NCBI GenBank assembly: GCA_028287235.1
Contig: JAQBQB010000026.1
Span: forward strand, 310,001-374,000
Length of the DNA: 64,000 nt
Direction: 5' to 3'
Source of the DNA: Gemmatimonadota bacterium
GTDB lineage: Bacteria > Gemmatimonadota > Gemmatimonadetes > Gemmatimonadales > Gemmatimonadaceae
Under the pieces are notes generated by a model that was not told where the DNA came from, did not search any database, and saw only the letters and a program-made list of their open reading frames with translations. Shown here piece after piece: positions 1-64,000 of the stretch. Position 1 is the first letter of the stretch; each line of letters begins with the position of its first letter. Position numbers and translations under genes: made by a program.

Positions 1-518
1 TGCTCAGCCAGCGCATTCGCTCGCGCAGCGCCGCGTCGCGCGACAAGCAGCTCGCCAGCGTGTGGGGCACGAACGCGGTGGTCGCGGTCGCGCTCGGCAT
101 CGCGATGTGGCTGTTCGGCTGGTCCACGGTGCTGCTCGTCTATCTCTTCTCGTTTTATCTCGCTGCGATGGCCGGCGTGTGGCTCTTCTACGTGCAGCAT
201 CAGTTCGAGGATGCGTACTGGGAGGAGCATGGCGAATGGGATTACGTCACTGCCTGTCTGCAGGGCAGCTCGCACCTGAAGCTGTCGGCGCCGTTCCGCT
301 GGTTCACCGGCAACATCGGCCTGCATCACGTGCATCACCTCGCGCCGCGCATCCCGAACTTCCGGTTGCAGCGCTGCCACGACGAGAACCCGCTCTTTCA
401 GCAGGCGCCGGTGGTGACGCCGCTGTCCGGCCTGTCGGCGCTGCGCCTGGCGCTCTGGGATGAAGAGCAGCGCCGCCTCGTCCGGTTCTGCGACGTGAAG
501 GACCGTTTGAGCGCCTGA
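1..518 (+). CDS. fatty acid desaturase, C-terminal part (5' end outside window)
   Basis: The reading frame is open from the first in-frame codon at position 3, so the start lies upstream; 171 residues are visible. This is the C-terminal part of a membrane di-iron fatty-acid desaturase. After a hydrophobic pair (about residues 25-60) comes QHQFEDAYWE, the box-2 region of bacterial DesA/Delta-12-like enzymes. The third histidine box, LHHVHHLAPRIPNFRL, lies about 60 residues later. These boxes normally ligate the iron centre that inserts a double bond into acyl chains at the cytoplasmic membrane. The N-terminal first histidine box cannot be checked. The next gene is convergent. Confidence 0.9.
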   Translation, partial: LSQRIRSRSAASRDKQLASVWGTNAVVAVALGIAMWLFGWSTVLLVYLFSFYLAAMAGVWLFYVQHQFEDAYWEEHGEWDYVTACLQGSSHLKLSAPFRWFTGNIGLHHVHHLAPRIPNFRLQRCHDENPLFQQAPVVTPLSGLSALRLALWDEEQRRLVRFCDVKDRLSA

Positions 519-557
519 CCTTCTCGTCGTCTCGTGCTATTCGTTTTTGAGTGACTG

Positions 558-610
558 ATGGACCTCGACAGCTCACTGGCGGTTCGCCGGCACGGATTGT
601 CGAGGTCCAT
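558..610. repeat. 13-bp perfect inverted repeat between convergent genes
   Basis: The arms atggacctcgaca (558-570) and tgtcgaggtccat (598-610) are exact reverse complements separated by 27 nt. There is no T-tract on either side, so it is not a textbook intrinsic terminator. It lies between the convergent ends of the desaturase and the sigma-54-type regulator. It could be a long-loop RNA hairpin, a protein-binding site or a mobile-element footprint. Confidence 0.75.
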
Positions 611-646
611 GAACTCACGGCGCACAAGAAGATCTGCTACATCAGG

Positions 647-1999
<1,353 letters not shown>

Positions 2000-2377
2000 T
2001 CACTCAGGTTCGCATGCGTGTCCACGTGAAGCCTGCACGCCTCGCATGAGTTCCCGTGTGACGCAGCACACAGTGCGCGCACAGTGCGCGCACGGTGCAC
2101 TCAGTGCCGCACGCTCGAGCGCGGTGTAGCGAAACGCGGCGCCGTCGTAGCACAACGCGACAGCACGCAACGTACGGTCCCGGCCGCGTGCAACGCAGCG
2201 TGTGCCGCGCATGTGCCGCGCGCGATGCGGAGATCGTTGGCACCACGCCGCTTGCCACGCTGCGCTCGCTGCGCGGCGCGTGTGTGATCGGCGGCACACA
2301 ATCGCGGCGCGGGTACTGCACGCCTTATCAACGATTGCTCAATCGAGCACCAACGTCTTTGAACCGGAGGAAGCAGC
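2000..2377. other. 378-nt divergent intergenic region
   Basis: No convincing gene. The left half is rich in TGTGC/GCACA words, including an 11-bp tandem repeat at 2069-2100 and a second direct repeat tgtgccgcgc near 2199-2220. The region must carry the promoters of the divergent regulator and lipoprotein genes. A TGGCAC...TTGC pair near 2235 has the wrong spacing for a sigma-54 promoter. Confidence 0.6.
2069..2100. repeat. 11-bp tandem repeat cacagtgcgcg, 2 copies plus a diverged third
   Basis: Copies at 2069-2079 and 2080-2090 are identical; the third (2091-2100, cacggtgcac) is diverged. The 11-nt period is about one helical turn, which suits cooperative protein binding upstream of one or both divergent genes, though no binder can be named. 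Confidence 0.6.
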
Positions 2378-3151
2378 ATGCAGGAGATCGCGAACTTCTC
2401 GAAGCACACCACTCGGCGTCCCGCCGCGATCGTGACGGCGATCGTGGGCCTGGCCTTCATATCAGCGTGTTCGTCCGATTCAGTCGGTGTCGGCGGAAGC
2501 ACGCAGAGCCAGCTCTCGTTCAGCACGAGCGGCACGTCGTCGTCCAATGCGGTGTCGGCCGCGCTGGTTCCGGTGACGGTCGGCGCGCACACGCTCGACC
2601 TCGCCCAGGTCACGCTCACCATCGATCGCGCCGAGCTGAAACGTGCGCACACCGACGCGTGCGCCGGTGACAATGACGAAAATGACGATCACCCGGGCAA
2701 CTTGGGCAACTCGGGGAACACGGGCAATTGCGCCGAAGTGAAGATCGGTCCCACGACTGTCGATCTCCCGCTCACGCCTGGCGTCGTCAGCATTCCGGCG
2801 AACACGATTCCCGCCGGCACCTTCCGCCAGCTCGAGCTGAGCGTCTCGCAGGTGCGCCTCAAGGGCACGTTCGACGGCACGGCGTTCGACGTGTCGCTCC
2901 CGGTGCGCGTGCGGCAGGAAGTGGAGTTCGCCACTCCGATCGTCGTGACCGACAGTGCGCCCGCGTCGGTGACGGTCAACGTTCCCGTGGCCGGTTGGCT
3001 AGTGAACGCCGACGGATCGCTCGTCGACCCGAGCAAGATCCTCACGACGCCGTCGCTCATGGCGGCGGTGAAAGCCCGCATCGCCGCGTCGTTCCGCGCG
3101 TTCGAGGACCGCGACCACGACGGCAAGGACGACCACGGCGGACGCAACTGA
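2378..3151 (+). CDS. DUF4382-like lipoprotein
   Basis: 257 residues. The start is supported by GGAGG at 2366-2370, 7 nt before ATG. The N-terminus has a basic stretch, a hydrophobic run and an FISAC lipobox, so the mature protein should be lipid-anchored in the envelope. The body is beta-rich (VTVGAHTLDLAQVTLTIDRAEL, then RQLELSVSQVRLKGTFDG), a pattern resembling DUF4382 domains, whose function is unknown. An Asp/Asn-rich insert (DNDENDDHPG) and the acidic tail FEDRDHDGKDDHGG could bind divalent metal, but this is only suggestive. It stands alone and is followed by a strong terminator. Confidence 0.75.
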   Translation: MQEIANFSKHTTRRPAAIVTAIVGLAFISACSSDSVGVGGSTQSQLSFSTSGTSSSNAVSAALVPVTVGAHTLDLAQVTLTIDRAELKRAHTDACAGDNDENDDHPGNLGNSGNTGNCAEVKIGPTTVDLPLTPGVVSIPANTIPAGTFRQLELSVSQVRLKGTFDGTAFDVSLPVRVRQEVEFATPIVVTDSAPASVTVNVPVAGWLVNADGSLVDPSKILTTPSLMAAVKARIAASFRAFEDRDHDGKDDHGGRN

Positions 3152-3174
3152 TCGTTCTCGCAGTTCGCATCGAG

Positions 3175-3213
3175 CGACCCCGTCCCTAACCCGGGACGGG
3201 GTCGTCTTGTTCT
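3175..3213 (+). terminator. intrinsic terminator after DUF4382-like gene
   Basis: A 12-bp perfect GC-rich stem, cgaccccgtccc (3175-3186) with gggacggggtcg (3193-3204), a 6-nt loop, then tcttgttct. It lies 24 nt after the stop codon. Confidence 0.88.
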
Positions 3214-3382
3214 GCGGACAACAAACGTTTCAACGCGGCGGCGTCCCTGACCGTAACTGCTTGTGGTAGAGCGTGTTGCGCGATGTGCCGAATCGGGCAC
3301 GCCACACGCATATACCCGCGGTGGGGACGACGCTCCCAGGGTGCACCGCACTTCAAGTGTCTTGGCCGATGAGGGCTGACTA

Positions 3383-3919
3383 ATGACCGACGAAAAGAAG
3401 ATCCACGACGATTGCGAGCAGCACGACTGCTTCGTTCCGACCAGCCGCCGCCGCTTTTTGCGCGACAGCTTCCTCGGCGTAGCCGGTGCGCTCATCGCCG
3501 TGGGCATGAGCAAGAGCGACGCGTTCGCGATGCCGATGGCGTTCACCGAAGCAACTCGTTCCTCCGGAGCGACGCACAGCTACACGGTACCGGCCGCCGA
3601 CGGCGCGCAAATCGACAAGGACAACGAGGTCATCCTCGTGCGCTGGCAGAACGCCATCTACGCGTTCAGCCTCTCCTGTCCGCACCAGAACACCGCGCTC
3701 AGGTGGGACGACCGCGACCACACCTTCCAGTGCCCGAAGCACCACTCGAAGTTCACGGCGGCGGGTGCCTACATCGCCGACAGCGGCCGCGCGACGCGCA
3801 ACATGGATCGCCTCGCCATTCGGCGCGACGGCGCCGGCGTCACCGTCGACGTCGACAAGCTCTACCAGGAAGACACCGACGGACCGCAGTGGGCCTCGGC
3901 GGTGGTGAAGCTCAGCTAA
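3383..3919 (+). CDS. exported Rieske [2Fe-2S] protein
   Basis: 178 residues. The N-terminus carries a Tat-type signal (SRRRFLRDSF followed by a hydrophobic stretch to AFA at about 49), as expected for a cofactor protein folded before export. The cluster motif is intact: C99-P-H101 and, 16 residues on, C117-P-K-H120, giving the two Cys and two His ligands. No quinol-oxidase cytochrome b or oxygenase partner is adjacent, so it is probably a stand-alone periplasmic electron carrier rather than a bc1 subunit. The last 8 bases overlap the end of the convergent YeiH gene. Confidence 0.92.
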   Translation: MTDEKKIHDDCEQHDCFVPTSRRRFLRDSFLGVAGALIAVGMSKSDAFAMPMAFTEATRSSGATHSYTVPAADGAQIDKDNEVILVRWQNAIYAFSLSCPHQNTALRWDDRDHTFQCPKHHSKFTAAGAYIADSGRATRNMDRLAIRRDGAGVTVDVDKLYQEDTDGPQWASAVVKLS

Positions 3920-4937
3920 GGCCGAGCGTTCGAATCAGCGCGATCGCGAGCGCGATCAACACGCACAGCGATCCGCTGACCGCGAGCACCACGCGGGCGC
4001 CGACGTCGCGCACCGACCGCACGTCCACGCCGAGTCCCAGCGCGGCCATCGCGCCGATCGTCAGCCAGGTGGCGGTCACCTTCGCGGCGGCCGAGGCGGC
4101 GTCGGGGATCAGGCCCGCCGAGCGCAGGATGGCCAGCGCCACGAAGCCGAGCACGAACCAAGGCACGATCCGCTTGAACGACAGCGTCTCCGCCGACGCG
4201 CGATGCGCGCGTAGCGCGAAGAAGATCACCACGGGGCCGAGCATCAGCACGCGCGCGAGCTTGACCACCGTCGCCACCTGACCGCTCAACGTGCTCACGG
4301 CGAAGGCCGCCGCGAGCACCTGCGGCACCGAGTACACGGTGAGTCCCGCCAACACGCCGTACTGGTAGTGCGAGAGCGCGAGCGGCGCGATGAGCAGCGG
4401 GAGACAGAGCACGACCACCACGCCCAGCACCGCCGTCAGCGCGATCGACGCCGCGACGTCTTCCTTGTCGGCGCCGATCACCGGCGCCACGGCGGCGATC
4501 GCGGAGTTTCCGCAGATCGCGTTTCCGCAGGCGACGAGAATCGCGAGCTTGGGTGACAGGCCGGCGAGTCGTCCGATCAATACGCCAATGGGCAGCGCGA
4601 TGCAGACGAGCAGCACGATGCCCAGCGCGAGCGCCGGACCGGAAGCGAACAGGCGGGGCACGTCCATCGTGGCGCCGAGGAGGCAGACCGCGAGCTCGAG
4701 GACGTCCTTTGCGACGAACCGCACGCCCGGCTCGGTGGTCGGAGACGTGCCGCGGACGGTGCGCACGAGCATGCCGATGAGAATCGCCAGCACGAGCGCC
4801 TCGACGATCGCTCGGCCGAGCAGGCGCTCCTCGATCCATCCGGCCGCGACGGCGACGGCCGAGACGAGGATCGAGGCAATGATCCCAGGAACGAGCGCGG
4901 ACCATCTGTTGGGCGTGGGCGAGCTGGAAGTCGACAC
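3912..4937 (-). CDS. YeiH-family putative sulfate/anion exporter
   Basis: 341 residues with about ten hydrophobic segments. The family signature is clear: KDVLELAVCLLGATMD, ACGNAICGNSAIAAVAPVI and the C-terminal GLGVDVRSVRDVG block match YeiH/UPF0324 proteins, long annotated as putative sulfate exporters although the substrate is poorly established. The start is GTG at 4937. The divergent neighbour is a LysR regulator, the same arrangement as yeiH-yeiE in enterobacteria, which suggests that regulator controls it. Confidence 0.9.
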   Translation of the reverse strand: MSTSSSPTPNRWSALVPGIIASILVSAVAVAAGWIEERLLGRAIVEALVLAILIGMLVRTVRGTSPTTEPGVRFVAKDVLELAVCLLGATMDVPRLFASGPALALGIVLLVCIALPIGVLIGRLAGLSPKLAILVACGNAICGNSAIAAVAPVIGADKEDVAASIALTAVLGVVVVLCLPLLIAPLALSHYQYGVLAGLTVYSVPQVLAAAFAVSTLSGQVATVVKLARVLMLGPVVIFFALRAHRASAETLSFKRIVPWFVLGFVALAILRSAGLIPDAASAAAKVTATWLTIGAMAALGLGVDVRSVRDVGARVVLAVSGSLCVLIALAIALIRTLGLS

Positions 4938-4959
4938 GCCGGATCGTACCTAGTGCGCC

Positions 4960-5002
4960 TATAATGAAGCCAGTACATTGTTTTCATAGTTCAATAACTA
5001 TG
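4960..5002. promoter_or_regulatory. TATAAT -10 box and 18-nt palindrome between YeiH and LysR genes
   Basis: A perfect TATAAT lies at 4960-4965. At 4985-5002 catagtt and aactatg form a perfect 7-bp dyad around caat, 5 nt before the LysR start codon. LysR regulators typically bind AT-rich interrupted dyads between divergent genes, so this is the likely auto- and cross-regulatory operator. The half-site spacing is T-N12-A rather than the canonical T-N11-A. Confidence 0.65.
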
Positions 5003-5006
5003 AGTA

Positions 5007-5933
5007 ATGGCCATCAATCTTCATCACCTCCGCCTTTTCGCCGCCGTCGCCGAGCATGGGAGCTTTACCAAGGCGGCCGGTTCGCTGAACCTCAGCCAGC
5101 CGGCGATCTCCAAGTCGCTCAACGAGTTAGAGCGTCAGTTGAACATCGGACTAATTGACCGAACAGGTAAATCAGTCAAATTGACTGATGCTGGCAGGAC
5201 GCTGTACGCCAGAGCGCGAGAGCTCTTTGGCGTCGAACGGACGGCAGAACAGGAGCTGCGGGAGCTCCGAGGGCTCAAGCGCGGCTTGCTGCGCATCGCC
5301 GCCAGCACGACGATCGCCACGTACATGCTGCCCGCCGTCCTCGGCCGCTTCCATCTCCGTCACCCGAAAGTCCGGATCCAGACCACGAGCGCGAACACCC
5401 GCTCCGTGTTGCGCATGCTCCTGGAATTCCGCGTCGATGTGGCGCTCGTCGAGGGGCCGGTGTCGCACCCGCGGGTGGACGTCCGCCCTTGGCGCGAGGA
5501 TGAGCTGGTCGTGATCGCACCGCCCGACCACGAGCTCCTCGGCCGCCGCTCTGTGGACGTCCACACCGTTGCCGCGCACTCCTTTCTAGTGCGCGAGCCG
5601 GGGTCCGGCACTCGCGAGGTGAGTCGCCGCGCGCTCGCCCTGCACGGCGTGCGGCTCGCCAACACGATGCGCGTGGGGGGCACCGAGGCGATCAAGCAGG
5701 GTGTGGCCGCTGGGCTCGGCCTCGCGATCGTGTCGCGCGCCGCTGCAACCGATCAGCTCGCGCTGGGTAAGATTGCGATCCTCCCGGTCGAGGGACTCGA
5801 GATTCGCCGTACCCTGGCCCAGATCACGCTTCGGGGGCGCGCGTCCACGGCATCGGCTCGCGAGCTGGAACTGTTGCTCGAGCATGGCGAGGCGCTCCAC
5901 TCGGGCGACGCCTCGGGCGCAGCCGGGGAGTAA
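5007..5933 (+). CDS. LysR-family transcriptional regulator (YeiE-like)
   Basis: 308 residues. The winged HTH is at 1-60 (HHLRLFAAVAEHGSFTKAAG, then LSQPAISKSLNELE). The effector domain covers about 90-295 and includes the hinge sequence KRGLLRIAASTTIATYMLPA, typical of the CysB/CysR/YeiE clade with periplasmic-binding-protein fold. It is divergently paired with the YeiH exporter and probably senses a small sulfur-containing or related anion; that ligand is inferred from the clade and context only. Confidence 0.93.
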   Translation: MAINLHHLRLFAAVAEHGSFTKAAGSLNLSQPAISKSLNELERQLNIGLIDRTGKSVKLTDAGRTLYARARELFGVERTAEQELRELRGLKRGLLRIAASTTIATYMLPAVLGRFHLRHPKVRIQTTSANTRSVLRMLLEFRVDVALVEGPVSHPRVDVRPWREDELVVIAPPDHELLGRRSVDVHTVAAHSFLVREPGSGTREVSRRALALHGVRLANTMRVGGTEAIKQGVAAGLGLAIVSRAAATDQLALGKIAILPVEGLEIRRTLAQITLRGRASTASARELELLLEHGEALHSGDASGAAGE

Positions 5934-5939
5934 TATCGC

Positions 5940-5970
5940 GCCCAGCCTAGATTGCTCGTAATGGCTGGGC
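5940..5970 (+). other. 8-bp stem-loop after LysR gene
   Basis: gcccagcc (5940-5947) pairs perfectly with ggctgggc (5963-5970) across a 15-nt loop. No T-tract follows, so it may stabilise the mRNA end or contribute to weak termination. It sits 25 nt before the next start codon. Confidence 0.45.
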
Positions 5971-5995
5971 CAATGAAACGTGTCAGAGGACCATC

Positions 5996-7354
5996 ATGCG
6001 CACTACTGCTCGCTTCGCTTCGTTCGCGCTCTTGACCGTCGTCGCCGTCGCCGTCGCCGCTGGCTGTCACAGCGCGCCGCCGCCGCCACCGCCGGTCATC
6101 GTGCCGCTGACCGACTCGGCGTCCGCGGCGCTTGCGTGGGTGCAGTCCCACGCCGCGCCGTTGGCCGTGGGCGACTCGATACCCAACGCCGCCGAGCGTT
6201 CCCAGCTCACGAGCTTCGCGGGCGACGCGCGCGTGATCGGCATCAGCGAGCTCACGGAAGGCACGCACGAGTTTCCCGCGGCGGTTGGGCGCATCCTCTT
6301 CGCGCTCGCTGACTCGGCGAACGTTCGCGCGCTGGCGATTCAAGCGCCGATGGCGGAAACGATGGAAGTCGACCGCTACGTCCGCACCGGGGTCGGCGAC
6401 CCGCGACGATCGCTTCGCACCCTCGCGTCGTGGCGATGGGAGACGCCGGAGATGCTGGCGCTCGTCAATGCCATTCGTGCGTGGAATCGCACGCATGACG
6501 CGACCAAGCAGATCGGATTCTACGGCTTCGAGATCCCGACGGCGACGCATGCCGTAGACGTGGTGAACGCGCTTCCGGATTCCATCGCCGGCACGCCGCT
6601 CAAGAGTTGGTTCCGGCGTGAATACCCGTGCGTCCTCCGCGACGAAGCGGCGCGCTTCGGCAACGGCGGCCGCGCGTCGGACAGCACGTTCTGGCGCGCG
6701 TGCGGCACCGTCGCGAACGCCGCCGTGGACAGCATCGTCGCGCTTCGCGCGCGTCTGTCGCCGGCGCGTTCGGCGCAGGTCGCGTTCGTCGAGCAGATGG
6801 CGCGGCTCGTTCAGCATCACGTCACCACGGGTCTGCGCTACCTACCGCGGCAGGAGGTCGTCGCCGACCACGTGATGTATCTCGCGGACATGCTCGGTCC
6901 GAACGCGAAGCTGTTCGCGTGGGGGGGCGACGTCGAGATGGGCCGGCTGACCCTGGACAAGACCACCGTGCAGACGGGCCAGGTGCTTGGCCAGCGGCTT
7001 GGCTCGCGCTTCCGGACACTCGCGTTTTTATTCGGCGACGGCGCCGTGCGCGCGCGCATGGGAACATTCGGACGCAACGGTGAGCCCAGCGACCTTACGA
7101 CGGTCACGGTGTTGCCGCCCACGGCAGGCATGTACGAAGACGTGCTGTCGCGTGCGCCCATCGCCGCCTACTGGCTCGACATGCGTGCGCTGCCGAACGA
7201 CATCGCGGGCGCGTGGCTGCGCGGGCCGCACCCGGCGCGGCTGATCACGGAGCTATACGTGCCGGCGAGTGCGCAGTTGTTCGAGACGCCGTTGGAGTTT
7301 CCGAAGTTTTTCGACGGGGCCATCTTCATCAAGCACGTTACGGCGCCACGATAG
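5996..7354 (+). CDS. erythromycin esterase family lipoprotein
   Basis: 452 residues with RBS AGAGGA 5 nt before ATG. A lipoprotein signal ends at VAAGC (about residue 22), followed by a proline run. The core matches the EreA/EreB fold: ISELTEGTHEF (the conserved Glu and His of the active-site first motif), RYVRTGVGDPRRSLRTL, WRWETPEMLALVNAIRAWN and the FYGFEIPT segment. Macrolide hydrolysis is proven for only part of this family; envelope location and distance from resistance genes leave the substrate open. The 3' end overlaps the convergent MFS gene by 17 nt. Confidence 0.87.
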   Translation: MRTTARFASFALLTVVAVAVAAGCHSAPPPPPPVIVPLTDSASAALAWVQSHAAPLAVGDSIPNAAERSQLTSFAGDARVIGISELTEGTHEFPAAVGRILFALADSANVRALAIQAPMAETMEVDRYVRTGVGDPRRSLRTLASWRWETPEMLALVNAIRAWNRTHDATKQIGFYGFEIPTATHAVDVVNALPDSIAGTPLKSWFRREYPCVLRDEAARFGNGGRASDSTFWRACGTVANAAVDSIVALRARLSPARSAQVAFVEQMARLVQHHVTTGLRYLPRQEVVADHVMYLADMLGPNAKLFAWGGDVEMGRLTLDKTTVQTGQVLGQRLGSRFRTLAFLFGDGAVRARMGTFGRNGEPSDLTTVTVLPPTAGMYEDVLSRAPIAAYWLDMRALPNDIAGAWLRGPHPARLITELYVPASAQLFETPLEFPKFFDGAIFIKHVTAPR

Positions 7355-8594
7355 GAATGATGCCGCGTTCGATGTAGATGGGCCGCACCAAGGCCCGCAA
7401 CATCGGCAGCTTGCGCGCGAACCACAGGCCGGCGATCACGCACGAGATGCCGCCGAGCAAAATCGTGTGCTGCGGTCCGATCCGATCGGCGAGCACGCCG
7501 CCGAGCAGGCTGCCAATGGGCGCGGTGCCGAGAAAGGCCATCGTATAGAACGCCATGACCCGGCCGCGCAGCCGTTCTTCGACGATCGTCTGCAGGATCG
7601 TGTTCGTCGCCGCCATCTCGACCATCATGCCGCCGCCGACGAACGGCAGAATGAGCAGCGAGACCCAGAGGCTGTGCGACAGAGAAAATACCGTGAGACC
7701 AAGGCCGAAGGTGATCGTCGAGATGACCATCACGCGTCCAAGGCCGACCACGGACATTCGCGACGCGAGGTACAGCGCGCCGGCGAGCGCGCCGAGGCCG
7801 GAGGCGGTCATGAGAAAGCCGAGGGTGTGCGCGCCGCCGTGAAGCACCGTGGCGGCGACGGCGGGCATCAACACGGTGTAGGGCATGCCCATTGTCGCGA
7901 CGAGCGCGAGGAGCAGCAGCGACGACCAGATCGGCGGAAAGCCCATGACGTAGCGGAATCCGTCGCGCAGCTCGTCGATCGCGCGCGAGTTCGGCACCGG
8001 CTTGGCGTCGTGCCTTACATTCATCGCCAGCAGCGACGCGATCACCGCGATGTAGGAGATGGCGTCGAGCAGGAAGCACCACCCTTCGCCGAAGGCGGCG
8101 ATGAGCACGCCCCCGATCGACGGTCCGATGATCCGGCTACCGTTGACCATCGAGGAGTTGAGGGCGATGGCGTTCGGCAGGTGGGCGCGGTCCTCTACCA
8201 TCTCGACGACGAACGATTGGCGGGCCGGCGTGTCGAAGGCGTTGATGATCCCCTGAACTATTTGCAGGGCGAGGATGTAGGCAACGGTGATGGTGCCGGT
8301 GAAGGCGAGAATGGCTAGCGCCAGGGACTGCAGCATCGACAGGAACTGCGTGACCAGCAGGATGCGGTGCCGGTCGCGGCGATCGACGAGGACGCCGGCG
8401 ATGGGCGCGAGAACGAGCGTCGGGATCTGCCCGCAGAAGCCGACGACACCGAGCAGGAGCGCGGATCCGGTGAGGCGGTAGACCAACCAACTCGTGGCGA
8501 TACGCGTAATCCAAGTGCCGATCAGCGAGACACTTTGCCCGCCGAAGAACAGGCGATAGTTCTTTGAGCTGAGGGCGCGAAGCAGGTCGGGCAC
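7338..8594 (-). CDS. MFS transporter (EntS/MFS_3-like exporter)
   Basis: 418 residues, twelve predicted membrane helices. The N-terminus NYRLFFGGQSVSLIGTWI and the loop AGVLVDRRDRHRILLVTQ are typical of MFS_3 exporters related to EntS. FDTPARQSFVVEMV is a second family signature. The start is GTG, only 25 nt from the divergent RND permease, so each promoter must extend into the other gene or be very compact. The substrate is unknown; drugs or siderophores are the usual cargo of relatives. Confidence 0.9.
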   Translation of the reverse strand: MPDLLRALSSKNYRLFFGGQSVSLIGTWITRIATSWLVYRLTGSALLLGVVGFCGQIPTLVLAPIAGVLVDRRDRHRILLVTQFLSMLQSLALAILAFTGTITVAYILALQIVQGIINAFDTPARQSFVVEMVEDRAHLPNAIALNSSMVNGSRIIGPSIGGVLIAAFGEGWCFLLDAISYIAVIASLLAMNVRHDAKPVPNSRAIDELRDGFRYVMGFPPIWSSLLLLALVATMGMPYTVLMPAVAATVLHGGAHTLGFLMTASGLGALAGALYLASRMSVVGLGRVMVISTITFGLGLTVFSLSHSLWVSLLILPFVGGGMMVEMAATNTILQTIVEERLRGRVMAFYTMAFLGTAPIGSLLGGVLADRIGPQHTILLGGISCVIAGLWFARKLPMLRALVRPIYIERGIIPIVAP

Positions 8595-8619
8595 TTATGT
8601 TGCGGCAGAGGAAGACAAA

Positions 8620-11600
8620 ATGTTCATCTCGGATTTTGCAATTCGGCGGCCGATCATCACCGTGGTGACGATGATCGCGCTGGTCGTGTTTGGTCTCGCG
8701 TCGCTCGCGCGGCTCGATACCGACGAATTCCCGGCCATCGATGCGCCGATCGTGTTCGTGGCGATCGCGTATCCCGGTGCTGCTCCCGACGTCGTCGAGC
8801 GCGAGGTCGTGACGCGCATCGAAGACAAGATCTCCGGCATCAGCGGCGTGGATAAGATCAACTCCACGTCGACCGACGGCTTCGCGCAGATCGTCGTGCA
8901 ATTCGTGTTCTCCAAACCGGTGGAGCAGGCGACGCAGGACATTCGCGACGCGATCTCCGGCGTTCGCTCGCAGCTACCCACCGAGATCATCGAGCCGATC
9001 ATCCAACGGTTCGACCCCAACCAGCTTCCGATCGTCTCACTCGCGGTGACGTCGACGGTGCTGACGACGCCACAGCTCACCGCGCTCGCCGACCAGACGA
9101 TCGCCGGCGACCTGCGCGCAACGGCCGGCGTGGCGCAGGTGAACGTCGTGGGCGGCGACAGCGCGCAGCTGAATGTAAACGTTCGGCCTGCCGACCTCGC
9201 GTCGGTGGGTGTGGGCATCGATCAGGTCGTCAACGCGCTGCGCTCGCAGAATCTCGCGGCGCCGGTCGGCAACGTGACGAGCACCCTCGAGCAGCGCTCG
9301 ATTCGGCTCGAGGGCCGGTTCGAGCGGCCCGAGGATTTCGCCGCGCTCGTCGTGGCGCAGCGCAACGGCGCGCTCATCACGCTGAGCCAGGTCGCCGACG
9401 TCGAGGCGGGTGCGGCGGAGCCCAAGTCCGCCGCGCTGTTCAACGGCGTGCCGGCCATCGGTCTCGACATCGTCAAGTCGCGCGAGTACAGCACCACCGC
9501 GGTTGCCGACGGCGTGAAGAAGCGGATCGCCGCGCTCCAGACGACGCTGCCCAAAGGCACGCGCATCGAGATCGTCCGCGACGCCGGCGCGCGCGTGCGC
9601 AATTCGGTGCGCAACGTGGAGGAGGCGCTCGTCGAGGGCGCGGTGCTCACCGTGCTCGTTGTGTTCCTGTTCCTCAACTCCTGGCGCTCGACGGTCATCA
9701 CCGGGTTGGCGCTGCCGGTGTCGGTGCTCGCGTCGTTCGTGCCGCTGGCGATGTTCGGCTTCACGCTGAACACCATGTCGCTGCTCGGCCTATCACTGGC
9801 CATCGGCATACTCATCGACGACGCCATCGTAGTGCGCGAGAACATCGTGCGACACGTGGAGATGGGCTCCGACCACATGAAGGCCGCACACGAAGGGACC
9901 GACGAGATCGGGCTCGCGGTGACGGCGACGACCTTCTCCATCGTCGCCGTGTTCGCGCCCGTGGGCTTCATGCCCGGCATCGCCGGGCAGTGGTTCAAGC
10001 CTTTCGCGCTCACGATCGCGGCGGCGGTGCTCGTGTCGCTGTTCGTGTCGTTTTCGCTCGATCCCATGCTGTCGGCCTACTGGGCCGATCCGCAGCTCGA
10101 GGCGCACGAGCGGCGCAACGGGCTCGCGCGGGCGCTCGAGCGGTTCAACCTCTGGTTCGATCGCCAGGCCGATCGGTACAAGACCTTGATCGCCTGGGCG
10201 CTCGACCATCGCTGGACGATGGTGGCGCTGGCCGTGCTGTCCTTCGTCGCGGCGATCTTTCTCCAGGCGACCATCGGCGGTTTCGGCTTCGTGCCGGTGA
10301 GCGACAACTCCGAGCTGAACATCGCCATCGAGACGCCGCCCGGCTCGAGCCTCGAGTACACGACCGTCAAGTCGCAGGAGATCGCGTCGATCATTCGCAA
10401 GCGGCCCGAAGTCCAGTATACCTACATCACGGTCGGGAGCGGCACCGGCTCCGGCGAAGTGGACAACGCCAGCATCTACGTGCGGCTCCGGCCGAAAAAG
10501 GAGCGCTCGCTGAGCCAGGACGCGCTCGGCCAGATCATCCGGCAGGAGATGCGCCTCGTGGCCGGGGCCACGGCGTACACGTTCGCCTCCGGATTCGGCG
10601 GCGCGCAGAAGCAGCTGCAGCTCCAGCTGCAGGGACCCGATCAGAGTACTCTAAACCAGTTCGCCGACAGCATCGAGAAGATCGTGGCCCGCACGCCGGG
10701 TGCGGTCGATGTGGGACTCTCGACGCGCGGCCTGAAGCCGGAGTTCAACGTCCGCGTAAATCGCGGGCTCGCCGGCGTGCTCGGTGTGAGCCTGAGCCAG
10801 CTCGCGGCATCGCTGCGCTTCGCCTTTGCCGGCGCCGACGCGGGCACGTGGATCGATCCGTCGGGCATCTCGCGCTACGTCCACGTGCGCCTCGTGCCGT
10901 CGGCGCGCGAGAACGCGGCGGATCTCGGCCAGTTGCCCGTGGTCGTATCTCCCCCCTCAGCCACGCCCGCGGCGGCCGGAACCAACGTCGTGCCGAGTGG
11001 CGCGCCCACATTCGTGCCGCTCAGCCAGATCGCCGAGATCACGTCGAGCTCGGGCCCGTCGCAGATCGCGCACTACCAGCGCGAGCGCGTCGTCGTCATC
11101 GGCGCGAACATCGAAGGCGCGTCGCTCGGCAAGGTGTCGCAATCGGTGATGGGCGAGGTCAACAAGATCCAGCTGCCGCAGGGCTACCACATCTCGCAGG
11201 GCGGCGAAGCGCAGAGCCAGAACGAGGTGTTCGGCAGCATCTTCACCGCGCTCGGCGTGGCGGTGATGCTGATGTATCTCATTCTCGTCGTGCAGTTCGG
11301 GTCGTTCCTCGATCCGTTGGCGATTCTGCTCTCGCTGCCGCTCTCGCTGATCGGCGTGGTGCTCGCGCTGCTGATCACGCACGACACGCTCAACCTCATG
11401 AGCCTGATCGGCGTGATCCTGCTCATGGGCATCGTGGCCAAGAACGCGATCCTGCTGATCGACTTCGCGAAGTGGGCGCACAAGGATCGCGGAGTGCCAT
11501 TGCGCGAGGCGCTGATCGAAGCCGGCCGCATTCGTCTCCGCCCCATTCTCATGACGACGCTCGCGCTGATCGCCGGCATGGTGCCCGTCGCGCTCGGACT

Positions 11601-11796
11601 CGGCGAGGGCGCCGACTTCCGTGCGCCGCTCGGCCGCGCCGTGATCGGCGGCGTGATCACGTCGACGGTGCTGACGTTGATCGTCATCCCCACGGTATAT
11701 GAGATCCTGGATGAATGGCGCGAGAAGCTGTTCGCGCGATTCAGAGGCAGGCAGGTGGCGCACGTACCGGCGCCGGTGGCCGAGCCGGGGGATTAG
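8620..11796 (+). CDS. RND efflux permease, HAE1 family
   Basis: 1058 residues, the usual length. RBS AGAGGAAG precedes the ATG. The layout is the standard duplicated RND fold: TM1 (RRPIITVVTMIALVVFG), a first periplasmic porter domain, and TM2-6 with the proton-relay pair D400-D401 in GILIDDAIVVREN. Then follow the F-rich FVSFSLDPMLSAYW, TM7, a second porter domain and TM8-12 (MYLILVVQFGSFLDPLAILLSL). It exports hydrophobic compounds with a membrane-fusion protein and TolC, but neither is encoded beside it; the complete operon at 15.4-21.5 kb could supply them. It is a close paralogue of the permease at 18176. Confidence 0.95.
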   Translation: MFISDFAIRRPIITVVTMIALVVFGLASLARLDTDEFPAIDAPIVFVAIAYPGAAPDVVEREVVTRIEDKISGISGVDKINSTSTDGFAQIVVQFVFSKPVEQATQDIRDAISGVRSQLPTEIIEPIIQRFDPNQLPIVSLAVTSTVLTTPQLTALADQTIAGDLRATAGVAQVNVVGGDSAQLNVNVRPADLASVGVGIDQVVNALRSQNLAAPVGNVTSTLEQRSIRLEGRFERPEDFAALVVAQRNGALITLSQVADVEAGAAEPKSAALFNGVPAIGLDIVKSREYSTTAVADGVKKRIAALQTTLPKGTRIEIVRDAGARVRNSVRNVEEALVEGAVLTVLVVFLFLNSWRSTVITGLALPVSVLASFVPLAMFGFTLNTMSLLGLSLAIGILIDDAIVVRENIVRHVEMGSDHMKAAHEGTDEIGLAVTATTFSIVAVFAPVGFMPGIAGQWFKPFALTIAAAVLVSLFVSFSLDPMLSAYWADPQLEAHERRNGLARALERFNLWFDRQADRYKTLIAWALDHRWTMVALAVLSFVAAIFLQATIGGFGFVPVSDNSELNIAIETPPGSSLEYTTVKSQEIASIIRKRPEVQYTYITVGSGTGSGEVDNASIYVRLRPKKERSLSQDALGQIIRQEMRLVAGATAYTFASGFGGAQKQLQLQLQGPDQSTLNQFADSIEKIVARTPGAVDVGLSTRGLKPEFNVRVNRGLAGVLGVSLSQLAASLRFAFAGADAGTWIDPSGISRYVHVRLVPSARENAADLGQLPVVVSPPSATPAAAGTNVVPSGAPTFVPLSQIAEITSSSGPSQIAHYQRERVVVIGANIEGASLGKVSQSVMGEVNKIQLPQGYHISQGGEAQSQNEVFGSIFTALGVAVMLMYLILVVQFGSFLDPLAILLSLPLSLIGVVLALLITHDTLNLMSLIGVILLMGIVAKNAILLIDFAKWAHKDRGVPLREALIEAGRIRLRPILMTTLALIAGMVPVALGLGEGADFRAPLGRAVIGGVITSTVLTLIVIPTVYEILDEWREKLFARFRGRQVAHVPAPVAEPGD

Positions 11797-11816
11797 CCGT
11801 CGTCGATCGGAATGTC

Positions 11817-11833
11817 GGTCGGCGTAGCCGACC
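11817..11833 (+). other. 7-bp stem with 3-nt loop after RND gene
   Basis: ggtcggc (11817-11823) pairs with gccgacc (11827-11833). A second small hairpin, cccgga/tccggg, lies at 11881-11895. Neither has a T-tract. Confidence 0.4.
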
Positions 11834-11920
11834 CAGCAGCAGGGGCTCGTATGAGAATTGCCATCGCAGAGGTGGCTAACCCCGGAACGTCCGGGAGTAT
11901 CAACCTGCTCGGAGGATCGT

Positions 11921-12541
11921 ATGTCGACTCGCTTGACCCGCGGGATTGCAGTGCTCGGCGCGTCCGCGCTATGGGCGGCATGTGCGAAAGGCAACAAGAC
12001 GGCTGACTCGACCGCGGCCGCTGATTCCACGGCGAAGGCGATGGCGGCTTCCCCGGCGCCCGCCCCCGCTCCGGCCCCGGCTACCTTGAGCGACGCGAAC
12101 ATCTTCGCGCTGCTCGACGAAGCGAACGCGGCCGACAGCAGCAGCGGAAACATGGCATCGACGAAGGGCACGGCGGCCGACGTGAAGGCGTTCGGGCGCG
12201 AAATGATGAAGGACCATCACAAGCTGCGCGCCGACGGCCAGGCCCTGGCGAAGAAGCTCAACGTGACGCCGACTCCGCCTGCCGGAGATTCGCTTCCGGC
12301 CATGGCGCAGCGCATGACTGACAAGCTGACCTCCACGCCCAAGGGTGCGGACTGGGACAAGGCGTACATCGACGGAGAAGTCGGCGCGCATCAGTACGTT
12401 CAGTCGCTGCTGGTCACCGCGCTCGGCGCCGCGCAGGATACGTCGCTCAAGGCGGCCATCACCAAGGCGCAGCCGATCGTCGACTCGCACCTGAAGAAGG
12501 CGCAGGCCATTCAGACGAAGTTGAACGCAGCCAAGCCGTAG
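11921..12541 (+). CDS. DUF4142 lipoprotein
   Basis: 206 residues. The start at 11921 is chosen because GGAGG lies at 11911-11915 and the translation then begins with a clean signal peptide (STRLTRGIAVLGASALWAAC) ending in a lipobox. An Ala/Pro spacer (about 35-55) leads to a helical DUF4142 domain: SDANIFALLDEANAADSSSG, VKAFGREMMKDHHKL, YIDGEVGAHQYV. This ferritin-like helical family has no established biochemical role. It lies between the RND gene and a second DUF4142 gene and is closed by a strong terminator. Confidence 0.88.
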   Translation: MSTRLTRGIAVLGASALWAACAKGNKTADSTAAADSTAKAMAASPAPAPAPAPATLSDANIFALLDEANAADSSSGNMASTKGTAADVKAFGREMMKDHHKLRADGQALAKKLNVTPTPPAGDSLPAMAQRMTDKLTSTPKGADWDKAYIDGEVGAHQYVQSLLVTALGAAQDTSLKAAITKAQPIVDSHLKKAQAIQTKLNAAKP

Positions 12542-12585
12542 CGCTGCGGTTCAGCACGCCGCGGAAACGGTTCGGCGCGCCTCTT

Positions 12586-12625
12586 GAAAGATGTCCGGGT
12601 GAACGCCCGGGCATCTTTTCATTTG
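12586..12625 (+). terminator. intrinsic terminator between two DUF4142 genes
   Basis: A 14-bp stem with two G-U pairs, gaaagatgtccggg (12586-12599) with cccgggcatctttt (12606-12619), loop tgaacg, then cattt. The strong stem separates the two related genes into different transcripts. Confidence 0.88.
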
Positions 12626-12634
12626 GGAGCGGTA

Positions 12635-13366
12635 ATGCGCAGCAAATCGAGCACGAAAATCATTCTCGCGGCGATGGCCGCGGCCAGTCTTTCTCTCGCG
12701 GCGTGCCAGGCTGACGAGTCCAACGAACAGCCGGCGGGCGCGACCGCTACTGCCGCCGTTGCCTCGACCGATACGTCGCACGCACGCGTCGATTCGGCGG
12801 CCGGCGACGTGGCACACGACTCGGTGGGTGTGCCCGCGGTATCGGGAAAGTGGATCACCGACGCGAACGTCCTTTCGCTCTTGAGCGTCATGAGCTCGCG
12901 GCAGATCGCCGCCGCCGACGTGGAGCTGTCGGCGTGGCACTCGGACACCGTGCGGGCGTTCGCCGCATCCGTGGCGCGGGAGCACGCCGAGATGCAACAC
13001 TCGGTCGATTCACTGTCGGGGCGAATTCATGTCGCGCCGATCGCGCCCGCGCTGGCCCAGCCGATCACCGACACGATGCAGGCGCAGGTCGACTCGATGA
13101 AGCAGTTCCGCGGCGGCGCGCTCGATCGCGCGTTCGTGCGCGAGCAGGTGGCGAGCCAGGGACTGATGGCGCGGTACGTCGAGAGCATGGCGGGCGTGGC
13201 CGAGCGGCCGGAGGTTCAGGCGCTGCTGGCGTCGGCCGCGACGCGTGTCGGAACGCAACTCGCTCGTGCGCGGGCGCTGCAGGCGTCATTCGCCGCGTCC
13301 GACTCGGCGGCGAGTGCGGCCGCCGCTGATTCCGCCGCGCGCCGGGCGGCGCGCCGCAAGCACTAA
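12635..13366 (+). CDS. DUF4142-like lipoprotein
   Basis: 243 residues. The ATG at 12635 follows gggagcgg; an in-frame ATG further upstream lies inside the terminator stem and is rejected. The signal peptide ends at SLAAC (lipobox). The domain repeats the pattern of the preceding gene: TDANVLSLLSVMSSRQIAAA, VRAFAASVAREHAEMQHSV, FVREQVASQGLMARYV. It is therefore a diverged tandem duplicate. The C-terminal tail is Ala/Ser/Arg-rich low complexity. Envelope-located, function unknown. Confidence 0.85.
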   Translation: MRSKSSTKIILAAMAAASLSLAACQADESNEQPAGATATAAVASTDTSHARVDSAAGDVAHDSVGVPAVSGKWITDANVLSLLSVMSSRQIAAADVELSAWHSDTVRAFAASVAREHAEMQHSVDSLSGRIHVAPIAPALAQPITDTMQAQVDSMKQFRGGALDRAFVREQVASQGLMARYVESMAGVAERPEVQALLASAATRVGTQLARARALQASFAASDSAASAAAADSAARRAARRKH

Positions 13367-13378
13367 CTCAACGGGTCG

Positions 13379-13822
13379 ATGAGCGCACAGGCGTACCAAG
13401 CACACCCAGCGCGGGAAGAGACGAGCAACGTGGTGATCGTGGACGGCTCGAACGTGGCGCACTCCACCGAGGGTGAGCCACCGCAGGTGGCGAATTTGCT
13501 CATTGTGCGGAACAAGCTGGTCGAGGAGGGGCTGGAGCCGATCATCGTGGCCGACGCGGCGCTGCGCCATCAGATCGACGACAGCGCGAAGTACGAAAAG
13601 CTGATCGACGACGGTCTGGTGCGGCAGGCGCCCGCCGGAACCGACGCCGACTATTTCATTCTCTCGTTCGCGCGCGAGCTGAAGGCGAGCATCGTGTCGA
13701 ACGATCGCTTCCGCGATCGCATCAAACAGTTTCCCGAGGCGAAGGATCGTGTGATCCGCTACATGATCCTGAACGACGAGGTCGTGCTCGAGCGTCGCAC
13801 GCACCGCCGCCACGGCGAATGA
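13379..13822 (+). CDS. NYN/Zc3h12a-like ribonuclease domain protein
   Basis: 147 residues. VVIVDGSNVAHSTEGEPPQ (about 18-36) carries the first catalytic Asp and the Asn typical of Zc3h12a-like NYN RNases of the PIN-like superfamily. Further acidic motifs appear as PIIVADAALRHQID, GTDADYFILSFAREL and IVSNDRFRDRIKQFP, giving the usual constellation of four acidic metal ligands. It probably cleaves RNA in the cytoplasm. The stop codon overlaps the start of the HAD gene (ATGA), so the two proteins are made together. Confidence 0.87.
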   Translation: MSAQAYQAHPAREETSNVVIVDGSNVAHSTEGEPPQVANLLIVRNKLVEEGLEPIIVADAALRHQIDDSAKYEKLIDDGLVRQAPAGTDADYFILSFARELKASIVSNDRFRDRIKQFPEAKDRVIRYMILNDEVVLERRTHRRHGE

Positions 13823-14499
13823 CCCCGCGGCGTGGCGCCCTGCTCGACGTCGACGGAACGTTGATCGACAGCAACGACGCGCACGCCGAGGCGTGGGCCG
13901 ACGTGTTGCGCGAGTTCGGCTACGAGGTGCCCGTCGATCAGCTGCGTCCGATGATCGGCATGGGCGGCGACAAGCTGCTGCCGAAGGTGACGGGCCTCGA
14001 GCACGAGAGCGATCTCGCGAAGCGCATCGAGGAGAGGCGCGCGGAGATTTTCACGATGCGCTACCTGCCGACGCTGCACGCCTTCCCCTGTGCGCACGAG
14101 CTGCTCGCGCGCTTCAAGGAGAGCGGTCTCGAGCTCGTGATCGCGACGTCGTCGGACGCCGAGCAGCTGAATGCGATGCTCGAGCAGACGGGCCTCGACG
14201 AGCTCGTGGAGCGAAAGACATCGTCGTCGGATGCCGACCGCTCGAAGCCCGATCCCGACATCATCGAGGCCGCGCTGAAGAAAGGCAGGCTCGCGCCGAA
14301 CGAAGCGCTGATGCTCGGCGATACGCCGTACGACATCGACGCGGCGAGCGCCGCGGGCGTCGGGACGGTTGCGCTTCGGTCGGGCGGGTGGCCCGACCGG
14401 GCGTTGCGCGGTGCGGTGGCGATCTACGACGACGCTGAGGAGCTGTTTCGGAAGTTCGATGAGTCTCCGTTCGCCACCAGGACTCCAGAGACGCTATAA
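13819..14499 (+). CDS. HAD-superfamily hydrolase, beta-phosphoglucomutase-like
   Basis: 226 residues. Motif I is LLDVDGTLIDSN, giving nucleophile Asp and acid/base Asp; motif II is IATSSDA; motif III Lys is in DRSKPDPDII; motif IV is MLGDTPYDIDAA. An alpha-helical cap lies between motifs I and II. It acts on a small phosphorylated metabolite such as a sugar phosphate; the substrate cannot be read from sequence. It is translationally coupled to the upstream NYN RNase by a 4-nt overlap. Confidence 0.92.
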   Translation: MTPRRGALLDVDGTLIDSNDAHAEAWADVLREFGYEVPVDQLRPMIGMGGDKLLPKVTGLEHESDLAKRIEERRAEIFTMRYLPTLHAFPCAHELLARFKESGLELVIATSSDAEQLNAMLEQTGLDELVERKTSSSDADRSKPDPDIIEAALKKGRLAPNEALMLGDTPYDIDAASAAGVGTVALRSGGWPDRALRGAVAIYDDAEELFRKFDESPFATRTPETL

Positions 14500-14519
14500 T
14501 GTCTCGATAAGCCGATGAT

Positions 14520-14541
14520 AATGGCGTAAAAATGCGCCATT
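14520..14541. repeat. 7-bp inverted repeat aatggcg/cgccatt
   Basis: Arms at 14520-14526 and 14535-14541 flank an A-rich 8-nt spacer in the gap between the HAD and TetR genes. It could terminate the HAD transcript weakly or bind a regulator. Confidence 0.4.
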
Positions 14542-14669
14542 GATTCATTGGCGACGTGGTATTCCTTCCAGTTGGATGGGTTAAAATTCCCGCGTCTGGG
14601 TTTCGGCGTCCCTGTCTTTTTCGGCCCTCCTCATTCGACGATACACAGAACCGCCGACGCCAGAAACAT

Positions 14670-14698
14670 TTGACGCAAGTAAGTAACCACTTGCATTA
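14670..14698 (+). promoter_or_regulatory. probable TetR promoter overlapped by a palindromic operator
   Basis: TTGACG at 14670-14675 and GCATTA at 14693-14698 are 17 nt apart, a plausible sigma-70-type promoter for the TetR gene. Between and over them, gcaagt (14675-14680) and acttgc (14689-14694) form a 6-bp inverted repeat enclosing a direct aagtaa repeat. A repressor bound here would block the promoter, consistent with autorepression. Confidence 0.5.
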
Positions 14699-14728
14699 CG
14701 AAACGGACGCGAGTAGTCTTCGCGCCCT

Positions 14729-15343
14729 ATGGACAACCGTGATCGAATCCTCGGCGCCGCCAAGAAGATCTACGCCCAATACGGCTTCCGCGGCGCCACC
14801 ACGCGCCTCATCGCCATCGAGGCCGGCGTCAACGAAGTCACTCTCTTCCGCACCTTCGGCTCCAAGGCCGCGCTCTTCGAAGCGCTCATGCTGGCCCACG
14901 TCGCCCAATCGCCCATTCCGCACCTTCCCGACAATCCCCTCGATCCCGAGCGGGAGATGACCGACTGGTGCGCGTCCGTGTTACGCCACATGCGCGAGAA
15001 CAACGCGCTCATTCGCACGTCCTTCGGCGAGATGGAAGAACGACCGGAGGCGGCGGTCTCGATGTGCGAGGGACCGAATTGCGCCGCGATGATCCTCACC
15101 GACTACGTGCTGCGGCTCCAGTCCATGGGCATCGCCGCCGCGGACGGGGACATCCCGACGTCGGTCGCGATGTTGATGAGCACCATGTTCGGCGACGCCA
15201 TCTCCCGCGGCGTGATGCCGAACGGATTTCCCGAACCTGAATCAGAAGCCCCCGCGAAATACGTACGTGTGTTCATGCGGGCCCTCGGCGTGACGGCCGC
15301 ACGCCACCGCACGCCTGTGGTGCGCTCCGCCGCCGGAGACTGA
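14729..15343 (+). CDS. TetR-family repressor of efflux operon
   Basis: 204 residues. The N-terminal HTH is canonical: RILGAAKKIYAQYGFRGATT, then IAIEAGVNEVTLFRTFGSKA (about 25-50). The C-terminal ligand domain has a cysteine pair (MCEGPNCAA) near 112-117. It is the first gene of an operon with TolC, adaptor and RND permease; the next ORF begins 14 nt after its stop. It most likely derepresses the pump in response to a toxic compound. Confidence 0.93.
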   Translation: MDNRDRILGAAKKIYAQYGFRGATTRLIAIEAGVNEVTLFRTFGSKAALFEALMLAHVAQSPIPHLPDNPLDPEREMTDWCASVLRHMRENNALIRTSFGEMEERPEAAVSMCEGPNCAAMILTDYVLRLQSMGIAAADGDIPTSVAMLMSTMFGDAISRGVMPNGFPEPESEAPAKYVRVFMRALGVTAARHRTPVVRSAAGD

Positions 15344-15356
15344 TCGCCGCCATGCC

Positions 15357-17027
15357 ATGCCTCCCACCCCCGTCCCAATCATGATACCCGTTCCGATCCG
15401 TGCCGCGACGCTGCTGGCGCTGACGCTCGCCGCGCTCTGCGCCGGCCGCGCCGGCGGGCAACAGCCCGTGCGTACCGCGGCGACCGCGGGCGCCGCCGTC
15501 AGCCTGTCACTCGACGACGCGCTCCGCATTGCGCAGTCGCAGAGCCCTACCGTCGACGTCGCGCGCGCCGGCGTGACCCGCGCCACCGGCCAGCGCTACC
15601 AGGCGCGCAGCCAGTACCTCCCGCAGCTCAACGGCACCGCGGGCTATACGAAAACGCTCAAGTCGCAGTTCTCGAACCTTGCCGCGTCGCCGGCCAAGGA
15701 CACGAGCACCGTCGTGGTGCCCGCCACACCGACGCTGTGCGCACCGTTCGTGGCGGCCAACGCCACGCCCGAACAGCGCGCGGCGGCGCTCGCCCAGGCT
15801 GCGACCTGCCCCACCGCGACGGCCGCCGGCGGCTTCGACCTGAGCAAGACGAGCTTCGGCGCCACGAACCAGTACGCACTGGGGCTCAACTTTTCGCAGA
15901 ACGTGTTCGCCGGCGGCCGCATCACCGCGCAAAACCAAGCGGCCGACGCGCAGCTTCGTTCGGCGAACATCGAAGTGTCGGCACAGCGCGCACAGGTGTC
16001 GCTCGACGTGACGCAGGCATACTACGACGCCGTGCTCGCCGACCAGCTCGTGACGATCGCCGATTCGTCGGTGGCCGAAACGGAAGCCGTGCTCACGCAG
16101 ACGAAGTTGTCGAAGCAGGTCGGCAACTCGTCAGAGTACGATCTGCTGCGCGCGCAGGTGACGCACGACAACCAGCTCCCCGTGCTGATCCAGGCGCGGG
16201 CGAACCGGCAGGTGGCGTACCTGCGACTCAAGCAGTTGCTCAACATGCCGCTCGACAACCCGGTGCAGCTCACGACACGCATCGAGGAGCCGGGCGGGCC
16301 CGCGCTGCCGGCGCTCGTCGCGACCGCGGCGCCCGACACCTCCACCGCGGTTCGCGCGCCGGTTCGGCAGCTCGACGAGGCGGTTCGCGTACAGGAGGCG
16401 CAGGTCAAGATCGCGCGCGCCGAGCGCATTCCGTCGTTCGCGATCGTGTCCAACTACCAGCGGTTGTACTTCCCGGCCCAGCTGTTCCCCAACCTCAACA
16501 ACGGCGTGAACAACTGGACGGTGGGTCTGTCGACGAGCTTTCCGTTGCTCGACGGTGGCCGCATCAAGGGCGACCAGCTCATTGCGCAGTCGGGACTGGA
16601 GCAGGCGCGTGCGCAGCGCGAGCAGACGCGCCAGTTCGCGGCGCTCGATACGCGCGTGGCGCTGAACTCGCTCGACGAGGCGCAAGCGTCGTGGGACGCG
16701 AGCCGCGGCACGGCCGACCAGGCGCAGCGCGCCTACGCGATCGACCAGGTGCGGTATCGCGAAGGAATCTCGACGCAAACCGATCTCTCGCAGTCGCGGC
16801 TCTTGCTCGAGCAGGCGCTGGCGAACCGCGCGCAGGCGGCGCGGAATCTCGCCGTGGCGCGCGTGCGCCTCGCGCTCCTGCGCGACCTGCCGCTTCAGTC
16901 GACCGGCGCCAGCACGTCGGCGCAGCAGCAACAGCAGCAGCAACAACAACAGCAATCGACGCAACAACAGCGTTCGACCACCACCACAACCGGCGCCGCC
17001 GGTACGACAGGGAGCCCGCAGCCATGA
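15357..17027 (+). CDS. TolC-family outer-membrane efflux channel with polyglutamine tail
   Basis: 556 residues from this ATG; an ATG at 15381 is also possible, and both leave a signal peptide ending near AGGQQ. The body shows two TolC repeats of long helices: LSLDDALRIAQSQSPTVDVA near the N-terminus and RIPSFAIVSNYQRL with the DGGRIKGDQL turn in the second half. It forms the outer-membrane duct of the pump. The last about 35 residues are low complexity: 11 consecutive Gln (CAG/CAA run from 16922), a second short Q run, a Thr run, then Gly/Ser. This tail should face the periplasm. The stop overlaps the adaptor start (ATGA). Confidence 0.93.
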   Translation: MPPTPVPIMIPVPIRAATLLALTLAALCAGRAGGQQPVRTAATAGAAVSLSLDDALRIAQSQSPTVDVARAGVTRATGQRYQARSQYLPQLNGTAGYTKTLKSQFSNLAASPAKDTSTVVVPATPTLCAPFVAANATPEQRAAALAQAATCPTATAAGGFDLSKTSFGATNQYALGLNFSQNVFAGGRITAQNQAADAQLRSANIEVSAQRAQVSLDVTQAYYDAVLADQLVTIADSSVAETEAVLTQTKLSKQVGNSSEYDLLRAQVTHDNQLPVLIQARANRQVAYLRLKQLLNMPLDNPVQLTTRIEEPGGPALPALVATAAPDTSTAVRAPVRQLDEAVRVQEAQVKIARAERIPSFAIVSNYQRLYFPAQLFPNLNNGVNNWTVGLSTSFPLLDGGRIKGDQLIAQSGLEQARAQREQTRQFAALDTRVALNSLDEAQASWDASRGTADQAQRAYAIDQVRYREGISTQTDLSQSRLLLEQALANRAQAARNLAVARVRLALLRDLPLQSTGASTSAQQQQQQQQQQQSTQQQRSTTTTTGAAGTTGSPQP

Positions 17028-18160
17028 TCCGGGGGAGAACCATTCTTCATAACCGCGGTGTGATCACGTCCGCGACGCTGGTGCTCGCGCTGAGCGCGGG
17101 AGCCTGCAAAGGCACGGACACGAGCAAGGCCGCGACGACGGTGCAGGGTATGGTCGTCGGCCCCGAGAACATCGCCGTCGTCAAGGCGCAGGAGATTCGC
17201 TCCGGTCCGGCGATCTCCGGGTCGCTCACGCCCGAAGAGCAGGCGACGGTGCGCGCGGAAGTCGGTGGTCCGGTGCTCCAGACGTACGTCGAGCAAGGGC
17301 AGCGCGTGGCGAAGGGGGCGCCGCTCGTCCGCATCGACGACGCGACGCTTCGTGAGGCGGTGTTGTCGGCCAAGGCGGCGCTCAACACGGCGGAGAACAG
17401 CGCGAGCATCGCCAAGCGGCAGGTCGATCGCAACAGCTCGCTCTACAAAGCCGGCGCGATCGCGGAGCGCGACGTTGAGGTCGTAGCGAATCAGTACTCC
17501 GCGGCGCAGGCGCAGGTCGCGAACGCGCAGGCGATGCTGGCGAACGCGCAGAAGCAGTTGAGCAAGGCGACGGTCGCGTCGCCGTTCACGGGCATCGTAA
17601 GCGCGCGCCAGGTGAGCGCGGGCGACGTGGTGCAGGTGGGCGGCGCACTCTATACGGTCGTCAATCCGGCGACGATGCGCCTCGAGGCGTCGGTGCCGGC
17701 CGATCAGCTGTCGGCGGTGCATCTCGGTGCGCCGGTCGACTTCACGGTGAACGGCTATCCGAACCGGCAGTTCACCGGTCGGATTACGAGCGTGAATCCG
17801 GTCGCCGATCCGGCGACGCGGCAGGTGCGCATCATCGTGACGCTGCCGAACACCGGCGGCGTACTCGTGGGCGGCTTGTTCGCGGACGGCCACGTGGCGG
17901 CCGAAGTGCGGACGGCCCCGGTGCTGCCACTCTCCGCGGTGGACGAGCGCAGCCTGCGTCCGTTCGTAATGCGCATCAAGAACGGCCTGGTGCAGAAGGC
18001 CGAGGTCGAGCTGGGCATTCGTGACGCAGCGACTGAGACCGTGGAAGTGCGCAGCGGCGTGCAGCCAGGCGACACGATCTTGTTGGGCGCCGCGCGCGGC
18101 ATCTCCGAGAAGACGCCGATCAAGGTGAGCGCCACGATGGATACGTCTCGGAAACCATAA
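17024..18160 (+). CDS. RND efflux periplasmic adaptor (membrane-fusion lipoprotein)
   Basis: 378 residues. ATG at 17024 overlaps the TolC stop and follows ggagcc. The signal peptide ends in SAGAC, so the protein is lipid-anchored. Domain order is standard for HlyD/AcrA adaptors: a lipoyl half (VGGPVLQTYVEQGQRVAKG), an alpha-hairpin (about 105-170), the second lipoyl half (ASPFTGIVSARQVSAGDVV), a beta-barrel (VDFTVNGYPNRQFTGRI) and a membrane-proximal domain. It joins the TolC channel to the permease encoded next. Confidence 0.95.
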   Translation: MIRGRTILHNRGVITSATLVLALSAGACKGTDTSKAATTVQGMVVGPENIAVVKAQEIRSGPAISGSLTPEEQATVRAEVGGPVLQTYVEQGQRVAKGAPLVRIDDATLREAVLSAKAALNTAENSASIAKRQVDRNSSLYKAGAIAERDVEVVANQYSAAQAQVANAQAMLANAQKQLSKATVASPFTGIVSARQVSAGDVVQVGGALYTVVNPATMRLEASVPADQLSAVHLGAPVDFTVNGYPNRQFTGRITSVNPVADPATRQVRIIVTLPNTGGVLVGGLFADGHVAAEVRTAPVLPLSAVDERSLRPFVMRIKNGLVQKAEVELGIRDAATETVEVRSGVQPGDTILLGAARGISEKTPIKVSATMDTSRKP

Positions 18161-18175
18161 GGCGGGAGCGACTCA

Positions 18176-21100
18176 ATGATTATCTCGGATTTCGCAATCA
18201 AGCGGCCGCTCATCACGGTCGTGGCGATGGTCGCGCTCGTGATCTTCGGGACGTTCGCCCTCTTCAAGCTGAAGACCGACGAGTTTCCCGACGTGGCGCC
18301 GCCCTTCCTCACGGTGGGCATCGTCTACCCTGGCGCGTCGCCCGACGTGGTCGAGAGCGAGGTGCTCAAGCCGGTCGAAGAACAAATCGGCTCGATCTCC
18401 GGCGTGAAGCGCATCATGGGCAAGGCGTACGACGGCTATTCGATGCTGATGATCGAGTTCCTGTTCGACAAGGATCTCAACGTGGCGTCGCAGGAGGTGC
18501 GCGACGCGATCTCGTCGATCCGCAGCGACCTGCCGGTCGAGATGAAGGAACCGATCGTCAGCAAATTCAACGACACCGACCGGCCGATCATCTCGCTGGC
18601 GATCTCGTCGACGGTGTTGTCGCCGGCCGAGCTGACGCGCCTCGCCGATCCGGGGATCACGCGCGAGCTGCGCGCGATTCCGGGCGTCGCCGACGTGCTG
18701 ATCTTCGGCAAGGTAGAGCGCGAGCTCACCGTGGAAGTGGATCCGCACCGGCTGCAAGCGGCGAACGTCAGCATCGCCCAGGTGGTGCAGGCGCTGCAGG
18801 CACAGAACCTCGCGGCGCCGGTGGGCCGCGTGAACGGCGCGCTCGACGAGCGGGCGATTCGCCTCCGCGGACGGTTGCAGAATCCTGCGGAGTTCGAGAA
18901 TCTCGTCGTCGCCGATCGCGGCGGCCAGTTGATTCGGCTTGGCCAGGTCGCGACGACGAAGGACGCGACGGAAGAGGCGCGCACGCTCGCGCTCTACAAC
19001 GGTAAGGAAGCGATCGGCATCGACGTCAAGAAGTCGAAGGGCTACAGCACGACCGACGTGGCCACGCGCGTGCGCGATCGGTTGACGCAGCTCGAGGCGA
19101 CGCTGCCGAAGGGAACCAAGTTCGACTTGGTGAAAGACTCGGGCGTGCGCGTGGAACACGCGGTCGCGAACGTGGAGGAGGCGCTCGTGCTCGGCGCCAT
19201 TCTCACGGTACTCGTCGTCTTCGTGTTCCTGAACTCGTGGCGCTCGACGGTGATCACCGGCGTGGCGCTGCCGATCTCGGTGCTGGCGAGCTTCATCGCC
19301 GTGTGGACGCTCGGCTTCAAGCTGGAGACGATGTCGCTGCTGGGGCTGTCGTTGGCGATCGGCATTCTGATCGACGACGCGATCGTGGTGCGCGAGAACA
19401 TCGTGCGGCACGTGGAGATGGGAAAGGATCATTTCCAGGCCGCACACGACGGCACCGACGAGATTGGGCTCGCCGTGGCGGCGACGACCTTTTCGATTCT
19501 CGCCGTGTTCGTGCCGATCGGCTTCATGCCGGGCGTCGGCGGGCAGTGGTTCAAGCCGTTCGCGTTGACGATCGCGTCGTCGGTGGCGGTGTCGCTGTTC
19601 GTCTCGTTCTCGCTCGATCCGATGTTGTCGGCGTACTGGCCCGATCCGCACAAGCCGCCCAGCGAGCGCGGGTGGATCACGCGGCAGCTCGACCGGTTCA
19701 ACGCATGGTTCAACAACCGCGCGCAGGACTACCGGCACGTCATCGCGTGGGCGCTCGATCATCGGACCGCGATGGTGTCGATGGCTGCGCTCACATTCTT
19801 CGCGTCGTTCGTGCTGCCGAGCCGCGGGATGTCGGGACTCGCGGCGGCGCTGTTCGGTATCGCCATCGTCGTGTTCGGCATGGTGAAGCGCGGCATGCAC
19901 GTGGCCGTGCGCGGGTTGATCGTCGTCGCCGGGTTGGCGGTCTTCGTCGCCTTGCCGCAGATCGTGCCGCCGGTGCGCACGGTCGGAACGGCGTTCTTCC
20001 CGGTGGACGATCGCGCCGAGTTGATCATGGCGCTCGAGACTCCGCCCGGCGCGAACATGGAGTACACGCGACTCAAGGCGGAGGAAGCGGCGCGCATCGC
20101 GCGCGCGCATCCTGAAGTGGTGTATACGTACACCACGCTCGGCAGCAGCGCCACGGGCGGAGTGGACGAGGGGAACATCTACGTTCGCACGGTCGCGAAG
20201 TCGGCCCGCAACATGTCGGTCGAGCAGCTCGCGGAGGAGCTGCGTCAGGAGACGAAGCACGTCGCCGGCGCGACGGTGTCGGTCTTTACCTCGGACTTCG
20301 GCGGCGGATTCAAACAGATCCAGCTGCAGCTTCGCGGACAGGACGTGGCGGCGCTGTCGCAGGCGGCGGAGATGGTGCGCGCGGAAGTTTCCAAGGTGCC
20401 GGGCGCGGTGGACATCGGCTTGTCGACGAAGGGCCAGAAGCCCGAGCTCGTGATCGATCTCAATCGCGGCGTTGCCGGATCGCTCGGCATCACCGTGGGA
20501 CAGGTCGCGCAGTCGCTGCGTCCGGCATTTGCCGGCATCGATGCGGGCTACTGGATCGATCCGACGGGAAAGTCGCGTAAGGTCACGGTCCGTCTCACGC
20601 CGGGATCGCGCGAGCGGGCGCAGGATCTCATGGGCCTTCCGATGGTGGTTCAGGGGCCGAACGGCGCGCCGTCGACGATGCCGCTCGGACAGATCGCATC
20701 GATTCGTGAAGGCGTGGGTCCGGCGATCATCGACCATTTGAATCGCGAGCCGGTGGTGACCGTGGAACTGAACACGGCGGGGCGCGCGGCGGGCGACGTC
20801 ACGGCGGACATTCAGTCACGCCTGGCGAAGATGCAGCTCCCGGCCGGCGTGCACTACACGGTCGGCGGCGACGCGGAGTCGCAGGCCGAGGTGTTTGGAC
20901 AGATCTTCTCGGCGCTCGGTATCGCGGTGTTGTTGATGTATCTGATTCTCGTCGTGCAGTTCGGATCGTTCATCGATCCGATCGCGATCTTGCTGTCGCT
21001 GCCGCTGTCGTTGATCGGCGTGTTGATGGCGCTGGCGGTGTCGGGGCAGACGATCAACCTCATGAGCCTGATCGGGGTGATTCTGTTGATGGGCATCGTG

Positions 21101-21463
21101 GCGAAGAACGCGATTCTGCTCATCGACTTCGCGAAGTGGGCGCGTGAAGAGAAGGGAATGCCGTTGCGCGAGGCGCTGATCGAAGCGGGCGCGATTCGGT
21201 TGCGCCCGATTCTCATGACGACGTTCGCGCTGATCGCCGGCATGGTGCCGGTGGCGCTCGGCCGCGGCGAAGGGGCGCAGTTCCGCGCTCCGCTGGGCGT
21301 GGCGGTGATCGGCGGCGTGATCACGTCGACGTTCCTGACGCTGCTGGTGATTCCGACCGGTTACGAGATTCTCGACGAGTGGCGGCAGGCGTTCATGCGC
21401 CGCATGGGACGGACGCCGAAGCAGATGACGGCGGAGCATCCAGTACCGGTGTCGGGGGACTGA
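18176..21463 (+). CDS. RND efflux permease, HAE1 family, with extra transmembrane pair
   Basis: 1095 residues, preceded by RBS GGGAG. The overall layout equals the paralogue at 8620, including proton-relay D400-D401 (LIDDAIVVREN) and MYLILVVQFGSFIDPIAILL. The difference is an insert of about 50-55 residues (roughly 545-600) directly after TM7, with two extra hydrophobic runs (GLAAALFGIAIVVFGMV and GLIVVAGLAVFVALPQIV). An even number of added helices preserves topology and suggests 14 rather than 12 helices. It ends the tetR-tolC-adaptor-permease operon and exports the compound sensed by the TetR protein. Confidence 0.95.
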   Translation: MIISDFAIKRPLITVVAMVALVIFGTFALFKLKTDEFPDVAPPFLTVGIVYPGASPDVVESEVLKPVEEQIGSISGVKRIMGKAYDGYSMLMIEFLFDKDLNVASQEVRDAISSIRSDLPVEMKEPIVSKFNDTDRPIISLAISSTVLSPAELTRLADPGITRELRAIPGVADVLIFGKVERELTVEVDPHRLQAANVSIAQVVQALQAQNLAAPVGRVNGALDERAIRLRGRLQNPAEFENLVVADRGGQLIRLGQVATTKDATEEARTLALYNGKEAIGIDVKKSKGYSTTDVATRVRDRLTQLEATLPKGTKFDLVKDSGVRVEHAVANVEEALVLGAILTVLVVFVFLNSWRSTVITGVALPISVLASFIAVWTLGFKLETMSLLGLSLAIGILIDDAIVVRENIVRHVEMGKDHFQAAHDGTDEIGLAVAATTFSILAVFVPIGFMPGVGGQWFKPFALTIASSVAVSLFVSFSLDPMLSAYWPDPHKPPSERGWITRQLDRFNAWFNNRAQDYRHVIAWALDHRTAMVSMAALTFFASFVLPSRGMSGLAAALFGIAIVVFGMVKRGMHVAVRGLIVVAGLAVFVALPQIVPPVRTVGTAFFPVDDRAELIMALETPPGANMEYTRLKAEEAARIARAHPEVVYTYTTLGSSATGGVDEGNIYVRTVAKSARNMSVEQLAEELRQETKHVAGATVSVFTSDFGGGFKQIQLQLRGQDVAALSQAAEMVRAEVSKVPGAVDIGLSTKGQKPELVIDLNRGVAGSLGITVGQVAQSLRPAFAGIDAGYWIDPTGKSRKVTVRLTPGSRERAQDLMGLPMVVQGPNGAPSTMPLGQIASIREGVGPAIIDHLNREPVVTVELNTAGRAAGDVTADIQSRLAKMQLPAGVHYTVGGDAESQAEVFGQIFSALGIAVLLMYLILVVQFGSFIDPIAILLSLPLSLIGVLMALAVSGQTINLMSLIGVILLMGIVAKNAILLIDFAKWAREEKGMPLREALIEAGAIRLRPILMTTFALIAGMVPVALGRGEGAQFRAPLGVAVIGGVITSTFLTLLVIPTGYEILDEWRQAFMRRMGRTPKQMTAEHPVPVSGD

Positions 21464-21476
21464 CCCGGCCCACTGT

Positions 21477-21995
21477 TCATCTTTGTCGTCCTTGAATGAC
21501 CGCTGCGTGCCTCGTGTACTCCACGAGGCCGCCAGCGGCGAGGATCTCGGTCATCAGTGGAGGAAGCGTCATGGCCGGTATTTTGGTCCCGCGGGTCTGA
21601 TTCTCGACCTCGATGGCACCACCACCGATCGCGATCGACAGCCGATCGCCCTCGCGGATGCCGCTGGTGTCGCATTCGATCGGCACGAGGCCGTTGTTGA
21701 TCGCGTTGCGAAAAAATGTACGGGAAAAGCTCCGGGCGAGCGTGGCCTTGATGCCGGCGGCGAGGATCACCGTTGCGGCGATCTCCATCGCCGAGCCGCA
21801 GCCGAAGTTGGATCCGGCGACGAGCAGGTCGCCCGGCTGCACGGAGGCGGCGAACGACGGGTCGACTGTCTCGAGTAGGTAGCGCTTGAGAATTTGCTCA
21901 TCGAGCGTGTCGCGCTTGCGCGTGGACGCGATGATGTAGTCGGTGTTGACGTCGTCGCCGAGGAGGCGGGCGCGGCCCTCGAGATGAATGGCCAT
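21477..21995 (-). CDS. aconitase-family hydro-lyase, small subunit (LeuD-like)
   Basis: 172 residues, about the size of archaeal-type Leu[17 protein letters not shown] matches the conserved N-terminal substrate segment; the swivel-domain loop reads [13 protein letters not shown] where LeuD proteins have GCGSSREHA, so a substrate-binding Arg position differs. That argues against ordinary isopropylmalate. It follows the large subunit with a 1-nt gap and is the last gene of a five-gene operon containing an RraA-type aldolase, an aminotransferase and a symporter. It probably hydrates or dehydrates a branched di- or tricarboxylate. Confidence 0.85.
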
Positions 21996-21996
21996 G

Positions 21997-23262
21997 TCAG
22001 CCGAAGGTGCGTGGATCGGTGATGACGCCCGTGGCGGCCGCGGCCGCGCAGGCGGCGGGCGATGCGAGGTAGATCAACGCCGTGGGATTCCCCATGCGCG
22101 CCTTGAAGTTGCGGTTCGCCGTAGAGATCACCGTCATGCCGTCGCCCGGAATGGCGCCGCTCGTACCGCAGCAGGCGCCGCAGCCCGGCGTCGTGACGAT
22201 TGCCCCCATGGCGGCGAGCTTTGCCAGCGTGCCGTCCTCGATCAAGCGGAGGTGCACTTCGCGCGACGCCGGGGTGACGACGAGCTGCACGCCGGGCGCG
22301 ACTCGTCCACCGGCGCGCTCGAGCACGGCGAGCGCGTCGTGGAAATCGCAAACCCGTCCGCCGGTACACGTGCCGAGGAAGACCATGTGCACGGGAGTGC
22401 CCTCGGCACTCCCGATCGGAACCACGTCGTTCGGCGAATGCGGAATGGCGATGCGTGGCGATAGCGCGCTGACGTCCAACTCGATGTGGCGCGAATACGC
22501 CGCGCCGGGATCGGAGGCGGTTGCGTCGCGGCGCTCCCCGGACCGGCCGGCAAGATATGCGTCGGCGATGTCGTCGAGCGGAAAGATCGCCGCCTTGGCC
22601 CCCGCTTCCACGGCGAGATTAGAGAATACGAAACGCTCTTCGAGCGTGAACGCCGCGAGGGCAGATCCGTCGAACTCCAGCGTCTGATAGTTCGCGCCCT
22701 CGGCGCCCAGCTCGGCGATGAGCGCGAGCGCGGCGTCTTTGGCGGCGAGACCCGCGGGCCGCTCGCCGGTCAGCGTCACCTTGATCGTTTCCGGCACGCG
22801 GAGCCAAATACGTCCGGTGATCATCGCCGCGGCGAGATCCGACGATCCGACGCCGGTAGCGAACAGGTTCAGCGCGCCGCAGGTCACGGTGTGGCTGTCG
22901 GCGCCGATGACGAGATCACCCGGCAACACGCGTCCGACTTCGGCGACGATCTGGTGGCTGATGCCACGGCCGACCTCGTACAGCTCGGCGCCGTGCCGCG
23001 CCGCGAAGCCGCGCACCTCGTCGTGAAACGCGGCGGTTTTCGCGGTGGACGGGGGAGAGTAGTGGTCGAGCGAGAACAGCACGCGGCGCGCGTCGAACAG
23101 GCGCTCGCCGCCCATCCGGTTGAAGTAGTCGATCGCCATCGGCGACGATGCGTCGGTGCCGATCACGAGATCCACATTGCAGACGACGATGTCGCCGGCG
23201 TGCGCATCCACGCCGGACTTGGCGGAGAGGATCTTCTCGCTGATCGTCTTGGGCCGCGTCAC
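21997..23262 (-). CDS. aconitase-family hydro-lyase, large subunit (LeuC-like)
   Basis: 421 residues from GTG at 23262, which overlaps the symporter stop (GTGA); an upstream in-frame start would lie inside the symporter gene. [10 protein letters not shown] and [25 protein letters not shown] are family hallmarks. The three [4Fe-4S] cysteines are present, one in [12 protein letters not shown] and two in PGCGACCG. The first motif resembles the archaeal/HacA-type GTCTNGR but reads TGG, another departure from canonical LeuC. With the small subunit it forms a heterodimeric hydro-lyase; the operon suggests a catabolic substrate rather than leucine synthesis. Confidence 0.88.
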
Positions 23263-24527
23263 GCGAGCCGGCCCTCGCTGCGTGCGATCCACGCGGCGCC
23301 GACGAGATTGCCGATCGTGTTGACCGTGCTGCGGCACATGTCGAGCGGGCGATCCACGGCGGCGACGAGTGCGATGCCCGCGGCGGCTCGCGGGCCGAGG
23401 CCGATTGCGTTGAGCACGATGAGGGTGGTGACGAGCGAGCTACCGGGAACGCCGGCGCCGGCGAACGCGGCCACGGTGCACATCAACACGATCGTCGCCA
23501 TGACGGTGCCGTTCACCGGCATACCATAGAGCTGCGCGAGAAACACCGCGGCCACGGCCTTGTAGACCGCCGCGCCATTCTTGTTGAGCGACGCGCCGGG
23601 TGGCAGCACGAAGCTCACGATGTCGGCGGGAATCCCCAGTCGCTCACGCGCCGCTGCCATGCTCACCGGCAGTGTCGCGTTCGACGACGCGGTGGAGAAC
23701 GCGAGGAGCAGCGCATCAGACACCGACCGCACGAACTCGCGCACGCCGAGTCGCGCGCCGACGCGCAGCGCGGGCAGAAGCACGACGAGCACGTGCATCG
23801 CGAGCGCGACGACCACGACGAGCGAGAAGGCGAGCAACTGCGTGAGCAGCGTGAGCCCGGATCGTGCGACGGTGGCGGCGATGAGCACGAACACCGCGGC
23901 CGGGGCGAGTCGCATGAGCCAGCCGATCACCACCATCGACAGATCGGTGACGCCCGTGAAGAAGCGGACGACAGTGTCGCGCCCGTCGCCACGCGTGACC
24001 GTCGCGGCCGCACCGAAGATGCAAACGGCGATGATGAGCGGCAGCAGATCGCCGCCGCCCTGCGCGGCCGATGCAAACGGATTCTGCGGCACCATGTTGA
24101 CGAGCGTCTGCACGAGCGTTGGTGCGGCCGCCGCCTGCGCCGTCGCGTTGAGCCCGACGAACTGGTCGGCGATGCGGCTCACGAGGGCGTCGCGGTCGGC
24201 CGGCGACAGGCCCTCGCCGACGTGCGCGGCGCGCGCCACGATCAGTCCGACGATCGCCGCGGCGAGCGTCGTGCCGAGAAAGTAGAGCAGCGTCTTGCCG
24301 CCGACGCGCCCCAGCGATCGTACGTCGCCCAGTGACGCGACGCCGACGAACACACTGCCAATGACGAGGGGCACGACCACCATCGTGATCAGACGGATGA
24401 ACACCGTCCCGAGCGGCTCGATCGCGATGAGCGCCTGCTGCAGCGAGCTCGCGGCAGGCCAACGAGACACGATTCCGATGGCGACGCCGGCGGCAAATCC
24501 GAACAGGATCTTCCGCTCGAGCCTCAT
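23259..24527 (-). CDS. dicarboxylate/amino acid:cation symporter (DAACS, GltP-like)
   Basis: 422 residues with about eight membrane helices and two re-entrant loops. Family motifs are visible: ITMVVVPLVIGSVFVGVASL (TM3 region), FSTASSNATLPVSM (serine-rich HP1), PPGASLNKNGAAVYK (TM7 NMDGT-like motif, here NKNGA) and AGAGVPGSSLVTTLIVL (HP2). Relatives import glutamate, aspartate or C4-dicarboxylates with protons or sodium. It overlaps the aminotransferase by 4 nt (ATGA) and the LeuC-like gene by 4 nt, so it probably brings in the operon's substrate. Confidence 0.92.
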   Translation of the reverse strand: MRLERKILFGFAAGVAIGIVSRWPAASSLQQALIAIEPLGTVFIRLITMVVVPLVIGSVFVGVASLGDVRSLGRVGGKTLLYFLGTTLAAAIVGLIVARAAHVGEGLSPADRDALVSRIADQFVGLNATAQAAAAPTLVQTLVNMVPQNPFASAAQGGGDLLPLIIAVCIFGAAATVTRGDGRDTVVRFFTGVTDLSMVVIGWLMRLAPAAVFVLIAATVARSGLTLLTQLLAFSLVVVVALAMHVLVVLLPALRVGARLGVREFVRSVSDALLLAFSTASSNATLPVSMAAARERLGIPADIVSFVLPPGASLNKNGAAVYKAVAAVFLAQLYGMPVNGTVMATIVLMCTVAAFAGAGVPGSSLVTTLIVLNAIGLGPRAAAGIALVAAVDRPLDMCRSTVNTIGNLVGAAWIARSEGRLA

Positions 24528-25642
24528 TGCGCGACCAGCGGCTCGCGCAACGCCTCGCCCAGCGCGCCGAGCGTGCGCTCGACGTCGGCCATGCGAATGT
24601 CACCCATGTGGCCGATCCGAAACCCGGTAGTCTCGTACGGACCGAGGCCGGCGGCGGTCAGGATGCCGCGCGCCTTGATTCGGTCGCGCAACGGCTTCGG
24701 TGCGACGCCGGGCGGGAGCGCGATGGCCGTGAGCGTCGCGGACAGCCGTGTGAGCTCCGGACACTGCAACGCGAGTCCGAGCTCGGCGGCTCCTTGCCGC
24801 ACCCGGCCGGCCATCGCGGCGTGGCGGGCATATACATTCTCTAAACCTTCCTCGTGCATCATCCGGAGTGCTTCGGCGATCTGCAGGACGATCTGGACGG
24901 GAGGCGTTCCCGGCGTCTCGGGACGCGCGTTACCGATCGCCCGCCTGACGTCGTCGAAGTTCCAGTAATTCCGCGGGAGCCGGGACGTCGTCGTTGCATG
25001 CCAAGCGCGCTCGCTGACGGCGACCCATGCCAGGCCGGGCGCCGACATGAGGCACTTCTGTGACGCGGTGACGGCGACGTCGACGTCCCATTCGTCGAAG
25101 GCGAAAGGCATTCCGCCCAGCGAGGAGACGGTATCGACGAGCACGAGTGCGCCGTGCGTTCGCGTAGCGCGGGCGATTGCGGCGACGTCGTTCGCCGTGC
25201 CGGTAGAGGTATCCCCATACGCAACGGCGACGGCGCGCACCCCGCGATGGTCGTCGAGCAGTGCCTCGAGCTCGGCGACGCTGGCGTCCCGCTCCCAGCT
25301 CGTCGCCCAACGGTGGACGACCAGTCCATACGACTCGGCGTACCCCGCCCACATCTCACCGAACTTGCCGTTGCAGCAGACGGCGATCTCGTCGCCTGGC
25401 GAAAAGAGATTGCAGATCGTGGCCTCGAGTGCGCCGCGCCCGGTGGTGTGTACGGGGAGTGGCCGGCTCGTGGTACCGAACACGGGGCCGAGCAGCTCGA
25501 TGGCGGCGGCCAGCTCGCGCGAGAACTCGGGGGTGCGATGGTGGATCATCGGACGTGAGCCGGCGCGGAGCACGCGATTGGGCACCCGTGTTGGTCCAGG
25601 CGTCATGAGCAGCAACGATTCGTCCGCCGGGACCGAGACCAT
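24524..25642 (-). CDS. class-V PLP aminotransferase (alanine/serine-glyoxylate aminotransferase-like)
   Basis: 372 residues. TPGPTRVPNRVLRAGSRPMIHHRTPEF is the class-V N-terminal signature; GRGALEATICNLFSPGD binds the cofactor phosphate; the PLP Asp lies in VDTVSSLGG and the Schiff-base Lys in TASQKCLMSAPG. Relatives transfer amino groups among glyoxylate, pyruvate, serine, alanine, ureidoglycine or phosphonates. Here it is locked by 1-nt and 4-nt overlaps between an RraA-type aldolase and a glutamate-type symporter, so the amino donor may be the imported compound. Confidence 0.92.
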   Translation of the reverse strand: MVSVPADESLLLMTPGPTRVPNRVLRAGSRPMIHHRTPEFSRELAAAIELLGPVFGTTSRPLPVHTTGRGALEATICNLFSPGDEIAVCCNGKFGEMWAGYAESYGLVVHRWATSWERDASVAELEALLDDHRGVRAVAVAYGDTSTGTANDVAAIARATRTHGALVLVDTVSSLGGMPFAFDEWDVDVAVTASQKCLMSAPGLAWVAVSERAWHATTTSRLPRNYWNFDDVRRAIGNARPETPGTPPVQIVLQIAEALRMMHEEGLENVYARHAAMAGRVRQGAAELGLALQCPELTRLSATLTAIALPPGVAPKPLRDRIKARGILTAAGLGPYETTGFRIGHMGDIRMADVERTLGALGEALREPLVAQ

Positions 25643-26325
25643 CAGTCGATGACCCCTTTCTTCCGGAGCGCCTCGTCGATCTCGGCGCGATAGAGCCCGC
25701 CGCCCTGAATCTCTGCAATGCGCTTCCGCTCCCGAGCCATGAGCTCGTCGACCAAGGCGAGCACCTCCTCGGCGCTATCGCGTGGTACGACCGTCACGCC
25801 GTCGTCGTCGCCGACGACGATGTCGCCCGGCATCACCACGGTATTACCGCAGGAGATGGGAACGTTGATCTCGCCGGGACCGTCCTTGTCGCACGAGCCC
25901 GGACTCACCGTGCGGCTGAACGCCGGCATTCCCAACGCCTTGATGCCGTCCACGTCGCGGATGGCGCCGTCGACGATGATCCCGCCGAGCTTTTTGGCGG
26001 CGGCCGTGTGGCACATGAGCTCACCGAACAGGGCGGTCGTCGTGCTGCCGCACGTGCTGACCACGACGATCTCGCCGGGTTCGGCGACTTGCAGCGCTTT
26101 ATGTAGCATGAAATTGTCGCCCGGACGACAGAGCACGGTGACGGCGACGCCGTGGAGCGGCAGTCCCGTGCGCGATCGAATGCCGGGGTCCATGAAGCCG
26201 AAGCGGCCCATGGCGTCGGCCACATTCGCCGAAGCGAGGCCGCGGAAGCGCGCGACGAGCGCGCTTGGCAGGCGGGGGGGCGACGGAAGTACGCGGAAGC
26301 CGAGTTTGCCCTTGGATGTTGCCAT
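25642..26325 (-). CDS. RraA-family aldolase/decarboxylase (HMG/CHA aldolase-like)
   Basis: 227 residues. The catalytic and metal-binding block is intact: GELMCHTAAAKKLGG, then IIVDGAIRDVDGIKAL with the Arg-Asp pair used by 4-hydroxy-4-methyl-2-oxoglutarate (HMG) aldolases to bind substrate and Mg. PGDIVVGDDDGVTVVP is the family C-terminal motif. Such enzymes cleave HMG to two pyruvates, cleave 4-carboxy-4-hydroxy-2-oxoadipate, or decarboxylate oxaloacetate; similar proteins also act as RNase E inhibitors. As first gene of a catabolic operon an enzyme role is more likely. Confidence 0.9.
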   Translation of the reverse strand: MATSKGKLGFRVLPSPPRLPSALVARFRGLASANVADAMGRFGFMDPGIRSRTGLPLHGVAVTVLCRPGDNFMLHKALQVAEPGEIVVVSTCGSTTTALFGELMCHTAAAKKLGGIIVDGAIRDVDGIKALGMPAFSRTVSPGSCDKDGPGEINVPISCGNTVVMPGDIVVGDDDGVTVVPRDSAEEVLALVDELMARERKRIAEIQGGGLYRAEIDEALRKKGVID

Positions 26326-26415
26326 GTCACCGAATGTAGTTGGCCGCGGAACATTGCGGCGACACCGTCACCGGCGATAGGCTTCCCCTCAACCCACTAC
26401 CCCGCCGTTCACGTC

Positions 26416-27300
26416 GTGCTCGCATACCTCAACGGTCAATTCCTCCCGCGCTCAGCGGCCACCATCTCGGTCGAGGATCGGGGCTTCATCTTCGGCGACG
26501 GCGTCTATGAAGTTTGGCGCGTCGTCAACGGCCAGCTGTTCGAGACGGAGCGCCACCTCGACCGGTTGAAGTTCGGCTTGGCCGAGCTGCGGATCACGGC
26601 GCCCGACATCACCCGCACCGATTTCCTCCGCCAGATCGCGGAGCGATTGCTTACCGAGTCGGACTTGCTCGAGGGCGAAGCGACGCTCTATGTCGAGGTG
26701 ACGCGGGGCGGGGCGCCGCGGACGCACAACTTTCCGCCGCCGGGAACGCCGCCCACCGTTTATGTGACGGTGAATCGATTCAAACCCCCCGAGGAGCTGC
26801 GGGCACGCGGCGCCGCGGCGATCACGATACCCGACATCCGGTGGCTGCGTTGCGACATCAAGACGCTGCAGCTGCTCCCCAACGTGCTGGCGAAGCAAGC
26901 GGCGATGGAAGTCGGCGCCACGGAAGCATGGATGATTCGCGACGGCGTGGTGACGGAGGGGTCGCACGCGAGCGTGATTGGCGTGATCGACGGCGTGATT
27001 CGAACGCACCCGACGAACAATCTCATTCTGCCGGGTATAACACGGAGCGTCGTGCTGGACATCGCGCGCCGAGCGGGCATTCCCGTTAGAGAAGACGCAT
27101 TTACCGAGCAGGATATTCCGCGGCTCGAAGAAGCGTTTCTCGCGGGCACCACGACGGACGTGATGCCGATCGTGCGGGTGAACGAGCAGGTCATCGGCAA
27201 TGGTACGCCCGGACCCATCACGACCCGCCTTCATACGGCCTTCCGCGCGCATCTCGACGCGTCGTGCGCGGCAGGCCATGCACAGCCCACGACGGCATAA
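26416..27300 (+). CDS. D-amino acid aminotransferase (class-IV PLP enzyme)
   Basis: 294 residues from GTG at 26416; longer in-frame starts would run back through the divergent aldolase gene. AYLNGQFLPRSAATISVEDRGF is the class-IV N-terminus, FGDGVYEVWRV follows, and the PLP Lys lies in CDIKTLQLLPNVLAKQ. EAWMIRDGVVTEGSHASV and LPGITRSVVLDIAR complete the signature. This matches D-alanine transaminases that make D-Glu and D-Ala; branched-chain aminotransferases are longer with a different N-terminus. It shares a 90-nt gap with the catabolic operon and overlaps the DedA gene. Confidence 0.9.
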   Translation: MLAYLNGQFLPRSAATISVEDRGFIFGDGVYEVWRVVNGQLFETERHLDRLKFGLAELRITAPDITRTDFLRQIAERLLTESDLLEGEATLYVEVTRGGAPRTHNFPPPGTPPTVYVTVNRFKPPEELRARGAAAITIPDIRWLRCDIKTLQLLPNVLAKQAAMEVGATEAWMIRDGVVTEGSHASVIGVIDGVIRTHPTNNLILPGITRSVVLDIARRAGIPVREDAFTEQDIPRLEEAFLAGTTTDVMPIVRVNEQVIGNGTPGPITTRLHTAFRAHLDASCAAGHAQPTTA

Positions 27301-27986
27301 CGACCCTACGCGGAGCGACGACCATTCTTGCGCTGCTGCAAGCCGCGACGTCGCATCCCAACGCGGTCGCCGCGTTACACCGACTCTGGGCGTACATCAC
27401 GCTCGCCGCGACCGGCATCATCACGGAGGAAGCCACTCCGCTGATCGGAGGCCTCGCGGCGCATGACGGGCGCTTGCACCTGTCGCTCGTCGTCATGTGG
27501 GTGGCGGGCGGAACATGGGCGGCGGACCTCGGGTTGTACTATGTAGGCCGGTGGCGCGGCGACTGGGCTCGCCAGCGTTGGCCGCGAGTGCGGACGTTCA
27601 TGGTGCGCGCGCTCAAGATCGTGCGGCGTCATCCGTGGCGGTCGTCGTGCGGCGTGCGGTGGGCATATGGTCTCCGGATCACCCTGCCAATCGCCTGTGG
27701 TGCCGCGAGGGTTCCAATCCCGGTCTATCTGATCGGAAGTGCAGTCAGCTGTATCAGTTGGGCGTTCATCTTTTCGCTGTTGGGCTGGGGCTTCGGCCGT
27801 ACGACACTGATCGTCCTCGGCCATGTTCGTCGATACGAGAACTTTTTGGTCGTTGCGATCGTTCTGATGTTGGCGATCGTCTTCTGGGTGATGCGTAAGC
27901 GGCACGTGGAGGACGAGGTCGTCGAAGTACTGGCGTCGGGGGATACGGGCCCGTTCCCGAAGGTCTCGCGTCCGGACGACGAATGA
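27264..27986 (+). CDS. DedA/VTT-family membrane protein
   Basis: 240 residues; the chosen start overlaps the aminotransferase gene by 37 nt. The VTT core is recognisable: ITEEATPLIGGLAAHDGRL (re-entrant acidic segment), a membrane helix with WAADLGLYYVGRWRGDW, and the basic signature RWAYGLRITLPIACGAARV, followed by two more helices. DedA proteins flip or recycle polyprenyl phosphate or phospholipid and affect membrane homeostasis. The tail (about 215-240) is acidic. It is coupled to the MsrA gene. Confidence 0.85.
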   Translation: MRGRPCTAHDGITTLRGATTILALLQAATSHPNAVAALHRLWAYITLAATGIITEEATPLIGGLAAHDGRLHLSLVVMWVAGGTWAADLGLYYVGRWRGDWARQRWPRVRTFMVRALKIVRRHPWRSSCGVRWAYGLRITLPIACGAARVPIPVYLIGSAVSCISWAFIFSLLGWGFGRTTLIVLGHVRRYENFLVVAIVLMLAIVFWVMRKRHVEDEVVEVLASGDTGPFPKVSRPDDE

Positions 27987-28000
27987 ACAAGGAGACGGAC

Positions 28001-28654
28001 ATGAAGCGGAGTCTGCAGCGCGCCATGGCGGCGCTCGCGTTGGTCGTTGCCGGATCGTTCGCGCCCGCGAGAAGTGCGTCGGCTGCGACGCCGCCAGCCA
28101 AGACGGAGACGGTCGTGTTCGCCGGCGGATGTTTCTGGGGAATCCAGTCCGTCTTCCAACACACGAAGGGCGTCGTGAGCGCGACGTCGGGCTATGCGGG
28201 CGGGACTGCCGATCGCCCTGACTACGAGCAGGTCAGCAGCGGCCGCACCGGCCACGCCGAGTCGGTGAAGGTGACGTTCGATCCTTCACAGATTTCTTAC
28301 GGCCAGTTGATGCGGGTCTTCTTCTCCGTGGCGCACGATCCCACGACGTTGAACCGCCAGGGGCCGGACGTCGGCACGCAGTATCGCTCGGCGATCTTCT
28401 ATACGACGGACGATCAGAAGCGCGCGACGGAAGCGTACATCGATCAGCTCAACAAGGCGCACGTGTATTCGCGGCCGATCGTGACCGAGGTGAAGGCGTC
28501 GAAGGGGTTCTGGGCGGCGGAGGCGTATCACCAGAATTACGCCGAGCTGCATCCGGATCAGCCGTACATCGCGATCAACGATGCGCCCAAGGTGGCGAAT
28601 CTGCGGAAGCAGTTTCCGGAGTTGTATACGGATAAGCTGGCGGCGCACGACTGA
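28001..28654 (+). CDS. msrA: exported peptide-methionine (S)-S-oxide reductase, one-cysteine type
   Basis: 217 residues. ATG at 28001 is chosen because AAGGAGA lies 5 nt upstream (27989-27995); an earlier in-frame ATG at 27983 overlaps the DedA stop but lacks a good RBS. The signal peptide runs to about RSASA. The active site GGCFWGIQSVFQ is intact, as are GYAGGTADRPDYEQV, GHAESVKVTFDP and AEAYHQNY. The catalytic Cys is the only cysteine in the protein, so it lacks the usual C-terminal recycling cysteines and would need an external thiol. It repairs oxidised methionine in envelope proteins. Confidence 0.93.
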   Translation: MKRSLQRAMAALALVVAGSFAPARSASAATPPAKTETVVFAGGCFWGIQSVFQHTKGVVSATSGYAGGTADRPDYEQVSSGRTGHAESVKVTFDPSQISYGQLMRVFFSVAHDPTTLNRQGPDVGTQYRSAIFYTTDDQKRATEAYIDQLNKAHVYSRPIVTEVKASKGFWAAEAYHQNYAELHPDQPYIAINDAPKVANLRKQFPELYTDKLAAHD

Positions 28655-28660
28655 CGCTAG

Positions 28661-28696
28661 GTGTCATCCGTCGACCCGCTTCGCTCAGGATGACAC
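28661..28696. repeat. REP-like inverted repeat, copy 1
   Basis: gtgtcatcc (28661-28669) and ggatgacac (28688-28696) are perfect 9-bp arms. Read on the minus strand, the interior carries cctgagcgaagcggg, which recurs in related form at 37931-37986. It lies between the convergent msrA and decarboxylase genes. Similar TCATCCTGAGCGAAGCG elements are, as I recall, common intergenic repeats in several soil phyla. Confidence 0.7.
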
Positions 28697-30130
28697 GCGT
28701 GCAGCTTCTTGCAGCTTCTCCCACGCCAGCGCGAGATGCTTTTTCTCGGTGCGAATATTCCCCACCGACAACCGTAGCGTGAACCGGTCGTGCAGCTTGG
28801 TGTGCGAGAGAAACACTTCGCCGCCGTCGTTCACGGCGTGCATGATCTGCTCGTTCCGGCGATCTCGCTCCGTGTCGCTCATGCCGTTGGGCGCGTAGCG
28901 AAAGCAGACGAGGGCGAAGGGGACGGGTGCCATGAGCTCCCAGTCGCCGCTCGACTCCACCCAGCCGGCGAATTCTTTCGCGAGCGCGCAATGTTGGCGT
29001 AGTCGCTCCGCCAATCCGTCCGCGCCGAACGCGCGGATGACCATCCACAGCTTGAGCGCGCGGAAGCGGCGGCCGAGCTGCACGCCGTAGTCCATGTAGT
29101 TCACGACCTCGTGCTGCTCGCGCGTCACGAGATACTCGGGCACGAGCGAGAACGCGCGCTTGAGGACCTCCGGCCGCTTGATGAAGAACGCCGAGCAGTC
29201 AAAGGGCGTGAACAACCATTTGTGCGGGTTCACGACGAGCGAGTCGGCGCCCTCGACGCCGTCGAGCACATAGCGGAACTCCGGAACGACGGCGAGCGTG
29301 CCGCCGTACGCGCCGTCGACGTGCAGCCAGAGGTTTTCCCGCCGGCAGATCTCGGCGATCGCCGGGACCGGATCGATGCTCGAGGTGCTCGTCGTGCCGA
29401 CGGTGGCGACGCAGGCGAGCGGCAGATAGCCCTGCGCGCGATCGGCGGCGACGGCGGCGGCCAGCGCATCGGGTCGCATGCGGAATTGATCGTCGTCTGC
29501 AATCTTCACGACGTTCTCGAGCCCGATACCCAGTGCGAGCGCCGCCTTGTCGACCGACGAATGAACGTGCTTGGACGCGTAGACGCGCAATCGCGGCAGG
29601 TCGGTACGTCCGGCCATGCCGCGCTCGCGGATCTCGAGCTCCGGCCGCGACTCGCGCGCCGCGGCGAGGGCGAGCATCGACGAGATCGACGCCGTATCGG
29701 TGGTGATGCCGAACCATCCGTCGCGCAGGCCGAGCATCTGTCGCAGCCAGTCGGTAGCGACCTCTTCGAGCTCCGTCGCGGCGGGCGACGTCTTCCAGAG
29801 CATCGCCTTCACGTCGAGCGCCGCGATGAGCATCTCGGCGAGGATGCCCGGAATGGACGACGAGGTCGCGAAGTAGCCGAAGAACGCCGGGTGATTCCAG
29901 TGCGTAATGCCCGGAAGGATCTTCGTCTCGAAATCCTGGAGAATTGTCTCCAGCGTCTCGCCAGTGCCCGGCGGAGCCGCGGGAAGCGACGCGCGAATGT
30001 CGCCCGGCTTCACGGTGGACAGTACTGGATACCGTTCCGGATGCTCGAGGTAGGTCGCGATCCAATCGAGGATCGCGCGCCCCTGCGATATCAGCTCTTC
30101 GCGGGGCAGATCTCCGTGCGTCATCTCCAT
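28685..30130 (-). CDS. group-II PLP decarboxylase (aromatic-L-amino-acid decarboxylase-like)
   Basis: 481 residues from ATG at 30130 (AGGA upstream); a second ATG at 30124 overlaps the permease stop (ATGA), so the genes are coupled either way. ITHWNHPAFFGYFATSSSIPG is the hallmark N-terminal region of DDC/tryptophan/tyrosine decarboxylases. PLP residues: LHVDGAYGG with the Asp, and VNPHKWLFTPFD with the Schiff-base Lys. It converts an aromatic amino acid to the amine plus CO2; which one cannot be told. Unusually it is the distal gene of an operon with an ABC-2 exporter. Confidence 0.92.
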   Translation of the reverse strand: MEMTHGDLPREELISQGRAILDWIATYLEHPERYPVLSTVKPGDIRASLPAAPPGTGETLETILQDFETKILPGITHWNHPAFFGYFATSSSIPGILAEMLIAALDVKAMLWKTSPAATELEEVATDWLRQMLGLRDGWFGITTDTASISSMLALAAARESRPELEIRERGMAGRTDLPRLRVYASKHVHSSVDKAALALGIGLENVVKIADDDQFRMRPDALAAAVAADRAQGYLPLACVATVGTTSTSSIDPVPAIAEICRRENLWLHVDGAYGGTLAVVPEFRYVLDGVEGADSLVVNPHKWLFTPFDCSAFFIKRPEVLKRAFSLVPEYLVTREQHEVVNYMDYGVQLGRRFRALKLWMVIRAFGADGLAERLRQHCALAKEFAGWVESSGDWELMAPVPFALVCFRYAPNGMSDTERDRRNEQIMHAVNDGGEVFLSHTKLHDRFTLRLSVGNIRTEKKHLALAWEKLQEAARVSS

Positions 30131-31209
30131 CGGAAAATCCTGAGTGCGATGGCGAAGCAAACGACCATCCAGGCGAGCAGGACGGCCATCTGCGGCCAGA
30201 GCTGCGTCAGCTCGGCGCCGCGCAGCATGTTCGCGCGCAGGGCGTCGTTCGTCGCGGTGAGGGGGAGCGCCTTGATGAACGGCTGAACGGCGCTTGGAAA
30301 ATTCTCCGACGAAAAGAACACGCCCGACAGCACCCACATTGGCAGCATGGACAGGTTCATCAAGCCCGACACACCCTCGATCGTCTTCGAGCGCGAAGCG
30401 ATCAGAAGGCCGAAGCCGCCGAAGGCCAGCGCGCTCAGCACGATGATGGTCGCGATCGCGAACAACGAGCCGCGCATCGGAACGCCGAAGAGCAGGGTGG
30501 AAAAGCCGAGCAACACCGCAACCTCGATCGTCAACATGATGAGGCGCGAGATCACGTACGAGCCGAGGTACTGCGAGCGCGGCATCGGTGTCGCCACCAA
30601 TCGTTTCAGCAGATTCTTTCGGCGCTGGTCGACGATCGAATAGCCGAGGCCCCAGATGCCGCCGCCCATGATCGTCATGCCGAGCAGGCCGGGCACGACG
30701 AAGTCGATGTAGCGCGATCCGCGTTCGCGGACATGCTGGTCGCCGACAGTCATCACGTCGGCGCGGCCGGCGCCGCGCTGGATCGCGTCGTTCACCATGA
30801 GCCGCGCGGTGCGCGCATCGGGCCGGGTGTCGTCGTATTGATACTGCACGGCGCCCAAGCTGCTCGGCACGACGACGAGCGCGACGCGCCCCGTGCGAAG
30901 CGCGACCGCCGCGCTATCCGGCGCAAGCTCCTCGACCGCGAGCCCGGAATCGCCGCGCAGCGAGGCGGCGAGCGCCGCCGACCGTGGTCCGACGTTCACC
31001 ACGGCGACGTGCACCACGTCGGCCGGCTTGCTGCGAAAGGCGATGCCCAGGCCAATGGCGAGCAGGATGGGAAAGCCGAACGACCAGAACAGCGCCTCGG
31101 GCTCCCGCGTGTACTCCTTGAAGCGAACCGTGATGAGCTGATAGAGGGAGCTCGCACGCAGTCCGGTGGCGTCGGCACTCGTGTCGCCCTTTGCGCGTTG
31201 CTCACTCAT
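30121..31209 (-). CDS. ABC-2 type exporter permease
   Basis: 362 residues from ATG at 31209, overlapping the ATPase gene by 8 nt. One N-terminal helix (WSFGFPILLAIGLGIAF), an external domain of about 110 residues, and five C-terminal helices (VPGLLGMTIMGGGIWGLGYS, SYVISRLIMLTIEVAVLL, LPMWVLSGVFFSSENFP) give the ABC2_membrane topology. NLLKRLVATPMPRSQYL is the family signature before the second helix. It pairs with the ATPase upstream, and its stop overlaps the decarboxylase gene. Confidence 0.9.
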   Translation of the reverse strand: MSEQRAKGDTSADATGLRASSLYQLITVRFKEYTREPEALFWSFGFPILLAIGLGIAFRSKPADVVHVAVVNVGPRSAALAASLRGDSGLAVEELAPDSAAVALRTGRVALVVVPSSLGAVQYQYDDTRPDARTARLMVNDAIQRGAGRADVMTVGDQHVRERGSRYIDFVVPGLLGMTIMGGGIWGLGYSIVDQRRKNLLKRLVATPMPRSQYLGSYVISRLIMLTIEVAVLLGFSTLLFGVPMRGSLFAIATIIVLSALAFGGFGLLIASRSKTIEGVSGLMNLSMLPMWVLSGVFFSSENFPSAVQPFIKALPLTATNDALRANMLRGAELTQLWPQMAVLLAWMVVCFAIALRIFRWR

Positions 31210-32152
31210 TGCGTAGCTGTCTCCCGGTGAGCGATACGAACACGTCCTCGAGCGTGGCGGAGTGCGTCGTGAGCTGTGCCAGCTCGAGCCGGCGTTGCGC
31301 CAGGAGAGCAAGGAGCGCCGGCACGGTACGATGCAGCGCGCTCACCTGCAGCTCGTAACCGCCGGCGAGCCGTCGCGCCGCGATGACGCCGTCGATCGCG
31401 GCGAGCGATGCATCCTCGAGCGGCGGGGCGCCGTCAAGGAGCGCGAACTCGACGACATGCTCGGCGCCGAGCGACCCGATCAGCTCCTGCGGCGTGCCGA
31501 GCGCGATGACTTTGCCATGGTCGACGATCGCGACGCGGTCGCACAGCATCTCCGCCTCATCCATGTAGTGGGTCGTCAGCATGATCGTGCGGCCGAGCGC
31601 CTTGAACTCGGTGATCAGGTCCCACAGCTGGCGGCGCGACTGCGGATCGAGCCCGGTGGTGGGCTCGTCGAGGAAGAGCAGGTCGGGATCGCCGACGATG
31701 GCGCAGGCGAGGGCGAGGCGTTGCTTCTGGCCGCCCGACAGCTTGCCGACGCGCGCGTGGCGCTTCTCGTCGAGCTGCACGAGGCCAATGACGTCGGCGA
31801 CGGTTCGTCCGCGCGCGTAGAAGCTGCGGAACAACCGAACCGTTTCCTCGACGGTCAACTTTTCCGCGAGCTGAGTTTCCTGAAGTTGAATACCAAGACG
31901 CTCACGAAGCTCCCGCTCGTCGCGATCCCAGCGAAGGCCGAGGAGCTCGACATCGCCGGAATCCGGCGCGAGCAGGCCCTCGCAGATCTCAATGGTCGTC
32001 GTCTTGCCGGCGCCGTTTGGACCGAGCAGCCCGAAGCACTCGCCGGGCGCGACCATGAGATCGAGTCCGTCGACGGCCCGCACGTCGTCGTAATGTTTGT
32101 GTAAATGCCTGACGAACAGCGCGTGTTGGGGAGAGTTCGAGGGTTCGGGCAT
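31202..32152 (-). CDS. ABC transporter ATP-binding protein (ABC-2 exporter, DrrA/CcmA class)
   Basis: 316 residues from ATG at 32152, avoiding overlap with the divergent gene. Walker A is GPNGAGKTTT, Q-loop LQETQLAEKL, signature LSGGQKQRLALA, Walker B LLFLDEPTTGLD, H-loop TTHYMDEAE. The C-terminal extension of about 80 residues is usual in drug and polysaccharide exporters of this class. With the permease gene it forms a homodimeric-type exporter; the decarboxylase in the same operon hints at a biogenic amine or amine-derived cargo, which is inference. Confidence 0.94.
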   Translation of the reverse strand: MPEPSNSPQHALFVRHLHKHYDDVRAVDGLDLMVAPGECFGLLGPNGAGKTTTIEICEGLLAPDSGDVELLGLRWDRDERELRERLGIQLQETQLAEKLTVEETVRLFRSFYARGRTVADVIGLVQLDEKRHARVGKLSGGQKQRLALACAIVGDPDLLFLDEPTTGLDPQSRRQLWDLITEFKALGRTIMLTTHYMDEAEMLCDRVAIVDHGKVIALGTPQELIGSLGAEHVVEFALLDGAPPLEDASLAAIDGVIAARRLAGGYELQVSALHRTVPALLALLAQRRLELAQLTTHSATLEDVFVSLTGRQLRNE

Positions 32153-32227
32153 AGTCGGTAATTCTACATCCTCTTGCTCGCCGCCGCGCCAGCCCATAGC
32201 GTGGACGGTGTTCGCTCAGGCGGAATC

Positions 32228-32995
32228 GTGACTCCTTCGGTGCACGCGCGCTGGCTCGCTCTGTCGTTGTTGCTCGGACCGCGCATCGCGGCCCGGAGTC
32301 AGACGGGAGTGGTGGTCGGCATCGTGCGCGATTCCGCGGGCCGAGTGCGGCTCGGACAGGCGGTCGTCACCGGTGAGACCGCGTCGCCGGTGCGCGCGAT
32401 CAGCGACGACTCGGGCAACTATCGCTTGAGCGGCGTGCGTGCGGGACCGATCAAGGTGTGGGCCCGGCACATCGGCTACGCGCCCGAGACGCTCACCGTC
32501 GTGGTGAGGTCCGGCGAAATCGCGCGCGCCGATTTTTCGCTACGTACGTCGGCGGCGCAACTCGACGCGGACATCATCGAAGCCGATCCGCTTCGCGGGA
32601 AGATGGGCGCTTTCAACAAGCGCCGCGCGCGCGGAGTGGGAAGCTTCATCACCCGCGCCGAGATCGAGCACCGGCGTCCGGCGTCGATGAGCGAGTTGCT
32701 TCGATACGTTCCGGGAGTCGGCGTGACGCAGAAGATGGCCGGCGAGCCTCAGCCCATCCACATGCAACGCTCGGCGAAATCGAGCATGCAGGCGTCGTGC
32801 GTGGTGCAGGTGTACGTCGACGGACATCCGTACCCCAATGGGAGCGTCGACGATTTCCAGCCGCTGGCCATCGAGGGAGTCGAGGTCTATCGCAGCGCAT
32901 CGGAGATCCCGGCCGACTTTCGCACCCGCGACGCCACGTGTGGCGTCATTGCGCTGTGGACACGGGATCCCGAAGCGGCGCGGCGTCAGCCGTGA
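32228..32995 (+). CDS. short secreted protein: carboxypeptidase-regulatory-like domain plus TonB-type plug
   Basis: 255 residues from GTG at 32228, which gives a signal peptide ending near AARSQ. VVGIVRDSAGRVRLGQAVVT with GNYRLSGVRAGPIKVWARHIGY is a carboxypeptidase-D regulatory-like beta-sandwich (about 25-105). RAEIEHRRPASMSELLRYVPGV and VYVDGHPYPNG with IEGVEVYRSASEIPADFR match the plug domain of TonB-dependent receptors. There is no beta-barrel: it ends about where a receptor's barrel would begin. Stand-alone plug proteins occur in Gemmatimonadota-like genomes, but their function is unknown. Confidence 0.78.
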   Translation: MTPSVHARWLALSLLLGPRIAARSQTGVVVGIVRDSAGRVRLGQAVVTGETASPVRAISDDSGNYRLSGVRAGPIKVWARHIGYAPETLTVVVRSGEIARADFSLRTSAAQLDADIIEADPLRGKMGAFNKRRARGVGSFITRAEIEHRRPASMSELLRYVPGVGVTQKMAGEPQPIHMQRSAKSSMQASCVVQVYVDGHPYPNGSVDDFQPLAIEGVEVYRSASEIPADFRTRDATCGVIALWTRDPEAARRQP

Positions 32996-33114
32996 ACTGC
33001 AGCTAACGCGGACACCGGTTTTGGGTGGCATTCGGCTCGGGACGAGAGCCGGTTCGAAACCTCCGGCCGCGGCCCCACGTATCGTCTGCAGCCGCCGCTT
33101 CCCCGAGGTTCCGC

Positions 33115-35529
33115 ATGCTTTTCGCCCTCGGCGCCGTTCTCGCGCTGAACCTGCAAATCCAAGTCGGACCGCCGCAACGACGTCTGCCCGCCGTCCGCGA
33201 CAGCTCGTCCGACACGACCAAGTCGTCGGGCAACCGGCGTAGTCGCGGCATTCGACGCCCGGTCACCGCCGAAGATCAACGCACGGCGTTCAAGGATCCG
33301 ACAGCCAAGGTCACCCTGCTGCACGCGCGCGTGGCGCGGTTGAGCCAGGACTCGGCGCTCGTCGCCTACGACGCGATGTCCTACTCGCGAATCTCCGCCG
33401 GAATGGGATTCACCAAGATCGGGCGCGATCGCTTGATCTTCCGTCACGAGAGCGCCGCCCGAGTTCAATGGCGGCAGGGCGTCGGCGTGTGGATGGAGGC
33501 GAAGGGGGAGCGCACCGCGATGCCGATGATCGCGGGAGACGACGCCGACCGCGAGATGCACAAGGGAATGCACGACCCGGACATGAACGCGGCTATCCCG
33601 TACTTTCCGGGATACGAGCCCCTCTGGGTCGGCAACAACATTGCGCGCGCGCAGGTCGACGAGCACGAGATCGTGAACCCGATCGCCGACGGCGCCGAGG
33701 CGTACTACACGTACGAAACGGGCGACTCCGTCAGCTTCAGGCTTCCGAACGGCACCGTCATTCAGCTGCGCGAAGTAAAGATCCGGCCCCGCGAGCCGAA
33801 GTGGAATCTCGCCGTCGGCTCGCTCTGGTTCGACACGAAATCGGGCCAGCTCGTGCGCGCCGCCTATCGCCTGTCGATTCCGATCGACATTTGGGCCATC
33901 GCCAAAGCGGACGACCCGAAATCGATGGACGACGTGCCGGTCTGGGTGAAGCCGATGATCACGCCGATGAAGGCCGAAGTGTCGGCGATCGCCGTGGAGT
34001 ATGGTCTGCATGAAGGACGGTTCTGGCTCCCGCGCCTCCGGCTCGCCGAGGGTAGCGCGCAAGTGAGCTTCATGCACGTGCCTTTCAAGATGGAAGAGAG
34101 CTTCAAATACGCGAGCGTGAACGCGAAGGACAGCCTGCCGCCGATCAAGGTGGCCGCGAGCTCGGCCCCGCGACGAATGCCGGATACGCTCACCGTGGAG
34201 CAGCAGGGCGAGTGGCGCGACTCGGTTCGCAAGGCGACGCGTGCACGCGTGGTCGCGCGGAACGACTCGGTTCATCGCGGGCTGCGCGCGGTCGACACCA
34301 GGAGCTCGCAGTGCGACACGTCCAACGTTCGCGTCGTGACCAGCACGCGGTACGATTCGCAGCTCAAGATCGCGATCAAGATTCCCTGCGACGAATCGAA
34401 GCTCGAGACGTCGCCCGATCTCCCGCCGTCGATCTACGATCCGGGAGAGGAGCTGTTCGGCACCAAGGAGCTGGAGGCATTGAAGAACGAGGCGCTCTCG
34501 CTCGGCGCGCAGGCGCCGATGCAGTTCAATCGGTCCATGCTGCCGCCGCCGTCGCTGGCGTACGGGCCGTCGATGATGCGGTACAACCGCGTCGAGGGTC
34601 TGTCGTTCGGCGCGTCGGTCGAGCAGGAGGTGGGCGGGGGATACAGCGGCACCGCGGTGGGCCGCATCGGCATCGCCGACCGCGAGCCGAACGTCGAGCT
34701 CACCGCCGCGCGCACGAACTTGAGCGAGACCATCCGCCTGTCGGGCTACAACCATCTCGTGTCGGCGAGCGACTGGGGACATCCGCTGAGCTTCGGCAGC
34801 TCGTTCTCGGCGCTGATGTTCGGGCGCGATGAGGGATTCTACTATCGCGCATCGGGCGCGCAGCTATCCGGTGAGCGGCTGTCATCGCTCGGCGGCGGTA
34901 CGCACATGGAGTGGCGCGCGTTCGTCGAGCAGCAGCGACGCGCCGCCGTGAACACGAACTTCAGCGTGAACGGCGCCGACTTCCCGGCGAATCTCGTCGC
35001 CAGACGGGGAACATATAGCGGTCTCGGCGGGCGTTTGACGCACGACTACGGGCTCGACCCGAGAGGTTTTCGTCTCGCGACGGATTTGCGCGCCGAAGCG
35101 GCGGCCGGCGATTCCGTGTACGGCCGCGCCGCCCTCGATCTCACCGCATCGCACGGACTGGGGCGGCTGGCCGGCGCGCTCACCCTGGCGGGCGGTAGCT
35201 CGGTCGGCGGGCTTCCGGCGCAGCGCCGCTGGTATCTCGGCGGGTCGCAAACGGTGCGCGGTCAGAGCCCCGACACGTCGCAAAGCGGCAATGCGTTCTG
35301 GCTCACGCGCGCCGAGTTGGGATCGATCGACCCGGGTATGCGGCCCACGGTATTCGCCGATCTCGGTTGGGTGGGCGACCGCGCGAAGTTGAGCAACGTG
35401 GGCCGCCCGATGAGCGGGGTGGGGGCCGGCGTGTCGTTCCTCGACGGGCTGTTCCGGTTCGACGTGGCGCGCGGGATCTATCCGCGGAAGCAGTTCCGGG
35501 TGGATCTGTATCTGGAGTCGAGGTTCTAA
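33115..35529 (+). CDS. large outer-membrane protein with Omp85/surface-antigen-like C-terminal barrel
   Basis: 804 residues from ATG at 33115 (GAGG upstream). A short signal sequence precedes a Ser/Arg-rich linker. The middle (about 60-450) is beta-rich and contains repeated WxVG and D-rich segments with no domain I can name. The last 300 residues alternate as amphipathic strands; WYLGGSQTVRGQSPD carries the VRG motif of Omp85-type barrels, and the chain ends in QFRVDLYLESRF, an outer-membrane C-terminal aromatic signature. It probably sits in the outer membrane as an assembly or transport porin of unknown cargo. Confidence 0.72.
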   Translation: MLFALGAVLALNLQIQVGPPQRRLPAVRDSSSDTTKSSGNRRSRGIRRPVTAEDQRTAFKDPTAKVTLLHARVARLSQDSALVAYDAMSYSRISAGMGFTKIGRDRLIFRHESAARVQWRQGVGVWMEAKGERTAMPMIAGDDADREMHKGMHDPDMNAAIPYFPGYEPLWVGNNIARAQVDEHEIVNPIADGAEAYYTYETGDSVSFRLPNGTVIQLREVKIRPREPKWNLAVGSLWFDTKSGQLVRAAYRLSIPIDIWAIAKADDPKSMDDVPVWVKPMITPMKAEVSAIAVEYGLHEGRFWLPRLRLAEGSAQVSFMHVPFKMEESFKYASVNAKDSLPPIKVAASSAPRRMPDTLTVEQQGEWRDSVRKATRARVVARNDSVHRGLRAVDTRSSQCDTSNVRVVTSTRYDSQLKIAIKIPCDESKLETSPDLPPSIYDPGEELFGTKELEALKNEALSLGAQAPMQFNRSMLPPPSLAYGPSMMRYNRVEGLSFGASVEQEVGGGYSGTAVGRIGIADREPNVELTAARTNLSETIRLSGYNHLVSASDWGHPLSFGSSFSALMFGRDEGFYYRASGAQLSGERLSSLGGGTHMEWRAFVEQQRRAAVNTNFSVNGADFPANLVARRGTYSGLGGRLTHDYGLDPRGFRLATDLRAEAAAGDSVYGRAALDLTASHGLGRLAGALTLAGGSSVGGLPAQRRWYLGGSQTVRGQSPDTSQSGNAFWLTRAELGSIDPGMRPTVFADLGWVGDRAKLSNVGRPMSGVGAGVSFLDGLFRFDVARGIYPRKQFRVDLYLESRF

Positions 35530-35575
35530 TCGGGAGTCCACGCTTTGATGGACTGTGAAAATCCCGTGGCTCCCA

Positions 35576-35603
35576 TTGACGCCCTTCCCCCGTTGGCTAC
35601 TTT
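35576..35603 (+). promoter_or_regulatory. promoter of the Met/Cys-rich leader
   Basis: TTGACG (35576-35581) and TACTTT (35598-35603) are separated by 16 nt, placing transcription start at about 35610-35611, the first base of the leader ATG. No Shine-Dalgarno lies before that ATG. The leader mRNA is therefore probably leaderless. A TATACA at 35603-35608 is an alternative -10 but gives a 21-nt spacer. Confidence 0.55.
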
Positions 35604-35610
35604 ATACACT

Positions 35611-35700
35611 ATGACCTCCGCCCAAAACATGTGTCGCTGTTACATGTGTACGTGTCTCATGTGCCAACCGGCTACTGAGGCTCAGGGCGTTCGCATCTAG
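35611..35700 (+). CDS. 29-residue Met/Cys-rich leader peptide (putative attenuator peptide)
   Basis: Translates to 29 residues with three Met and five Cys in residues 7-18 (MCRCYMCTCLMC), two and a half copies of an M-C-x-C-x unit at 15-nt period (ATG TGT nnn TGT nnn). Four of five Cys codons are TGT although the region is very GC-rich. The stop is TAG at 35698. It starts at the predicted transcription start and is followed 22 nt later by a strong terminator, then by a ligase and a sulfonate/sulfone-type monooxygenase. Cys-rich leader peptides control sulfur genes in actinobacteria; here the same logic is inferred. An alternative is a tiny metal-binding peptide or a modified-peptide precursor. 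Confidence 0.68.
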   Translation: MTSAQNMCRCYMCTCLMCQPATEAQGVRI

Positions 35701-35722
35701 CGGCTCACCAGCACGCGACTCG

Positions 35723-35757
35723 CGCCCCGATCCTCCCTCAGGATCGGGGCGTTTTTG
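35723..35757 (+). terminator. intrinsic terminator/attenuator between leader peptide and ATP-grasp gene
   Basis: cgccccgatcc (35723-35733) pairs perfectly over 11 bp with ggatcggggcg (35741-35751), loop tccctca, then tttttgtt. An alternative pairing exists: ctgagg (35675-35680) with cctcag (35736-35741), enclosing gggcgt (35685-35690) with gcgccc (35722-35727, one G-U). It would remove the left arm and the first base of the right arm. A ribosome reaching the leader stop would cover 35685-35690; one stalled on early Cys codons would not. Confidence 0.85.
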
Positions 35758-35835
35758 TTAGAGCGAAGGATTGCCCGCCCCGATCCGAGTGACGAAGCGC
35801 AGAGTCGACGTTTGTCGACCTTCACCCGGATTGTC

Positions 35836-36861
35836 ATGCAACCGATCGCCATCTACCACGAGCACCCCGACTGGTTCAAGCCGCTCTTCGCGGAGTTGGA
35901 CCGGCGCGGGCTGCCCTACGTCAAGCTCGACGCCGCGGCGCACGTGTTCGATCCCTCGGAAGACGACGTGCCGTACTCCCTCGTCGTGAACCGCGCGAGC
36001 CCGTCCGCCTATCTGCGCGGACACCGGCAGTCGACCTTCCACACGCTGCACTGGCTGCGGCACCTCGACCGCATCGGCATTCCGGTCGTCAACGGTTCCC
36101 AAGTTTACTCATACGAGCTCTCGAAGGCCTCGCAGCTCGACCTGCTCGAGGAGCTCGGCTTCCCGTATCCGGCGTCGCGCGCGATCAACCATCCGTCGCT
36201 CGCCGCTCAGGCGGCAAAGGACCTGCGCTACCCGGTGCTGGTGAAGGCGAACATCGGCGGCAGCGGCGCGGGAATCGTGCGGTACGATTCCGAAGCGGCG
36301 CTCACCGGCGCGATCGCGCGCGACGAAGTGGAGCTGGGTGTCGACGGTGTGGCGCTCGTGCAGGAGTCCGCACCGCTGCGCGACGGACACATCGTTCGGG
36401 TCGAGACGCTGGGCGGAAATTACCTCTACGCGATCAAGGTCTATCCCGCGGTCGGCTCGTTCGACCTCTGTCCGGCCGACGCCTGCCAGACGACGAACGG
36501 CGTGGAGCTCGTGCGCGGCGCCTGCGCGATCGACGCGCCGAAGACCGGCCTGCGTGTGGAAGGCTTCACGCCGCCGAAGGAGATCATCGAGCAGGTCGAA
36601 GCGATCTCGCGCCGCTCCGGACTCGACATCGGCGGCATCGAGTACCTCGTCGACGACCGCGACGGCAAGCACTACTTCTACGACATCAACGCGCTGTCGA
36701 ACTTCGTGGCCGACGCGCCCAATGTGGTCGGGTTCGACCCATGGGTGAATTTCGTCGACTACATCGAGAAGCGAGTGGCGCGAGGCGAGAAGCGAGGCAC
36801 AGCCTCGACCTCGGGCACGGCTGCCAACTCCTCTCTCTCCTCGCAGCACTCCCTCCCATGA
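35836..36861 (+). CDS. RimK-like ATP-grasp ligase
   Basis: 341 residues from ATG at 35836; an upstream in-frame ATG lies within the terminator T-tract region and is rejected. YPVLVKANIGGSGAGIVRYDS is the ATP-grasp glycine-rich loop with its Lys; VALVQESAPLRDGHIVRVETL and DIGGIEYLVDDRDGKHYFYDINALSNF supply the ATP- and Mg-binding acidic residues and Asn. The N-terminal pre-ATP-grasp domain begins IAIYHEHPDWFKPL. It should join a carboxylate to an amine or thiol, as in RimK or glutathione synthetase. The start overlaps into the monooxygenase gene (ATGA), and expression is probably gated by the upstream attenuator. Confidence 0.85.
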   Translation: MQPIAIYHEHPDWFKPLFAELDRRGLPYVKLDAAAHVFDPSEDDVPYSLVVNRASPSAYLRGHRQSTFHTLHWLRHLDRIGIPVVNGSQVYSYELSKASQLDLLEELGFPYPASRAINHPSLAAQAAKDLRYPVLVKANIGGSGAGIVRYDSEAALTGAIARDEVELGVDGVALVQESAPLRDGHIVRVETLGGNYLYAIKVYPAVGSFDLCPADACQTTNGVELVRGACAIDAPKTGLRVEGFTPPKEIIEQVEAISRRSGLDIGGIEYLVDDRDGKHYFYDINALSNFVADAPNVVGFDPWVNFVDYIEKRVARGEKRGTASTSGTAANSSLSSQHSLP

Positions 36862-37910
36862 GATACGGCTACTGGATGCCCGTCTTCGGCGGATGGCTGC
36901 GCAACGTGGAAGACGAAGGGATGGCGGCGTCGTGGGACTACGTGAAGCGTCTCGCGCAACGCAGTGAAGAGATCGGCTACGACCTCACGCTGGTCGCGGA
37001 GCTGCTGCTCAACGACATCAAGGGCATCGAAGCGCCGTCGCTCGACGCGTGGTCCACGGCCGCGGCGCTCGCGGCGGTGACGGAGCGCCTGGAGTTGATG
37101 GTGGCCGTGCGTCCGTCGTTCCACCCGCCGGCAATTCTCGCGAAGCAGGCGGCGAACATCGATCGCATCTCGAACGGGCGTCTCTCGCTCAACGTCGTCT
37201 CGGCGTGGTGGAAGGACGAGGCGCGCCGCTACGGCGCGGCCTTCGACGAGCACGACGATCGCTACGGCCGCACGAAGGAGTGGCTCGACGTGGTGGACGG
37301 CGCCTGGAGCAACCCCACGTTCAGCTACCACGGCAAGTACTACAACAACGACGACATCGTGCTCGAGCCAAAGCCGGTGTCGCGCGCCGGCCGCCGTCGT
37401 CCCACGATCTACGCCGGCGGTGAATCGGACACGGCGAAGTCGTTGATCGCGCGCCAGTGCGACGCGTACGTCATGCACGGCGATCCGGCCGAGCGTATCG
37501 CGCCCAAGATCGCCGACATGCGCCAGCGCCGCGAGCAGGCCTCGGAAGCGCTCGGCGTCGATCTACCGCCGATGACTTTCGGCGTCGCCGCGTACAGCAT
37601 CGTTCGCGATACGGAACGCGAGGTGAAAGCGGAGATCGAGCGCATCACCAACGTGACGGAAGGTTCGCCGGGCTACGGGAACTACCGCGATTGGATCGCC
37701 AACACGAAGCTCGAGCAGCAGGTGAGCTTGCAGGACTACTCGGTGTCGAACCGCGGTCTGCGCGCCGGCCTCGTCGGCACGCCGGACCAGGTCGCGGAGC
37801 GCGTCGCGGAGTTCTCGGCGGCGGGCGTGGACCTGCTGCTGCTGCAGTGCAGCCCGCAACTCGAGGAGATGGAACGGTTCGCCGAGAACGTGATTGCGGC
37901 GAGAGTGTAG
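36858..37910 (+). CDS. LLM-class flavin-dependent monooxygenase (SsuD/SfnG-like)
   Basis: 350 residues from ATG at 36858. The TIM-barrel luciferase-like fold is clear: RYGYWMPVFGGWLRN, EEIGYDLTLVAELLLNDI, RLELMVAVRPSFHPPAILAK and RISNGRLSLNVVSAWWKDEARRYG, the last two characteristic of FMNH2-dependent alkanesulfonate (SsuD) and dimethylsulfone (SfnG) monooxygenases. YNNDDIVLEPKPVSRAGRRRPTIYAGGES binds the flavin phosphate. Such enzymes release sulfite from organosulfur compounds during sulfur starvation and need a separate flavin reductase, not seen nearby. Coupled to the ATP-grasp gene. Confidence 0.88.
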   Translation: MRYGYWMPVFGGWLRNVEDEGMAASWDYVKRLAQRSEEIGYDLTLVAELLLNDIKGIEAPSLDAWSTAAALAAVTERLELMVAVRPSFHPPAILAKQAANIDRISNGRLSLNVVSAWWKDEARRYGAAFDEHDDRYGRTKEWLDVVDGAWSNPTFSYHGKYYNNDDIVLEPKPVSRAGRRRPTIYAGGESDTAKSLIARQCDAYVMHGDPAERIAPKIADMRQRREQASEALGVDLPPMTFGVAAYSIVRDTEREVKAEIERITNVTEGSPGYGNYRDWIANTKLEQQVSLQDYSVSNRGLRAGLVGTPDQVAERVAEFSAAGVDLLLLQCSPQLEEMERFAENVIAARV

Positions 37911-37930
37911 CGCCGACAGCTGAGGCGAGT

Positions 37931-37986
37931 GGTGTGTCGAGGGATCTCCATGCATCACGGAGGTCCCTCGCTGCGCTCAGGACACC
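37931..37986. repeat. REP-like inverted repeat, copy 2
   Basis: gagggatctcc (37939-37949) pairs with ggaggtccctc (37959-37969), one G-U, loop of 9 nt; ggtgt and acacc (37931-37935, 37982-37986) form outer arms. The minus strand reads cctgagcgcagcgaggg, related to copy 1 at 28661-28696. It sits between convergent genes. Confidence 0.65.
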
Positions 37987-37998
37987 AAGCTGCTCAGA

Positions 37999-38157
37999 TC
38001 ACTCGTAGTTCTGCGCGACGCGATAGGCGACGTACATCCCGACGCCGCTGCCCACCATGCTCAGCACGAATCCGGTCATGAAACCAACGAGCGCGCCGAG
38101 ATACCAGCCGGCGTAGCCGCCGATCGTCGCGCCGATGAAGGCGAGGAGTTTCCGCAT
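37999..38157 (-). CDS. small membrane protein, 52 residues
   Basis: The ATG at 38157 gives KLLAFIGATIGGYAGWYLGA then LVGFMTGFVLSMVGSGVGMYVAYRVAQNYE: two hydrophobic segments packed with small residues (GxxxG spacing), like glycine-zipper proteins. A longer in-frame start exists but adds an Arg-rich stretch unlike a protein N-terminus. Small membrane proteins of this kind are often overlooked; function unknown. Confidence 0.7.
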   Translation of the reverse strand: MRKLLAFIGATIGGYAGWYLGALVGFMTGFVLSMVGSGVGMYVAYRVAQNYE

Positions 38158-38255
38158 ACCAATGCGACGATGCGCTCGTGCCGAGGGTAACCCGCGCGTG
38201 CGCGGCGAGTTGTGGGAATGTGTAACCCGCTGGCGAGCTGGCGCGTAGTCAGGGC

Positions 38256-39509
38256 ATGGTGAACCCCATCCTGACCACGTCGCTGTCCGTCGGCTTCGAG
38301 ACGCTGCGCTCCAATCCACTCCGCACCATCCTGTCGACGCTCGGCATCGTGATCGGCGTCGCCGCGCTCGTTTCGGTTCTCTCAGTCGGCGACGGCATGG
38401 AGCGCCTGGCGCGCGAGCAGATCGGGCGCACGACCGATTTGCAGCGCATCTCGGTGTCGCCCCGGCTGACTCGGATCGTGGACGAAACGCCGTTCCCCGT
38501 GCCGAATCCGCCCAAGTTCACGCTCGTCGAGGCGAGCTCGCTCCGCGCGCTCGTGGGCGATTCCGGCGTCGTGAACATGGTCGTCAACGGTGCGGCACTC
38601 GTCGCCACGGCGAAGGACACGACGTCGCACGGGGCGCAGATCGTCGGACTGCTCGCGCGCGACGCGAACGGAATGCCCGACTCCGCGCTCCTCGCCGGCC
38701 GGGTGTTCACCGACGCCGAGGGGGCGAGCGGCGCGCCGGTCGTCGTGATCTCGTACAAGCTGGCGACCGACGTGGCACACGGGCGACAGCCGCGCGACCT
38801 CGTCGGCGACACGCTGCTCTTTCAGGGGCAGCCGCGCGCGGTGATCGGGGTGCTCAAGGCCGTAGAGAATGACCGCGCGAGGCGCGCGATCATGCCGGTG
38901 GGCGCGCTGGCCGGCGCCACGATCTCCGGCCAGTTCGAGCGGCCCGCCCAACTCCTCGTGACCGCGAAGTCGGTCGAAGGCGTCGCCACGACGCGCGCCA
39001 CGATCGAGCGGTGGACGGCGCGCGAGTTTGGCCCGTCGTGGAAGGATCGCGTGAACGTGGTGTCGGACGAGTCGCGTTTGGCGCAGGTGCAGAAGGCGTT
39101 GTTGCTCTTCAAGCTGTTCATGGGCGCGCTGATGAGCATTTCGCTCGTCGTCGGCGGCATCGGGATCATGAACGTGCTGCTCAGCTCCGTCATCGAGCGC
39201 ACGCGCGAGATCGGCATCCGCAAGGCGACGGGCGCGGCGCAGCGCCACATTCTCTGGCAGTTTCTCTGCGAGTCGGTGGCGATCACCGGCGTGGGCAGCA
39301 TGATCGGGCTGGTGCTCGGCGTGGCCGCGGCGTTCGCGGTAACGGCGATCATGCGGCACGTGGCGAACGCGCCGATTCAGGCGTGGCTGTCGGTGAGCAC
39401 GGTGGTGGTGGCGATCGGCGCGTCGGTCGTCATCGGCCTCACGTTCGGCCTGTATCCGGCGATGCGGGCGGCGAGACTATCGCCGATCGACGCGATTCAC
39501 CACGAATGA
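38256..39509 (+). CDS. MacB-like ABC transporter permease (FtsX fold)
   Basis: 417 residues. TM1 is TILSTLGIVIGVAALVSVLSV, followed by a MacB periplasmic core domain (about 45-280) and three C-terminal helices of the FtsX domain: SISLVVGGIGIMNVLLSSVIERTREIGIRKATGA, AITGVGSMIGLVLGVAAAFA and VIGLTFGLYPAMRAARLSPIDAI. In MacB-type systems the permease transmits force to the periplasm rather than moving cargo through the membrane. No ATPase gene is adjacent; the partner is encoded elsewhere. Confidence 0.92.
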   Translation: MVNPILTTSLSVGFETLRSNPLRTILSTLGIVIGVAALVSVLSVGDGMERLAREQIGRTTDLQRISVSPRLTRIVDETPFPVPNPPKFTLVEASSLRALVGDSGVVNMVVNGAALVATAKDTTSHGAQIVGLLARDANGMPDSALLAGRVFTDAEGASGAPVVVISYKLATDVAHGRQPRDLVGDTLLFQGQPRAVIGVLKAVENDRARRAIMPVGALAGATISGQFERPAQLLVTAKSVEGVATTRATIERWTAREFGPSWKDRVNVVSDESRLAQVQKALLLFKLFMGALMSISLVVGGIGIMNVLLSSVIERTREIGIRKATGAAQRHILWQFLCESVAITGVGSMIGLVLGVAAAFAVTAIMRHVANAPIQAWLSVSTVVVAIGASVVIGLTFGLYPAMRAARLSPIDAIHHE

Positions 39510-39586
39510 CGGCGTCATGAGGCGAGCGACGCCGACGCGCCGTGGTGGACGGGCGTCGTCGTCGCGCTCATACTCTCTATCGCGAG

Positions 39587-39928
39587 CTACTTGCGGATGA
39601 CGCTGACCTTTCCCGCTTTGCCTTTCGAGGGGCGAATCACGATGTCGATGTCGCGGCCGAGGCGGGCCAGCATGCGCAGGAGGCGCTCGGTCGAGAAACC
39701 GCGCAGCTTTCCCGTCACGACGAGAGAGATCTGCGACGGCGCATCGCGCATGATGTACGCGGCTTCGGTCTGCGTCAGATTCTGATCCTCGAGGATGCTC
39801 GCGATTTCCTTGGCGAGGATGGCCTTCGGGATGACAGATTCTGCGCTCGCCCGTTTCGGGCTGGTCTTCGATTTAGCTCGTGCCACGGGTCCGTTGGGAA
39901 AAGTGGAATTGAAGGTGTTCACAGACAT
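39587..39928 (-). CDS. XRE-family HTH protein (HigA-like antitoxin type)
   Basis: 113 residues. A charged N-terminus (about 1-30) is followed by an HTH: LAKEIASILEDQNLTQTEAAYIMRDAPSQISLVVTGKLRGFSTERLLRMLARLGRDIDIVI, a layout shared with HigA-type antitoxins of the phage-Gp49-like toxin systems. No toxin gene of that family is seen next to it; the minus-strand frame abutting its start has no recognisable toxin motif. It may be an orphan antitoxin or a plain regulator. Confidence 0.8.
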   Translation of the reverse strand: MSVNTFNSTFPNGPVARAKSKTSPKRASAESVIPKAILAKEIASILEDQNLTQTEAAYIMRDAPSQISLVVTGKLRGFSTERLLRMLARLGRDIDIVIRPSKGKAGKVSVIRK

Positions 39929-40140
39929 TAGAGCGCTTTAATCTTACCATGCCCGGCAATTCGCGAAAGGGCAAGAATGCAGATTGTCGCATTAGATGCC
40001 ACCTCGGTATACCACCGGTTTCCCTGCTTATTGTGTCCAATTAGTAAGCATGTCAGCGAATTCTGCGCTGTAGGGGTATTACGAAGTATGAGTATCAATC
40101 GCTGCATGGCGAGCATACGAATTCCTTTACGCGGCGCCAG

Positions 40141-41862
40141 ATGACCGACTTCGCCGACCATCTCCAGGAAGCGCTGGGGGCCAACTATCAGCTCGATCGC
40201 GAGCTGACGGGCGGCGGGATGAGTCGCGTCTTCGTCGCCACCGATCGCCTGCTCGGGCGCAAGGTCGTGGTCAAGGTGCTGCCGCCCGAGCTGGCGGCGG
40301 GCGTCAACCGCGACCGGTTCCGCCGCGAGATCCAGGTCGCGGCGCAGCTGCAGCACCCGCACATCGTCCCGCTCCTCTCGGCCGGCGAACAGGGCGACCT
40401 GCTCTGGTACATCATGCCGTACATCGAGGGCGAGTCGCTACGCGCCGCGCTCGAGCGGAAGAAGCACTTCAGCGCCCGGGAGGTCATGCGCATTCTGCAT
40501 GACATCGTCGATGCGCTGGCCTTCGCCCACGAGCGCGGGGTCGTCCATCGAGACATCAAGCCGGCGAACATCCTCACGCAAGGTGCGCACGCGCTGGTCA
40601 CGGACTTCGGCGTGGCCAAGGCGCTGAGCGCGGCCATGCCGATGACGGGACTCACATCGGCCGGCATCGCCATCGGCACGCCGGCATATATGGCGCCCGA
40701 ACAGTTGGCGGGCGACGCCGCGGCCGACCACCGCATCGACATCTACGCCGTGGGGCTTCTGGCGTACGAGCTCGTGACCGGCGTGTCGCCTTTCACGGGC
40801 CCGTCGCCGCGCGAGACACTTGCCGCGCAGCTGACACGCGATCCCAAGCCGCTGCACGAGCTGTCGGGGGAGATTCCGCGCTCGCTGTCGACGTTGATCA
40901 TGCGGTGCCTGTCCAAAGACCCCGCCGGACGTCCCCAACGCGCAGAGGACATTCTCCTCGAGCTCGACTCCATGACGATGCCGCTCGGCGTGACACCGCG
41001 AGGCGGCGGCATCAGCGCCCCACGGCAGCAGCGTCGATGGACGGGAGTGGCCGCCGTGGCCATCCTCTTCGTCGTCCTGGCGGGCGTTGGCTACGCCGTA
41101 GTGCGCCAGCGGCCGGCGGCCAGCCTCGGCACGGTGCCCATCGTCACGCCGGTGGTCGTCAGGCCGCCGGCCGTTCCATCGCCGGCCGCGATGGATACGA
41201 TGGTGAAGCTCGCGATCGCCGCGAGCGGCGTTGCGCAAGAGAAGGCGAAACCGCTCATCACGCATGACGACTCGGTGCGCATCGCCGCGGCCGTTCAGAA
41301 GAAGATGGAGGCGTCGAGACTCCGCGATTCGGTGGCCAAGGCGAAGCTCGCCGAGCAAACGCAGCGCAAGATGATGGACTCGGTCATCGCCGCGAACTCC
41401 GGGACGGCCGGCGCGGCGGCGAGCGCGCCGCGCCGGCTCATGATCGCCGAGCCCGCCGAGGTGCGCGGCTGGCCGGAGGCTGGACTGGTGGGGCGCGCCG
41501 TGTCGGACAGTCTCCGTCGCATGCTTCGCACGCGCCGGCAGTTCGCGGTGGTCGACCTGGACTCCGTGCGCGGCGCGCTCTCGCGCACGCGCGACATGAG
41601 CGAGCTGTCAAAGGCGTTGAATGCCGATCTGCTGGTGACCATCCGGTTCAGCGCGCTGCCCCACGACTCCGGGATGATCACACTGCAGGCCTACGATCTG
41701 ACGGCGGCCAACGCGTACCGCCAGCGCGGCGCGACGAGCAAGCCGGTCGCCAGAAACGAGGTGCTCGCGAACCTCGACGCTCTGCTGCTGTCGACGGTGA
41801 CCTATCTCGACGAGATGGTTCGCGGACCGAGACGGCCACCGCCGCCACCGCCGCCGATCTAA
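40141..41862 (+). CDS. membrane serine/threonine protein kinase with FlgO-like C-terminal domain
   Basis: 573 residues. Hanks motifs: LTGGGMSRVF (G-loop), VVVKVLPPEL (Lys), VVHRDIKPANIL, VTDFGVAKAL, GTPAYMAPEQ. The kinase domain ends near 280. A single membrane helix follows (VAAVAILFVVLAGVGYAVV, about 302-320), then a Pro/Ala-Lys linker with charged helices. The last 140 residues (RRLMIAEPAEVRGWPEAGLV onward, then LSKALNADLLVTIRFSALP) look like the FlgO/TolB-N-type domain often fused to such kinases. A proline run ends the protein. It probably senses an envelope signal and phosphorylates cytoplasmic proteins. No clear RBS. Confidence 0.93.
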   Translation: MTDFADHLQEALGANYQLDRELTGGGMSRVFVATDRLLGRKVVVKVLPPELAAGVNRDRFRREIQVAAQLQHPHIVPLLSAGEQGDLLWYIMPYIEGESLRAALERKKHFSAREVMRILHDIVDALAFAHERGVVHRDIKPANILTQGAHALVTDFGVAKALSAAMPMTGLTSAGIAIGTPAYMAPEQLAGDAAADHRIDIYAVGLLAYELVTGVSPFTGPSPRETLAAQLTRDPKPLHELSGEIPRSLSTLIMRCLSKDPAGRPQRAEDILLELDSMTMPLGVTPRGGGISAPRQQRRWTGVAAVAILFVVLAGVGYAVVRQRPAASLGTVPIVTPVVVRPPAVPSPAAMDTMVKLAIAASGVAQEKAKPLITHDDSVRIAAAVQKKMEASRLRDSVAKAKLAEQTQRKMMDSVIAANSGTAGAAASAPRRLMIAEPAEVRGWPEAGLVGRAVSDSLRRMLRTRRQFAVVDLDSVRGALSRTRDMSELSKALNADLLVTIRFSALPHDSGMITLQAYDLTAANAYRQRGATSKPVARNEVLANLDALLLSTVTYLDEMVRGPRRPPPPPPPI

Positions 41863-41934
41863 AGACTCAGATTTCACCGCTTGATCCGGTGCGCCACGCC
41901 CGGTGATCTTGCGGTGTCTCATACCGAGTTTCTC

Positions 41935-43128
41935 ATGCGTCTGGTTTCACTGACTGTCCTGTTCGCGCTCACCGCGACCGCCGGAGCGTGTGTCCGCGTC
42001 AACGTCGGCTCGCCGCGAGGAACGTCCGCCGCGATCACCGCTGGCGACCTCCAGACGCGCCTCACCGCCTTCGCCCACGACACCACGATGGGTCGCGAGG
42101 CGGGGACGATCTGGAACGAGCGCGCCACCGACTACGTCGCCGCGCAATTCCAGCGGCTCGGGCTGCAGCCGGCCGGCGAGAATGGCACCTACTTCCAGAC
42201 GGTCCCCAATATTCGGCCGCGCGACACCACCATGATCCGGGGTCTGGCGCGGAACGTCATCGCCGTCATTCCAGGGAGCGATCCGGCGCTGCGCGGTGAG
42301 TACGTCTCCATCACGGCGCACAACGACCACCTGGGCTTCACGCACCGCCCGGTCGATCACGATTCGCTGCGCGCCTTCAACGCGGTGATCCGCCCGCTCG
42401 GCGCCGACAGTCCGCCCCATGCGCCGTCGGCCGATGAAACCGCGCGCATTCGCGTGATTCTCGATAGCCTCCGCAAGGTTCACACGCCGCGCCTCGACTC
42501 CATCTACAACGGGGCCGACGACGACGGCAGCGGCACGGTGGCGCTCATCGAGCTCGCCGAAGCATTCATGAAGGGCGGCGCGAAGCCGCGCCGGTCGATC
42601 CTCTTCGTGTCGCACACCGGCGAAGAGAAAGGCCTGCGCGGATCGGCCTGGTACACCGACCACGCGACCGTGCCGATCGACTCGATCGTGGCCGAGATCG
42701 ACGTCGACATGATCGGGCGCGGGTCAGTGAGCGACATCAAGGCGGGCGGCCCGACCTACCTCGAGGTCGTCGGCTCGCGCCGACTCTCGAAGGAGTTCGG
42801 CGACTGGTTCGAGGCCGTGAACGCGAAAGAGCCGACGCCATTCGTATTCGATTACGAGTACGACGTGCCGGGACACCCCGAGCAGTACTACTGCCGCGCC
42901 GATCACTACAGCTACGCGCGCTACGGCATTCCGAGCATCTCGCTGTCACGCGGCGCGCATCGGGACTACCACCAGCTCACCGACGAGCCGCAGTACATCG
43001 ACTATCCGGACTACGCGCGCCTCACGCAGATGGTGTTCGACGGGGCACTGTACGTCGCGAACGCCGATCACCGTCCGCGGCTCGACGCACCGAAGCCCAC
43101 CGACCCGCACGTTCCCTGCAAGCAGTAG
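41935..43128 (+). CDS. M28-family zinc metallopeptidase lipoprotein
   Basis: 397 residues from ATG at 41935, which gives a signal ending in the TAGAC lipobox. Zinc and catalytic residues: VSITAHNDHLGF (His, Asp), YNGADDDGSGTVALIEL (bridging Asp), SHTGEEKGLRGS (catalytic Glu pair), VAEIDVDMIGR (Asp) and the late His in SRGAHRDYHQL. It is an aminopeptidase-type enzyme acting in the periplasm, possibly on short peptides. The next gene starts 5 nt after its stop. Confidence 0.93.
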   Translation: MRLVSLTVLFALTATAGACVRVNVGSPRGTSAAITAGDLQTRLTAFAHDTTMGREAGTIWNERATDYVAAQFQRLGLQPAGENGTYFQTVPNIRPRDTTMIRGLARNVIAVIPGSDPALRGEYVSITAHNDHLGFTHRPVDHDSLRAFNAVIRPLGADSPPHAPSADETARIRVILDSLRKVHTPRLDSIYNGADDDGSGTVALIELAEAFMKGGAKPRRSILFVSHTGEEKGLRGSAWYTDHATVPIDSIVAEIDVDMIGRGSVSDIKAGGPTYLEVVGSRRLSKEFGDWFEAVNAKEPTPFVFDYEYDVPGHPEQYYCRADHYSYARYGIPSISLSRGAHRDYHQLTDEPQYIDYPDYARLTQMVFDGALYVANADHRPRLDAPKPTDPHVPCKQ

Positions 43129-43133
43129 ATCGC

Positions 43134-43997
43134 GTGCGGCCACGCGTCGCGCTGGCGACGTACGGGCGCGCGCCCGAGCTCGCGCCCGACGACCAGCTGC
43201 TGATCCCGGCCCTCGAGGCGCTCGGAGTTTCCGCGCGAGCGGAAGTGTGGTCGAACCAATTCGTGGACTGGGCGTCGTTCGACACGGTCGTGATTCGCTC
43301 GTGCTGGGATTACCATCTGCACATCGAAGCGTTTCGCGCCTGGGTGGACCGGCTCGAGTCGGCCGGCATTCGCGTGCTGAACCCACCGTCGCTCGTGCGG
43401 TGGAACTCGGAGAAGCGCTATCTCCTCGACCTCGCGCAGCGAGGCGTGGCGACGATCCCGACGATGATCGTACCCGCCGGCCATGCCGACGGCGTGGCCG
43501 AGCTCGTCGCCGCCGAAGGGTGGTCGCGCTTCGTGATCAAGCCGGCCATCTCGGCCAGCGGCTACGAGACGTATGCGCTGCGCACCCCGCTCGACGATGC
43601 GGCGCGCGAATCGATCCGACGCGCGACGGCCGCGGGTGACGCGCTCGTCCAGCCGTTCGCCGAGGAAGTTTCGCGCGACGGAGAATTCTCATTCACGTTC
43701 ATCGATGGGCAGTTCAGCCACGCAACGCTCAAGCGCGCCGCGCCGGGTGAGTTCCGAGTACAAGCGGAGCATGGTGGGAGCGCCGAGCTCGTGGACGCGC
43801 CGCGAAAGCTGATCGATCAGGCGGCACGCGTGATCGGTGTGCTTCCGGAGCGGCCGGTGTACGCGCGCGTGGACGGCATCTCGCGCGACGGCTCGTTCTT
43901 GCTCATGGAGCTCGAGCTCATCGAGCCGCATCTGTTCCTGGCGTTCTCGCCTGGCGCGGCGGAAAAATTGGCGGCGGCGATCATGGTGCGACGCTAG
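43134..43997 (+). CDS. ATP-grasp protein (RimK/DcsG-like)
   Basis: 287 residues from GTG. VALATYGRAPELAPDDQLLIPAL and TVVIRSCWDYHLHIEAFRAWV match the group containing the cycloserine ligase DcsG and related glutathione-synthetase-like proteins. ATP-grasp elements follow: FVIKPAISASGYETYAL (Lys and loop), VQPFAEEVSRDGEFSFTFIDG, YARVDGISRDGSFLLMELELIEPHLFLAFSPGA with the metal-binding Glu residues. It ligates an unknown carboxylate and amine. It lies 5 nt after an exported M28 peptidase. Confidence 0.87.
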   Translation: MRPRVALATYGRAPELAPDDQLLIPALEALGVSARAEVWSNQFVDWASFDTVVIRSCWDYHLHIEAFRAWVDRLESAGIRVLNPPSLVRWNSEKRYLLDLAQRGVATIPTMIVPAGHADGVAELVAAEGWSRFVIKPAISASGYETYALRTPLDDAARESIRRATAAGDALVQPFAEEVSRDGEFSFTFIDGQFSHATLKRAAPGEFRVQAEHGGSAELVDAPRKLIDQAARVIGVLPERPVYARVDGISRDGSFLLMELELIEPHLFLAFSPGAAEKLAAAIMVRR

Positions 43998-44015
43998 AGG
44001 TGACGCGCCAACCGG

Positions 44016-45029
44016 CTAGAGTCGCCGCGTCTCGCCATGCGCGAATGTCCAGTTCGCGTTGCCCGGCAGTCCGGCGTCACTCCAGAGCTGCGCGAAGCGC
44101 GCAGGTGGCTCTTCGACCGCTTCGTCCGTCAGTCGAAACGTTCCCCAATGCAACGCGAGGCAGGGCGGTGGCGCGGCGTTTCTCGTGGTGAGAGCCCGGT
44201 ACGCCTCGAGCGCGTCCTCGGGATTCATGTGCACGGCGCGCATGAACCATCGCGGCTCGTAGGCGCCGATCGGCAGCATCACGAGATCGAACGGACCCGC
44301 CGCCGACGCGATGGCGCGGAACTCCGGATGCAACGCGGTGTCGCCGGCGAAACACACACGTACGCCCTCCGCCTCGATCGCCCAGCCGCACCACAGCGTG
44401 TCTCCGCGATCGCGAAGGCCGCGCGCGCTGAAGTGCTGTGCGGGAAGGCATGTCGCCGTGTACATCGGCGTTTCCACTCGTTGCCACCAGTCGCGCTCGA
44501 CCAAGTGCCGCACGCCCCACGAGCGTAGCAGGCCGCCGAGTCGCAGGGGACAGAGCCACGCGGCGTCGGGGAATTTCTTGGCGATGCGGCGAACGGTGGG
44601 CGCATCGAGATGGTCGTAGTGATTGTGCGACAGCAACACGACGTCGATCTGCGGCAGCGCGTCGAAGTCGACGGCCGGCGCCATCACGCGGCGCGGGCCG
44701 ATCCACTTGAGTGGCGACGCCCGCTCGCTCCAGACCGGATCGGTGAGCACGTTGAGCGCGCCGAGCTGTAGGAGCACCGTGGAGTGGCCAACCCACGTCA
44801 CCGAGCGGTAGCCGCGTGCCGCACGTGGCGAAACGATCGCCGGCTGTCGCGTGGGAAGAGAGCCGTACGGCGGGTTCGGCGGAATGTGCTTGCCTCGCCG
44901 CTCGCCCAATCGCCAGCGAAGGAAGTCCTTGAAGCCGTGCAGCTCGGCGTTCGGCCAGGGATTCTGAAAGCCGCCGCCCGGCCGATGGTGCGCAGCAGTC
45001 GGCGTTACGATCGGTTCGTCAGGGGACAC
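44016..45029 (-). CDS. metallo-beta-lactamase-fold hydrolase (NAPE-PLD/UlaG-like)
   Basis: 337 residues from GTG. PNPPYGSLPTRQPAIVSPRA precedes the MBL core, as in NAPE-PLD-like bacterial proteins. The core has VTWVGHSTVLLQLG, VVLLSHNHYDHLD (HxHxDH), CLPAQHFSARG, VCFAGDTALHPEF (bridging Asp) and LALHWGTFRLTDE (last His), so both metal sites are complete. NAPE-PLD itself cleaves N-acyl phosphatidylethanolamine; a phosphodiesterase or lactonase role is equally possible here. Monocistronic by spacing. Confidence 0.9.
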   Translation of the reverse strand: MSPDEPIVTPTAAHHRPGGGFQNPWPNAELHGFKDFLRWRLGERRGKHIPPNPPYGSLPTRQPAIVSPRAARGYRSVTWVGHSTVLLQLGALNVLTDPVWSERASPLKWIGPRRVMAPAVDFDALPQIDVVLLSHNHYDHLDAPTVRRIAKKFPDAAWLCPLRLGGLLRSWGVRHLVERDWWQRVETPMYTATCLPAQHFSARGLRDRGDTLWCGWAIEAEGVRVCFAGDTALHPEFRAIASAAGPFDLVMLPIGAYEPRWFMRAVHMNPEDALEAYRALTTRNAAPPPCLALHWGTFRLTDEAVEEPPARFAQLWSDAGLPGNANWTFAHGETRRL

Positions 45030-45105
45030 GATGGGGTCGCGAGGGTGGCGGTGACGATCCCGGAATGTATCCTTGACCCGTCACCTCCTTCTAGCCCCGA
45101 CGATC

Positions 45106-45435
45106 ATGACCGCGGCAGTAGCCATCATCATTCGACGAGAGCGCGAGATCGTCGCGATCTTCCGCGGCGCCGGCGCCACGCGGCCCGACGCGGCGCGCAC
45201 GCCTGAAGACCTCGACATCCATCATCGTCTGGCCTTCGACCGGCTCGTTCGCCGCGCCGTGCTGCGCGATGCTGGCGACGGCCGCTACTATCTCGACGAG
45301 CCGAGTTGGAACGCGCTCCGCTCCACGCGGAAACGCCTCATGTTCGTGGTGCTGATCGTCGTGCTCATCGCCTTCGCCGTCTCCATGAGCACCGGCCTGT
45401 TGGCCGTGAAGACGGGAATACCACAACTGCACTAG
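45106..45435 (+). CDS. hypothetical protein with C-terminal membrane helix
   Basis: 109 residues from ATG at 45106 (a TTG at 45073 is possible). The first 85 residues, rich in Arg and Asp (IIRREREIVAIFRGAGATRP, HHRLAFDRLVRRAVLRDAGD, YYLDEPSWNALRSTRKR), contain a winged-helix-like segment. A single strong helix near the end (LMFVVLIVVLIAFAVSMSTG) anchors it with the bulk in the cytoplasm. I do not recognise a family. Confidence 0.65.
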   Translation: MTAAVAIIIRREREIVAIFRGAGATRPDAARTPEDLDIHHRLAFDRLVRRAVLRDAGDGRYYLDEPSWNALRSTRKRLMFVVLIVVLIAFAVSMSTGLLAVKTGIPQLH

Positions 45436-45452
45436 CTGCGCTGACGCGCGCG

Positions 45453-47900
45453 CTAGTCGGCGCGCATCGCGATCACCGGGTCGACCTGCGCCGCGCGACG
45501 AGCCGGCAGATAGCTGGCGAGCGCGGCGACTCCGAGCAGAACCACGGCGACTGCTCCGAAGGTCGTCACGTCGGTGGCGGTCACGCCGTACAACAGCGCC
45601 GCGAGCAGGTGCACGAGCCAGTAGGCGCCGACGAGTCCCACGGCGATTCCGGTGATCGTGAGTCCCAGGCCCTGCCCAAGCACGAGTCGCACCACACGAT
45701 CCTGCGTGGCGCCGAGCGCAATTCGAATTCCGAGCTCGCGCGTCCGCTGGCTCACGGTGTACGAGATGACGCCGTAGATCCCGAGCGCGGCGAGCAGCAG
45801 CGCGAGCGCCGCGAAGGCCGTGAGCAGCATCATGTAGAAGCGCGGCTGCGAAACGGATTCCGACAGCGCGTCCTGCATCGTGCCGAGGTTGTAGATCGGC
45901 ATCTCGGCGTCGACCGCCCGGAGCTGCTCGCGGATTGCGGCGGCCAACGTTTGCGGCTCGGCGCGTGAGCGAATCAGAAAGGACATGTCGTTGAGCGGCA
46001 GCGTGCCCCAGCCGATGTAGACCGCGGGATAGAGGTCGTCGCTCAACCCGCGCTGATGCACGTCGTTGATCACGCCCACGATCTCGCCCTGCGTCTTGAC
46101 GCCGCTGTTCGTGCCCGCGGTATCGTGGGAGATGCCGAGCGTGATGTGCTTGCCGAGCGGATCCTCGTTTGGAAAGTATTTCTTGACGAAGCCTTCGGTG
46201 ACCACGACCACGGGCGGCGGGCCGAAATTCTCCTCGGCTCTGGTGAACATGCGCCCGCGCATGAGATGCATGCCCAACGTCGAGATGAGATTCGCCGACG
46301 CCGGCCGCACGTCGGCAACCATTCGCTTGTCGGACGGCATCGGCGGTCGCCCATCGACGTCGAACGACACGCGCATTCCGTTGCTCGCCAGCGGACGCGC
46401 GTCGGCGATGGCGACGTCCTGCGTGCCGGGCAGCGACGCGAGACCTGTCTGCAACTGCGCCGCAAACCGGCGGATGTCGCGGTCGAGTGGATACTTCTTC
46501 TGTGGTAGCGTCAGGTCGAAGCTGAGAATGTGCTCAGTCTGAAAGCCCGGATCCACCTGCAGCAGCTTCACGAAGCTCTTGATGAGCAGGCCCGCGCCGA
46601 CGAGCAGCACCACCGCGAGCGCCATCTCGCTGACGACGAGCGCGCGGCGCGTGCGCTGCGTCGCGCGCCGGCCGCTCGCGCCGCGCATCCCCTCCTTGAG
46701 CATCTGTCCCAGCTCGGTCTTCGCGGCGTGCATCGCGGGCACGAGTCCGAACGCCAGCCCGGTCACGATCGCGACCGCCACCGAGAAGGCCAACACGCGC
46801 GTATCGACCACGATGTCGGCGAGGCGCGGCAATCCCTTCGGCCCGAACGCGACGATCGCATCGACGGCCCACCCCGCAAGCGCGCCGCCGATCATTGCGC
46901 CGGCAACGGAGAGCAGCACGCTTTCGGTGATGAGCTGCCGAACGATCCGCCCCCGTCCGGCGCCGAGCGCGGTACGAACGGCGATCTCCGTTTCGCGTCC
47001 CGCGGCGCGGACGAGCAGGAGGTTCGCGACGTTGGCGCAAGCGATGAGCAGCACGAACGTCACTGCGCCGAACATGGTGAAGAGCGCGTTGCGCACGTCG
47101 CCGGTCAGATACGTTTGGAATTCCTGCGCGGTGCCGCTGAAGCTCGCGTTGGACTTGGGGTACTCCGCCTGCAACCGGTCGCCGACCGTCTTCATCTCGC
47201 GCTTCGCTGCCTCGACGCTCACGCCGGGTCGAACTCGGCCCACCGCGAGGATGAAGTGCGCCCCGCGATTGTCCGGGTCGATCATCCACGATTCGAGCTC
47301 GAACGGCATCCAGAGATCGGGCTTTGCCGGATACGTTAGCGAGGGCGTCGCAACACCGACCACGGTGTACGCGGCGCCGTTCAACGAGATCGAGCGGCCG
47401 ATGACGTTCGGATCGGCGGCGAACTGCGTGTGCCAGAGCTTGTCCGACAGCACAGTCACCTTCTGCGCGCCGTGTTGGTCTTCGCCTTTCATGAAGCCGC
47501 GGCCGAGCTGCATCGGCACGCCGATCAGGTCGAAAAAGCTCGCACCCACGTCCGCCGCGCTGAGGCGCATCGGATCAGAACCGGCGATGCTGAGATTCGC
47601 GCTGGTCCCGGTCTGGATCGCCGCCATGCCGACGAAGCTGTGCGTCTCGTCGCGGTAGCTCAGGAAATCGGGCGGCGACAAATGCACGAGCTTTCCCTCC
47701 TTGCTCGACGAGCCGATGATCACGACCTCCTGCGGATTTCTGAACGGCAGCGGCTTGAGCAGCACGCCGTTGACGATGCTGAATACCGCTGTCGTTGCGC
47801 CGATGGCCAGCGCGAGCGTCGTCACGGCGATGATCGTGAAGCTGGGCGTTCGAAGCAGCTTTCGCGCGGCGTAGCGAATGTCCTGGAGCAGGATGTCCAT
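45453..47900 (-). CDS. ADOP-type duplicated ABC permease (MacB/FtsX)
   Basis: 815 residues. DIRYAARKLLRTPSFTIIAV starts the first MacB unit; the periplasmic core domain includes RSISLNGAAYTVVGVATPSL and LWHTQFAADPNVIG. FtsX helices (FVLLIACANVANLLLVRAAG, ETEIAVRTALGAGRGRIVRQL) are followed by a second complete unit starting RRALVVSEMALAVVLLVGAGLL and ending ALASYLPARRAAQVDPVIAMRAD. This duplicated architecture is typical of ADOP permeases of Acidobacteriota and Gemmatimonadota, usually without a linked ATPase. It lacks the N-terminal prefix domain seen in the paralogue at 58541. Confidence 0.93.
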   Translation of the reverse strand: MDILLQDIRYAARKLLRTPSFTIIAVTTLALAIGATTAVFSIVNGVLLKPLPFRNPQEVVIIGSSSKEGKLVHLSPPDFLSYRDETHSFVGMAAIQTGTSANLSIAGSDPMRLSAADVGASFFDLIGVPMQLGRGFMKGEDQHGAQKVTVLSDKLWHTQFAADPNVIGRSISLNGAAYTVVGVATPSLTYPAKPDLWMPFELESWMIDPDNRGAHFILAVGRVRPGVSVEAAKREMKTVGDRLQAEYPKSNASFSGTAQEFQTYLTGDVRNALFTMFGAVTFVLLIACANVANLLLVRAAGRETEIAVRTALGAGRGRIVRQLITESVLLSVAGAMIGGALAGWAVDAIVAFGPKGLPRLADIVVDTRVLAFSVAVAIVTGLAFGLVPAMHAAKTELGQMLKEGMRGASGRRATQRTRRALVVSEMALAVVLLVGAGLLIKSFVKLLQVDPGFQTEHILSFDLTLPQKKYPLDRDIRRFAAQLQTGLASLPGTQDVAIADARPLASNGMRVSFDVDGRPPMPSDKRMVADVRPASANLISTLGMHLMRGRMFTRAEENFGPPPVVVVTEGFVKKYFPNEDPLGKHITLGISHDTAGTNSGVKTQGEIVGVINDVHQRGLSDDLYPAVYIGWGTLPLNDMSFLIRSRAEPQTLAAAIREQLRAVDAEMPIYNLGTMQDALSESVSQPRFYMMLLTAFAALALLLAALGIYGVISYTVSQRTRELGIRIALGATQDRVVRLVLGQGLGLTITGIAVGLVGAYWLVHLLAALLYGVTATDVTTFGAVAVVLLGVAALASYLPARRAAQVDPVIAMRAD

Positions 47901-48106
47901 GCGTGATTCTACTCAGATGGGAGTGCGAGACTGCGCTTCCGAGAGGGAAGCTTCGTGCCTCGGTGATACTTCTGTAACTCAGTATTCCACAATGCTTTAC
48001 GGCTACTGCTCGGGACGATCCGGCTACCCGCCGTCCGCCTATGGGATATGCCGTCCCAAAACCGGACGCCATCCTGCCGACAGGTCGCGAGTAGTATCTT
48101 CGACGG

Positions 48107-48775
48107 ATGAGCAACGCTCGCCGTTCGGTTCTCCTGCTCGGCGCCACAGGACTCGTGGGGCGCGAGTGCCTCCGACAGCTGATCGGCGATCCGAACGTGT
48201 GGCGCATCGTCGTGCTCCTGCGGCGTCCGCTCGACGACGCGCCGCGCTCCGACAAGATGCAAGTGGAGGTCGTGAACTTCGACGCGCTTGCCGCGCGACG
48301 CGACCTCTTTCGCGTGGATCAGATCTTCTGCGCGCTGGGAAGCACGATCAAGCAGGCCGGGTCGCAAGATGCGTTTCGGCGCGTCGACTTCGAGTATCCG
48401 CTTGCCGCGGCGAAGCTCGGAGTCGAAGAGGGCGCGCGACATTTTCTCGTCGTCACGGCGCTCGGTGCGTCGGCCAAGTCGCGCATCTTCTACAATCGAG
48501 TGAAGGGCGAGCTCGAGGACGCGCTGCGCACACTCTCCTACCGGAGCGTCACGATCGTTCGACCGTCGCTGCTGCTTGGCGTGCGCAAGAAATTCCGGCT
48601 CAGCGAGCAGATCGCGAAACGCTTCGGCTGGTTGCTGCCGGGGAAGTACAAGCCGATTGCGGCGACCGCGGTGGCCGCGGCACTCGCCAGCGCGGCACGG
48701 TTGGACGAGCCCGGCATGCACATCATCGAATCGGATGAGATCCGCCGACTAGCCGAAGGGCGTATCTCGCACTAA
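48107..48775 (+). CDS. NAD(P)-binding oxidoreductase/epimerase-like protein (HTATIP2/NmrA type)
   Basis: 222 residues. RSVLLLGATGLVGRECLRQLI is a Rossmann GxxGxxG motif; DQIFCALGSTIKQAGSQDAF, VDFEYPLAAAKLGVEEGARHFLVVTALGA and FYNRVKGELEDAL (YxxxK-like) match bacterial homologues of HTATIP2/TIP30, atypical short-chain dehydrogenases. ITIVRPSLLLG-type residues appear as VTIVRPSLLLGVRKKFR. The substrate is unknown. It is divergent from the ADOP permease across 206 nt. Confidence 0.88.
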   Translation: MSNARRSVLLLGATGLVGRECLRQLIGDPNVWRIVVLLRRPLDDAPRSDKMQVEVVNFDALAARRDLFRVDQIFCALGSTIKQAGSQDAFRRVDFEYPLAAAKLGVEEGARHFLVVTALGASAKSRIFYNRVKGELEDALRTLSYRSVTIVRPSLLLGVRKKFRLSEQIAKRFGWLLPGKYKPIAATAVAAALASAARLDEPGMHIIESDEIRRLAEGRISH

Positions 48776-48850
48776 ATCCGGTCTGACGGCAGCGTACACG
48801 AACGGTTTTCCGCTCCTCCCATCCGCTTACCCGCCTCCTTCATTCCCCAC

Positions 48851-49609
48851 GTGTCCAATCCATCCGATCGCTCGACACCGCGCCGAGAGTTCATCGGCCA
48901 GCTCACCGCGTCTGCCATTGTGCTCGCGAGCGCTGCGTGCGCAACTCCAGTGGTCGCGGGACAATCCGCGACGTCGCCTACTCCCGCCACTCCCGCTCCC
49001 ACGCCGCGTTCGGCAACGCCTCCGGCGCCCGTGCACTGGGACGACTCGTGGTTCTCGCGGTTGACCGCGAAGCACAAGGCGGTCTTCGACTCACCGGCGA
49101 TCGACGATGGGCTCGCCGTGTCGCAGGCCGCGGGCTACGTGCGCGGCATGCGCGACGCGGCCGCGGCGGGACTGGACGACGTGCAGGCGGTGGTCGTGAT
49201 GCGGCATGCCGGAATTCCCATGGTGTTCAACGACGCGATGTGGGCGAAGTACGAGATCGGCAAGCAGGGGAAGGTCAAGGACGACTCGACGGACAAGTGG
49301 GCGACGCGGAATCCGTTCTTCGCGTCCGCGCCGCCGAAGGCCGACGCGCCCGCCCGTCCCGCGCCGACCAACGCGCGTCCGCAGGCGACGCTCAGCTGGC
49401 TCGGCTCCAACGGCCACATTCTGCTCGGCTGCGATCTCGCCACCCGCGGCTACGCCGGACAGATCGCCGAGCGGACGAAGGGACAGATGCAGACGATCTA
49501 TGAGGAGCTCAAGGCGAACCTCGTCCCCGGCGTCATCTTGCAGCCGACGGGTGTGTACGCCGTGCATCGGGCGCAGGAAGCGGGGTGCAGCTATATCCGC
49601 TCGACGTGA
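48851..49609 (+). CDS. secreted DsrE-like protein with Tat/lipoprotein signal
   Basis: 252 residues from GTG. TPRREFIGQLTASAIVLASAAC is a twin-arginine-type leader ending in a possible lipobox, followed by a Pro/Ala/Thr linker. The body resembles DsrE-fold proteins: HKAVFDSPAIDDGLAVSQAAGYV, VQAVVVMRHAGIPMVFND, then LLGCDLATRGYAGQIAE and LVPGVILQPTGVYAVHRAQEAGCSYI at the end. A conserved Cys lies in each of the last two segments. Exported DsrE-like proteins of unknown role occur in several soil phyla; a sulfur-relay role should not be assumed. Confidence 0.72.
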   Translation: MSNPSDRSTPRREFIGQLTASAIVLASAACATPVVAGQSATSPTPATPAPTPRSATPPAPVHWDDSWFSRLTAKHKAVFDSPAIDDGLAVSQAAGYVRGMRDAAAAGLDDVQAVVVMRHAGIPMVFNDAMWAKYEIGKQGKVKDDSTDKWATRNPFFASAPPKADAPARPAPTNARPQATLSWLGSNGHILLGCDLATRGYAGQIAERTKGQMQTIYEELKANLVPGVILQPTGVYAVHRAQEAGCSYIRST

Positions 49610-51259
49610 TCAGCTAACGCGCAGCGCCGTGCCCGCATGCCGGTCGCTGCGCTGTCCGTCGCGTAGCGCGACCGTGCCGTTGACGATCACCGCCGCGATG
49701 CCCGTGGGATACTGAAACGGCTCGGCATAGGTGGCGGTGTCCTGCACCGTGGCGGGATCGAACACCACGACGTCGGCGGCCATCGTTGGCGCGAGACGTC
49801 CGCGATCGCCGAGATGCACCCGTTGCGCGGGAAGCGACGTCATCTTGTCGATCGCCTGCTCGAGGGTGAGCGCCTTTCTCTCGCGCACGTAGCGCGCGAC
49901 GATGCGCGGGAACGTGCCGAGCCCGCGCGGGTGCGGATGGCCGCGGTGCGACGGACCGTCCACGGCGAACGCACCTCCGTCGCTGCACACCATGCCCTGC
50001 GGATGCGCCAGGATGCGATCGAGATTGTCTTCGCTCATCGCGAATCCGACCATGCCCACGTTGCCGTGGTTTCGCTGAAGCAACGCCGTTGCCATGTCGT
50101 ACGGATCCACACCGTGGTTCTTCGCATACGCACCGAGTCGCGCGCCTTCGGCCGGCCGATCGGCGGCGTTGCCAACGTTGGCGATCATGATGTTGTCCCA
50201 GCCGCCGATGAGATCGACCTTGCCGAGCGCCTCCTGCTTGATGCGCGCCGCCGTTGCGGGGTCCTGAAGCCGAGCGAGGAAAGCATCGACGCTGTCGTCG
50301 CGGCTCCAGACGGGAAAGACGTTCGTGAGCCCGGTCTGGTAGGCGATGTACGGATAGCGGTCGAACGCCGCATCGCACCCCGCCGCGCGCGCGGCGGCGA
50401 TACGAGCAAACGCCGTGTCGAGCTTGTTCCAGTTGCGCGGACCCTGCGTCTTGAGATGAGAGATCTGTAATGGACACCCGGCGCCTCTGGCCACGGCGAT
50501 GGCCTCGTCGATCGCTTCGATGAGGGTGTCGTCTTCGTTGCGCATGTGCGTCGCGTACGGAAGTCCGCGCGCCGCGAGCGGTTTGCACAGGGCGATCAAC
50601 TCGCCCAGCGGCGCGAAGGCGCCTGGGGTGTACTCGAGACCGGTCGACGCACCGCACGCGCCGTCGGCGATCGCGGCGCGCACGAACTGCTCCATTCGCG
50701 CCAGTTCGTCGGGCGTGGCCGGACGATCCTTGCCGCCGATCACGACGTCGCGAATCGTCCCGAGCCCGACCATCGATGCCACGTTCACCGACGGCTGTAG
50801 TCGGCCGATCGACGACCAGAGCTGCGCGAAGGTCGCGAACTGCCGGCGTGAATCATCTTCCTTTCCGTCGCCTGTCGCACGCGGCGCGCGCGACGATCCG
50901 TCCTGTCCCACGACGATCGTCGTGATGCCCTGCCGGATCAGCGATTCGGCGCGCGGATCTTCCCAGAGCGATCCGTCGCCGTGGGAGTGGATGTCGATGA
51001 AGCCGGGCGCCACGGCGAGCCCGCGCACGTCGATCTCGGTGACGCCGCGATCGGGCGCGCGCTTCGCGATGGACGTGATGCGGCCGCCGGAGATGACGAC
51101 GTCGAGCTCGCGGGACGCGGTGCCGTTTCCGGCGAACACGTTTCCGTTGCGAAGGATGATGTCGGCGTTGGCGCGCGAGCGGAGAATGAGCGCCGGCGCG
51201 CCGGCGAAGAGGGCGGCGGCGCTGGATGTCGTGCGGAGAAAGTCGCGTCGTGTGGTCAT
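49610..51259 (-). CDS. exported D-aminoacylase / N-acyl-D-amino-acid deacylase (amidohydrolase)
   Basis: 549 residues from ATG at 51259. TTRRDFLRTTSSAAALFAGA is a Tat signal. The amidohydrolase motifs are complete: GFIDIHSHGDGSLWED (HxH), GACGASTGLEYTPG, ATHMRNEDDTLIEAI, LQISHLKTQGPRNW, MVCSDGGAFAVDG (metal-site Asp) and HPRGLGTFPRIVARYVRE, which is diagnostic of D-aminoacylases. It removes acyl groups from N-acyl-D-amino acids in the periplasm; some relatives act as dihydroorotase-like or dipeptidase enzymes. The 3' end abuts the convergent DsrE-like gene. Confidence 0.93.
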   Translation of the reverse strand: MTTRRDFLRTTSSAAALFAGAPALILRSRANADIILRNGNVFAGNGTASRELDVVISGGRITSIAKRAPDRGVTEIDVRGLAVAPGFIDIHSHGDGSLWEDPRAESLIRQGITTIVVGQDGSSRAPRATGDGKEDDSRRQFATFAQLWSSIGRLQPSVNVASMVGLGTIRDVVIGGKDRPATPDELARMEQFVRAAIADGACGASTGLEYTPGAFAPLGELIALCKPLAARGLPYATHMRNEDDTLIEAIDEAIAVARGAGCPLQISHLKTQGPRNWNKLDTAFARIAAARAAGCDAAFDRYPYIAYQTGLTNVFPVWSRDDSVDAFLARLQDPATAARIKQEALGKVDLIGGWDNIMIANVGNAADRPAEGARLGAYAKNHGVDPYDMATALLQRNHGNVGMVGFAMSEDNLDRILAHPQGMVCSDGGAFAVDGPSHRGHPHPRGLGTFPRIVARYVRERKALTLEQAIDKMTSLPAQRVHLGDRGRLAPTMAADVVVFDPATVQDTATYAEPFQYPTGIAAVIVNGTVALRDGQRSDRHAGTALRVS

Positions 51260-51313
51260 TGAGCGTGGTAGGCGATGCGGGAGATTGTACTCTGCCGCGC
51301 CGCCGCGCAACGC

Positions 51314-51712
51314 TCAGCCGGTCAAATCACTCGGCGGCGAACCGCCGGAGCGCACGCGGCCTTGCCGGATGCGGTCGAAACCAATGAGCGCAAACTCGCG
51401 CACCGACGCCCAGTCGCCCACCGAGGTTCGCACGTTGAGCCAGCCGTTCTCGAGATCTTTTTCAACCTCCTCGAACGATCGGCCGGCCACGCGCGGGTCG
51501 CTCGCGGCCGACTGGCCGAGCCGATACGCCGCTCGGACCTGCTCGTAGACGCGGTCGGCCAAGCGGTTCGCGTGTTGGAAGTGCGAGCGATAGAAGCGGT
51601 CGTCGCCGTCGGTGAAGCCCGGCGCCGCGGGATCGTTTTCGCGCGCGTCGCCCTGCGCGACGCCCGTCTCCGGGATCCAGGTCTTGAAGTCGAAGTCGGG
51701 TCCGTCGAGCAT
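51314..51712 (-). CDS. hypothetical acidic protein
   Basis: 132 residues, start fixed by GGAGG 6 nt before the ATG. Soluble and charged: DFDFKTWIPETGVAQGDA, DDRFYRSHFQHANRLADRVYEQVRAAYRLG (a helix) and RSFEEVEKDLENGWLNVRTSVGDWASVREFALIGFDR. No signal peptide or named domain. The pattern is consistent with a small helical domain that packs as a bundle. Monocistronic by position. Confidence 0.72.
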   Translation of the reverse strand: MLDGPDFDFKTWIPETGVAQGDARENDPAAPGFTDGDDRFYRSHFQHANRLADRVYEQVRAAYRLGQSAASDPRVAGRSFEEVEKDLENGWLNVRTSVGDWASVREFALIGFDRIRQGRVRSGGSPPSDLTG

Positions 51713-51852
51713 GTGAATCCTCCGGCGACTCAGGACGGCAAGAGCGAGACCGGCTCCCGGTTGCGGCGACCGCTATTCGACGCGCGCTTCGCCCAGCTCG
51801 CTTCGCCTGGCCGTTGTGACGGTCATCACGAGCAACGCGTGGCCTCGATCCA

Positions 51853-51864
51853 CACACGCGTGTG
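51853..51864. promoter_or_regulatory. 12-bp perfect palindrome cacacgcgtgtg
   Basis: It lies in the 223-nt gap upstream of both the acidic hypothetical protein (minus) and the CBM48-like outer-membrane protein (plus), about 70 nt before the latter's start. A dimeric regulator site is plausible, with no named binder. Confidence 0.4.
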
Positions 51865-51935
51865 ATCATTCTCCGATCCGGGAACACGGGCGCACCCCTC
51901 GCGTGTAGTGCAATGAGAGCCCTCCGTGAGGAAGG

Positions 51936-53141
51936 ATGCGACGCATTGGCGGTTTCATCGGTATGATGACGTTCATCATGACGTGCGTGACCTGCGTGAT
52001 ATGCGCCAGCCCGATTGGCGCGCAGCAGGTCGCGACGCGTGTGTCGATCGCCGGAGGATCGGCGACGGACGTCGCCGGCGTGACGTCGCGCGCGGTGACG
52101 ATCAGTCCCTCGCTGTCCGTCGCGCCCGGTCCCCGACTGCTGCTCGGCGCGGACGCGAGCGCGACACGCTACGACAACCGGCAGTGGTCGGTGGGAGGCG
52201 GTGCGACCCTCGCGGCGCGCGCACCGCTCGCCAAATCCGTTGCGCTCACGTTGAACGGCGGCGCGTCGGCGACGGGAACATCATATGACTTTTCATATAC
52301 CACCGCGAGCGCGTTGCCGGCGATCGAGCTGAGCGGCGGCCCGGTGAGCGGATATGCGGGCGTCGAGGCCGCGGTCGCATCGACGCGAACGGTGCGCGTC
52401 GTGCCGTCGCAGCCGGGATTGTTCGGCGCGCCGTCACCGTCACCGGCATCGCGCACCACGCTCGGCGTCGCGCGAAGTGCGCGCGGAGCCGTATTCGGCG
52501 GTAACCTGCGGCTGTTGGGCGCGGACGGCGAGACCGCGATCGTCGGCGTGCGCGAAGAGCACGCGACCGTCGACACGATTCCGACGGTGGATCGCAGCCT
52601 TTCGCTGTCGGTGGCGAACGGCAGCGTGACCGTTGGCGGAAGCGCGGGAGTGCGCGCCGAGCCCGGAAGTCATTCCGCGTTTGGCAGCGGCGCGCTGGCG
52701 GTCGCCGTGGGGCCGGCGCTCGCGCTCACGGTCGCCGCAGGGTCGTATCCGGCGAATCATCTGATCGGAACGCCGGCCGGCCGGTTCTTCAATCTCGGCA
52801 TGTCGATACGCACCGGTCGCGTGTCGCCCAGCGAGCCGAAGATCGACGGCGTGCCCGCGGTCGCCGCCGGCATGACGCGCCTCGCGCTGCGCGACGACGC
52901 GGCCGCGAGCGTCGAGGTGGCGGGCGATTTCACGAATTGGAAACCGATCGCCGCGCGGCGCGCGACGAACGGCGTCTGGTTCGTCGATCTGGCGATTCCG
53001 CCCGGTCAGTATCGCTACGCGTTTCGCGTGAACGGCAGGGACTGGAAGGTCCCTGATGGATCCGCCGCGGTCGACGACGACTTCGGCGGCAAGACGGCGT
53101 GGCTCACGGTGAGTGGCCCGCCGAATCGTTCGGTGCGATAG
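51936..53141 (+). CDS. outer-membrane-like protein with C-terminal glycogen-binding (CBM48/AMPK-type) domain
   Basis: 401 residues; GAGG lies 4 nt before the ATG, and in-frame ATGs at 51963 and 51966 are alternatives. A signal peptide ends near PIGAQQ. Residues 30-290 consist of alternating short strands with Gly/Ser/Thr turns, the look of an outer-membrane beta-barrel. From about 315 the sequence changes to an E-set fold: VEVAGDFTNWKPIAARR, VWFVDLAIPPGQYRYAFRVNG and WKVPDGSAAVDDDFGG, matching AMPK-beta/CBM48 carbohydrate-binding domains with the conserved Trp. Placing such a domain outside the cytoplasm is typical of Gemmatimonadota-like genomes; the ligand is unknown. Confidence 0.8.
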   Translation: MRRIGGFIGMMTFIMTCVTCVICASPIGAQQVATRVSIAGGSATDVAGVTSRAVTISPSLSVAPGPRLLLGADASATRYDNRQWSVGGGATLAARAPLAKSVALTLNGGASATGTSYDFSYTTASALPAIELSGGPVSGYAGVEAAVASTRTVRVVPSQPGLFGAPSPSPASRTTLGVARSARGAVFGGNLRLLGADGETAIVGVREEHATVDTIPTVDRSLSLSVANGSVTVGGSAGVRAEPGSHSAFGSGALAVAVGPALALTVAAGSYPANHLIGTPAGRFFNLGMSIRTGRVSPSEPKIDGVPAVAAGMTRLALRDDAAASVEVAGDFTNWKPIAARRATNGVWFVDLAIPPGQYRYAFRVNGRDWKVPDGSAAVDDDFGGKTAWLTVSGPPNRSVR

Positions 53142-53191
53142 CCGCATCGGCGTCGCGCCATCTGGCATTACCCGTTTCAACCGGAGGAATG

Positions 53192-53848
53192 ATGAAAGCA
53201 ACCGCATTCACGATCGCGCTCGCTTGCGCTCCCGCGCTGCTCGCCGCACAACAGTCGTCGGCGTCCACGTCGGCGTCCACATCGGCCACCGCGTCGGCGA
53301 ACACGCAGACGAGCGTGGACGTACCCGCAGGCTACTCGGCGCAGAGTCGCGCGAAGATCGACGCGGCATTCCAAGCCGCACGCGCGAAAAAGCTGCCCGA
53401 GCAGCCGATGCAGCAGCGCATGGCCGAAGGCCAAGCGAAGGGCGCGAGCGATGCACAGGTGGCGTCGTCGGTTCAGCGCATGGAAGCCCGGCTCGAGGCG
53501 TCGCAGTCGGCCATGATTCGGGCCGGCCGCACGAATCCACAGCCCGCTGAAGTAGCGAGCGGCGAGCAAGCGATGGAGCGTGGCGCTACGAGTGCGCAGA
53601 TCGAGGCAGTCGCCAAACACACGCCGACCGATCGCTCACTCACGGTAGACCTGAATGCCCTCGCGAGGACGAACGCGGCCGGTGCAACGGTCGGAGCAGT
53701 TCTCGGAGCTCAGGGCACCGCGCCGGCGACTGGAAATGCGGCGGCCGGTGTCAGCGCGGCGGCGACTGGCGCCGTCGGAGCCACCGCGGGAGTGACGGGC
53801 GCCGTGACCGGCGCGCTGTCCGGCGCGGTTGGCGCGAAGAAGCCGTAG
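53192..53848 (+). CDS. secreted Ala/Ser-rich hypothetical protein
   Basis: 218 residues; ATG at 53192 chosen since GGAGG at 53183-53187 is then 4 nt away. Signal peptide KATAFTIALACAPALLAAQ, a Ser/Ala/Thr linker, a charged helical stretch (AKIDAAFQAARAKKLPEQPM, RMEARLEASQSAMIRAGRTN) and a Gly/Ala/Thr-rich end with GAVGATAGVTGAVTGALSGAV. No family recognised. It lies 50 nt after the CBM48-like gene and may be co-transcribed. Confidence 0.7.
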   Translation: MKATAFTIALACAPALLAAQQSSASTSASTSATASANTQTSVDVPAGYSAQSRAKIDAAFQAARAKKLPEQPMQQRMAEGQAKGASDAQVASSVQRMEARLEASQSAMIRAGRTNPQPAEVASGEQAMERGATSAQIEAVAKHTPTDRSLTVDLNALARTNAAGATVGAVLGAQGTAPATGNAAAGVSAAATGAVGATAGVTGAVTGALSGAVGAKKP

Positions 53849-53860
53849 GGCAAAGGGAAA

Positions 53861-53892
53861 CGGCGCCGCCCGACCGAGGTCGGACGACGCCG
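53861..53892. terminator. imperfect hairpin between convergent genes
   Basis: Outer arms cggcg/cgccg (53861-53865, 53888-53892) enclose an inner ccgac/gtcgg stem (53870-53874, 53879-53883) with loop cgag. No T-tract. It probably serves both convergent transcripts. Confidence 0.45.
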
Positions 53893-53935
53893 TGAATTCC
53901 CGCCCCCACGACGGGAAGCCGTTCCTGCAAGCTGC

Positions 53936-54583
53936 CTACGGGCGTCCTCTGGGAACGCGTCCGCCAGGCATTCCAAGGATTCCGCCGGCGCCCATCATGC
54001 CGCCCGTGCCATTTGGGTGATAGATGTCGCCCGGGTTGGCATGACCACCGCCGCGACGACCGCCGCCACCCCGCGGATCGCAGTGGTCGTCATCTACGAC
54101 TCCGCCGCGGAGGATCGAGCCGAAGATGGCGCCGATTCCTCCACCGCCGCCGCCGTTCCCCGGAATTGGCTGCGCGCCAGGATAGCCCTGGGTCGGAACC
54201 GCCGACGGACGAGCCAGAGGCGGCGCGTCGGACGTTGGTGTTTCCGACGGAGCCGGCGCCGAGGCCAACACCTGGACCTGCGGGATGTCCGTCTTGATCT
54301 CGGCGACCTGGACCGCGCGCGCCGAAGCCTTGACCGTCGGATGCTCGCTCCGAATCACCTTGGGGCCTTCGGGAGCCTTTTTCGGCTTGAGCGCGAGCTG
54401 TTGCTGGCTCTTCGGCGAGACTTCGTCGGGGTTGATCTGCATGCTCTGCGTCTGTGACGCGAGCTTGAGATCCCGCTTCAGATCATCGTTCATCGCCGTT
54501 GGAGTACGCGAGCCTCCCTTGCTGCACGCGGCGACTGCGATGGCAGCGGCGGGGACGAGCGTCCACTGAATGATCCTACGCAC
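53936..54583 (-). CDS. glycine-rich lipoprotein of unknown function
   Basis: 215 residues from GTG, with AGGAGG 5 nt upstream. The signal peptide ends at AVAAC (lipobox). Residues 25-110 are charged (DDLKRDLKLASQTQSMQINP, KPKKAPEGPKVIRSEHP), followed by a Pro/Ala/Ser linker. The last 80 residues are Gly-rich with GNGGGGGGIGAIFGSILRGG, an acidic DDDHCD patch and RGGGGRRGGGH. Low-complexity composition prevents a family call; the Gly-rich part may be disordered or surface-associated. Confidence 0.72.
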   Translation of the reverse strand: MRRIIQWTLVPAAAIAVAACSKGGSRTPTAMNDDLKRDLKLASQTQSMQINPDEVSPKSQQQLALKPKKAPEGPKVIRSEHPTVKASARAVQVAEIKTDIPQVQVLASAPAPSETPTSDAPPLARPSAVPTQGYPGAQPIPGNGGGGGGIGAIFGSILRGGVVDDDHCDPRGGGGRRGGGHANPGDIYHPNGTGGMMGAGGILGMPGGRVPRGRP

Positions 54584-54740
54584 GGTATCCTCCTGGGGCG
54601 GTCAAGCTCGAACGCGATGGCGCCGCGATTATCGTAAATGGGAACTCGCACGCCGCGGGCCAACCATTAAAGTCGAATCTGTGAGGTTGCACACATCTTT
54701 GCGTCACTTTCGTGGGACGGGCATGTCCACTCGAAGGGAC

Positions 54741-54773
54741 GCTGAACAGCTGCTGAACAGCTGCTGAACAGCC
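54741..54773. repeat. three tandem copies of an 11-bp repeat gctgaacagc(t/c)
   Basis: Copies at 54741-54751, 54752-54762 and 54763-54773 differ only at the last base of the third. They lie 38 nt upstream of the NTF2-like lipoprotein start, where a promoter or operator should be. The 11-nt period is close to a helical turn. Confidence 0.7.
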
Positions 54774-54810
54774 GCGGCCGATCCGGGTATCTTCACTCGC
54801 CGCCAACCAT

Positions 54811-55359
54811 ATGGCTACCGCAATGCGATTGCAACTCGCGATCGGCCTCGTCGCCCTCGGCGTCGCTGCCTGCACGTCGTCCACCACCGTGTCCGATACC
54901 GACCGGAAAACGATCGTCGACTCGCTCACGCGCCAGGTCAAAGCCGCATACGACCTCTCGAAGCCGAACGCCGAGCAGCGACTGCTCAGCCTCTATCCGG
55001 ACAGCGGGCGCATCGTGTCCGCGGGCAGCGGACGCATGATGACGTCGCGCGACACGCTCGCCATGGGCATCAAGGCCTTCTGGACGAACGTCGGTGCGAA
55101 CATGCGCGGGCCGCAGTGGATCTGGGACCAGATGGTGTTCGACGTGCTCGCCCCGAACGCGGCGGTGATGACGGCGACGTATCACGTTCCCCACAAGACG
55201 CCGCGCAACGAGCCGCACACGATCGCCGGCGCGTGGACCGCGGTGTTCCAGAAGCGCGGCGGCCGGTGGTACGTCGTCCAGGAGCATCTCTCCGACCTAC
55301 CGGCCATGCCCGACTCGGCAATGGCCGCGATGCCGCCTGGAATGAAGATGCCGAAATGA
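54811..55359 (+). CDS. NTF2/SnoaL-like lipoprotein
   Basis: 182 residues; ATG at 54823 is an alternative start. The signal peptide ends at GVAAC (lipobox). The rest fits the cone-shaped NTF2/SnoaL fold: TDRKTIVDSLTRQVKAAYDL, LLSLYPDSGRIVSAGSG, MVFDVLAPNAAVMTATYHV, AGAWTAVFQKRGGRWYVVQEHLSD. Such domains are either ligand-binding or weakly catalytic. The tail is Met/Pro-rich (MPDSAMAAMPPGMKMP). It converges with the gamma-glutamyltransferase fusion gene. Function unknown. Confidence 0.82.
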   Translation: MATAMRLQLAIGLVALGVAACTSSTTVSDTDRKTIVDSLTRQVKAAYDLSKPNAEQRLLSLYPDSGRIVSAGSGRMMTSRDTLAMGIKAFWTNVGANMRGPQWIWDQMVFDVLAPNAAVMTATYHVPHKTPRNEPHTIAGAWTAVFQKRGGRWYVVQEHLSDLPAMPDSAMAAMPPGMKMPK

Positions 55360-55374
55360 GCGACGGATGACCCG

Positions 55375-58215
55375 TTACGGCACCGCCCCGGCCGCACCGG
55401 CCCGCCGCGGATCGGCGCCGGCCGTGACGCGGCCCTTTTCGATGCGTACCGCCGCGCCGTAGCCCTCTCGCAGCTCGCCCGGAAGCGAGACGATCTGAGT
55501 GCGATAACCCAGCGCCTCGAGGCGCTTCATGACGTCGGGCGAGAATCCGTCTTCCATCTGAATCGTCGCGCCCTGCGGTGGCGCCGCTCCTGCACCACCG
55601 CGTCCGCCGCCGATCAGGAAGCGCGGCTGCTCGAGCGCGGCCTGCGGATCGAGATGCTGGTCGATCATCCCGACGATCACCTGATACACCGCCGACGTGA
55701 TCCAAGCGTTGCCCGCGGCGCCGAGCGCCATGACGGGGTGCAGCGATTTGCCGCTGCCCTCGAAGACGATCGTCGGCGTGATCGTGCTTCCGTGCCGCGC
55801 GAAGGGCAGGCGCGCGCCGTAGGCAGCGGGATCGCCGCCATACGAGTTGAGTTTGTCGTTATATAAGAATCCTAATCCCGGCGTGACGTAGAAATTACCA
55901 CCCCAGGTGCCGAGCGTTTGCGTCTGAGCCATGGCGTTGCCGTCGGCGTCGGCGATCGCGAAGGCGGTGGTGCCCGCCGCGCGACAGACCTCGGTTGGAG
56001 TCGCGCCGTAGCCGTGGGCGTAACATTCCGGATCGCGCGCGAGCTCGACGCTCGCGGTCTTCTTGCCCGGCTGCGCGCACGACAGCGTGTCGCCGCGCAA
56101 CGCCGACGGGTTGATCGCCTTGTTCGGATCGAAGCAGCGCCAGCGGGCGAGGGCCGTATCGCGGCTCATGAACGGCTCGATGTTCACCGGCCACAGTCCC
56201 GGGTCGGCGATGAGATTGCGCGAGCTCGGCACCAACTGCCAGGCGGCGATCATTGCGTGCAGCGTACCGGCGTCGTCGGCGTAGGGCTTCGGGTTGGAAT
56301 ACTGCTCCAGCAGCTTGAGCTTCGCCGAGAGCTCCGCGCCGCCCGACACCGGAGGCGCGCTCGCGTAGAAGGTGTAGCCGCGATACGAGCCGGGCACCGG
56401 CTCGCGCTCCGCCGCGAAGTAGCGCGCCATGTCGCTCATCTTCATCGCATTGCCCTTCGCGTGCAGATCGGTCACCATGCGCTTGGCGATCTCGCCCTTG
56501 TAGAACGCGTCGGCGCCGCCCTTGGCGATCTGCTCGAGCGTCCAGGCGAGGTCGGGATTCTTGAGCGTGTCGCCGGCGTGCAGCGGCTGGTCGTCGCGGA
56601 AGAAGAGCGCGCGGCTGCTCTCGTACTTCATGAACTGCTCGCGCTCCGTCGACAGGGTCGTCGCCAATCCTTCACTCACGACGTAGCCGTCGCGTGCCGC
56701 ACGGATGGCCGGCTGGAGGAGATCGGCCCACTGCAACTTCTTGCTGCCAAACTTCTGCCAAGCGAGATACATCGCCGCCACCGTGCCGGGCACGTTCGCG
56801 ATCGCCGGACCGCCATCGGGCATCCGGCCGTTCTGCACGAGCGACGTGTTGGTCAAACCCGCGTCCTCCGGCACGCGCGACATGAACTCGATGAGCTGCG
56901 GCTTCTCCATGCCCTTCAGATAGATCACCGTCTGTCCGTAGCCACCGGGGCCGCTCGCGTCGGGCTCGACGACACCGAGCGCGAACGACACCGCGACCGC
57001 GGCGTCGACGACGTTGCCGCCCTTGGCCAGCATCTCGACGCCCGCCGCGGTCGCCACGGGATGCGCGCTCGACACCGCGGCGCGTCCGGTCGCCGACTGA
57101 CGATAGGGCGGATGCTCGCGCAGCATGTCGTGCAGCACGGTCTTGAGCTCATCGTCGGTTTTCGCCGCAACGGCGCGCGCGCGGTACTTCGTCTTCAACG
57201 CGTCCCACTGCGCGCGGCGAGCCGCGGCGTCGGGCGCGGAGTAGTACAGCCGTGCGGTGCGATTCCACAGTTGATCGAACGCGTCTGCGTTGTGTTGCGC
57301 TCGATCGCTCGCGCTCGGAGAGCCGGCCTGCTCTGCGAGCTGTTGGTCGGGAGACGACGGCGCATCCACCATCCACAACCGGCCGCCCGTCGCCGACAGT
57401 AGGTTTGCGTCGCGGTCGCCGGTGCGGTCGGGATCGCCGTTGTAACCCACGGGCGCGATCGCGTCGGGCGGGATGTCGGCGAGCGCGATCGTCTTGCCGT
57501 CGGGACTCCACGCCGACGCGGCGTGTCGAGCGCTGACGAGATTGACGTAGCGACCGTCGAGCGGACTCACATACACCGCGCCGCGCGCACCCGTTGCCGT
57601 CCACGCGAGACGATCGCCGCTCGGCGACCACGACGGATGCTCGATGCGCGCATCGGTGAGCACGACTGTGTCGCGCGGCGTATCGAGCGTTCGCACGTGA
57701 AGCTTGCGGGTGCCGTCGGCGAGCGAGACGTACGCGAGCCGTGAGCCGTCGGCGGAGATCGCCGGCCATTGCTCGGCGGCGCGGTCGCGCGTGACGCGCG
57801 ATTCGGCGCCACTTGGAAGACGCATCCAGAGCGTGGCCGCGCCGAGCCGGCCGCGCACGAAGAAGATGCGCCCGTCGCGCCCGACCGCCGGCTGCCCGTC
57901 GCCCAACGGCGACGTCGTCACGCGCTCGGCGTCGCCGGCTGTTCCGTTCGGCCCGACGGGAACGCGCCACAGATCGAAGTTGCCCGATCGATCCGAAGAG
58001 AAGACGATCGCCGAGCCGTCGGCTGTCCACGCCGGCTCGCGATCCCAGGAAGGGCCGGCAGTCAGGCGAGTCCATTGTCCGCTTTTCGACACGAGCCAGA
58101 GGTCGCCCTCGACGCTGACGGCGAGACGACCGTCATGCGAATAGGCTGGGTCTTGGGCGCCCGATACGGGAGGAGCGGTCTGGAGAAGAAGAGCGAGAAC
58201 GGCGACGACGAGCAT
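55375..58215 (-). CDS. TolB-like propeller / tricorn-like segment / gamma-glutamyltransferase fusion
   Basis: 946 residues from ATG at 58215 (GGAG upstream), with a signal peptide. Residues 20-300 are PD40/TolB-like propeller blades (PAYSHDGRLAVSVEGDLWLV, DREPAWTADGSAIVFSSDRSGNFDLW). Residues 330-400 (WDALKTKYRARAVAAKTDDELKTVLHDML) resemble the tricorn-protease core segment preceding its catalytic part. From about 410 to the end it is a gamma-glutamyltransferase: SSAHPVATAAGVEMLAKGGN, LVQNGRMPDGGPAIANVPGT, the autoprocessing Thr at about 749 in GTTAFAIADADGN, and GNAWITSAVYQVIVGMIDQ. The His after the Thr pair in many GGTs is Ala here. Probably a periplasmic Ntn hydrolase acting on gamma-glutamyl or acyl-amide compounds. 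Confidence 0.88.
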   Translation of the reverse strand: MLVVAVLALLLQTAPPVSGAQDPAYSHDGRLAVSVEGDLWLVSKSGQWTRLTAGPSWDREPAWTADGSAIVFSSDRSGNFDLWRVPVGPNGTAGDAERVTTSPLGDGQPAVGRDGRIFFVRGRLGAATLWMRLPSGAESRVTRDRAAEQWPAISADGSRLAYVSLADGTRKLHVRTLDTPRDTVVLTDARIEHPSWSPSGDRLAWTATGARGAVYVSPLDGRYVNLVSARHAASAWSPDGKTIALADIPPDAIAPVGYNGDPDRTGDRDANLLSATGGRLWMVDAPSSPDQQLAEQAGSPSASDRAQHNADAFDQLWNRTARLYYSAPDAAARRAQWDALKTKYRARAVAAKTDDELKTVLHDMLREHPPYRQSATGRAAVSSAHPVATAAGVEMLAKGGNVVDAAVAVSFALGVVEPDASGPGGYGQTVIYLKGMEKPQLIEFMSRVPEDAGLTNTSLVQNGRMPDGGPAIANVPGTVAAMYLAWQKFGSKKLQWADLLQPAIRAARDGYVVSEGLATTLSTEREQFMKYESSRALFFRDDQPLHAGDTLKNPDLAWTLEQIAKGGADAFYKGEIAKRMVTDLHAKGNAMKMSDMARYFAAEREPVPGSYRGYTFYASAPPVSGGAELSAKLKLLEQYSNPKPYADDAGTLHAMIAAWQLVPSSRNLIADPGLWPVNIEPFMSRDTALARWRCFDPNKAINPSALRGDTLSCAQPGKKTASVELARDPECYAHGYGATPTEVCRAAGTTAFAIADADGNAMAQTQTLGTWGGNFYVTPGLGFLYNDKLNSYGGDPAAYGARLPFARHGSTITPTIVFEGSGKSLHPVMALGAAGNAWITSAVYQVIVGMIDQHLDPQAALEQPRFLIGGGRGGAGAAPPQGATIQMEDGFSPDVMKRLEALGYRTQIVSLPGELREGYGAAVRIEKGRVTAGADPRRAGAAGAVP

Positions 58216-58452
58216 TGCGTGAGCTCCATGGTGAATCGCGTGTTCGGGAAAGTCAGGGGTGGATTGGGGAGCGTCAATGGGGGAACGTCTCGGCGGCTTG
58301 ACTGGCTGATATGCTGAGACGATTCCGTCATTGTGTTCACGGATGATACGGATGAATCCCGAAAGGGCCGGATCGCTCCCTTTGGCGCGAGGATTCCGTG
58401 CGCAACGAGCCCGGACGAACATCTTCTTTGGAACGGACGCTCGGGTCACCGC
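58216..58452. other. intergenic region upstream of the GGT fusion
   Basis: I see no gene in this stretch. It should hold the minus-strand promoter of the fusion gene; no convincing -35/-10 pair stands out. Confidence 0.5.
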
Positions 58453-58472
58453 GAGAACCTTCCGAGGTTCTC
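58453..58472. other. 8-bp perfect stem with tetraloop tccg
   Basis: gagaacct (58453-58460) pairs exactly with aggttctc (58465-58472). It lies just beyond the intrinsic terminator on the minus strand and may be an accessory terminator or RNA-stability hairpin. Confidence 0.6.
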
Positions 58473-58476
58473 CGTC

Positions 58477-58511
58477 AAAAAAATTCCCGGCTCGGTAGGC
58501 CGGGAATTTTC
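58477..58511 (-). terminator. intrinsic terminator of the ADOP/PadR operon
   Basis: aaaattcccggc (58480-58491) pairs over 12 bp with gccgggaatttt (58499-58510), loop of 7 nt. Seven A at 58477-58483 give a U-run on the minus-strand transcript. It lies 30 nt beyond the stop of the ADOP gene. Confidence 0.9.
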
Positions 58512-58540
58512 AATGCGCGATCCGGCCGTTTCCGCCGCGA

Positions 58541-61261
58541 CTAGTCAGCCCGAAGTGCTTCATTCGGATCGACCCGTGCCGCGCGCCGCGCCGGCACCCA
58601 GCTCGCGAAGATCGCGACGCCGACGAGCGTCGTCACGACTGCCACCATCACCGGTGGATCTTTTGGCGACACGTTGAACAACAGCGGCGCAACCCATCGT
58701 CCAGCGACCAACGAGATCGCCGTACCGAGACCGACTCCTGGAATCACGATGCGCAGGCCTTCGCGAACGATCAGTTGCATCACGTCGCGGGACTGCGCGC
58801 CGAGGGCGACGCGAACGCCCATCTCGTGTGTGCGTTGGGTGACGTTGTACGCGATCACGCTGTACAGTCCGATCGCGGCGAGGACGAGCGCGAGCGCGCC
58901 GAACACCGCGAACATGATCGCGCCTACCTTCCACGAGCGGATTTGTGGCGCGATGATCGTCGACATCGGCGTAACGTTGACGTACGAGACGCCGGGCATG
59001 AGGGCCTGCAGCGCGCGGCGCACCGCGTCGGTCTTGTCGGCGGCTGGCCCGCGCGTCCGCACGAACAGCCCGCCGTCGGACGAATGAAACTGGGAGATCG
59101 GCATGTAGTAGTGCATCTCGGTCTCGCTCATGCTGCCGCGGCGCACGTCTTCGGCGATGCCGATCACGGTGGTGCAGGGCATCGTGTCGGCGCCCACCTT
59201 GACGCACTGCCCGAGAGCGTCCCTGCCCGGCCAGATCTTCTTCGCCATCGACTCGCCGGCCACCATGACCAGCGGAGAGTGCTCGCGGTCTTCGGCGGTG
59301 AACGAACGGCCGCGGAGAATGCGCGTGCCCATCGTCTCGAAGAAGCCCGGCGTCGCCGCCTGGAGGGTGAACTCGCCGAGCTTGCTCACCGAGTCGATGC
59401 CCGCCACGAAGAGCGTGAACTCCCAGCTGGACCAGAAGGGAACGGTGAGGGCGCGCGCCGCGTGCTCGACGCCGGGAATTTGCGCCGCGCGCTCGAGGAG
59501 TTGTTGGCGCAGCTGGACATTGTGCACCGAATCGCTCTTCACGCCGCGCAAGTTGAGGCTGATCCACATCAACCGATCGGCGTCGTACCCCATGCGCACG
59601 TTCTGCACGTTGACGAGGCTGCGCAGAAACAGGCCGGCTCCAACGAGCAGCACGACGGACAACGCCGCCTGGCCGATGAGCAACCCCGCACGAATGCGCG
59701 AGCGATGCACCGTGCCTTCGCGCGATCCGCTCTTGAGTGCGGCGGCGACGTCGGTGCGTCCGGTCTGCAAAGCCGGCACGAGTCCGGTGAGCAACCCCGC
59801 GACGATCGCGAGCAGCGCCGCGAAGCCGAGCAGCCGCGGGTCGGTGAAAGCGCTCGGACCGTCATTCGCTTGATCGAGCAACGTACGGCGCATCAACGTT
59901 CCGCCCCACTGCGCGATGGCCAACCCCGCCACGCCGCCGAGGAAGGCGAGCAGCAGGCTCTCCGTCGCCAGCTGCATGAGCAGACGTCCGCGGCTCACGC
60001 CGAGGGCGATGCGCACGGCGATCTCGCGCCGCCGTTTGAGTGCGCGGGCGAGCAGGAGGTTCGCGACGTTGGCGCAGGCGATCAGCAGCACCATCGCGGC
60101 GACGCCGACGAGCCAGGTCGCGACTTTCGCGTCGTTCCCCGCCTTGGGACCGCGGTCGGCGAGCACCGGTCCGGCGAGGGCGCGCGGCTTCGCGAGCGCC
60201 ATCGGCGTGCCCTTGGGATTCACCTCGAGCTGCTTCTTGTAGCTGAGCCGCATCGCGCGCGAGAGATCGGCGGTCGCCGCTTCCGCGGTGACGCCCGGCT
60301 TCCGGCGCGCGAAGCTCTCGAACCACGTCATGTTGTACGTGGAGTGCCACGGAGTCTTCGGGTCGCCCATTCCCGCCGCCGACGCCTGCGCGCTGATCGG
60401 GACGAACGCGACCAGCGGGTCGGGTGAGAATCCGTTGAACCCTTCGGGCGCGACGCCGATGATCGTGTACTTGGCCGGTCCGATGTCGATCATCGTGCCG
60501 ATGGCGCTCGGCCGGCCGCCGAACTGCGTTTGCCAGAATGCGTAGGACAGCACGGCGACTCTGGAGCCGTCGGGCGGCACGTCCTCGTCGGCGGTGAAGA
60601 AGCGGCCGATGACGGGCTTCACGTCGAACATCTTCCAGAGGTCGGCCGCGCTGATGCCGACCTTCATCTCCTTTGTTCCGTCGCCCGCGCCGACGGCGAG
60701 GTTGTGCGAGTAGAAGGGCGTCATCGCGTCGAACGACGTCGTGCCTTCCTTGAGATCGAGGTAGCGGCGATATCCGATCCAGCTAGACTCGTTCTCCTTA
60801 CCGCGGAAGGTGCGTGCGGTGTAGAGACGGGTCGCGCGGTCGGGCGCGATGAGAAAATTGGGCGGTCGAAAGAGGAGCCGGTCGACGATGCCGAACATCG
60901 CGGCGTTCGCGCCTATGCCTAAGCCGAGCGTGAGAACGATGGCGATGGCGAAGCCGGGCTTGAGGCGCAGGCCACGCAACGCATAGCGGAAATCCTGCGC
61001 GAATGCGCTCCACCATTCGGCGCGCCGCTCGCTGCCCACGCGAGACCGGTCGATGGTCGCCAGCCGCTCGCGCGTTTTCGTCGCGTCGCCAAAACGGCGA
61101 TCGGCTTCGCGGCGCGCGTCGTCGGGGTTCATTCCGTTGGCCATGAGCTCCCTCATCGTCATGTCGAAGTGAAACTGCAGCTCGTCGTCCACGGCGCGCT
61201 CGACGCCGGCGCTGTCGCGCTCGACGCGAAAGAATCGACGGATGCCGGGAATGCGAGACAT
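58541..61261 (-). CDS. ADOP-type duplicated ABC permease with N-terminal prefix domain
   Basis: 906 residues from ATG at 61261, 7 nt after the PadR stop; the frame stays open much further upstream but that stretch is antisense to other genes. Residues 1-80 are the ADOP prefix domain (VDDELQFHFDMTMRELMANG, MNPDDARREADRRFGD). Two MacB/FtsX units follow: DFRYALRGLRLKPGFAIAIVLTLGLGIGAN and VLLIACANVANLLLARALKR in the first; AGLLIGQAALSVVLLVGAGL and the terminal FASWVPARRAARVDPNEALRAD in the second. It probably works in an ABC export or envelope-stress system under the PadR repressor. Confidence 0.93.
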   Translation of the reverse strand: MSRIPGIRRFFRVERDSAGVERAVDDELQFHFDMTMRELMANGMNPDDARREADRRFGDATKTRERLATIDRSRVGSERRAEWWSAFAQDFRYALRGLRLKPGFAIAIVLTLGLGIGANAAMFGIVDRLLFRPPNFLIAPDRATRLYTARTFRGKENESSWIGYRRYLDLKEGTTSFDAMTPFYSHNLAVGAGDGTKEMKVGISAADLWKMFDVKPVIGRFFTADEDVPPDGSRVAVLSYAFWQTQFGGRPSAIGTMIDIGPAKYTIIGVAPEGFNGFSPDPLVAFVPISAQASAAGMGDPKTPWHSTYNMTWFESFARRKPGVTAEAATADLSRAMRLSYKKQLEVNPKGTPMALAKPRALAGPVLADRGPKAGNDAKVATWLVGVAAMVLLIACANVANLLLARALKRRREIAVRIALGVSRGRLLMQLATESLLLAFLGGVAGLAIAQWGGTLMRRTLLDQANDGPSAFTDPRLLGFAALLAIVAGLLTGLVPALQTGRTDVAAALKSGSREGTVHRSRIRAGLLIGQAALSVVLLVGAGLFLRSLVNVQNVRMGYDADRLMWISLNLRGVKSDSVHNVQLRQQLLERAAQIPGVEHAARALTVPFWSSWEFTLFVAGIDSVSKLGEFTLQAATPGFFETMGTRILRGRSFTAEDREHSPLVMVAGESMAKKIWPGRDALGQCVKVGADTMPCTTVIGIAEDVRRGSMSETEMHYYMPISQFHSSDGGLFVRTRGPAADKTDAVRRALQALMPGVSYVNVTPMSTIIAPQIRSWKVGAIMFAVFGALALVLAAIGLYSVIAYNVTQRTHEMGVRVALGAQSRDVMQLIVREGLRIVIPGVGLGTAISLVAGRWVAPLLFNVSPKDPPVMVAVVTTLVGVAIFASWVPARRAARVDPNEALRAD

Positions 61262-61268
61262 CGGCCGG

Positions 61269-61601
61269 TCAGACCGTTTGGAGCACTTTGAACACGCAGC
61301 CCGCGTACTCCGTCCAGAGCGCGGTCTTGGCGCGGAGCTGTTTTCGGCCGGCGGTCGTGAGCTGGTAGTACTTGGCTTTGCGGTTGTTCTCCGAGAGTCC
61401 CCATTCCGACTCGAGCCAGCCGCGTTTTTCCATGCGGTGGAGCGCGGTGTAGAGCGCGCCTTCTTCGATCTGGAGCCGTTGGTTGGTCGTTTCGCGGATC
61501 CAGGACGCGACCGCGTAACCGTGGCGGGGTCCCCAGGTGAGGGTCTTGAGAATGAGAAGGTCGAGGGTGCCCTGGAGGAGATCGAGATCGACGGCGGCCA
61601 C
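61269..61601 (-). CDS. PadR-family transcriptional regulator
   Basis: 110 residues from GTG at 61601, chosen because AGGGGA lies 6 nt upstream and the protein then starts AAVDLDLLQGTLDLLILKTL, the standard PadR N-terminus. The winged helix continues GPRHGYAVASWIRETTNQRLQIEEGALYTALHRMEKRGWLESEWG, then KAKYYQLTTAGRKQL. PadR repressors paired with ADOP permeases are frequent in this type of genome; it likely represses its own operon, and the inducer is unknown. Confidence 0.93.
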   Translation of the reverse strand: MAAVDLDLLQGTLDLLILKTLTWGPRHGYAVASWIRETTNQRLQIEEGALYTALHRMEKRGWLESEWGLSENNRKAKYYQLTTAGRKQLRAKTALWTEYAGCVFKVLQTV

Positions 61602-61805
61602 GTGTTTCCCCTGAAATGTTGATGGGAAGAGTGCAAGACATTCCGCGTTCCCTGAACCCTTGAGGGAGGCGCTCGTATCATCTGACACGACGCCCGCCAA
61701 AAGGGTTGGCTCGGCGAATATGGGACGGTGCTAAATATTTCGCAATACGGGGCGATGCTCTCCTCCGGCCACAACGATCCATCCACAAGGATATTTTTCG
61801 ACGTC

Positions 61806-62690
61806 ATGCCCGAGCTACCCGACATCACCGTGTACGTGGAGGCGCTCCGGCGGCGAATCGTCGGAGCGCCGGTCGTGGAGGTGCGACTCAACACGCCCTT
61901 TCTCCTTCGGTCGGTCGAGCCGCCGCTGAGCGAGTTGATCGGCAGGCACGTGCGCGGAGTCGATCGCTCGGGCAAACGGATCGTCATCGCGCTCGACGAC
62001 GACTATTACATCGTGCTGCATCTGATGATCGCGGGCCGGCTGCACTGGAAAGCGCGCGGCGCGAAGGGAAAAGGACGCGCCGACCTCGCCGCGTTCGACT
62101 TTCCAGCCGGCGCGCTGACGCTCACCGAAGCGGGCACCAAACGCCGCGCGTCGCTCTACCTGGTGCGCGGCGCGGCCGGCCTCACGGAGTTCGCGCGCGG
62201 CGGACTCGAGGTGCTCGACGCGTCGGTTGCGCAGTTCGCCGAACGGCTGCGGTCGGAGAGCCACACCGTGAAGCGATCGCTGACCGACCCGCGCTTGTTC
62301 AGCGGCATCGGGAACGCGTACTCCGATGAGATCCTCCATCGCGCGCAGCTCTCACCCGTGAAGCTCACCGGCCGGCTCACCGACGCCGAGATCGCCGCCC
62401 TCTTCGACGCCACGCGCGCCACGCTCCTCGAGTGGACCGACCGGCTGCGCGCCGAAACGGGCGACGGCTTTCCGGAGAAGGTCACGGCCTTCCGCCCGGA
62501 GATGGCGGTGCACGGCCGCTATGGCGAACCCTGTCCGGTGTGCACGGCGCCGGTCCAGCGCATTCGCTACGCGGACAACGAGACGAACTACTGCGCGCGC
62601 TGTCAGACCGACGGCAAGCTGCTCGCCGATCGCGGACTTTCGAGATTGCTCAAGCAAGATTGGCCGCGGAGCCTGGACGAGATTCTGTAG
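61806..62690 (+). CDS. Fpg/Nei-family DNA glycosylase
   Basis: 294 residues from ATG at 61806, required so that Pro2 (nucleophile) and Glu3 follow Met: [21 protein letters not shown] conserved Lys lies in [13 protein letters not shown], the H2TH domain includes [20 protein letters not shown], and a zinc finger closes the protein: [16 protein letters not shown] and [21 protein letters not shown]. It excises oxidised bases and cleaves the abasic site (beta,delta elimination). Sequence alone does not settle whether it prefers 8-oxoguanine (Fpg) or oxidised pyrimidines (Nei). Confidence 0.94.
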
Positions 62691-62726
62691 GCGTTCGAAC
62701 CGCTCGCTTCGCGCGCCATCGCGCCC

Positions 62727-63470
62727 TTAGGCCGCCGTCAGAATCTCCGCCCGCCCATTCTGAATCACGATCGTGTGCTCGAAGTGCGCGGCGTGGCAGC
62801 CGTTGACCGTACGAATGGTCCAGCCGTCATCGTCCTCGAACACCTCAGTCGCCGACGCGGCGATGATCGGCTCGAGCGCGATGACGAGCCCCTCCTGCAG
62901 GTGGCCCGGCGTGAACGGACTGAAGAAATTCGGCACCGACGGCTGCTCGTGCAGCGCGCGTCCGACACCATGCCCGCACATGTCGTGGATGACGGCATGC
63001 CCCCACTCGAGCACTTCGGCCTCGACGGCGCGTCCCAGCTCGGAGATGCGCACGCCCTCGGCCGCCACCGTCATGGCGCGGTCGAACGCCACCCGCGCGC
63101 AGTCGGCGAGATGCCGCGCGCTCGCCGTGACGGGCGGAATCACGATCGTCACGGCGGAATCGGCGATGTAACCATCGAGCTCGGCGGTGACGTCGATCTT
63201 CAATACATCCCCGGGGCGTAGGACGCGCGAACCGGGAACCCCGTGCACGACTTCATCATTCACGCTGATGCAGTTGAAGCCAGGAAAGTCGTAGGTCAGC
63301 TGCGGTGCGGACCGCGCGCCGCGCTTTCGACAGAAGCGCGCGCCGACCATGTCGAGCTGCTCGGTGGTCATCCCCGGGCGTGCGGCGTTCTGCATCTCGC
63401 GGAGCGCTTGAGCGACGAGCTTGCCGACGGCGCGCATGCCGGCCAGGTCGGATTTCGACTCGATGGTCAT
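62727..63470 (-). CDS. map: type I methionine aminopeptidase
   Basis: 247 residues. Metal ligands are in place: VLKIDVTAELDGYIADSAVT (two Asp), HDMCGHGVGRALHEQPSVPNF (His), VIALEPIIAA (Glu) and FEHTIVIQNGRAEIL (the late Glu before His-Thr). FNCISVNDEVVHGVPG carries the catalytic His. It removes the initiator Met in the cytoplasm. It lacks the N-terminal zinc-finger extension found in some actinobacterial forms. It lies 6 nt after the PhzF-like gene, so the two are one transcript. Confidence 0.95.
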   Translation of the reverse strand: MTIESKSDLAGMRAVGKLVAQALREMQNAARPGMTTEQLDMVGARFCRKRGARSAPQLTYDFPGFNCISVNDEVVHGVPGSRVLRPGDVLKIDVTAELDGYIADSAVTIVIPPVTASARHLADCARVAFDRAMTVAAEGVRISELGRAVEAEVLEWGHAVIHDMCGHGVGRALHEQPSVPNFFSPFTPGHLQEGLVIALEPIIAASATEVFEDDDGWTIRTVNGCHAAHFEHTIVIQNGRAEILTAA

Positions 63471-63476
63471 CGTGGC

Positions 63477-64000
63477 TCAGAGGCTCATCGTTCCGTCGCA
63501 GACCAGGACGGTTCGCCCGCCGACGCGGGACGCCGTGATCTTGCCGCCCTTCTTGTCCGCTTCCACCTCGAGGATGCTCGGCCGGCCCATCTCGAAGCCC
63601 TGCTCGACGATCCAGCGCAACGTTCCGTCGAAGCGCGGGTCGCGTGACGCCAGGTAGCCGCCAAGTCCCACGGCGGCGCTTCCCGTCGCCGGATCTTCGG
63701 CAACGCCAATGCCGGGGGCGAACATTCGCGCGCGCACGTCGGAGCCCGGCAGCTCGCCGTCCATGGCGAACACGAACACCTTGTTGGTGAGATAGCGGCC
63801 GAGCGCCGACTCCCAGAGATCGAGCTTGAGACGCGCGCGGCCGACCGTCGCGCGGTCGCGCAGGGGAACGAACAGAAAGGGAGTTCCGCACGACACGGCT
63901 TCGGGCGACATCTCGCCGTCGAGGACGTCGCCCTTCGAGAGCGAGAGCATCGCGGCGAGCGTGTCGGCCGAAGGCGGCGGTGGCCCCACCTCGGGCAGCT
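63477..64000 (-). CDS. PhzF-family isomerase-like protein, C-terminal part (5' end outside window)
   Basis: The frame is open to the window edge; about 174 residues are visible of a family usually near 280-300. MSPEAVSCGTPFLFVPLRDRATVGRARLK and VRARMFAPGIGVAEDPATGSAAVGLGGYLA are PhzF hallmarks, the last containing the conserved GSA loop of the C-terminal half. The N-terminal half with the catalytic Glu is missing. PhzF-like proteins isomerise or epimerise diverse metabolites; association with map says nothing about substrate. Confidence 0.9.
   Translation of the reverse strand, partial: LPEVGPPPPSADTLAAMLSLSKGDVLDGEMSPEAVSCGTPFLFVPLRDRATVGRARLKLDLWESALGRYLTNKVFVFAMDGELPGSDVRARMFAPGIGVAEDPATGSAAVGLGGYLASRDPRFDGTLRWIVEQGFEMGRPSILEVEADKKGGKITASRVGGRTVLVCDGTMSL

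Follow-up and report, generated by a model that had tools for sequence, protein, structure and literature searches.

A tiny Met/Cys-rich gene that appears to serve as a sulfur gauge for an ATP-grasp/monooxygenase operon in soil Gemmatimonadota

In soil Gemmatimonadota, a tiny gene built around Met and Cys codons seems to report on the sulfur supply of the cell. The gene lies upstream of a two-gene operon encoding an ATP-grasp ligase and a luciferase-like (LLM) flavin-dependent monooxygenase, in a 64,000-nucleotide stretch of DNA (referred to as the window) from a genome of 5.73 Mb, whose relatives, found by name, are Gemmatimonadaceae. We consider it highly probable that the region functions as a ribosome-mediated transcription attenuator that senses the supply of sulfur amino acids, although this assessment is computational and no transcript or reporter data are available. 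The best reading is that charged tRNA-Cys and tRNA-Met are both sensed. Attenuation had been proposed in a preliminary description of the sequence, and the proposal is supported computationally by a conserved, locus-specific antiterminator, by the promoter spacing, and by the occurrence of SAM riboswitches in sister loci.

Layout, composition, and conservation of the leader

The elements named in the preliminary description (the short open reading frame, its Met/Cys density and use of TGT, the promoter, and a terminator at 22 nt) are all present. The sigma-70-type promoter (35576–35603, forward strand) consists of a −35 box TTGACG (35576–35581), a 16-nt spacer, and a −10 box TACTTT (35598–35603), and promoter scoring gives this position the highest score within 300 nt. 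A generic promoter scan called no site at the window leader because its cut-off is stricter. Only 7 nt separate the −10 box from the ATG at 35611 that opens the leader, an open reading frame of 29 codons (MTSAQNMCRCYMCTCLMCQPATEAQGVRI; 35611–35700, forward strand) ending in TAG (35698–35700). The leader has homologues in related genomes, and a leader-peptide profile search recovers it from its own genome with an E value of 3e-10. Eight Met/Cys residues fall within 12 positions, the sensor codons (ATG, TGT, and TGC) lie at about 35629–35664, and TGT accounts for four of the five Cys codons. The Cys residues follow an M-C-x-C-x arrangement; a contiguous Cys run, seen as CCCC in some relatives, is absent. 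Downstream, on the same strand, the ATP-grasp ligase (341 aa, RimK/LysX/ArgX fold group, first gene of the operon) occupies 35836–36861, and its stop codon overlaps the start of the LLM monooxygenase gene (36858–37910, 350 aa) in the sequence ATGA. A TTG at 35755 was rejected as the start of the ATP-grasp gene, since it marks only the mechanical longest open reading frame; the start is at 35836.

A Cys/Met-rich short open reading frame precedes the ATP-grasp/LLM operon in about 30 related loci, which belong to Gemmatimonadota with one exception from Acidobacteriota. When 59 related genomes were searched, a clear homologue of the ATP-grasp gene was identified at 30 loci, with the LLM gene next in line at those inspected, and the Cys/Met-rich frame lies upstream of the operon in all four homologues from the same genus as well as in many others. 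Further leaders, among them one in a Terriglobia locus, came from a named set of 80 loci. When a profile of 13 leaders was run against 179 genomes of the family, 14 strong matches (E ≤ 4e-5) were obtained, and the ATP-grasp gene was present in every locus fetched for these matches. Hence, the comparison proposed in the preliminary description gives a positive answer: Met/Cys codons are conserved upstream of homologous ATP-grasp/LLM pairs, and so is the presence of a terminator. Conservation is not universal. Some divergent leaders (L023, L021, and L069) contain few Cys/Met codons, and the family loci L020, L026, L063–L066, L071, and L079 have no recognizable leader or riboswitch.

The promoter had been described as firing onto the ATG, and the spacing that this requires is conserved in homologous leaders. 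In 25 of 30 leaders the −10 box ends 6–10 nt upstream of the start codon, with TTGAC most often located at 16–17 nt from the −10 box, and mostly there is no equally scoring position nearby. A gap of 6–10 nt is too short to accommodate a Shine-Dalgarno sequence, which implies that the leaders are translated from leaderless messages. This remains an inference from sequence, as is the actual transcription start, because no 5′ end has been mapped.

We scanned 632 kb of related loci in six frames on both strands for short frames of 14–120 aa (a few of the loci being the same contig fetched twice) and found 24 with at least seven Cys/Met per 12 residues, of which all but one are located immediately upstream of the ATP-grasp/LLM operon and read in its direction (23 frames). 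In the 30 leaders taken together, 14.4% of residues are Cys and 10.7% are internal Met; the remaining reading frames of these upstream regions have 3.3% and 0.9%, respectively, and Met is enriched about twelve-fold overall. For His, the difference is marginal (5.5% versus 4.1%). One leader, that of L017 (HRCHMCHWHHMPMM), has many His residues beside its Cys and Met. Of the Cys codons in leaders, 44% are TGT; the corresponding share is about 11% for a set of nine ATP-grasp genes, and window genes use TGT for 3 of their 25 Cys codons. The profile search found no second leader copy in the window's own genome, where the window leader is the only match at E ≤ 10. Weak matches in other genomes (E 0.002–0.08) lie away from any ATP-grasp/LLM operon and were discarded as chance-like. 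Hence, the profile search gives no indication of a wider regulon of Cys/Met leaders.

Which of the two amino acids dominates can only be inferred. It is possible, but in our view rather unlikely, that Cys alone is sensed and that the Met codons serve an RNA structure formed by the sequence CATGTG; this would be a sub-variant of attenuation and not a replacement for it. CATGTG does recur in the leaders, and its last copy lies inside a conserved small hairpin over the last Met-Cys codons (35658–35674, forward strand, in the window, where the hairpin is weak). In relatives this hairpin reads CATGTGYC-AAYC-GRCACATG, and an exchange of C-G for T-A in L004 and L005 leaves it paired; it may perhaps act in pausing, which is a guess. 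The enrichment of Met as a whole argues against a purely structural role, and so do leaders in which, outside the hairpin, internal Met outnumbers Cys (five Met and two Cys in L038, and four Met and two Cys in L035). Sensing of both amino acids is the preferred reading.

The predicted terminator–antiterminator switch

An intrinsic terminator (GCGCCCCGATCCT-CCCTC-AGGATCGGGGCGT followed by a T-run; 35722–35757, forward strand) starts 22 nt after the leader stop codon and consists of a 5′ arm (35722–35734), a loop (35735–35739), and a 3′ arm (35740–35752). The 5′ arm doubles as the partner of a putative antiterminator strand, TGAGGCTCAGGGCGT (35676–35690, forward strand), which lies past the last Cys codon and ahead of the leader stop. 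The two segments form 11 base pairs with a predicted ΔG of −18.2 kcal/mol (shuffle p = 0.017). An alternative pairing of 35675–35690 with 35722–35741 had been noted before; the pairing is real, whereas its earlier size of 6+6 base pairs was too short, given the 11 base pairs found over 35676–35690.

The same pairing was assessed in 30 leaders, using the segment from the last Cys codon to the stop against the terminator 5′ arm. The duplexes are more stable than those of dinucleotide shuffles (Fisher p about 5e-14, a value that is optimistic since the loci are related), and the 3′ edge of the antiterminator usually falls 3–10 nt before the stop codon within the genus of the window and groups sister to it. 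The shuffle test detected no significant antiterminator in L025, L028, L029, L072, and L074. Since a MAFFT alignment of the leaders was too gappy for counting covarying pairs, we used an arm-swap test in its place. Leaders combined with their own terminator arms had a mean energy of −22.0 kcal/mol, compared with −18.8 kcal/mol for swapped arms, and none of 20,000 permutations was as good; the same result (0/20,000) was obtained for a subset of 15 diverged loci. The advantage of the own arm over swapped arms indicates that complementarity was maintained while the terminators changed, and such persistence through terminator divergence is the behavior expected of an antiterminator, as far as can be judged from sequence comparison.

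Folding with a modeled ribosome footprint points in the same direction. Predicted pairing of the terminator 5′ arm with the leader averages 0.79 when the ribosome is placed on the first of the Cys codons and 0.30 when it is placed on the stop codon, and in all 24 loci examined (24/24) the stalled state gives the higher value. Considered at equilibrium, the antiterminator usually loses to the full terminator, which entails that the switch must be kinetic, like classical attenuators. By computation, three criteria for an attenuator of the trp/his type are fulfilled, namely a leader rich in the regulated codons, an intrinsic terminator, and a mutually exclusive antiterminator; a fourth, increased read-through on starvation for the sensed amino acid, is a prediction.

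The proposed mechanism is as follows. Transcription would begin at or beside the ATG of the leader, giving a leaderless message to be translated by a 70S ribosome. As long as charged Cys- and Met-tRNA are available, this ribosome would reach the stop codon and mask 35676–35690, so that the terminator (35722–35752) could form and transcription would end. When sulfur amino acids are scarce, the ribosome would be expected to stall at the Met/Cys codons, where the rare TGT is over-used, leaving 35676–35690 free to pair with the 5′ arm of the nascent terminator. With the antiterminator paired, RNA polymerase would continue into the ATP-grasp/LLM operon. Both the stalling and the read-through are inferred.

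Control at the level of translation, or by Rho, could in principle take the place of intrinsic termination, the more so since the closest experimentally studied relatives, those of mycobacteria, act by translation attenuation (PMC9031893, PMC13236596). We nevertheless regard it as very unlikely here, because nearly all leaders are followed by a strong intrinsic terminator, and between loci the leader segment varies in step with the 5′ arm of this terminator. Terminator tails are poor in T in L036, L035, and L038.

SAM riboswitches at the equivalent position

A SAM-II riboswitch (RF00521) takes the place of the leader in about 25 sister loci and is followed by a terminator in those inspected. 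The matches score above the Rfam gathering threshold in L010, L011, L013, L014, L039, L042–L045, L052, L053, L056, and L061; in the remaining loci the core pattern was matched, with scores below this threshold. In L014 and L056 the riboswitch precedes an upstream FMN-reductase gene. Eight Bacteroidota loci (L081, L087, L089, L092, L094, L098, L100, and L108, from the genera Pontibacter, Rufibacter, Sabulibacter, and Nafulsella) have a SAM-I riboswitch (RF00162) upstream of the ATP-grasp/LLM operon, followed by an open reading frame whose final three to seven codons before the stop are all Cys, at about 2600–2750. Both riboswitch classes are sensors of sulfur status as well; unlike the leader peptide, they bind SAM directly and do not need translation.

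Mapping the regulators onto a quick tree of the ATP-grasp proteins requires at least 14 changes of regulator label, and the starred branches of this tree force at least seven changes for the Cys leader. Two devices also occur together: a SAM-II riboswitch and then a Cys/Met leader stand in tandem before a single operon in L013/L053 and in L016. These tandems could be evolutionary intermediates or a two-signal gate. The loci with both devices allow the turnover from one type of RNA regulator to another to be traced in extant genomes, and a peptide-codon sensor and metabolite riboswitches emerge as interchangeable inputs for one operon. L017 has a separate SAM-II riboswitch downstream of its operon (3646–3721).

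The SAM-II covariance model had no match in the window leader or in those of L002–L006, and a search of the window leader against Rfam returned no known family; a hit to Atu_C7 (17.9 bits versus a cut-off of 45) was rejected. In the window's own genome, SAM-II elements do occur before metH and a metX-like gene (gene names assigned by inspection of translations). This organism thus employs SAM-II at methionine genes, with the leader peptide serving the ATP-grasp/LLM operon.

The exchange with SAM riboswitches also bears on the idea that the peptide senses a metal such as copper, with metal binding or ribosome stalling regulating the operon. Copper-controlled Cys-rich uORFs exist in Bordetella, CxC and Met are soft-metal ligands, and CxC, Met, and His occur in some leaders, L017 being an example. 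Even so, a metal sensor seems highly improbable to us, slightly more so than translational or Rho-dependent control, considering the SAM riboswitches at the equivalent position in sister loci, the absence of metal genes from the operon, and the marginal enrichment of His.

Known leader systems and the enzymes of the operon

Several known systems share features with the attenuator proposed here. Leaderless poly-cysteine short open reading frames have been described in mycobacteria (Canestrari et al. 2020, cited in PMC9031893 and PMC13236596). As described in the two citing papers, they resemble the window leader in being leaderless, rich in Cys codons, and located before sulfur genes, with stalling due to uncharged tRNA-Cys as the signal; they differ in that they act by translation attenuation of cys operons in Actinobacteria, whereas the window combines an intrinsic terminator and its matching antiterminator with Met plus Cys codons and an ATP-grasp/LLM operon in Gemmatimonadota. 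Cys leader peptides of Actinobacteria have been reported without terminators, and no conserved terminator was found upstream of the mycobacterial cys operon (PMC1262725). The uORFC-8-2 motif before cysS in Rhodobacterales is closer in mechanism, since it combines Cys codons in a uORF with an intrinsic terminator and predicted ribosome-mediated transcription attenuation outside Actinobacteria; it has two tandem Cys codons and controls an aminoacyl-tRNA synthetase gene, and the passages describing it mention neither a Met run nor a leaderless start (PMC8632094). The MetL leader before metBA in Campylobacter jejuni resembles the window leader in having Met codons as the proposed sensor together with a short terminated RNA, which for the window is predicted from the terminator. 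Unlike the window leader, MetL uses Met only, with three codons, and precedes a biosynthetic operon (PMC3847290).

In view of the predicted Rhodobacterales cysS attenuator (PMC8632094) and the Campylobacter Met leader (PMC3847290), the earlier suggestion that such control would be new outside actinobacteria was too strong. What is new is narrower: mixed sensing of Met and Cys, a leaderless start combined with an intrinsic terminator, the operon that is controlled, and the repeated exchange with riboswitches. The open-licence literature contained no description of a mixed Met/Cys leader, of the regulation of this operon, or of an exchange between a leader peptide and a SAM riboswitch. A mixed Met/Cys code would differ in design from single-amino-acid attenuators. 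The full proposition is that a leaderless intrinsic-terminator attenuator pooling Met and Cys codons, repeatedly swapped with SAM-II and combined with SAM-I in Bacteroidota, marks an undescribed ATP-grasp/LLM sulfur-acquisition pathway of Gemmatimonadota, Bacteroidota, Planctomycetota, and Acidobacteriota; we regard this as about as likely as not. The regulation does provide a handle on an operon of unknown chemistry, as it suggests that ATP-grasp/LLM activity is wanted when sulfur amino acids or SAM are low.

The LLM protein had been described as SsuD/SfnG-like and as part of a sulfur-scavenging operon. It matches best to SfnG (dimethylsulfone monooxygenase; E 1e-69) and then to SsuD (E 1e-50), and the three share a branch of the LLM family. 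The scores are below both equivalog cut-offs (235.6 of 383 bits for SfnG and 172.4 of 518 bits for SsuD), and, unlike SfnG and SsuD, the operon protein is coupled to an ATP-grasp ligase and has no known substrate. Its nearest solved relatives are 3rao (an unassigned LLM protein) and 8vw6 (deposited as an alkanesulfonate monooxygenase). PAPS reductase was not found in the window's own genome (G000) or in G002, G004, and G023, while it was present in 14 of 14 control genomes. A nitrite/sulfite reductase is present in the window's own genome; none was found in G002, G004, and G023. In G023, a complete genome (locus L018), leader and operon are kept with neither reductase detectable, which argues against a simple scheme of sulfite release and reduction there. 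With this and the sub-cut-off scores, only the general SfnG/SsuD neighborhood of the earlier assignment stands, and sulfite-releasing sulfur scavenging is not established.

The predicted model of the ATP-grasp protein (pLDDT 85.6) resembles LysX/ArgX/RimK, with the substrate unknown, and also the graspetide macrocyclase PsnB. Given this resemblance and the adjacency of peptide and ligase, the Cys/Met peptide might be a RiPP-type, graspetide-like precursor processed by the ligase and the monooxygenase, yet this is the least credible of the alternatives, because about 25 loci with the ATP-grasp/LLM pair have SAM-II and no Cys peptide in its place, the peptides show Met/Cys enrichment at variable spacing without a fixed core, and the peptide is separated from the ligase by a terminator that has its own matching antiterminator. 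Attenuation remains the preferred reading.

The ATP-grasp protein belongs to a subfamily of unknown function that is coupled to LLM, has a conserved LCPAD motif, and occurs in Gemmatimonadota, Bacteroidota, Planctomycetota, Acidobacteriota, and Armatimonadota. In the operons of L015, L029, L030, and L056, an SsuE-like FMN reductase gene is located directly upstream; two of these, L029 and L030, have the Cys leader in front of the resulting three-gene operon.
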